A DNA stretch of 32,816 nt from an uncultured Bacilli bacterium (GTDB taxonomy: Bacteria > Bacillota_I > Bacilli_A > RF39 > UBA660): NCBI GenBank assembly GCA_947623665.1, contig CANQHJ010000012.1, positions 1 through 32,816 on the forward strand, in the 5' to 3' direction. Shown here piece after piece: positions 1 through 32,816 of this stretch. Within the stretch, counting starts at the first letter, position 1. Every line of letters begins with the position of its first letter. The notes below the pieces were generated by a model. It was not told where the DNA came from. It saw only the letters and a list, made by a program, of their open reading frames with translations, and did not search any database. The translations under genes were made by a program, and so were the position numbers.

Positions 1-1
1 T

Positions 2-94
2 ATTACTAGCAACGGAAGATTATATAAATTCTTTCGTTATTGGAAAAGAGTTGTAGATAACTACGACACCCGCTCCAAATTGTATTTAAGTTGA
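2..94 (+). CDS. C-terminal end of a CDS truncated by the window edge (…ITSNGRLYKFFRYWKRVVDNYDTRSKLYLS*)
   Basis: Open frame from nt 2 to TGA at 92-94, directly overlapped by an intrinsic terminator; family not recognised. Confidence 0.55.
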   Translation: MTSNGRLYKFFRYWKRVVDNYDTRSKLYLS

Positions 95-116
95 ACTTTT
101 AGTTCAATTTTTTTTG
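91..116 (+). terminator. Intrinsic terminator TTGAAC-TTTTA-GTTCAA-T(n)
   Basis: 6-bp perfect stem followed by a T run; overlaps the TGA stop of the upstream partial CDS. Confidence 0.8.
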
Positions 117-142
117 ATTACAAACTAAATTTATGGTATACT
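114..142 (+). promoter_or_regulatory. Sigma-A type promoter TTGATT-17 nt-TATACT
   Basis: Consensus-like hexamers with 17-nt spacer, followed by an AAGGAGG RBS and ATG at 167. Confidence 0.75.
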
Positions 143-166
143 ATAAACCATTAAGGAGGGTTCATA

Positions 167-694
167 ATGATAAAAATATTTTATAAAACCAAAGAAGAAA
201 TAGAAACAGAAAATGGATTATACCGTTGGGCTGCTACAGAAGTTAAAGGAATACCAAAAATTGCATGTCCTACATATTTAATGAAGAATGATGGAACTAA
301 AACAGATACTTCAGATTTAACAGAAGAAGAAATAATGGCACTTATTACACAAGATGTTAAAGATTTTGAATCATCAAATGGATCATATAAAACAAATGCC
401 AAAAATCATTTAGATTCTTTTGATTTAATTAAAGTTACTGAAAAAAGTTGGACACCATCTGTTGATGCAATTTTACAAACTTATTATATGGAAAATACAT
501 ATGGTCATATTATGGCTGATATAAGAGGTGCTATGGATCAAAACAATATAGTTGACAAAGCAAAAATAATTGCTAAATTCTTAAAAGAATCAAATGGAAA
601 ATTCGAACCAACAACTAAAGAAGAGACTATAATAACTCTACAACAAATGAGTTATAATGAAAAACTAAAAAATAAAATCATTAAAATAAAATAA
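167..694 (+). CDS. Hypothetical protein, 175 aa
   Basis: Long ORF with strong promoter and RBS; no family recognised. Confidence 0.8.
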   Translation: MIKIFYKTKEEIETENGLYRWAATEVKGIPKIACPTYLMKNDGTKTDTSDLTEEEIMALITQDVKDFESSNGSYKTNAKNHLDSFDLIKVTEKSWTPSVDAILQTYYMENTYGHIMADIRGAMDQNNIVDKAKIIAKFLKESNGKFEPTTKEETIITLQQMSYNEKLKNKIIKIK

Positions 695-706
695 TCAATC
701 AAAAAC

Positions 707-740
707 AAAAAATACACTATTTAATTTTAGTGTATTTTTT
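707..740. terminator. Bidirectional terminator between convergent genes
   Basis: AAAATACACTA…TAGTGTATTTT inverted repeat with A/T runs on both sides. Confidence 0.8.
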
Positions 741-744
741 ATTT

Positions 745-2355
745 TTAACCAATGCAATTATTAAATTGTTTAGCACTATCATCACAAGGTTTTTCTGTTG
801 GTTTATAAACTTTTCCAGCAAACCAAACTTCCCCACTATTCTTATCACGAATTAAGAAAATATAAGGTCTATCAAATGTCATATCAATAATTTCAATAGG
901 AACATCATATAAATGCTCAAATCCACAAGAAGCAGCTCCCATACCACCACCAGCAGTAGCAGCAGAAGCCTTAATACCATCATTTGAAAAATCTATATTA
1001 GCTTTATGTTTAACTGTATTAATATATATTTTATTATCCTTTATCATATCAGATAAATTAGCTTTATCTTTACTAAATACATTTTTAATTCCTAATTTTT
1101 TCAAATCTTCTTTTAATTCAATTTCATTTTCAAAATTAAACATAGGAATATAACCAGTTATTTTAGTAACTTTTCCTTCTTCAAAATTCTTATTCTCTAT
1201 TGTTTTTAAATTATCAATAATCTTATTAATACTATTCTTATCTATATCTTTTATATAATTATTTATATCTTGATATTTAGGCATAATTGCTACATATTGT
1301 AAAGTTGTACCATCATATTCCTTTAAATCTTTAGAAAACGCTTTTAAGTCATCATCGTTATAAATCATAAAATCAGTTGATACACTTAATTGATGATAAT
1401 TAGAATTTAACTCTTTTACAAACTTATCTACAAATTGAGAAGTACTAATTGTTGGATCAAAACAACCATCTCCATTTACTAAATAATCATCATACTCTTT
1501 TGTAATAGTACTTCTAATATTATCCTCACCTAATTCTTTTACAATATCGTAATTATTAATTGAAGCACCTATTTCAACTGCTTTTGCATACATTGCTTTA
1601 TCATTAAAAGCCAAACTTTTATAACTATCATCTGAATCAAGTGGTGTAATCATTTCAGAGTACTTTTCATGTTTATACTTAACCATATAAACCTCAGGAT
1701 TTTTAGTTGTACTATCAGCAGTAGAACTTTGAATCCTCTCTTTCCAATCCATATCAATTGCAAGAGCATTAACAAGTAAAAATTTATAATCTGAAACATC
1801 ATCAAATAAACTACTAATTAATCCTAATGTCTTTTCATTAACCCAAGAGTTAACTTTGTCTGGACTTTTAAATGAATCAAAAATAATATCTGCATTATAT
1901 TTTTTTGAAAGATTATTAATATACTTTTCTTTTACATTATTCTTATACTCATTTTGTATAAACATAGCATTAGCAAAAGACATATTTTTATTATTATCGT
2001 ATTTCTTAGATTCATAATCACCTATTACTTGACTAATTTGTTCTTTATCTTCCCCACTTGCACCTTCTTTTAACATTGCAAGAGCATATTTAATAGAAAG
2101 AGGACTATATATAATATTATCATCATTATTCTCTAGTTTTAAAAACTCCAAATCAAACTTTTCTAGTCCATTACCTTCCATACGATACTCAGATTTTACA
2201 GCTTTTGATTTTGTTTTTACCTTATCTTTTTGTACAACAAATTTAAAATAAGCAAAAACTCCTCCACCTATAAGTAACAACAAAAACAAAATAACTAAAA
2301 ATATTTTACCTTTTTTATGGTTTTTCTTCTTACCATTCTCATCCATACTTATCAC
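745..2355 (-). CDS. Membrane-anchored serpin (serine protease inhibitor family)
   Basis: N-terminal TM segment; serpin signatures NIIYSPLSIKYALAMLKEGA and FDRPYIFLIRDKNSGEVWFAGKVY; reactive-loop hinge NDGIKASAATA. The ORF-track start is GTG; ATG at 2346 after AAGGAG is the more likely start. Confidence 0.9.
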   Translation of the reverse strand: MISMDENGKKKNHKKGKIFLVILFLLLLIGGGVFAYFKFVVQKDKVKTKSKAVKSEYRMEGNGLEKFDLEFLKLENNDDNIIYSPLSIKYALAMLKEGASGEDKEQISQVIGDYESKKYDNNKNMSFANAMFIQNEYKNNVKEKYINNLSKKYNADIIFDSFKSPDKVNSWVNEKTLGLISSLFDDVSDYKFLLVNALAIDMDWKERIQSSTADSTTKNPEVYMVKYKHEKYSEMITPLDSDDSYKSLAFNDKAMYAKAVEIGASINNYDIVKELGEDNIRSTITKEYDDYLVNGDGCFDPTISTSQFVDKFVKELNSNYHQLSVSTDFMIYNDDDLKAFSKDLKEYDGTTLQYVAIMPKYQDINNYIKDIDKNSINKIIDNLKTIENKNFEEGKVTKITGYIPMFNFENEIELKEDLKKLGIKNVFSKDKANLSDMIKDNKIYINTVKHKANIDFSNDGIKASAATAGGGMGAASCGFEHLYDVPIEIIDMTFDRPYIFLIRDKNSGEVWFAGKVYKPTEKPCDDSAKQFNNCIG

Positions 2356-2441
2356 TCCTTATTATCATCATTATATGATATATACATTTTATTTACAATT
2401 ACTTTCCACAATGCAATTGTCTAATCACGTAAACTACATTC

Positions 2442-2915
2442 TTACTTTAAATCCATCTTTAAAACATTATGATTATCATCACAAATAAAAGTTATATTCA
2501 TATTTCCAGATTTAAAATTTTCTATTAGTTTATCATCTAATAAATGAGTAATTGCAAACCTTTTATTATTTTTAACAATATCATCAATAGACATCCAATA
2601 AGAATAATTTTCTTCTACTTCATGAGGAAATCCACTAACTTCATTAGCAATATAAGTATTCATAATAAATTTTCTATCTGGATAAATAATTTCTACTTGT
2701 CCCTTATATTCTAATTTAGAAACATCCATACCAGTCTCTTCTTTAAACTCTCTCTTACATGCTTCTTTTTCAGTTTCTCCATCTTCAATTTTACCACCTG
2801 GTATATCCAAATAACCCTTATTATTATTTTTATATTTTATACAAACTACTTTATTATTCACAATTGCAAATACTCTAACAGCATTTCTTACATTCTCCAT
2901 ATAATTTCCCTCCAA
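2442..2915 (-). CDS. NUDIX hydrolase
   Basis: Nudix box GGKIEDGETEKEACKREFKEETGMDV. Confidence 0.93.
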   Translation of the reverse strand: MEGNYMENVRNAVRVFAIVNNKVVCIKYKNNNKGYLDIPGGKIEDGETEKEACKREFKEETGMDVSKLEYKGQVEIIYPDRKFIMNTYIANEVSGFPHEVEENYSYWMSIDDIVKNNKRFAITHLLDDKLIENFKSGNMNITFICDDNHNVLKMDLK

Positions 2916-2935
2916 TTATATTTTAACATATATAA

Positions 2936-2965
2936 AAAGAAATTGACTAATAATCAATTTCTTTA
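2936..2965 (-). terminator. Intrinsic terminator downstream of the acidic-protein gene
   Basis: AAAGAAATTGA-TTATTAG-TCAATTTCTTTTT, 11-bp stem on the minus strand. Confidence 0.8.
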
Positions 2966-2970
2966 ATAAT

Positions 2971-4038
2971 TTATTGTACAGGATTTGCTTGTCCTTGTGG
3001 ATTTTGTAATTGATCTAAAGTAATAGTTGGAACCTCTTGAGAAGGTTGAGAAATTGGAGATTCAACAACTGGAGATGATACCACAGTATTATCAATTGTA
3101 GAACTATCTGCAGTTGGTAAAACAACAGTCTCATTAGATAACTCTTGTTCCTGATTCTGTTCTTGATTTTGAACTTCATCAGGTGCAACAAACTTAATTT
3201 GTGGACCAACTTCTTCTTTTTTAGGCCTCATATCTTCTTGAATAACTTCTACTGTAGGAGCATGTGCTTCACTTGCTTGTGAATCACCAAATCCAAAAGT
3301 AATAACATCCTTTTCTTCGTCTTCTTCTTCAGCAGAGGCTTCTTCTGTTTTATCATCATTATCAATAGTTGGAGATAAAGGCTCTTTTTCCTCTACTTTT
3401 TCTTCTTTAATATCTTCACCATCTTCTACTTCTTGAGTAGTAATGTTATTAACTGCATCATCATCTACACGAGTTGGTTGAAGTCCCTCTGGAGTAGTAT
3501 CATCATCATCTTCTTCTGATTCCTCATCACCAAGTGAAGAATCAGGACCCATTGCACCAGGCAATTCACCAGACAACATAGAGCCTTCAATAGGAGAAGA
3601 TGAAATAGGACTATCGGAAATAGATTCTTGTACTTCCTCATCATTAACTTCTGAAACATCTTTTTCCTCTTCAGTATTAGACTCTTCATCTACAACAGGT
3701 GTCTCTATTTTTGTATCTTCATTTATCTCTTCTTTTTCTTCTTGTTCTTTTTCATCAGTTTCCACCTCAGGTCTATTAGGATTTTCTAAAATAGAATTTT
3801 TATTTGGTTGTTGTAAAATAGCATCCAAATAATCATCATAATCAGCACCCTCTCCTTCAGGTGGTAATAAGTTTTGTGGTTCTTTAACATCAAGTCCTAA
3901 ATCACGTCCTGCTTTTTTTTGTGCTAAAAATCTAATATAAGAAAGTGAGTAATATCCACTAAAAATAAGATTAAATATTTGAATTTTTTCTTCGTCAGTA
4001 AAACTATCTTCAAATTTTTCTTTCATTTCATCTAGCAT
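2971..4038 (-). CDS. Hypothetical protein with short N-terminal domain and long acidic, low-complexity, Q/P/S/T-rich tail
   Basis: 355-aa ORF with long E/D runs; conserved-looking N-terminus (TDEEKIQIFNLIFSGYYSLSYIRFLAQKK). Confidence 0.8.
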   Translation of the reverse strand: MLDEMKEKFEDSFTDEEKIQIFNLIFSGYYSLSYIRFLAQKKAGRDLGLDVKEPQNLLPPEGEGADYDDYLDAILQQPNKNSILENPNRPEVETDEKEQEEKEEINEDTKIETPVVDEESNTEEEKDVSEVNDEEVQESISDSPISSSPIEGSMLSGELPGAMGPDSSLGDEESEEDDDDTTPEGLQPTRVDDDAVNNITTQEVEDGEDIKEEKVEEKEPLSPTIDNDDKTEEASAEEEDEEKDVITFGFGDSQASEAHAPTVEVIQEDMRPKKEEVGPQIKFVAPDEVQNQEQNQEQELSNETVVLPTADSSTIDNTVVSSPVVESPISQPSQEVPTITLDQLQNPQGQANPVQ

Positions 4039-4126
4039 AATGACACACTCCCTTATTCTATTCTTAAAGTAAGTATATCACAAAGAATTATATTTACCAA
4101 GTTATTTTTATCTATTTTTAAACAAT

Positions 4127-4771
4127 TTACATTACTTCATGTTCAAGTAATCGATAACACTCAATAGAATCATCAAGTAATTTTTCAAAAGAAGCACCAT
4201 CAGTTATTCTTCCAACAATACTACCATAATGAGTAGGAACTACTATTTTAGGTTTTATAGTATTAACAAAATCAGCAGCTTCCCTATAATTCATTGTATA
4301 AACACCACCAATACAAACAAAAGCAACATCACATTTTATATTTGCATTATCACTTAAAAAATCTGTATCACCAGAAATATAATATAAAATATTATCAACA
4401 TTAACAATATAACCAACCCATCCACTATCAGGTGTATGAAAGGGTTTATCGATATTATATGCTGCTACTGTAGAAAAATATAAATCATCAACCTTATAGT
4501 TACCATTAGGAACCACATCTAAAATATTTTCTTTAGAAAAACCTAAACTTTCTACTCTACTTTTTAAAAGATTTGGAACAATTATTTTAGTATTATCTTT
4601 TCTTACCTTAAATATAGAATCAGAATCAAAATGGTCATAATGATCATGAGTAATAAATATATAATCTGCATCATGAAAATTTTCTTCTATCTTAAAAGGA
4701 TCAAAATAAATCTTTTTATTTCTATCTATTTTAATAGCGCTTTGAGTAAAAACAGTAACTCCATCCAACAT
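4127..4771 (-). CDS. MBL-fold metallohydrolase, UlaG-like (COG2220 type)
   Basis: THDHYDHFD, SGDTDF and VPTHYG motifs. Confidence 0.9.
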   Translation of the reverse strand: MLDGVTVFTQSAIKIDRNKKIYFDPFKIEENFHDADYIFITHDHYDHFDSDSIFKVRKDNTKIIVPNLLKSRVESLGFSKENILDVVPNGNYKVDDLYFSTVAAYNIDKPFHTPDSGWVGYIVNVDNILYYISGDTDFLSDNANIKCDVAFVCIGGVYTMNYREAADFVNTIKPKIVVPTHYGSIVGRITDGASFEKLLDDSIECYRLLEHEVM

Positions 4772-4820
4772 ACCTATTCACCTCTAATATAAATTTAACA
4801 CGTTTACCAAAAATTGTAAA

Positions 4821-5312
4821 TCATACTTTTCTTAAAATTTCTACTTCTATATTTTTTTCATTAACTACATAACTAACCTTACTACCAATTTTCTTTTTAT
4901 AAATAGATCTACCAAGTGGACTATTTAAAGATATTTCGCCTATATCATTATTAGGTATATATTTACCTGTTAATTTAATAACTTCTATCTCTTCATCATC
5001 AAGTGCATATCTTAGTAATAATTCAACTTTATCATCAACATTAACAATATTACTCTCACACTTATTTTCTTTAACTACTTTTAAATGTTTTTTTACTTCT
5101 AAAAGATTTTTAATTTTACTTACTATCTCACGCTCTTTTCTCATAACTTCATCATATGCAAAATTATCATGCCAACCATCTCCTACTGCATCTTTTAATA
5201 CTTCTCCACCAACTCTAGCATTATCTGAAAAACTATTTTTTGCACTCTCTAACTCTTCTAAAAATTGTAAATAACCTTCTTCATTAACTAATATTTCTTC
5301 CAACTCTAACAC
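4821..5312 (-). CDS. GreA/GreB-family transcription elongation factor
   Basis: N-terminal coiled coil with GDGWHDNFAYDEVMRKEREI, C-terminal domain with SPLGRSIYKKKIGSKVSYVV. Confidence 0.88.
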   Translation of the reverse strand: MLELEEILVNEEGYLQFLEELESAKNSFSDNARVGGEVLKDAVGDGWHDNFAYDEVMRKEREIVSKIKNLLEVKKHLKVVKENKCESNIVNVDDKVELLLRYALDDEEIEVIKLTGKYIPNNDIGEISLNSPLGRSIYKKKIGSKVSYVVNEKNIEVEILRKV

Positions 5313-5337
5313 CTTCTTTCCATATTTTTTTTCAAAA

Positions 5338-5364
5338 CAAAAAACCGCTCCTCTATAGGCACGT
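5338..5364 (-). terminator. Possible leader attenuator upstream of the GreA-family gene
   Basis: CGTGCCT-ATAG-AGGAGCG (one G·A mismatch, one G·U) followed by GTTTTTTG in the 5' UTR; a GC-rich island in an AT-rich leader. Confidence 0.45.
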
Positions 5365-5406
5365 AAAACTAAAAAATAAATTTTCTAAGCAAAACAATCT
5401 AATCAC

Positions 5407-5435
5407 ATTATATTACATAAAATAAAAAAGAGCAA
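5407..5435 (-). promoter_or_regulatory. Promoter for the GreA-family gene: TTGCTC-17 nt-TATAAT
   Basis: Perfect -10 with 17-nt spacer; the -35 overlaps the 3' stem of the upstream gene's terminator. Confidence 0.65.
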
Positions 5436-5453
5436 ACTTTTCAAGTCCACTCT
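5427..5453 (-). terminator. Intrinsic terminator of the 271-aa gene
   Basis: AGAGTGGACTTGAAAAGTTTGCTCTTTTTT hairpin plus T run. Confidence 0.7.
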
Positions 5454-5455
5454 AA

Positions 5456-6271
5456 CTAATCGATAACTAAACTATTTAAAATCTCTTTAATATTATCATC
5501 ATTAAAATAACCATTTCTTCCAGAAAAAATTAAAAAATATCTTTTATTATTCTTAAAAATAATAACCTCTACTAATCTTGGTTTATATTTATTATCATTA
5601 TCTATATTATTAGTCATAAATCCAACATAGTCCCCATCTATAAATCTAAAATCATTACTCTTATAAAAATTGTAATTTATGAAATATGCCACATAGAAAT
5701 TTTCTTTCATCTTCTTAACACTTGTAAAAATATTATTTTTGACATTTTTATATTTTTTAATAAATCTAATAAAATCTAAATCATTTTCTATTTTATTTTC
5801 TTTAATAATCCTTTTTCTATCATCAATACTAATATTTCTAAATTTTCCTATATCATCTATTCCTTCAATAAACATATCAACATAACTTTTAGATACTCCC
5901 ATAGAAAAACTTGCCTTTACACCGTCTTTATATTCATTATCTTCTAATCTATAAGAGATCATATTCTCATCATAATCTTCTACTTTCTTAAATTCTTTAA
6001 ATACATCTTTAACTTTCATATCCTTATATTTTAAATAATCATTATTATTTGTTTTTACTTGATTTATAATAAATATGTTTTCTTCATTTTCAAAGTTTTT
6101 ATAAACATCTTCATAATCACTAGATACACCACCAAAATAATTACTATGAATATCATAAATCATTAAATTAATTCCTTTATAAATAAAATAACCTACTATT
6201 AAAAATACAAAAGCTAAAATAATTTTTTTATTATTTGAGTTTTTCTTATTTCTCTTTATCTTCTTTTTCAT
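5456..6271 (-). CDS. Hypothetical membrane-anchored protein, 271 aa
   Basis: Lys-rich N-terminus followed by one TM helix; no family recognised. Confidence 0.75.
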   Translation of the reverse strand: MKKKIKRNKKNSNNKKIILAFVFLIVGYFIYKGINLMIYDIHSNYFGGVSSDYEDVYKNFENEENIFIINQVKTNNNDYLKYKDMKVKDVFKEFKKVEDYDENMISYRLEDNEYKDGVKASFSMGVSKSYVDMFIEGIDDIGKFRNISIDDRKRIIKENKIENDLDFIRFIKKYKNVKNNIFTSVKKMKENFYVAYFINYNFYKSNDFRFIDGDYVGFMTNNIDNDNKYKPRLVEVIIFKNNKRYFLIFSGRNGYFNDDNIKEILNSLVID

Positions 6272-6331
6272 AAAATCACCCTTTTATCTTATACCCAAAT
6301 AATATCATATTTTTTTATAATTTTATAGTAA

Positions 6332-6709
6332 TTATTTATATTTTTTCTTAACCTTATCAGGCATTACATCACAACCTACTTCTCTCCAACTATTCACACC
6401 AGATAAATTATAATACTTAACTTCTAAAAAAGCATCTTCTTTTAATTTCCTACTTGTTTTAAAATCTATCTTTTTACTATGCCCATTTTTATCATACATA
6501 ACAAGTGTATATTTAAACCTCATAGAATCTCTCGAATTAAGAACTTCTAACTTTGTATTATCTACTTGTGTATAATAAATCCTATCAGACTCAAATAAAT
6601 AAAAATAAGAAAAACAACATAAACAAACAAATACAAAAGTCCAGGTTATTATTGGTAATTTTTCTTTTATATACTCCACACTACTCCTCCTTTTCAATTG
6701 TATTAACAT
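6332..6709 (-). CDS. Hypothetical protein with one TM helix, 125 aa
   Basis: TM WTFVFVCLCCFSYFYLF; compact C-terminal domain. Confidence 0.65.
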   Translation of the reverse strand: MLIQLKRRSSVEYIKEKLPIITWTFVFVCLCCFSYFYLFESDRIYYTQVDNTKLEVLNSRDSMRFKYTLVMYDKNGHSKKIDFKTSRKLKEDAFLEVKYYNLSGVNSWREVGCDVMPDKVKKKYK

Positions 6710-7766
6710 ATTCTACTTTAAAAAAATCATCATAATATATACTTCCATTTTTTATAAGCATAAAGAAATTTATTAAATAAAATAACATCATACCCATCAT
6801 TACTAACAAAAAAAGCAACATTACTTCAAAAGCATCCAACACTAAAACATTACAAATAAATGATACAAAACATAATACAACAAATATACTTCCAATATAA
6901 TATGAATATAAAAATACTATCCTAAAAATAAGTTTTATTACTCTAAACCTACCAAAAGAAAGTCTTACTCCTAAAAACTCACTACCAAAAGTTCTCCCCA
7001 TTTTAAAATAAGGATAAATTATATAATAGAAAATAAATACAATAAAAAGTAAATATCTATTTTTTATAAAAACACTTAAAACAAAAGTTATAAAACTATA
7101 CAAAAACAAATCTAAAATAAATATAGTTATTCTTCTAAAACCACTTACAACTTCTCCTCTTTTAAAAGAATCTTCATCTAGTTTCTCTCTTGTAGGTAAA
7201 ATATTTATAAGTCCCATTATATAATAACCAATTAAACCACCTAGTGTATTCATAATTAAATCATCAACATCAAATACTCTATAAGGATATGGATATATAT
7301 AATATAATCCTGATGCTTGAGTAAATTCAAAAAATAAACTTAATACTAAACTTATAAATAAAGCCTTTTTCAAACTACATTTAAAATAATATCTTAAATA
7401 CATACCCAAAGGTATAAACATTATTATATTCAAGATTACTGTATAAACCGAAGGAGACAATAAAACATCTATATAAGTATGAAAGTCACTTAATACAAAT
7501 GGTGAATCTTTCACTATATCTTTTATAAAATTAAATGGTACTAATCTTATAAAATCACTATGATATACAGACTTATTAGGAAGAGGAAGAATAACTAAAA
7601 AATATATTGTTATTAAATAAAGAATAAATGAATAAATTATAAAAACTCTAAATAAATTAACAGATCCATACTTATGATATTGATAAATTATAAATGGTAT
7701 ATAAGATACTAATACAATAAAAGGAAATATTAATATAGCAGTCTTTATTACTGAAAAATATTCCAA
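6681..7766 (-). CDS. VanZ-like / RDD-domain fusion membrane protein
   Basis: VanZ motifs (IPLGMYLRYYF, FEFTQASGLYY, FDVDDLIMNTLGGLIGY) then RDD-like RRITIFILDLF … GRTFGSEFLGVRLS; TTG start immediately after the stop of the upstream permease gene. Confidence 0.85.
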   Translation of the reverse strand: MEYFSVIKTAILIFPFIVLVSYIPFIIYQYHKYGSVNLFRVFIIYSFILYLITIYFLVILPLPNKSVYHSDFIRLVPFNFIKDIVKDSPFVLSDFHTYIDVLLSPSVYTVILNIIMFIPLGMYLRYYFKCSLKKALFISLVLSLFFEFTQASGLYYIYPYPYRVFDVDDLIMNTLGGLIGYYIMGLINILPTREKLDEDSFKRGEVVSGFRRITIFILDLFLYSFITFVLSVFIKNRYLLFIVFIFYYIIYPYFKMGRTFGSEFLGVRLSFGRFRVIKLIFRIVFLYSYYIGSIFVVLCFVSFICNVLVLDAFEVMLLFLLVMMGMMLFYLINFFMLIKNGSIYYDDFFKVEYVNTIEKEE

Positions 7767-9842
7767 TTAGTATCTTTCCTTTATAATATTTTTACTACAA
7801 TAATAAGTTATTAAGAAATATCCTCCATAAATAAAGATTAAGAAAATAGCTGTTGCAATAATTGAAGGAAGTAATTCTTCATTACCAAACACCTCTAAAA
7901 TATTCATAGCAAACATTATTCCAAATACAGAATGAATCAAAGCAAGTATCAAAGGTAGAATAAAAAATATTGCAATTTCTCTAAACAAAGCTTTATTAAG
8001 TAATATCTCATCTGTTCCAATTTTTCGTAAAATCATAAATCTTTCTTTATTATCACTAGCCTCAGATAACTCTTTTAAAGCAAGTATTGCTGCACTACTA
8101 ATTAAAAATATAATTCCCAAATAAAGACCAATAAATGTTACCATTGTAGATAGTCCAACTGTTGCCTCTTTAATTGCAAGTTTAGTAGATCCACTAGGAA
8201 GTAAATAATCATTTGCCAAAGAAGAATTTCCTAATGCATTAATACTATCTTCTATTTTTGTTATTTTTTCTTTATCAGTTGTTATATAATTACCTATTAA
8301 ATAGTTTTCATATAAATATTCTTCATCTACAATTTTATCTGGAACTAAAATAAGACCTGTATTAATATGTTGACTAGACATCTCTAAAAATCCATCTTGA
8401 CAAGTATCATATTTAGGTTTTAAAGTATGTTCAAATAAATTAATTTCTTCCCTATTTTTAAGAGAAATATCTCTTATTTTAACCATTGATTCAAAATCAG
8501 CAATAATCATATATTGATTATCTTTTAAAGAATATTCCTTTATCCCATAAAATCTAGCCACTTTATTATAATCACTAATTTTCATAATTGTCTCCATACT
8601 GTCATATTCTAAAAATGGAAACTTTAATTTTATATCATCTGATTTTGAACCTAAAGTATGCATTAATGTTAAGTCAGGTGTTGCATAAGTATTTACTTCA
8701 ATATAATCTTTAAAATAAGATGTAATATCAAAATTAAATATTTTAAACATTTCCATAGCAGTATAATGAGAATTTTTTATTTGTAAATCATTATATCCAT
8801 ACTTTCTAAAGTCATCATAATATTTATCCATATTCATATTTTGTGAAAACATTGCATCCACAGGTGCTAATTTTTTAATATTTTCATTCATAGAATTTTT
8901 CATAGTAAGACAAGCTGATAATAAACATATTGTTATAAATAACATCAAGCAAATAATAGTTGTTGAAAATACAGTTGTATTAATTTTACTACTAAATTCT
9001 CTTAGTATAAAACTATTTAATCCTTTATAATAATATCTCTCTAAACTTTGAACAATTCTTAAAATCAGTCCCGATAAAGACCAAAATATAAAAAATGTTG
9101 ATACTACACCCATTATAATAGGAATTATTATATCTTTTATTTCTTGTAATCTAAGAAAATCATTAGTAACTATATAATATGCCCTTTCTAGAACTAAACA
9201 AGAAATAATAAAAATAATAATACATAAATAAGGATTTTTTAATTTAATTTTCTCAGTATTTTTTGAACCATTTAATAATTCAATTAACCTACATTTACTA
9301 ACACTTATAGTATTAAATATCATCACAAGTAAATACATAATCCCAAAATAAATTACAGTTTTAAGACAAGCAGATGATGAAAATACAAATTCAAACTTTG
9401 AAAGATTTACCTCAAACATATTAGCAACTAACAAACTCATAAATTGAGATAAAACAACTCCAAAAGCAAGTCCTACAATTAAAGATAAAACTCCAATAAA
9501 AAGTGTTTCAAAAAATAAAATTAATGATATTTTTCTTTTACTCATTCCAAGAGTTAAATATATACCAAATTCCTTATTTCTTCTTTTCATCAAAAATCTT
9601 GAAGCATAAATTATTAAAAAACCTAATATAAATGAAACAAATACACTAACACCTGATAAAAAAGTCATCATAAGTTCAATTAATTCTTGAGTTGATGATG
9701 ATACATTCATCATAACAGTTTGACTATCAAGAGCATTAAAAACATAAAAGATTGCTACACCAAGAATAAGTGTAAAAAAATAGATGGTATAATCTTTAAT
9801 ACTTTTCTTGATGTTTTTTAAAGATAACTTACAAAGCATCAT
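7767..9842 (-). CDS. BceB-type ABC transporter permease (FtsX-like)
   Basis: 691 aa, FtsX-type segments (RRNKEFGIYLTLGMSKRKISLILFFETL), large extracytoplasmic domain, adjacent to a BceA-type ATPase. Confidence 0.92.
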   Translation of the reverse strand: MMLCKLSLKNIKKSIKDYTIYFFTLILGVAIFYVFNALDSQTVMMNVSSSTQELIELMMTFLSGVSVFVSFILGFLIIYASRFLMKRRNKEFGIYLTLGMSKRKISLILFFETLFIGVLSLIVGLAFGVVLSQFMSLLVANMFEVNLSKFEFVFSSSACLKTVIYFGIMYLLVMIFNTISVSKCRLIELLNGSKNTEKIKLKNPYLCIIIFIISCLVLERAYYIVTNDFLRLQEIKDIIIPIIMGVVSTFFIFWSLSGLILRIVQSLERYYYKGLNSFILREFSSKINTTVFSTTIICLMLFITICLLSACLTMKNSMNENIKKLAPVDAMFSQNMNMDKYYDDFRKYGYNDLQIKNSHYTAMEMFKIFNFDITSYFKDYIEVNTYATPDLTLMHTLGSKSDDIKLKFPFLEYDSMETIMKISDYNKVARFYGIKEYSLKDNQYMIIADFESMVKIRDISLKNREEINLFEHTLKPKYDTCQDGFLEMSSQHINTGLILVPDKIVDEEYLYENYLIGNYITTDKEKITKIEDSINALGNSSLANDYLLPSGSTKLAIKEATVGLSTMVTFIGLYLGIIFLISSAAILALKELSEASDNKERFMILRKIGTDEILLNKALFREIAIFFILPLILALIHSVFGIMFAMNILEVFGNEELLPSIIATAIFLIFIYGGYFLITYYCSKNIIKERY

Positions 9843-10596
9843 TTAAATCCCCACCAAGAAGTGTAACAACATCAATAATTTTATCAAAAAATTCCTTACG
9901 AGAATTATTTCCCTTATAAAACTCTTTAAAGACTTTACCATCTTTGATAAAAATAACTTTACTAGCATAAGACGCTGTAAAAGCATCATGTGTTACCATT
10001 AAAATAGTTGTATCTAATTCTTTATTTAAAAACTCAAATCTTTCAAGTAACATTTTAGCAGATTTAGAATCAAGTGCTCCAGTAGGTTCATCTGCTAAAA
10101 CCAATTTTGGATTAGTTATAATTGCCCTAGCACTTGCTACTCTTTGCTTTTGTCCTCCACTAATTTGATAAGGATATTTATTTAAAATATTCCTAATATC
10201 TAAATCAATTGCTACCTTCTTTACTCTTCTATCAATATCATTTACAGAAACATTTTGAATAGATAAAGCAAGTGCAATATTCTCATAAGCTGTCAAAGTA
10301 TCAAGTAAATTAAAATCTTGAAATATAAATCCTAACTCTTCCCTTCTAAATTTATTAAGACTATTTCCTCTTAATTTAGTAATGTCAACTCCACAAACAA
10401 AAATATGCCCACTAGTTACTTTATCAATTGTCGAAATACAATTCAAAAGAGTTGTCTTACCTGAACCAGACGCTCCCATAATTGCAACAAAATCTCCCTT
10501 TTCTACTTCAAAAGATAAGTTATCAATTGCTTTAGTAAGAGATGACCGACTACCATAATACTTTTCAATTTTTTCAACTTTTAAAATATTATCCAT
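9829..10596 (-). CDS. BceA-type ABC transporter ATP-binding protein
   Basis: Walker A GASGSGKTT, ISGGQKQRVASARAI signature, Walker B LVLADEPTGALD, H-loop MVTHD. Confidence 0.95.
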   Translation of the reverse strand: MDNILKVEKIEKYYGSRSSLTKAIDNLSFEVEKGDFVAIMGASGSGKTTLLNCISTIDKVTSGHIFVCGVDITKLRGNSLNKFRREELGFIFQDFNLLDTLTAYENIALALSIQNVSVNDIDRRVKKVAIDLDIRNILNKYPYQISGGQKQRVASARAIITNPKLVLADEPTGALDSKSAKMLLERFEFLNKELDTTILMVTHDAFTASYASKVIFIKDGKVFKEFYKGNNSRKEFFDKIIDVVTLLGGDLNDAL

Positions 10597-10656
10597 AAAA
10601 TTTCTCCTTTCTAAAACTATAATAAAGAAAAATATTAACTTTGTCGTTCATCTAAT

Positions 10657-10662
10657 ATTATA
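10657..10662 (-). promoter_or_regulatory. -10 element (TATAAT) of the BceAB-type operon
   Basis: Perfect TATAAT downstream of the palindrome, upstream of the ATPase gene; weak -35. Confidence 0.5.
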
Positions 10663-10667
10663 AATTA

Positions 10668-10681
10668 TTACAATTTTGTAA
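10668..10681. promoter_or_regulatory. Putative BceR-like operator TTACAATTTTGTAA
   Basis: TTACA-N4-TGTAA inverted repeat upstream of the ABC operon; identical copy at 12409-12422. Confidence 0.7.
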
Positions 10682-10683
10682 CA

Positions 10684-11700
10684 TTATTTTAAAACATCAT
10701 AATATTTATTTTTAGGAAAAGTAATATAAACCTTTGTATATTCTCCTTCTATAGACTCTATATCTATTAAATGCCCCAGTTTTTTACATAAATTCTTAGC
10801 AATATAAAGTCCCATACCAGTAGAAGTATTTTTATCTCTTCCATTACTTCCAGTAAAAGTCTTATTAAAAACTTGTTTTATATCACAACTAGGAATACCT
10901 ATACCATTATCTTCAATAACTAAAACTAATTTTTCATGATAATCATCTACATAAATATTAATATAATTGTTTTTACTATTCTTTTTATATTTAATACTAT
11001 TATTTATAATTTGATTTATAACAAACTCTAACCATTTAGAATCAGTATAAACTTTATAATTAACATTAGAAACATTATAATCAATCTTTCTATCAAGTAA
11101 ATCATCCATATTTTTAAGACTAACGTTTTTAATTACTTTAGATAAATCTACTTCTTTTATATAATAATCTTCTTCTGCATTTTCACTTCTAACATAATAT
11201 AAAATTTGATCAACATAATCTTCTAATCTTTTTAAAGTATTTTTAGTTTTATTTGAAGAAGTATCATTATTATTTAACTGTAAAACTAAACTAGCAAGTG
11301 GTACTTTAACTTCATGTATCCACATTTCAACATATTCTTTAAAGTCATCAAGTTGTATTATCTTATTTTTTATATTATCATTCATAGATTTATTAATATC
11401 ATATAATGCTTGATAAATTATTTTTCCTTCATAAAAGTCTGGAGTATTAATCATTTCTAAAACTAAATAAGCTTTATCTAATTTTTCTATATTAGAAACT
11501 AAATCATTATAAAAATTTCTTTTTCTATAATAATCAAATAATAAAACTAAAATATAAGTAACAATTAAAATAACAGATATAATAACAATAAGTAATTTAT
11601 CTATTTTGAAAGCAAATAAAATTAATATAATTATAAAATAATTAAAAGATATTATTAAAAATGAAAAAATTTTATCCATAAAATATTTACTAAATTTCAT
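10684..11700 (-). CDS. BceS-like intramembrane-sensing histidine kinase
   Basis: Two N-terminal TM helices with a very short linker; H-box WIHEVKVPLASL; HATPase motifs NQIINNSIKYKK and GIGIPSCDI/GMGLYIAKNL. Confidence 0.93.
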   Translation of the reverse strand: MKFSKYFMDKIFSFLIISFNYFIIILILFAFKIDKLLIVIISVILIVTYILVLLFDYYRKRNFYNDLVSNIEKLDKAYLVLEMINTPDFYEGKIIYQALYDINKSMNDNIKNKIIQLDDFKEYVEMWIHEVKVPLASLVLQLNNNDTSSNKTKNTLKRLEDYVDQILYYVRSENAEEDYYIKEVDLSKVIKNVSLKNMDDLLDRKIDYNVSNVNYKVYTDSKWLEFVINQIINNSIKYKKNSKNNYINIYVDDYHEKLVLVIEDNGIGIPSCDIKQVFNKTFTGSNGRDKNTSTGMGLYIAKNLCKKLGHLIDIESIEGEYTKVYITFPKNKYYDVLK

Positions 11701-12368
11701 AATAATATATAACCTATTCCTTTTCTAGTATCAATAATATTATCATAACCAATACTTTTTAATTTAGCTCTTAATCTACTAATATTAACAGTCAAAGTAT
11801 TATCATTTATAAACTCATCATTATTCCATAAATCAGTCATCAACTCATCTCTTGTAACAATTCTATTTCTATTATTTAAAAGATAACTAAATATAATCAT
11901 TTCATTTTTAGTAAGAATAATCTCTTCTACATCTTTTTTTATTAAACCTTTTTGAATATTAATTTCTAAATCTTTATATTTTATTATATTGGAATTCTTA
12001 TTTGTCCTTTTTAATACTGCTCCAATTCTTAAAAGTAAAATATTTGGATTATAAGGTTTTGTAATATAATCATCTGCTCCATAAGTAATAGATAAAACCT
12101 CATCAGCATCACTATTTCTACTAGTAACCATAATAATAGGAACATCAAGATAACGTCTTATTTTTTGTAATAGCTCTTCTCCATTAATATAAGGAATATT
12201 TATATCTAAAAGAATTAAATCCACTTTCCTCTTCAATACTTCACTTAATGAATCTTTAAAGTCATTTAACACATAAACCTTATATCCATTCTTTTCTAAT
12301 AAATCTTTTAATTCATCTCTTGTAACTTCATCATCTTCTATTATCATAATCTTTTTCATAAATATCAC
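11697..12368 (-). CDS. BceR-like OmpR/PhoB-family response regulator
   Basis: Receiver domain (IIEDDEVTRDE, DLILLDINIPYINGEE) plus winged helix with C-terminal DTRKGIGYIL. Confidence 0.94.
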   Translation of the reverse strand: MIFMKKIMIIEDDEVTRDELKDLLEKNGYKVYVLNDFKDSLSEVLKRKVDLILLDINIPYINGEELLQKIRRYLDVPIIMVTSRNSDADEVLSITYGADDYITKPYNPNILLLRIGAVLKRTNKNSNIIKYKDLEINIQKGLIKKDVEEIILTKNEMIIFSYLLNNRNRIVTRDELMTDLWNNDEFINDNTLTVNISRLRAKLKSIGYDNIIDTRKGIGYILL

Positions 12369-12408
12369 TCTCTAATATTATTATATCATTAATAATTATC
12401 TATTAACC

Positions 12409-12422
12409 TTACAATTTTGTAA
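12409..12422. promoter_or_regulatory. Putative BceR-like operator TTACAATTTTGTAA, upstream of the two-component operon
   Basis: Identical to 10668-10681; extends to a 16-bp CTTACA…TGTAAG palindrome at 12408-12423. Confidence 0.65.
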
Positions 12423-12423
12423 G

Positions 12424-12450
12424 AAAAAAAGCAATAGTATCTATTGCTTA
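12424..12450 (-). terminator. Intrinsic terminator downstream of the 124-aa gene
   Basis: AAGCAATAGATACTATTGCTTTTTTT. Confidence 0.85.
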
Positions 12451-12822
12451 AACATAAGTATAAAAAAATCTTGAAAGAAAGTTCATTATAATATTTATTA
12501 AAACTGGAGTATATAAAATACCAAGTATTATTATCATAAGTTTTAATAATATTTCTTTTTTGGACTCTAGCACTAAGACTAAATAGAAAAATCCAACAAC
12601 ATAAGTTAAAATACTTCCTGCCCAAAGAAAGAATATAAATAATCCACTATTTAAAATATTACTATAAAGTTGTACAATTTGATGAAAATCACTATTATTA
12701 TAGGTCATAGCTGGAAATGATAAAAAGTTAACAATTAAATTAATAATCAATAAACCTATAAAAATATTTCTAACTATTATTTCTTTCTTCTCACTATCAT
12801 CCTTAATTATTCTCTTCTTCAT
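12448..12822 (-). CDS. Hypothetical multi-TM membrane protein, 124 aa
   Basis: Several hydrophobic segments, own terminator. Confidence 0.7.
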   Translation of the reverse strand: MKKRIIKDDSEKKEIIVRNIFIGLLIINLIVNFLSFPAMTYNNSDFHQIVQLYSNILNSGLFIFFLWAGSILTYVVGFFYLVLVLESKKEILLKLMIIILGILYTPVLINIIMNFLSRFFYTYV

Positions 12823-12833
12823 AATATCTCCCT

Positions 12834-13829
12834 TTATTTATTCTTCAAAATATAATTATAAGAATCTTTACACATATCTTCTATTGTTTTAGTAACCTTA
12901 AAACCTAATAATTTTTCTGCCTTAGAAGAATCTGCATAATATTCTGCAATATCCCCACTTCTTCTTTTTCCTATCTTATAATTTATTTTAATACCATTAA
13001 CACTCTCAAATGTATTTACAATATCTAAAACACTATATCCAACACCTGTACCCAAATTAAAGTAATCTATTCCCTTATTAGTTAAATAATCAATTGCCTT
13101 AATATGTCCTTTTGCTAAATCTACAACATGAATATAATCTCTTACTCCAGTTCCATCCTTAGTATCATAATCATTTCCAAAGACAGTTAAACATTCCAAT
13201 TCACCTATTGCAACTTTCAAAATATAAGGCATCAAATTATTAGGAATACCTTGAGGATTTTCTCCAATCAAACCACTTTCATGAGCACCTATAGGATTAA
13301 AATATCTAAGTACAACTATACTCCAATCATTATTAGATACATATAAGTCTTTTAATATTCTTTCTATCATTAATTTTGTACTACTATATGGATTAGTTGT
13401 ACCTTTAGGAAAATCTTCCTTTAACGGTAATTCATCATTAACATCATAAACAGTTGCAGTTGAAGAAAAAATCAATTTATGACAATTATACTTATCCATT
13501 ACTTTACAAAGACTAATAGTTGTATCTATATTATTTTCATAATACATAAGTGGATTATCAACACTTTCACCAATTGCTTTAAATCCAGCAAAATGAATAA
13601 CTGCATCTATATTTTCTTTTTCAAATACTAAAGATAACATCTCTTCATCCTTAACATTACCCTTATAAAAAGAAAAACTTTTATTAGTAATCTTTTTAAT
13701 ATTATCTAATACTTCTTTTTTAGAATTAGAAAAATCATCAACTATTACTACCTCATAATTATTCTCTAAAAGTTCTACTACTGTATGACTTCCAATAAAG
13801 CCAGTACCACCTGTTACTAAAATTTTCAT
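12834..13829 (-). CDS. galE: UDP-glucose 4-epimerase
   Basis: Rossmann GGTGFIGSH, AVIHFAGFKAIGESV, NPYSSTK and LRYFNPIGAH motifs. Confidence 0.95.
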   Translation of the reverse strand: MKILVTGGTGFIGSHTVVELLENNYEVVIVDDFSNSKKEVLDNIKKITNKSFSFYKGNVKDEEMLSLVFEKENIDAVIHFAGFKAIGESVDNPLMYYENNIDTTISLCKVMDKYNCHKLIFSSTATVYDVNDELPLKEDFPKGTTNPYSSTKLMIERILKDLYVSNNDWSIVVLRYFNPIGAHESGLIGENPQGIPNNLMPYILKVAIGELECLTVFGNDYDTKDGTGVRDYIHVVDLAKGHIKAIDYLTNKGIDYFNLGTGVGYSVLDIVNTFESVNGIKINYKIGKRRSGDIAEYYADSSKAEKLLGFKVTKTIEDMCKDSYNYILKNK

Positions 13830-13897
13830 ATATTACCTCACTAATTACACTTTACCATATAAAAGAATAAATTGAAAGAATAATTTAATAATAACAT

Positions 13898-14860
13898 CTA
13901 TATTTCAAAAATCGTTAATTGACCATCTCTTTGAAATTTCATTTCTCTATTTACATAAAAATTATTATTTTTTATAATCTCTCTTTCAAAATCAGACATA
14001 TTTGAAGTTATTTTATGTTTCGGAAAAAAACTCATACTATACGTGTTATAATACCTACCATTAACATTTTTAGATTCTCCTATTAATCTCTTTGTAATAG
14101 GAAATAATTTTTTAGAAATTTCAACCTTATTCTTATTCCTAGATGAATTATGCAATATATTAAAATTAGCTCCCAAAAACAAATCAACCAATTGAAGTAA
14201 AACATTTTCGTCATTCAAACAATTATCATTATTAGTTTCTATAAAATTTATTTCTAAACATTTGCATACTATTTTTTTCTCATTAAGATTAATATATCTT
14301 AAAGGTTGTGTTTTAAAATATTCATGATAATTCATATTACCAGTATCATGATAAACAGCATCAATTATTATCTTATCATAATCACTAAAAAACTTTTTTA
14401 GTGCAAAAATAACTGTAGTTCTAAAAAATCTATTATATATATTTTCATTAACATGAGTCTTTTCACCTTTATTTTTAAAATAACTTTTATCCAGTTTATT
14501 TTTATTTATACCTAATATATTCATATAAAAGCGAGCATTTTTACTTTGATTAGCTAAGATAACATCACACCATCTTTCTGCAATTCTAAAATTATTAGTA
14601 TTATCATATTCTTGATAATGAATCTTTACTTTATTTTTTTCATGATAACAACATTTATTTTCACAAGTAGTATATTTATGACCAGCACCACATCTCAAAT
14701 CATTTAACTCTTTTACAAGTGAAGAAATATTTTTTGTTGGAACTATACATATTCCTATATAATCCCAATTTTCTTTTTCACCATATAAGCCATTATCTAA
14801 CTTTTCATTTTTTATCTCATCACAAAAAATAGAAACATTAATAGTTTTCATATACATCAT
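13898..14860 (-). CDS. DUF3800-like protein (putative RNase H-fold nuclease) with a Cys/His-rich insertion
   Basis: N-terminal SIFCDE, central KIIIDAVYHD and late LLQLVDLFLGA resemble DUF3800 acidic motifs; insertion RCGAGHKYTTCENKCCYH. Confidence 0.65.
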   Translation of the reverse strand: MMYMKTINVSIFCDEIKNEKLDNGLYGEKENWDYIGICIVPTKNISSLVKELNDLRCGAGHKYTTCENKCCYHEKNKVKIHYQEYDNTNNFRIAERWCDVILANQSKNARFYMNILGINKNKLDKSYFKNKGEKTHVNENIYNRFFRTTVIFALKKFFSDYDKIIIDAVYHDTGNMNYHEYFKTQPLRYINLNEKKIVCKCLEINFIETNNDNCLNDENVLLQLVDLFLGANFNILHNSSRNKNKVEISKKLFPITKRLIGESKNVNGRYYNTYSMSFFPKHKITSNMSDFEREIIKNNNFYVNREMKFQRDGQLTIFEI

Positions 14861-14873
14861 CTCTCTTTAAATT

Positions 14874-14882
14874 ATTATAACA
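14874..14882 (-). promoter_or_regulatory. Extended -10 promoter (TGTTATAAT) for the DUF3800-like gene
   Basis: TATGTGTTATAAT identical to the one upstream of the ATPase gene. Confidence 0.65.
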
Positions 14883-14903
14883 CATAAAAACAAACTCCTA
14901 TAT

Positions 14904-14939
14904 TAAAAAAAGAACTATCTATATAAAGATAATCCTCTT
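14904..14939 (-). terminator. Terminator after the tRNA-Cys fragment
   Basis: AAGAGGATTATC…GATAGTTCTTTTTTT; counterpart of the terminator after the intact tRNA-Cys. Confidence 0.65.
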
Positions 14940-14950
14940 ATCACTTAATA

Positions 14951-15004
14951 GAGGGCCTAGTCGGATTTGAACCAACGATCAGAAAATTGCAGTCCCTTAC
15001 CTTA
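14951..15004 (-). pseudogene. tRNA-Cys(GCA) 3' fragment (anticodon arm, T arm, 3' acceptor strand; lacks 5' acceptor and D arm)
   Basis: 50/54 identity to 15839-15892; CCA is changed to CTA; ATPase stop codon lies 1 nt upstream. Confidence 0.9.
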
Positions 15005-15005
15005 C

Positions 15006-15746
15006 TTAATCATCAAACATCCTATGTTGCATATCTTCAGAATTATCTAAATACATTTTATATAATGAATATATTTCTGTTTCTTTATACTCTACTTCTT
15101 TAAAATTATTATCTAAATCTAAAATTACCCCATCACGATAACTAATTAAAATTGGAGAATGAGTTGCAATTATAAATTGACTCCCCTCTTTTACTAATTG
15201 ATCTATTAAACAAAGTAATGATAATTGTCTTTGAGGAGAAAGTGCTGCTTCAGGTTCATCTAAAATATATAATCCATGGTCAGTAAATCTATTTTGAACT
15301 AATTTTATAAAAGATTCTCCATGAGAACACTCATGTAAATTTCCACCATATGAATCATATAGTGTATTAAAATTATCTTCCTCAACTAATCTTTGCACTT
15401 CACTAGAAAAATTATAAAAACTTTCAGCACGTAAAAAAAATTTCATTTCAGGTTTATTAAAAGTAGCAACTCTTAAATAATCAGCCAAATTAGAAGTTGT
15501 ATTATTTGTATCATATCTAAAATTTTCAGTTCCACCTTCTGCAGGTAATCCTAAACACACAGCAAGTGCTTCAATAAAAGTAGACTTTCCAATGCCGTTT
15601 TCTCCAACAAAAAAAGTAACTTGAGATTTAAAATCTAACTCACGGAAGTTTTTTACAATCTCTATATTAAAAGGATAACTATCAAAGTTTTTTATTTTAT
15701 CTCTTTCTAAAATAAGTTTTTTAACAATTAATTTACTATTCATCAC
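15006..15746 (-). CDS. Stand-alone AAA/ABC-type ATPase (COG3910-like)
   Basis: Walker A VGENGIGKST, signature CSHGESF, Walker B LYILDEPEAALSP, H-loop ATHSP. Confidence 0.93.
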   Translation of the reverse strand: MMNSKLIVKKLILERDKIKNFDSYPFNIEIVKNFRELDFKSQVTFFVGENGIGKSTFIEALAVCLGLPAEGGTENFRYDTNNTTSNLADYLRVATFNKPEMKFFLRAESFYNFSSEVQRLVEEDNFNTLYDSYGGNLHECSHGESFIKLVQNRFTDHGLYILDEPEAALSPQRQLSLLCLIDQLVKEGSQFIIATHSPILISYRDGVILDLDNNFKEVEYKETEIYSLYKMYLDNSEDMQHRMFDD

Positions 15747-15764
15747 AAGCTCCTATACAACTCT

Positions 15765-15773
15765 ATTATAACA
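15765..15773 (-). promoter_or_regulatory. Extended -10 promoter (TGTTATAAT) for the ATPase gene
   Basis: TATGTGTTATAAT, same as 14874-14882. Confidence 0.65.
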
Positions 15774-15792
15774 CATAAGAGAATATTATATC

Positions 15793-15825
15793 AAAAAAAG
15801 AACTACCACAATAACAGTAATTCTT
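15793..15825 (-). terminator. tRNA-Cys terminator
   Basis: AAGAATTACTGTTATTGTGGTAGTTCTTTTTTT hairpin with T run. Confidence 0.7.
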
Positions 15826-15836
15826 TTATTTTAAAA

Positions 15837-15911
15837 TGGAGGGCCTAGTCGGATTTGAACCAACGATCAGGGAGTTGCAGTCCCTTGCCTTAGCCACTTG
15901 GCTATAGACCC
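15837..15911 (-). tRNA. tRNA-Cys (anticodon GCA), CCA encoded
   Basis: GGGTCTA…TAGGCCC acceptor pairs, GCCA/GGC D arm, AGGGA-CTGCAAC-TCCCT anticodon arm, GTTGG-TTCAAAT-CCGAC T arm, U73, CCA. Confidence 0.96.
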
Positions 15912-15931
15912 AATTAACACTTGCAATAAAT

Positions 15932-15960
15932 ATTTTACATTAATAGACTAATTTTGTCAA
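15932..15960 (-). promoter_or_regulatory. tRNA-Cys promoter TTGACA-17 nt-TAAAAT
   Basis: Consensus -35, 17-nt spacer, just upstream of the tRNA. Confidence 0.8.
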
Positions 15961-16000
15961 TTTATTACAAGTATTTTACTTAATTATATTAAATTATATC

Positions 16001-16450
16001 CTATTTTTTAAAGACTAAAAGTTGATTTGGAAGAAGATATATTTGTTCATTAAACCTTAAAATATCATCATTATTAATACCATTATTATTAATTATATTT
16101 TGCATTGTATCTCCAGGTTTTGTAAAATAAACTTCTACATTATCACGAGGAACTAATATTTGTTGATTAGGATAAATATAATCATTATTACCTATACCAT
16201 TCAACATCAACAAATAATTAGGTCTTATATTAAACTTTTGAGCTATTCCATAAACAGTATCACCTTTTTGTACAGTATAATAATCAAAAGTACCTGTTGA
16301 TGCAATAGGTATTTTTATACTATCTCCAACATTAAGTCCATAAGTATCTTGTAAATTATTAATATTAATTAAATCAAAAATAGGTATATTAAATTTTTGT
16401 GATAAACTTTCTAAAGTATCTCCTTCTTTTACAACATATACATCATACAT
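16001..16450 (-). CDS. Protein of three LysM repeats without apparent signal peptide
   Basis: YVVKEGDTLESLSQKFNI…, YTVQKGDTVYGIAQKFNI…, YFTKPGDTMQNIINNNGI…. Confidence 0.9.
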   Translation of the reverse strand: MYDVYVVKEGDTLESLSQKFNIPIFDLININNLQDTYGLNVGDSIKIPIASTGTFDYYTVQKGDTVYGIAQKFNIRPNYLLMLNGIGNNDYIYPNQQILVPRDNVEVYFTKPGDTMQNIINNNGINNDDILRFNEQIYLLPNQLLVFKK

Positions 16451-16499
16451 AAATAACCCTCCATAAAAATATATGAAAAGTTATTAACAAAAAGAATAC

Positions 16500-17777
16500 T
16501 TACTTTTTAAAAACGTTAAAAATATTATTTCGAGAAACAAATCTAGAATCTCTAACAAGTGGTTTTAAACCATAGTCAAAATCATAAATATAAGCAGTAT
16601 CACCACTAATACCAAACACACTATCACCTATAACTTTCCATTCTCTAAAATCAACAAAAGAAAATAATTTAACTGGATGATCTAAATCTTCTTTTAATAC
16701 ATACCAATACTCTCCTGCATCATTTTTATAATAATATTTATTATTACTTTCTTTTATTTCTATATTTCCATACTTTTGAGTTAATTCTTCGACATCAACA
16801 GTATTCCTAAAATAATTATCTCTATCGACCATTTCATTTATTCCAACATTAACAAACTCTCTACCATTGTAATATTTTCCAGTAGTTAAATTCTCATTTC
16901 CAACTACTTTAACAGATTTTTGTACAGCATTTATTTCGTACTCTATCTTAGTTGTTTTATCAACAATATAAACTTTATTTCCAACTACACCAGCAAAGTA
17001 AATATTTCTATTAACACCCTCATCTTCTTCTGCTATATAAATAAAATCTTTAAGACCAGTAGTTGCATTTACTAAATAAATTTTATCAAATTTAGGAGGT
17101 GTTCCAGAAATATCAGTATTAACAGTAACATAATAACCTCCTGCTAAAGCAGAAAGTGAATTATCCACTCTATCTTCATTAAACATCTCTACTTCTTTAA
17201 ACATACCTTTTTGTACTAAATACAATTTATTTTTAGCCCATATTGTAACACCAAAATTATCTGGAAAACTAATAGAAGACTGTATATCTTCATGTTGTTC
17301 AAAATCATATCCACCTTCCCAAGATAAACTAGAAAATCCTTCATTTTTCAAAGAGTTAACAAATTCATCAACAACATTATTACCATTTTGTTTTAAATAA
17401 GAATAACTAACAACATTATCTTCTGTTTTACATAAAATTTCTGTAATACTATTATCTTTAAAAACAGGTACAATACATTTCAAACCATCTTTATCAAAAC
17501 TTCTTATATCTTTTACTAATACATTCTGACCATGAAAATTTCTATCCATTAAGTAAGAATATACATCTTTAGTATTACTATTTTCTATTTTAAACTGATA
17601 TAAATTTTTACCGTTAACTTTTTTAAAGGATTCAAAAACATTAAAGTTAACTCCTGATGTATTAATAATATATTTACTATTTTTTTCTGAAATTAAATGG
17701 ATTACACCATATTGATAAACAAGAGATACTATAGCTAACATAAAAACTGTTATAATAACTTTTTTCATCACAATCAT
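16500..17777 (-). CDS. Hypothetical secreted/membrane-anchored protein, 425 aa
   Basis: N-terminal signal/TM segment, beta-rich repetitive C-terminal part; family not identified. Confidence 0.75.
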   Translation of the reverse strand: MIVMKKVIITVFMLAIVSLVYQYGVIHLISEKNSKYIINTSGVNFNVFESFKKVNGKNLYQFKIENSNTKDVYSYLMDRNFHGQNVLVKDIRSFDKDGLKCIVPVFKDNSITEILCKTEDNVVSYSYLKQNGNNVVDEFVNSLKNEGFSSLSWEGGYDFEQHEDIQSSISFPDNFGVTIWAKNKLYLVQKGMFKEVEMFNEDRVDNSLSALAGGYYVTVNTDISGTPPKFDKIYLVNATTGLKDFIYIAEEDEGVNRNIYFAGVVGNKVYIVDKTTKIEYEINAVQKSVKVVGNENLTTGKYYNGREFVNVGINEMVDRDNYFRNTVDVEELTQKYGNIEIKESNNKYYYKNDAGEYWYVLKEDLDHPVKLFSFVDFREWKVIGDSVFGISGDTAYIYDFDYGLKPLVRDSRFVSRNNIFNVFKK

Positions 17778-17856
17778 CTACCTTAGAATAATTATATCAA
17801 AAATAAAAAATGTTTTGAAGTAATAACAAAAACAATTACAAAAATTGACAAAAGAA

Positions 17857-17879
17857 AAAGGAATAAACTTATTCCTTTA
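17857..17879 (-). terminator. Intrinsic terminator overlapping the stop of the 159-aa gene
   Basis: AAAGGAATAAGTTTATTCCTTTTTC. Confidence 0.75.
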
Positions 17880-18348
17880 CTCTAAATGTATTTTCTTTTT
17901 TCTTATTTTTCATATTATAAAAAATATTTTGTTCAATTTCAGATAATGCACTTTTAGAAATATTTGAAAGACAAATATATTCTTTAACAGTATCAATATG
18001 AACTTTACCCCAGAAGATTCCATTAATAACTTTTACATCATTAAACAAGTCTGGTGTTATTGAATTTACAAAATATCCAAACACTACTCTTTTTCTACCA
18101 ACAATTAATCTCTCTGTTGTTACAGCAACCACAGCAGTTGACAACATATCATAAAAACTGTTATTTTTTTGAGCAGGAAAAGCATATAGTACTTTCTCAC
18201 CTGAATTTAAAAACTTTTCAACAACTTCTGAATTTTTTTTCAATCTCCAAGCAATTGTAGTTGGATATTTATTTTTAAAATCTGTTACATATTCATATAC
18301 ACTCTTATATTCTAAATCTTCTTTTTTTATATCTTCATTCATAATCAA
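17869..18348 (-). CDS. Bacterial PH-domain-like protein (YokE-like)
   Basis: GEKVLYAFPAQ … AVVAVTTERLIVGRKRVVFGYFVNSITPDLFNDVKVINGIFWGKVHI pattern. Confidence 0.65.
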   Translation of the reverse strand: MIMNEDIKKEDLEYKSVYEYVTDFKNKYPTTIAWRLKKNSEVVEKFLNSGEKVLYAFPAQKNNSFYDMLSTAVVAVTTERLIVGRKRVVFGYFVNSITPDLFNDVKVINGIFWGKVHIDTVKEYICLSNISKSALSEIEQNIFYNMKNKKKENTFRVKE

Positions 18349-18354
18349 ATACCA

Positions 18355-18960
18355 TTATTCAATAATTCCATTCTTTTTAAATAATTCAATTAAGTTATCT
18401 CCTGTAGTAGCACCAGCAATTGAGTCAACTACTTTTCCACCTTTTACTACAATTGTAGTTGGTGTTCCGAAACTCTCACTAAACATATCATCACTCTTGA
18501 TAAACTTACTTTGATCTTCATCTTCAAATTCATCAGTATTTAAATAATAAATTCTAGCATCTGGATATTGATAAACAACATGTTTCATAATTGGAGTTTC
18601 AATTTGACAATAACTACAAGTTGGTCTTGCAATATAAATAACTGATGGCTCATCTTCATCCATTAATTCTAAATATTTATCAACTGAAACTTCTTCAATA
18701 TCTGCTTGTTCATCCTCACTAATAGATTCTGATTCTTTTTGAAGTGCACTAGTTTGATCATTTCCACTACTTTCTTCTGTACTAGAATTTTTATCTGCTT
18801 TCTTATAATCTTTACTATTATTAGATGCTAAAAAACTACCTCCAAAAATAATAATAACTATAAGAACAACAATTGCCACATTTTTTAGTGTATCAACATT
18901 AAGTTCAATAGTTTTAGTCTCCTTTTTAGTCTTTGAATTACTAGTTTTTTTCTTTTCCAT
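18355..18960 (-). CDS. Membrane-anchored thioredoxin-like protein
   Basis: N-terminal TM, CSYC active site in IARPTCSYCQIETPIM, cis-Pro segment SFGTPTTIVV. Confidence 0.88.
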   Translation of the reverse strand: MEKKKTSNSKTKKETKTIELNVDTLKNVAIVVLIVIIIFGGSFLASNNSKDYKKADKNSSTEESSGNDQTSALQKESESISEDEQADIEEVSVDKYLELMDEDEPSVIYIARPTCSYCQIETPIMKHVVYQYPDARIYYLNTDEFEDEDQSKFIKSDDMFSESFGTPTTIVVKGGKVVDSIAGATTGDNLIELFKKNGIIE

Positions 18961-19011
18961 AATATATGACCTCCCTCTGCTTTTAATTATAACATATTTT
19001 TTATAAAATTA

Positions 19012-20016
19012 CTACTTTTTACTCTTAACTACCCAATAAACAGGCATCAATCTAAGTCCATCACCAATTCCTCCTACTGGTGTATTAATTATCTTTTTAT
19101 TTATATAAAGTTCCGTAGAACTTCCTCCATCAAGGTTAGCAGCATTTATAGCTCCATATTTTTGTAAAATTTCAATTAAATCATTCATAGTTGCTCCAAT
19201 ACTAGAAGGTATTCTTCCATTAATAACAAGAAATAAAACTATTCCATCTCTTCTTTGACCAATTGCACTACGTGGTGCAACTCCCCATCCACCATTTCCT
19301 TTAACTTTAACATTTTTTCCATTAATTATTAGAAAAGGACCAAACTCTATTGCATCTCTATACCCTTGCTTCAAAGCTTCATCTTTACTAAATTTGCCAA
19401 GTATCAATTTATTATCTTTATCAAATCCAATAAATCCTCCCACACTTGTAGAATTTTTATAATCACTTATAATTTTACCATTTTTAATAACAACACCATG
19501 TGCTATACCACCATTACTTTTCCACATAGGATCATAAAAACCTCCTGCATTCATAGAAACAATAGCCTTTTCTCTTTTAGAAACAGTAGTAATCTTTTCT
19601 CCTTTTTCTCCTAAATATTTACTAACACCAATAGTTACTACAGAAGGATCATATATTGCAACCAAAAACCCCCTATATCCTTTACCGTTAATATTAATAA
19701 CTTTATACAAATCATCTTTATCTCTATTTAATATTTTTTTATCATAAGAATTCTTTATTACTATATCCTCATCAAATTTATAAAGACTCTTATCTGTTAC
19801 TTCATCAGTCTCTTCTATCTTATTTTTATCAAGTACCTCATAAATAGTTTTTTCACTATAAAATAAATTTGCAATATATCTATGATTCATAGTAGTCATA
19901 CTAGTAGTAATTAAAAAATCTCTAAAATTTGAATAAGGACCATATAAAAGAAATAAAAAAACTAATAAAATACTAATAATAAATACTATTATAAATAAAC
20001 CTATCTTTTTCTTCAT
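19012..20016 (-). CDS. Phosphodiester glycosidase (NAGPA/DUF2233) family protein, membrane-anchored
   Basis: SMNAGGFYDP, GPFLIINGK, APRSAIGQRRDGIVLFLVINGR, NAANLDGGSSTELYI. Confidence 0.9.
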   Translation of the reverse strand: MKKKIGLFIIVFIISILLVFLFLLYGPYSNFRDFLITTSMTTMNHRYIANLFYSEKTIYEVLDKNKIEETDEVTDKSLYKFDEDIVIKNSYDKKILNRDKDDLYKVININGKGYRGFLVAIYDPSVVTIGVSKYLGEKGEKITTVSKREKAIVSMNAGGFYDPMWKSNGGIAHGVVIKNGKIISDYKNSTSVGGFIGFDKDNKLILGKFSKDEALKQGYRDAIEFGPFLIINGKNVKVKGNGGWGVAPRSAIGQRRDGIVLFLVINGRIPSSIGATMNDLIEILQKYGAINAANLDGGSSTELYINKKIINTPVGGIGDGLRLMPVYWVVKSKK

Positions 20017-20031
20017 ATAATCACCTAATAA

Positions 20032-20056
20032 AAAAATTGGAATTATCCAATTTTTG
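20032..20056 (-). terminator. Intrinsic terminator
   Basis: AAAAATTGGATAATTCCAATTTTTT. Confidence 0.8.
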
Positions 20057-20057
20057 A

Positions 20058-20489
20058 TTAATTTTCTTTATTAGCATTAGCTTTAGTAGCATCATCCTCG
20101 TTTGGAGTAGTCTGAGTATCTTGTCCACCTGGAACCCATTGTATTACACCTTGCCCATTACTTGCAGCATTCCAACATTCATTGAATGAAAAAGAATCAC
20201 CAGAAATTTTGACTACAGTAGAAATAGTCATATTAATCATATATGGTAAAAAGAAGATAATAACAGCAGATGCAACTTTATGAAGTAAAACTCTAGGTAC
20301 AACCCTATCAGGTCTTTTTCCATGAGGATCTTTTTCATCAAAAACATCAGGTGAAAAAACCATTTTACCAACTGAAATAATTGCAGATGCAATAAGAAGG
20401 ATTGGTACTATAACCTGAAAAACAGTCATTATATTTTTAAATATCATAATAAATGCAGCCATCAAAGCATCAGAACACCTTGCACCCAT
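20058..20489 (-). CDS. Hypothetical two-TM small membrane protein (VirB2/TrbC-like topology)
   Basis: Two TM helices separated by a short basic loop; own terminator. Confidence 0.65.
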   Translation of the reverse strand: MGARCSDALMAAFIMIFKNIMTVFQVIVPILLIASAIISVGKMVFSPDVFDEKDPHGKRPDRVVPRVLLHKVASAVIIFFLPYMINMTISTVVKISGDSFSFNECWNAASNGQGVIQWVPGGQDTQTTPNEDDATKANANKEN

Positions 20490-20503
20490 AAAAACACCTC
20501 TTC

Positions 20504-21106
20504 CTATTTTTTCTCACTAACAGCAATACCATCACCAACTTGATAAATCTTAGTAGAAAACTCTGTATTATTAGCTAAAAAAGTATGATAATCTCTAATC
20601 TTTCTAACTAGAGCTCGTAAATTTTTACTTTTTATTTCACTTTCATCTTTTTGCAAATACCCATGAAAATACATATTATCCGTAATAATAAATCCATGAT
20701 CATTTAAGTTAGATTCAAACTTTTTAAAAAAGTTTGTATTCTGACCCTTAGCAGCATCTATAAAAATCATATCATATTTATCAGATATTTTAACATCAAG
20801 AGCATCCCTAAAAAGTAATTGTATTCTATTTTCTAAACCAAATTTTTTAACATTCCTAACTGCCTCTAAATAGCGCTTTTCATCTCTCTCAATAGATGTA
20901 ATTGTAATTTTTGGATAACAAAGAGCCATCATAATTGCAGAATATCCAATTGCAGTACCTATCTCTAAAACACTTTTTATTTGATGACTAATTATAAATG
21001 TCGTCAAATAATCAATACCCTCTTCTTGCATAATAGGAATATTTTCACTTTTGGCATACTCTCTAATTTCTTTTAATTTAGTATGATAAACGCCTACCAT
21101 ATCCAA
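20504..21106 (-). CDS. trmR: O-methyltransferase, likely tRNA 5-hydroxyuridine methyltransferase
   Basis: SAM-binding VLEIGTAIGYSAIMMA, DMIFIDAAKGQ; adjacent to mltG as in Bacillus yrrM. Confidence 0.85.
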   Translation of the reverse strand: MDMVGVYHTKLKEIREYAKSENIPIMQEEGIDYLTTFIISHQIKSVLEIGTAIGYSAIMMALCYPKITITSIERDEKRYLEAVRNVKKFGLENRIQLLFRDALDVKISDKYDMIFIDAAKGQNTNFFKKFESNLNDHGFIITDNMYFHGYLQKDESEIKSKNLRALVRKIRDYHTFLANNTEFSTKIYQVGDGIAVSEKK

Positions 21107-22167
21107 TCACCATTATCCTTTATTTGTTGTATATTTTTATTATGTTCTACAATAGTCTTTGAATAATAAACTTTCCTTTTTTTATCTGTTACATAAAATA
21201 AATAATCATTATCCTCAGGCTCAATTGCACTTCTTAATGCTTCAACAGAAGGATTACAAATAGGTCCAACTGGAAGCCCTTTCATTTGTAAAGATCTAGT
21301 ATTATAATCATTAAAAACACTAAGTTCTTCTTCTTTTAAATCCCTATCCATTGGAATATGTAAAGAATAATATGTAGTTGCATCAACTCCTAAATTCATT
21401 CCACTATTTAATCTATTTAGAAAAATCCCTACTACAATCTTCATATCTTCTTCTGTTGGAACTTCCAACTCAGCCATAGAAGCCATAGTAAAATATTGAT
21501 GTATATTAAATTCATCTTGTTCTTGTAATTGTTTTTTATAAGGTTCAAGTTCTATCTCAGTTTGTTTTAACATCTTCTCAATTATATCTTCACTACTAAC
21601 ATCTTTATTCTTAAATTCATAAGTATTAGGTGCTAAATAACCTTCAAGAGCATAATAAATTTTATCATTTAAAACTTCATCAGTTAAAAACCAATATTCT
21701 TTAATAAGTTTTTTTACATATTCCTTATCATTAACTTTTGCAATAAACTCATCACTTTTTATATTTGTCTTCTCTGCAATAGTATTTGCATAATCGGTAA
21801 TTTTCTCTCCCTCTCTAAAAGTAATATTTACCGCATCAGGATTATAAACACTTCCCTTTTTTAACTCACTTATTATTTTTTGAGTAGTCATATTTTTCTT
21901 TAGTAAATATGCAGATGCCTTTAAAGATGCTTTATCTATTTTAACCATTAATTTAAAGAAAAACTCACTTTTAATCAAATGTTTTTCTTTTAACTCACGA
22001 GCAATTCTATTTGTAGACATTCCTTTTGCAACAATAACTTCAACATCTGCCTTAGAATTAGAGTCTACTGGACTATTACAATATTGATAATAAAAAAAAC
22101 TTCCAATAAGAGCAAATCCACATAATACTAATAATGTAATTATAAAATTTCTCATTACTTCCTCCAA
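21094..22167 (-). CDS. mltG: Endolytic murein transglycosylase MltG (YceG-like)
   Basis: ASMAELEVPTEEDMKIVVGIFLNRLNSGMNLGVDATTYYSL, GLPVGPICNPSVEALRSAIEP. Confidence 0.94.
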   Translation of the reverse strand: MEEVMRNFIITLLVLCGFALIGSFFYYQYCNSPVDSNSKADVEVIVAKGMSTNRIARELKEKHLIKSEFFFKLMVKIDKASLKASAYLLKKNMTTQKIISELKKGSVYNPDAVNITFREGEKITDYANTIAEKTNIKSDEFIAKVNDKEYVKKLIKEYWFLTDEVLNDKIYYALEGYLAPNTYEFKNKDVSSEDIIEKMLKQTEIELEPYKKQLQEQDEFNIHQYFTMASMAELEVPTEEDMKIVVGIFLNRLNSGMNLGVDATTYYSLHIPMDRDLKEEELSVFNDYNTRSLQMKGLPVGPICNPSVEALRSAIEPEDNDYLFYVTDKKRKVYYSKTIVEHNKNIQQIKDNGDWIW

Positions 22168-22178
22168 TATAATTAGTA

Positions 22179-22463
22179 TTATTTATTTTCATCTATTTTA
22201 TTTTTTATTTCCTCTTGTAATGTATTAAGTATAGTCTCAATTACTTTCCATTCCTTTTCAGTTTTTATAGCTTCTAACTTAGTCTTCTCTTCACCAGGAT
22301 TATAAGTAGATGCAAAAACCTGTACATTTCCTTTATCATCATAACTATTGTCAGTATAAACTATATAACTTTTTTTAGTCTCCTCACTATCAAAAGTAAA
22401 TAAAACATCATAAATAACTTCTTTACCATTCTCATCAATTAAACTAAATCTATTCTTTTCCAT
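22179..22463 (-). CDS. DUF1292 (YrzB-like) protein
   Basis: DENGKEVIYDVLFTFDSEETKKSYIVYTD; position between mltG and ruvX. Confidence 0.88.
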   Translation of the reverse strand: MEKNRFSLIDENGKEVIYDVLFTFDSEETKKSYIVYTDNSYDDKGNVQVFASTYNPGEEKTKLEAIKTEKEWKVIETILNTLQEEIKNKIDENK

Positions 22464-22464
22464 A

Positions 22465-22881
22465 TTATTTATCCTTTCTTTCTAAAAAGCTTTGTAAAAT
22501 TATTGTTGCGGCCATACTATCAATAACTTTCTTTCTATTCTTACGAGTAGTATTATTAGAGATAAGTATTCTCTCAGCCTCTACAGTTGTAAGACGTTCG
22601 TCTTCAAGATGAACTTTAATACCTATACTCTTTTCTAACTTTTCTTTAAAAGATAAACTAATCTCTCCTTTAAAACCTATAGTATTATCCATATTTTTAG
22701 GAAAACCTAAAACAATCTCATCAATACCTTCATCCTTAACAATATTTTTTACTTCACTTACCAATTTATCATATTCTTCATTATGTCTAAGTACCTTATA
22801 ACTAGAAGCAATAATACCCCTACTATCGGATATAGCAATACCAAGTGTTCTACTACCTAAATCAAGACCTAAATATCTCAT
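22465..22881 (-). CDS. ruvX: Holliday junction resolvase RuvX / YqgF pre-16S rRNA nuclease
   Basis: LGLDLGSRTLGIAISD, LGFPKNMDNTIG, HLEDERLTTVEAERIL. Confidence 0.95.
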   Translation of the reverse strand: MRYLGLDLGSRTLGIAISDSRGIIASSYKVLRHNEEYDKLVSEVKNIVKDEGIDEIVLGFPKNMDNTIGFKGEISLSFKEKLEKSIGIKVHLEDERLTTVEAERILISNNTTRKNRKKVIDSMAATIILQSFLERKDK

Positions 22882-23129
22882 TTACTATCTTTAAAGTTTT
22901 TGAATAAAACTTCTACTATTCCTGTTCTATCTAATCTTTGAATTTTACTTCTAGAATCTTTAAAAGAAGAAATATACCCAGGATCACCACTAATTAAATA
23001 TCCAACTATTTGATTAGTAGCATTATATCCTCTCTCTTCTAAAGCATCATAAACTTCTTCTAAAACACTTTTTACTTCTTCTGCTTTAATATCATCAACA
23101 GAAAATAAATTAGTTTCAAGAGACATCAT
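22878..23129 (-). CDS. ireB: IreB family regulatory phosphoprotein (DUF965)
   Basis: VYDALEERGYNATNQIVGYLISGDPGYISS. Confidence 0.93.
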   Translation of the reverse strand: MMSLETNLFSVDDIKAEEVKSVLEEVYDALEERGYNATNQIVGYLISGDPGYISSFKDSRSKIQRLDRTGIVEVLFKNFKDSK

Positions 23130-23184
23130 ATCACTCCCATCGTACTTATATACATTTTAACATTTTATTTAGATACTTGCAAAC

Positions 23185-24336
23185 CTAAGCATAGAAAAAT
23201 ACCATATAAACTAAAAATAAAATGTAAATTGCTGAAATAATCAAACCATTAACTTTCTCAAATGTACTACTCTTATATTTAATTCCTAAACCAATAGTTA
23301 TTAAAAATCCACCAATTAATCCTCCAATATGAGCAAAATTATCTACACCTTTTAACATAAAACCTAAAGCAAGATTCAAAACTATCAAAGGAATAATCTG
23401 ACTTCTAATAATATTTCCAAGATACACTCTATAATGATATCCAAAATAAACTAAAGAGCCCATAAGTCCAAATACTGCACCACTTGCTCCAATAGATACA
23501 CCATTTTGTAAAAATAACATAGACATTAAACTTCCACTAATTGCACTAAATAAATATATTATCAAAAATTTAAACTTTCCAACAAAACTTTCAAGCTGAC
23601 TACCAATTACAAAAAGCGCATAACAATTACAAAGTAAATGTAAAATACCACCATGTAAAAATGAACATGTTAAAAGTCTATAATATCCTCCCATTTTAAC
23701 ATAAGGACCATATAAAGCAAAATAATTAATTATTTTATCATAAACATTAAACAATATAGGTATAACATATAAAATAACACATAAAGTAATTAAAGAAAAT
23801 GTAATAACTGGATACTTAGGTTTAAATATTTCTTCTACTTGATCAGCATCATCCTTATTATGCTTATTAATATCATTAGTTATCTTAACAAAAAGTTCCA
23901 TTCCTTCTTCTGAATATTTCATTTTACTAGTCAAATCAGGAAATTTACTTTTAACAATATCACTTTTATCTAAATCTTTCTCTTCTAAGACACTAATACA
24001 ATCAATATTTTTAACATCTTCATCCAAACTAACATTATCACCTAAATCTAAGAAAATACTTAAAGCATTAATATTAAAAGATAACGTTTTTGCTTTAATC
24101 TTTCTCATAATTCTACGTGTTTTAAATATATCAAAATTAAATTGTTCATCATTATGAATATAATTAGAAACTATACGAACAATCTTATAATCTTCATCCA
24201 TATTTTCAAGCCAAATCTCATTCTCAGCTCCTTGTAAAATAATAGGATTATAGTTTTTCTCTGTAATAAAATAATGAAGTAGTTTCATAACAATAATATT
24301 TTTATCATCTAAAAGCCCTTCTATATTTTGTTCCAT
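23185..24336 (-). CDS. Rhomboid family intramembrane serine protease with N-terminal cytosolic domain
   Basis: RLLTCSFLHGGILHLLCNCYAL, GASGAVFGL, HIGGLIGG. Confidence 0.95.
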   Translation of the reverse strand: MEQNIEGLLDDKNIIVMKLLHYFITEKNYNPIILQGAENEIWLENMDEDYKIVRIVSNYIHNDEQFNFDIFKTRRIMRKIKAKTLSFNINALSIFLDLGDNVSLDEDVKNIDCISVLEEKDLDKSDIVKSKFPDLTSKMKYSEEGMELFVKITNDINKHNKDDADQVEEIFKPKYPVITFSLITLCVILYVIPILFNVYDKIINYFALYGPYVKMGGYYRLLTCSFLHGGILHLLCNCYALFVIGSQLESFVGKFKFLIIYLFSAISGSLMSMLFLQNGVSIGASGAVFGLMGSLVYFGYHYRVYLGNIIRSQIIPLIVLNLALGFMLKGVDNFAHIGGLIGGFLITIGLGIKYKSSTFEKVNGLIISAIYILFLVYMVFFYA

Positions 24337-24397
24337 GATAAAACCTCCTTTTTTTCATTAATAATATTATATAACAAAACATAAGATATTAAAAGAG

Positions 24398-24871
24398 GTG
24401 AAAGAAATGAAAAAATTAATTATTTTTATTTTAATACTACTACCTTGGTTTTTATCATCCCTAGTTCCAATAGATAAAGAGTTTTATAATAGTCTTGTTT
24501 TACCTTTCTTTACACCACCACCAATATTTTTTGGTATTGCTTGGAGTATTACTTATTTTCTTATTACTTTAAATATTTATAGTATTTTAAAAAACTATAA
24601 CTTTAAACTAAAAGATGTAGAAAAATCATACAAAAGAATTCTCTTAATAAATTATATTACTAATCAATCTTTCCAACCTGTATTCTTCTTATTAAGAAGT
24701 CCATTCTTAGGCTTTGTATCATCAATATCAACTTTTATAACCACTCTCTATCTTTATGAAGAAACTGGAAGTATAAGAGAAAAAAGTACAAAATATTTAA
24801 ATATGTATGTACTTTTAAGTCTTTTTGCAACTGTTTTATCAGTTACTATTTATATTTTAAATGTTAAATAA
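24398..24871 (+). CDS. tspO: TspO/MBR family protein
   Basis: LVLPFFTPPPIFFGIAWSITYFLIT and NYITNQSFQPVFFLLRSP; 5-TM size. Confidence 0.85.
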   Translation: MKEMKKLIIFILILLPWFLSSLVPIDKEFYNSLVLPFFTPPPIFFGIAWSITYFLITLNIYSILKNYNFKLKDVEKSYKRILLINYITNQSFQPVFFLLRSPFLGFVSSISTFITTLYLYEETGSIREKSTKYLNMYVLLSLFATVLSVTIYILNVK

Positions 24872-25765
24872 TTAATCTTCAAAACTTTTAAGCATTTCCA
24901 AAAATTCACGTGGTGGATCAACTTCAAAATATAAATGTTCTCCTGTAATAGGATGTACAAATTCTATTGATTTAGAATGTAACATTTGACCAAAGCCACT
25001 TGCTTTTTTATTAGAATAAACTGGATCATTAACAATAGGATGTCCAATATATTTCATATGCACTCTAATTTGATGAGTACGACCAGTCTCTAACTCACAC
25101 TCTACCAAAGTAGCATTCTTAAATCTTTTTAACACTTTAAAATTAGTAATAGACCTCTTAGCTCCATCAACTATTGCCTGTCTTTGTCTATTATGTGGAT
25201 CTCTTCCAATAGGAGCATCTATCTTTCCACTAGAATGCATAATTTCACCATAAACAAGTGCTAAATAATGACGTTTTACCTTTTTTTCTTTAATCATTTT
25301 TGAAAGAAGTTCTAAAGTATTATCATCTTTTGCAACCACCATTAAACCACTTGTATCCTTATCAAGACGATGAACAATACCAGGACGCATATTAGAAAGA
25401 TTATCAAGATGTAGATAATATGCTAAAGCATTAACCAAAGTATGAGAGAAATGTCCTGCAGCTGGATGAACAACCATACCACTTTCTTTATTTATAATCA
25501 TTAAGTATTTATCTTCATAAACTATATCAAGCTTTATATCCTCAGGTTCAACTTTACTACTCTCTTCTACAATAGTAACTTTTACTAAATCACCCTCACG
25601 TACTTTATAATTATTACTAATAACTTTACCATTAACTAAAACTAACTCTTTAAGAATAAGTTTTTGAACTTTACTACGAGACAAGTCTAGTTTTTCACTT
25701 AAATACTTATCAATTCTTTCTTTTGAATTTTCTTTTTCTACTATCATATGCCCCTCCTTTTTCAC
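24872..25765 (-). CDS. rluD: RluA/RluD-family 23S rRNA pseudouridine synthase
   Basis: S4-like N-terminus; PGIVHRLDKDTSGLMVVAK; GRTHQIRVHMKYIGHPI. Internal MIVEK start (~25747) is likely. Confidence 0.94.
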   Translation of the reverse strand: MKKEGHMIVEKENSKERIDKYLSEKLDLSRSKVQKLILKELVLVNGKVISNNYKVREGDLVKVTIVEESSKVEPEDIKLDIVYEDKYLMIINKESGMVVHPAAGHFSHTLVNALAYYLHLDNLSNMRPGIVHRLDKDTSGLMVVAKDDNTLELLSKMIKEKKVKRHYLALVYGEIMHSSGKIDAPIGRDPHNRQRQAIVDGAKRSITNFKVLKRFKNATLVECELETGRTHQIRVHMKYIGHPIVNDPVYSNKKASGFGQMLHSKSIEFVHPITGEHLYFEVDPPREFLEMLKSFED

Positions 25766-26228
25766 ATATTATAACATTTATAATATATAAAATAACTCCA
25801 CAAACAATAAAAGTATCAGCCATATTAAATATAGGAAAATTATAACTAAATATCTTAAATGATAAAAAGTCAACCACACTACCATATAAAATTCTATCTA
25901 TTAAATTACCAATAATACCAGATAAAATCATACCAAAAGATATAGAACTTATTAAATCTAAATTTTTCTCTTCTTTTTCTATATAATAAATAAGTAAAAG
26001 GAAAACTACAAAGCACATTATAGTTAAAAGACAAGGCATATTACCAAATATACTAAAAGCTGCACCTTTATTTTTAACATAATACAAAGAAAAGAATTTA
26101 GGAATAATCACAATCTTAGAAAATAACTCCATATTACTTTTAATAAGCATCTTACTAACTTGATCTATTATAATTCCAATCAAAGTAACAGTATAAACCT
26201 TATTTTTCATCATTTTCTCCCTTCTCAT
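25710..26228 (-). CDS. lspA: Lipoprotein signal peptidase II
   Basis: DQVSKMLIKSN, NKGAAFSIF, GNLIDRILYGSVVDFL, FPIFNMADTFIVCG; TGA stop. Confidence 0.95.
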   Translation of the reverse strand: MRREKMMKNKVYTVTLIGIIIDQVSKMLIKSNMELFSKIVIIPKFFSLYYVKNKGAAFSIFGNMPCLLTIMCFVVFLLLIYYIEKEEKNLDLISSISFGMILSGIIGNLIDRILYGSVVDFLSFKIFSYNFPIFNMADTFIVCGVILYIINVIICEKGGAYDSRKRKFKRKN

Positions 26229-29166
26229 TTAATACCTTCATTCTATTTACAATAATCTGATACTTATCAAGTCTACGCTCTACTCTTCCTTCCACTTTTA
26301 AAATATCTCCTCTTTCAATAAAACTATATTCATCCCAAACTTTAGGAAAACATATAAAATCCATTGAAGTAGTCTCATCACTACCAGTAACAAAAGACAT
26401 CCTATCACCTTTTTTTGTTTTAATAGTCTTTATCTTATCAACTAAAATTATATTTCTAACAACTTTATTAAAATGCTTAGATATATTATTTAATAAAATA
26501 ACCTCAGGATTATCTTTTCTAAAACGAAGAGTTGGATGTTGAGATAAATAAAAACCAAAATATTCTTTTTCTTTTTCAAGTAATGCTTCTTCACTAAACT
26601 CTTCTTGAATTTCTATATCAGGTTCCATAACTAAAGAAGGATCTATATCAACCGTAATTTTAGCATAATTCATTAAAGCATCTAAATTATATATAAGGGT
26701 GCTTTTATTATAAGAAAATCTATCAAAACAAGAAGCATATATCAAAGACTCTATTGTCTTTTCTCCAACATGACTAACAACAAGTCTACTCATTGCATCA
26801 TAAATAGATGTAAACTCCCTATCTCCTCTAGCTTTAACTATTTGAGAAGATGCAACTGTTCCAACTGACTTTATATTAGAAAAAGGAAAATATATTTTTT
26901 TATTATGGACAACATATCTTTTTGAACTTATATTTATATCAGGTTTTAAAATATCAATATCTTTACTCTTAGCCTCCATTATATATTCATAAGTTTTACT
27001 CTCTGAGCCAATAACATTACTAAGTAAATTACTATAAAATTCATGTTTATATCTTACCTTTAAATAAGCCATTTTATAAGCAATCAAAGAATAAGCAACA
27101 GAATGTGATCTATTAAATCCATATCCTGCAAAATTTAATATTAAATCAAAAATCTTTTTACTAAGAGCTCTATCATGTCCACGTTCTATACTTCTTTTAA
27201 TAAATTTATCTTCTTCATTTTTTAACAAATCAAACTTCTTCTTACTCATTGCTCGACGTAAAATATCAGCCTCTCCTAAAGTATAACCCGCAAAAATATT
27301 GGCAACTTGCATAATCTGTTCTTGATATATAAGTATCCCATAAGTATCTTTAGTAATATCCTCTAAAGAAGGATCTAAATAGGTAATCTTCTCTTCTTTA
27401 TGTTTACGTCTAATAAAAGGATCTATATTAGGAGCAGCCCCTGGTCTAAAAAGTGCAATAGCCGCAAAAATATCTTCAAAACTATCAGGCTTTAGACGAC
27501 TTAAGAAATTTCTCATACCACTAGATTCAAATTGAAATATTCCAGTAGTATCAGCATTAGCAAACACCTCAATTGTTTTCTCATCATCAAGAGGAATATC
27601 AGAAAAAGAAATTCTTTTACCATGGTTTTTTTCTATATCATCTAAAATATTTGCAATCAAAGATAAATTTTTAAGTCCTAAAAAATCCATCTTTAAAAGA
27701 CCTAACTCTTCTAAATATTCCATAGAATAACTAGTCTGATACATTCCATCATTATAAACAAGAGGAACTACCTCATCAAGTTCAACAGATGACATAACAA
27801 TACCTGCTGCATGACTTGAAGTATGTCTAGGAAAACCTTCTAACCTAACAGAAATAGAAAAAACTTCTTTTAATTGATTATCACTTTCAATAACTGCTTT
27901 AAAGTTTTTATTCTCACCTAAAATTTCTTCTAGGCTCTGATGTGTAAAACTAGGAATAAACTTACAAGCTCTATCTATTTTATAAATAGGAATATTTAAA
28001 ACACGTCCAACATCTCTTAATACTTGTTTAGCACCCAATGTTCCAAAAGTAACAATACCTGCAACATTCTTTTTACCATATTTAGAAACAACATAATCTA
28101 TAACCTCTGATCTTTTATCATCTGGAAAATCTGTATCAATATCAGGCATAGTTACACGTTCCGGATTTAAAAATCTTTCAAATAACAAATTATATTTAAT
28201 CGGATCAATATCAGTAATACCAATAGAATAAGACACTAAACTACCTGCTGCACTACCACGTCCTGGTCCAATTAAAATATTATTCTTTTTAGCATAAAAT
28301 ATAAAATCATAAACAACTAAAAAATAATTTGCAAACCCCATCTTTTTAATAACACCAAGTTCATATAAAAGTCTATCTTTATATTCTTTTGAAACATTAC
28401 CACCAAGTCTCTTAGAAAGCCCTGCAAAAGATAATTTATACAAATACTCCTCCGCAGACACCCCCTCATCAAGACTAAACTTAGGAAGTAATAATTTAGT
28501 TTTAGGAAATTCAAAATTACAACGACTAATAATCTTTTCTATATTCATAATACCAATATCAGATGACTCCATCACTGCATCAATATTAATCTCTTTATTA
28601 AGAATATCATAACTAACATCATCACTAATACTTTTACCGTCTCTAATTCTATAAATAAAATCTAAAAGCTTACTATCACTTTTTTCTTTATATAAAGTCT
28701 CTTTAAAAAATACTATATTTTTATCTATTAAATAAGCATCACTCTCTTCTTTTTTATTAGAATACCCTATAAACAACTCATCATATATATCTTTAATATC
28801 TTCATATATATCTACATATTTAAAAGGAAGAACACATATCAAAGAATTATTATATTTCTCTAAATCTTCTCTTACTACATCTTTTTCATTTTGAATAGTA
28901 CAAATCTTAATTAAACTCTTATATCCATCATAATCCTTAGCATAAAGACAAATATAATTATCTTTATATTTAACTTCAAATCCAATAATAGGTTTTATAT
29001 TATTATTTCTACATTTATGATAAAATTCACAAACTCCAAACATACTATTATCACAAAGTACTGCAGAGGAAAGATTATGAGTTTTAGAATACTCTATAAT
29101 ATCATCTATTTTAAGTAAACTAGATAAAAGTGAATAGTTACTTTTTACATTAAGTGGTGTATACAT
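26200..29166 (-). CDS. dnaE: DNA polymerase III subunit alpha (DnaE type)
   Basis: GPGRGSAAGSLVSY, PDIDTDFPDDKR, FGYGFNRSHSVAYSLIAY-type segments, C-terminal OB fold; N-terminal PHP domain degenerate. Confidence 0.95.
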   Translation of the reverse strand: MYTPLNVKSNYSLLSSLLKIDDIIEYSKTHNLSSAVLCDNSMFGVCEFYHKCRNNNIKPIIGFEVKYKDNYICLYAKDYDGYKSLIKICTIQNEKDVVREDLEKYNNSLICVLPFKYVDIYEDIKDIYDELFIGYSNKKEESDAYLIDKNIVFFKETLYKEKSDSKLLDFIYRIRDGKSISDDVSYDILNKEINIDAVMESSDIGIMNIEKIISRCNFEFPKTKLLLPKFSLDEGVSAEEYLYKLSFAGLSKRLGGNVSKEYKDRLLYELGVIKKMGFANYFLVVYDFIFYAKKNNILIGPGRGSAAGSLVSYSIGITDIDPIKYNLLFERFLNPERVTMPDIDTDFPDDKRSEVIDYVVSKYGKKNVAGIVTFGTLGAKQVLRDVGRVLNIPIYKIDRACKFIPSFTHQSLEEILGENKNFKAVIESDNQLKEVFSISVRLEGFPRHTSSHAAGIVMSSVELDEVVPLVYNDGMYQTSYSMEYLEELGLLKMDFLGLKNLSLIANILDDIEKNHGKRISFSDIPLDDEKTIEVFANADTTGIFQFESSGMRNFLSRLKPDSFEDIFAAIALFRPGAAPNIDPFIRRKHKEEKITYLDPSLEDITKDTYGILIYQEQIMQVANIFAGYTLGEADILRRAMSKKKFDLLKNEEDKFIKRSIERGHDRALSKKIFDLILNFAGYGFNRSHSVAYSLIAYKMAYLKVRYKHEFYSNLLSNVIGSESKTYEYIMEAKSKDIDILKPDINISSKRYVVHNKKIYFPFSNIKSVGTVASSQIVKARGDREFTSIYDAMSRLVVSHVGEKTIESLIYASCFDRFSYNKSTLIYNLDALMNYAKITVDIDPSLVMEPDIEIQEEFSEEALLEKEKEYFGFYLSQHPTLRFRKDNPEVILLNNISKHFNKVVRNIILVDKIKTIKTKKGDRMSFVTGSDETTSMDFICFPKVWDEYSFIERGDILKVEGRVERRLDKYQIIVNRMKVLNEKGENDEK

Positions 29167-29224
29167 AATCTTCCCTCCTTCTACTTTATTTTATCATAAA
29201 CACTAGATAAAATATAGGTTTTAT

Positions 29225-29253
29225 TTGACTAAGCCAAACATTTATGGTAGAAT
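29225..29253 (+). promoter_or_regulatory. Promoter TTGACT-17 nt-TAGAAT upstream of the L28-like gene
   Basis: Near-consensus hexamers and spacing; AAAGGAGG RBS before ATG 29296. Confidence 0.75.
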
Positions 29254-29295
29254 TATAAAGCGAGTGAAATACTATATTATAAAGGAGGAAGAAAA

Positions 29296-29568
29296 ATGGC
29301 AGTTAAAGTAACTAACAGAAAACCTTTAAAAGGAAATGATCGTTCTCATGCTTTAAATAGTACAAAAAGAGCAAGAAAGTTAAATCTTCAAGTAGTTAGA
29401 TTAGAAGATGGTACAAAAGTAAGAATGACAGTTAGAGAAAAAAGAACATTAAATAAAGAAAACAATACAAAATCACAAAACAATAATTACAACATAAATG
29501 AAGTTGTAGAAGAAAATGTAGAAGAAGAAAAAGTTGAAAATAATGAAAACGAAGAAGCATCTGAATAA
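29296..29568 (+). CDS. rpmB: Ribosomal protein bL28-like with acidic C-terminal extension
   Basis: VTNRKPLKGNDRSHALNSTKRARKLNLQVVRLEDGTKVRMTV matches the L28 pattern (VTGK…GNxRSHAxNxxKRxxxxNLQ). Confidence 0.85.
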   Translation: MAVKVTNRKPLKGNDRSHALNSTKRARKLNLQVVRLEDGTKVRMTVREKRTLNKENNTKSQNNNYNINEVVEENVEEEKVENNENEEASE

Positions 29569-29581
29569 GATGCTTTTTTTA
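29556..29581 (+). terminator. Intrinsic terminator overlapping the rpmB stop codon
   Basis: AGCATCT-GAATA-AGATGCT-TTTTTTT; stop codon TAA spans the loop/stem. Confidence 0.85.
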
Positions 29582-29586
29582 TTTAT

Positions 29587-29611
29587 AAAAAAACTTAGTA
29601 ATAAACTAAGC
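29587..29611 (-). terminator. Intrinsic terminator of the 413-aa gene
   Basis: CTTAGTTTATTACTAAGTTTTTTT on the minus strand. Confidence 0.8.
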
Positions 29612-29617
29612 TTTCTT

Positions 29618-30859
29618 TTAAAATAATACTTTTCTTTTATTATTAGATTCTTTTGTACTTACATACAGATTACCATCTATAACTTTTACTCCTGAAGAAG
29701 TATTAACAACTTTACCTTTTGGCAATATTCTTTTTTGCTCTATAACAGATTTAAAACATCTAGCACTATAATTTACTTTTTCTAAATCTTTACTTTTTAT
29801 ATTTATACCTTTATTATTAAATTCAATAACATTATATAAAAACTCTATATAAAGTCTATTAATATCTTCATCAATTTTCCCATTAGAAAGTTCCAATACA
29901 TCTTCATATTCATCTCTAATTTTATCTACTAAATTAAAAACTTCACTATTAATATCTTTAAAATCATCAACAGAATTTACAAAATCATATTTATTATTTT
30001 CACATTTTACTTTATTATCTTCATATTCATCTTCACTAAAATAGTTTTCTACAATATTCTTATAAGCTTTTTCTAAATCTTTAACGTTAATAGGTATTCT
30101 TTTTAAAATATAATCTTCTTTTTCATTAAGTATCTCCCTTAGAGTCTGTCTTCCTCCCCATTCTCTATCAGTCTCTTTTCTTAATTTCTCATCTTTTAAT
30201 CCATAACTACAAACAAAATTATCTTTAGAAGAAAAACTAAAATCAACTAAAAAGTTTTCATCACCCAATACTTGAGTAAATGTATCTTTACATTGTTTAA
30301 GATCAAAAATTCTTTTTTCTTCTTCCATCTTATTAAACACATTCATTAACATCTCTTCGTTTTTATTAACAAAATCTTTATATACACTATTATCTACAAA
30401 ATATCTTGATGGATAATAACTACCATCACTTGGATATTTATCTATAGAAATAAACTTGCTATCTTTATTTTTAGATATTTTAAAATATTCTACTTTTGTA
30501 CGAAGTTCATAACGCTTATACTCAATAAAAATTTCAAATCTAATTATATTTTTATCATCAGAATTATATAAACTAACCTCTAAGCATTCTCCTTTAAAGT
30601 TTTTTCTAGGAATAACATTTTTTATAAAATTTAAACCTCCATCAACTAAGTTAGATGGATTTTTCAAAAGAAAATCATTAATACTTTTCTTTAATATAGT
30701 CTTATCATCATCAACAGAACCAAATCTAGAAAAATCCTCTTTTAAGATTTCTTTTAAATCATATGCACTAATTATATTTTTATTACTAATAACCTCTGGT
30801 AAACTAGAATACCCATTTATTATATCGATTATTTCATCATATTCATCTTTTTTCTTCAT
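29618..30859 (-). CDS. Hypothetical protein, 413 aa
   Basis: Long charged ORF between typA and rpmB; no family recognised. Confidence 0.8.
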   Translation of the reverse strand: MKKKDEYDEIIDIINGYSSLPEVISNKNIISAYDLKEILKEDFSRFGSVDDDKTILKKSINDFLLKNPSNLVDGGLNFIKNVIPRKNFKGECLEVSLYNSDDKNIIRFEIFIEYKRYELRTKVEYFKISKNKDSKFISIDKYPSDGSYYPSRYFVDNSVYKDFVNKNEEMLMNVFNKMEEEKRIFDLKQCKDTFTQVLGDENFLVDFSFSSKDNFVCSYGLKDEKLRKETDREWGGRQTLREILNEKEDYILKRIPINVKDLEKAYKNIVENYFSEDEYEDNKVKCENNKYDFVNSVDDFKDINSEVFNLVDKIRDEYEDVLELSNGKIDEDINRLYIEFLYNVIEFNNKGINIKSKDLEKVNYSARCFKSVIEQKRILPKGKVVNTSSGVKVIDGNLYVSTKESNNKRKVLF

Positions 30860-30918
30860 TCAACAACTACCTCCAAATTTAAAATTTATTATATCACAAG
30901 ATAAAAATAATACAACAA

Positions 30919-30945
30919 AAAACTAACCAAATGATTAGTTTTTAT
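30919..30945 (-). terminator. Intrinsic terminator overlapping the typA stop codon
   Basis: AAAAACTAATCATTTGGTTAGTTTTTTG; TAA lies inside the stem. Confidence 0.75.
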
Positions 30946-32758
30946 TTCTTGCATCAAATTTTTTTCTTTCTTCTGTATTAAGAATCTTTTTACGTAAGCG
31001 TATAAAGTTTGGAGTAATTTCAACAAGCTCATCAAAATTAATATAATCAAGTGCATACTCTAAAGAAATAGGTCTAGGTCTTTTCAAAACTACTGTATGA
31101 TCACTTCCAGCAGCACGCACATTAGTTAAGTTTTTACCCTTAACAACATTAACCGCTAAATCATTATCACGATTACACTCTCCAACAATCATACCCTCAT
31201 AAACATCTACTCCAGGTTCAATAAACATAGTACCTCTATCTTCCAAACTACCAATTGAATAAGCAGTTGATGTACCATTTTCCATAGAAACTAAAACCCC
31301 AAGTTTTCTCTCACCAAAATCAATATCTTCATAAGGTCTATATTCTTTAAAAGTATGATTCATAATACCATAACCTTTAGTCATAGTCATAAAATCAGTT
31401 GAAAAACCAATTAATCCACGAGAAGGAATTGTATAAAGTAATCTCACTTGATTTTCAAAGTTAGTCATATTCTCCATAATTCCACCACGCATACCTAATT
31501 GCTCAATTATAGTACCAACACTCTCTTCTGGAACTTCTATTTGTAACTCTTCATATGGTTCACTCTTAACACCATCTATATCTCTAATAATTACTGTAGG
31601 CTTAGATACTTCAAGTTCAAAACCTTCACGACGCATATTTTCAATTAATATACCAAGATGAAGTTCTCCACGACCAGATACTAAAAATGATTCATTAGTT
31701 GCTGGTTCTACTTTTAAACTAACATCTCTTTGTGTTTCACGATTAAGTCTTTCTTCTATTTTTCTTGCAGTAACTATCTTACCATCCTTACCAACAAAAG
31801 GAGATGAATTAGCACCAAAAGTCATTTGAAGTGTAGGCTCATCAATATGAAGTTTAGGTAAAGCATCCTCTTTCCCAACCTCACAAAGAGTCTCTCCTAC
31901 TGAAATATCCGCAAGTCCTGCAACTGCAATAATATCTCCTGCTTCTGCTTGTTCTATTTCAATACGTTTATATCCATAAAAACCAAATAATTTTTGGATT
32001 CTAAATTGTTTTACTGTTCCATCTAATCTACAACAACTAACCATTTCCCCAACTTTGATTTTACCATTATGAACACGTCCAATACCAATTCTTCCAACAA
32101 ACTCATTATAATCAAGTAAAGCAGGTTGAAATTGTAAATTAGTATTAACATCTCCCTTAGGTTCAGGAATCTCTTCAATTATAGCATCCAAAACATTTTC
32201 AAAACCAGGCTTTTGTGTTGAAACATCACTATCTAAACTAGAAGTTCCATTTAAAGCTGAAGTATAAAGTGTCTTAAATTCAAGTTGACTATCATCCGCA
32301 CCTAACTCAATAAATAAATCAAGTATCTCATCAAGTACTGCATCAACTCTTGCACTCTCTTTATCAACCTTATTAATAACAACAATAGGTTTTACTTTTG
32401 CTTCAAATGCTTTTTTTAAAACAAAACGAGTTTGAGGCATAGGGCCTTCATAAGCATCAACTACAAGTAATACTCCATCAACCATTTTCATAATTCTCTC
32501 AACTTCTCCACCAAAGTCAGCATGTCCTGGAGTATCCATTATATTAATTCTAATACCCTTATAATCAAGCGCAGTAGTTTTTGCTAAAATAGTAATTCCA
32601 CGTTCTTTCTCCAAATCATTAGAATCCATAGAAATATTAGATGTATCTTCATTATCACGAAACATACCAGATGATTTTAAAATACCATCTACAAGTTTAG
32701 TTTTACCATGGTCAACATGTGCAATAATTGCAATATTCCTTTTTTTCATACATTTCAC
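30935..32758 (-). CDS. typA: Translational GTPase TypA/BipA
   Basis: AHVDHGKT, KERGITI, DTPGHADFGGEVER, NKVDK and the TypA C-terminal domain. Confidence 0.96.
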   Translation of the reverse strand: MKCMKKRNIAIIAHVDHGKTKLVDGILKSSGMFRDNEDTSNISMDSNDLEKERGITILAKTTALDYKGIRINIMDTPGHADFGGEVERIMKMVDGVLLVVDAYEGPMPQTRFVLKKAFEAKVKPIVVINKVDKESARVDAVLDEILDLFIELGADDSQLEFKTLYTSALNGTSSLDSDVSTQKPGFENVLDAIIEEIPEPKGDVNTNLQFQPALLDYNEFVGRIGIGRVHNGKIKVGEMVSCCRLDGTVKQFRIQKLFGFYGYKRIEIEQAEAGDIIAVAGLADISVGETLCEVGKEDALPKLHIDEPTLQMTFGANSSPFVGKDGKIVTARKIEERLNRETQRDVSLKVEPATNESFLVSGRGELHLGILIENMRREGFELEVSKPTVIIRDIDGVKSEPYEELQIEVPEESVGTIIEQLGMRGGIMENMTNFENQVRLLYTIPSRGLIGFSTDFMTMTKGYGIMNHTFKEYRPYEDIDFGERKLGVLVSMENGTSTAYSIGSLEDRGTMFIEPGVDVYEGMIVGECNRDNDLAVNVVKGKNLTNVRAAGSDHTVVLKRPRPISLEYALDYINFDELVEITPNFIRLRKKILNTEERKKFDARNKN

Positions 32759-32816
32759 TTCTTTCTTACAACGAGAAAGATTATACCATAAATATTAATA
32801 AAAATCTAGAAAAACG

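Follow-up and report, generated by a model that had tools for sequence, protein, structure and literature searches.

How did an ATPase gene come to lie between the only full-length tRNA-Cys gene of a bacterial genome and a partial copy of that same tRNA gene? The locus is part of contig C12, of which the whole stretch of 32,816 nt was analysed (the window); the contig belongs to a 1.40-Mb assembly of 82 contigs with a GC content of 25%. The original prediction for this locus was a minimal or decayed integrated element of 0.89 kb, either mobilised in trans or frozen, with the ATPase as sole cargo. Our analysis leads to a related but different answer: we give a probability of roughly 60% to the remnant of an old insertion or accretion, now frozen, that occupies a tRNA-Cys hot spot and has a cargo of more than a single gene. 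For comparison, 193 genomes of the family were used, including the genome studied here. They are mostly metagenome-assembled genomes (MAGs) with one genome per species, and two others belong to the same genus: G001, an 85%-complete MAG, and G002. In the window, the order of transcription is LysM, tRNA-Cys, ATPase, tRNA fragment, an orphan gene of 320 aa, galE and gene124.

The tRNA-Cys fragment and the ATPase gene

Three features make up the core of the locus:

15837-15911, minus strand: intact tRNA-Cys (anticodon GCA), putative attachment gene (ARAGORN and Rfam RF00005, 62.2 bits)
15006-15746, minus strand: stand-alone AAA/ABC-type ATPase gene, 246 aa (Pfam AAA_15/AAA_21/AAA_23)
14951-15004, minus strand: decayed 3' fragment of tRNA-Cys (tRNA positions 20-73), candidate distal att remnant (50/54 identity)

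According to ARAGORN and Rfam, tRNA-Cys(GCA) is the one tRNA in the window. The predicted partial copy, matching it at 50/54 positions in the same orientation, was confirmed with BLASTN (same strand, genome-wide E 5.7e-17), and the predicted gap of 1 nt between the ATPase stop and the fragment is likewise correct. This match is not a chance event and is unique in the genome. Our survey covered the stretches around the tRNAs and around the matches, and none of the other tRNAs recovered from the genome had a 3' fragment nearby; the sole other internal tRNA match was between tRNA-Asn and the adjoining tRNA-Ile.

With respect to ATPase transcription, the intact tRNA-Cys is located upstream and the fragment downstream, both in the same orientation, which is the layout of a tRNA-targeted integrative element with a 3' tRNA duplicate at its far end. 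The fragment differs from the tRNA at four sites, each a change from C to T, suggesting drift as expected in a genome with 25% GC, and it has lost the CCA end. It begins in the D-arm region, unlike the shorter pieces of 44 nt and 16 nt found in relatives (see below).

Homologues of the ATPase with 59-76% identity are present in G036, G005, G014 and G026; they have other surroundings and none is located near an intact tRNA-Cys. Partial matches of the protein to the ATPase subunits found in defence systems such as AriA, PtuA and GajA are numerous, but all of them involve the common ATPase core only, and no partner genes of such systems were identified beside it. The ATPase may conceivably act in defence.

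A repeat that includes a terminator and a promoter

The tRNA match is real, but the duplicated block is longer than had been predicted, since the homology continues past the tRNA. Two further features are involved:

15764-15838, minus strand: terminator hairpin and extended -10 promoter between tRNA-Cys and ATPase (hairpin -11.1 kcal/mol, z -2.9), homologous to 14873-14950
14873-14950, minus strand: the corresponding terminator hairpin (-13.7 kcal/mol, z -3.65) and extended -10 promoter, duplicated upstream of the orphan gene

The direct repeat (14873-15004 against 15764-15892) comprises 132 bp with 79% identity and contains the 3' part of the tRNA, the terminator hairpin and the extended -10 promoter (E 1.9e-27 in the window, 8.9e-26 in the genome). 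That the ATPase gene lies between the two copies of this block is a direct observation. About 80 bp of the homology are located past the tRNA, and the duplicated core is thus more than an attachment sequence. Taken alone, the terminator/promoter part still reaches a global score of 66 against a shuffle maximum of 40, and an E value of 7e-7 against all fetched loci. Each copy of this part contains TGTGTTATAAT, which occurs twice in the window where 0.11 occurrences are expected by chance. Both hairpins precede T-runs and are significant by folding, whereas a scan with a terminator consensus found no terminator. The promoter ahead of the ATPase (TTGATA-18-TATAAT) agrees with the consensus at 11/12 positions and has the TG extension. 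With the repeat shared, the ATPase and the orphan gene each sit behind the same module of tRNA end, terminator and promoter.

The extent of the repeat is difficult to explain with one simple integration and is the main support for a segmental duplication. In such an event, the 3' part of tRNA-Cys together with the terminator and the promoter, originally leading into the orphan gene, would have been duplicated in tandem, and the ATPase reading frame would have been captured between the copies. Illegitimate recombination, by template switching or with an incoming fragment, would suffice and no site-specific recombinase would be required. The homology of all three parts as a single block speaks for this route. 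Furthermore, the homologues of the ATPase have different upstream regions; therefore the terminator and promoter belong to the tRNA side, and the idea that they travelled with the ATPase was discarded. We consider a segmental duplication a real but clearly less probable alternative, due to the evidence from the family described below. The terminator behind the tRNA-Cys of G001 was considered as an orthologue of either copy and was rejected, since it scores no higher than other tRNA-Cys flanks.

The locus in the same genus

Comparison with G001 defines the variable segment and its two additional genes:

12823-15836, minus strand: whole variable segment in comparison with G001:C6 (L058), about 3 kb (synteny comparison)
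13898-14860, minus strand: orphan gene, 320 aa, found in 1 of the 193 family genomes
12834-13829, minus strand: galE-like epimerase gene, within the segment missing from the syntenic relative (Pfam)

In G001, both flanks are collinear with the window over many kilobases, and the ATPase, the tRNA fragment, the orphan gene and galE are directly seen to be missing between them. The variable segment is thus about 3 kb long and contains more than the ATPase. Together with the repeat, which takes in the terminator and promoter that precede the orphan gene, this contradicts the idea of a 0.89-kb element with the ATPase as sole cargo. The proposed comparison of the locus in related genomes therefore revealed a congener without the segment, but its site is not a clean empty one: after LysM, the tRNA-Cys of G001 is located in the opposite orientation (L058 9608-9682), followed by gene124, and as a consequence the site of insertion cannot be located with single-base precision. 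In G002, which has no gene124, the contig stops just after LysM. This contig (G002:C25, L092) ends about 120 nt past LysM in palindromic sequence, which we take to be reminiscent of an IS200/IS605-type end.

It might also be that the ATPase, orphan and galE genes are ancestral and were deleted when the tRNA-Cys of G001 was inverted. The orientation of the tRNA relative to LysM in the window is the commoner arrangement in the family, and that of G001 is thus probably derived. However, the orphan gene is absent from the remaining 192 family genomes, galE has no match in G001 or G002 at E<=1e-40, the ATPase homologues sit elsewhere, and a deletion leaves the duplication unexplained; a loss in G001 is therefore the least probable explanation and very unlikely. 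Both in the window and in many family genomes, the block g17869-g16500-LysM is followed by tRNA-Cys in the same direction; in some genomes it is reversed on the other side, showing that tRNA-Cys has been flipped more than once. The orientation of tRNA-Cys against its conserved LysM-side neighbours changes repeatedly between the genera of the family.

The orphan protein has no match in Pfam, PHROG, PADLOC, NCBIfam, phage, plasmid or IMG/VR data. Motifs resembling DUF3800 are weak at most when judged by eye, and an assignment to DUF3800 was rejected because no profile matched. An AlphaFold model from the single sequence was unusable (pLDDT 35).

tRNA-Cys as an integration site in the family

The region downstream (3') of tRNA-Cys differs between genera. 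Among the 59 loci with enough downstream sequence for assessment, seven have a large serine recombinase that starts 0.5-1.5 kb downstream of tRNA-Cys. All seven proteins contain Resolvase and Recombinase domains, and six of them form one clade with 47-81% identity. In the three serine-recombinase elements tested, the neighbouring downstream ORF encodes a Mob_Pre relaxase (3/3). This linkage of recombinases to tRNA-Cys is observed directly. In L113, L116, L120, L141, L149 and L150, tRNA-Cys is followed first by a hairpin and then by a ~91-aa ORF, the large serine recombinase and, in the tested cases, the Mob_Pre relaxase. The ~91-aa ORF, which had no Pfam or PHROG match in the one case tested, could encode a directionality factor, given its position beside the recombinase. 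Two element heads are arranged in tandem behind one tRNA-Cys in both L116 and L150.

A second type of enzyme was found in G005, where a tyrosine integrase adjoins a 44-nt tRNA-Cys fragment, followed by tRNA-Gly and a head similar to those of the serine elements. In this genome (L059 8893-11737), the intact tRNA-Cys and the fragment have opposite orientations, which plain integration does not generate; an inversion is likely.

The serine-recombinase and tyrosine-integrase loci support the use of tRNA-Cys as an integration site in the family, and the two short tRNA-Cys 3' ends of G148 (described in the last section) point the same way. They establish that the site is used, not the origin of the copy in the window. 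Nevertheless, with a segmental duplication both the linkage of recombinases to tRNA-Cys across the family and the 3'-fragment geometry of the window become coincidence. We therefore favour an old insertion or accretion remnant. According to this proposal, the ATPase would have entered at tRNA-Cys either by tRNA-targeted integration or by accretion beside an older insertion of a related kind. Integration would leave the complete tRNA-Cys on one side of the insert and a copy of its 3' part on the opposite side, and the recombination genes might have been supplied in trans or lost since. The terminator and promoter ahead of the orphan gene would represent the head of the earlier, related insertion, and from the common heads we infer two related insertions in tandem. 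The remnant would now be fixed, with the fragment drifting and decaying. Points against this reading are the extension of the repeat into terminator and promoter, the start of the fragment in the D-arm region, the lack of a recombinase at the locus, the lack of a third fragment past the orphan gene or galE (12823-14873 searched), and the sole syntenic relative being an 85%-complete genome with an inverted tRNA-Cys.

Recombinases and mobility

Among the ORFs at 12823-15911, no site-specific recombinase was found; the ATPase and galE have assigned domains and the orphan has none. The serine recombinase and the Mob_Pre relaxase present behind tRNA-Cys in relatives are thus missing from the window locus. 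An active single-gene cassette, in which a recombinase from elsewhere would mobilise a minimal element carrying the ATPase, would fit the geometry, and further serine and tyrosine recombinases are encoded in the genome. However, over the aligned parts the recovered enzymes share no more than about 28% identity with those associated with tRNA-Cys, except for one segment of 106 aa with 37%; as the assembly is 91% complete, the lack of a matching recombinase is no proof of absence. In addition, no second copy of the ATPase cassette or module was seen in the genome, the fragment is decayed and has no CCA, and viral contigs contain no match to the exact 26-nt end of tRNA-Cys or to the ATPase. An active or trans-mobilised cassette is thus improbable. 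The distance between the genome's own recombinases and the tRNA-Cys types leaves present mobility unsupported, and of the two predicted states, mobilised in trans or frozen, the frozen one fits better; the segment is probably no longer mobile.

Comparison with known tRNA-associated islands

In Dehalococcoides, many ssrA islands are found within 100 kb, in tandem behind the single-copy tmRNA gene and each bounded by a 20-bp direct repeat of its 3' end; an integration module with a serine recombinase as integrase is present in 16/31 (PMC3146451). The window locus resembles these islands in the geometry of the 3'-end repeat, and about half of the islands likewise have no integration module, but it differs in having one decayed tRNA fragment of 54 nt and homology that extends into terminator and promoter. 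In the additive island fGI-2 of 'Ca. Methylopumilus', islands of between 1 and 63 genes follow repeats that correspond to the final 20 nt of tRNA-Lys; these repeats vary in number and are found in many strains (PMC10872708), whereas the window provides one fragment in one MAG. In an accretion array, each of several units would end with one and the same 3' repeat, and in the window there is one such fragment. In common with the serine-recombinase elements of the family (L113/L116/L120/L141/L149/L150), the window has a hairpin and then coding genes directly behind tRNA-Cys; in contrast to them, it has no ~91-aa ORF, serine recombinase or relaxase, and the sequence of its head is unlike theirs. 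With moderate confidence, this comparison would place the locus with the known old insertions at tRNA hot spots and not with active cassettes.

Thus, tRNA-Cys is documented as a recurrent landing site in a family of uncultured Bacilli with small genomes, and in several genera mobilisable serine-recombinase elements are associated with it. The locus also cautions against taking every single gene flanked by tRNA sequences for an active cassette: its repeated block exceeds the attachment sequence, and its variable segment contains more than one gene. It is conceivable, though highly speculative, that units of tRNA 3' end, terminator and promoter are exchangeable heads, and that single genes without a recombinase, when inserted behind tRNA-Cys, gain a ready terminator and promoter, which would make the site an expression-ready place for gene capture.

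Further tRNA-Cys copies in the family

The 17-nt end of tRNA-Cys was considered as a genome-wide repeat, but nearly all 193 genomes contain at most one copy; two genomes in which it occurs twice, as well as contigs ending at tRNA-Cys, were kept out of the evidence due to possible branching of the assembly graph. In G164, an extra copy of tRNA-Cys (L067 88-146) has lost its 3' end after about position 60, and an intact tRNA-Cys is also present. G148 has two 16-nt tRNA-Cys 3' ends downstream of its tRNA-Cys, at +807 and +2001, each followed by a hairpin-like repeat (by eye) and a T-run. At 8568-8640 on the minus strand of L096 in G148, promoter-like sequence is followed by a stretch of 43 nt, the ends of which (GGGCCTA and TAGGCCC) can pair as in a tRNA acceptor stem; the stretch terminates in the exact tRNA-Cys 3' end, followed by a hairpin with a T-run. 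This stretch may encode a tRNA-like transcript of miniature size, or it may be what an internal deletion left of a tRNA copy.
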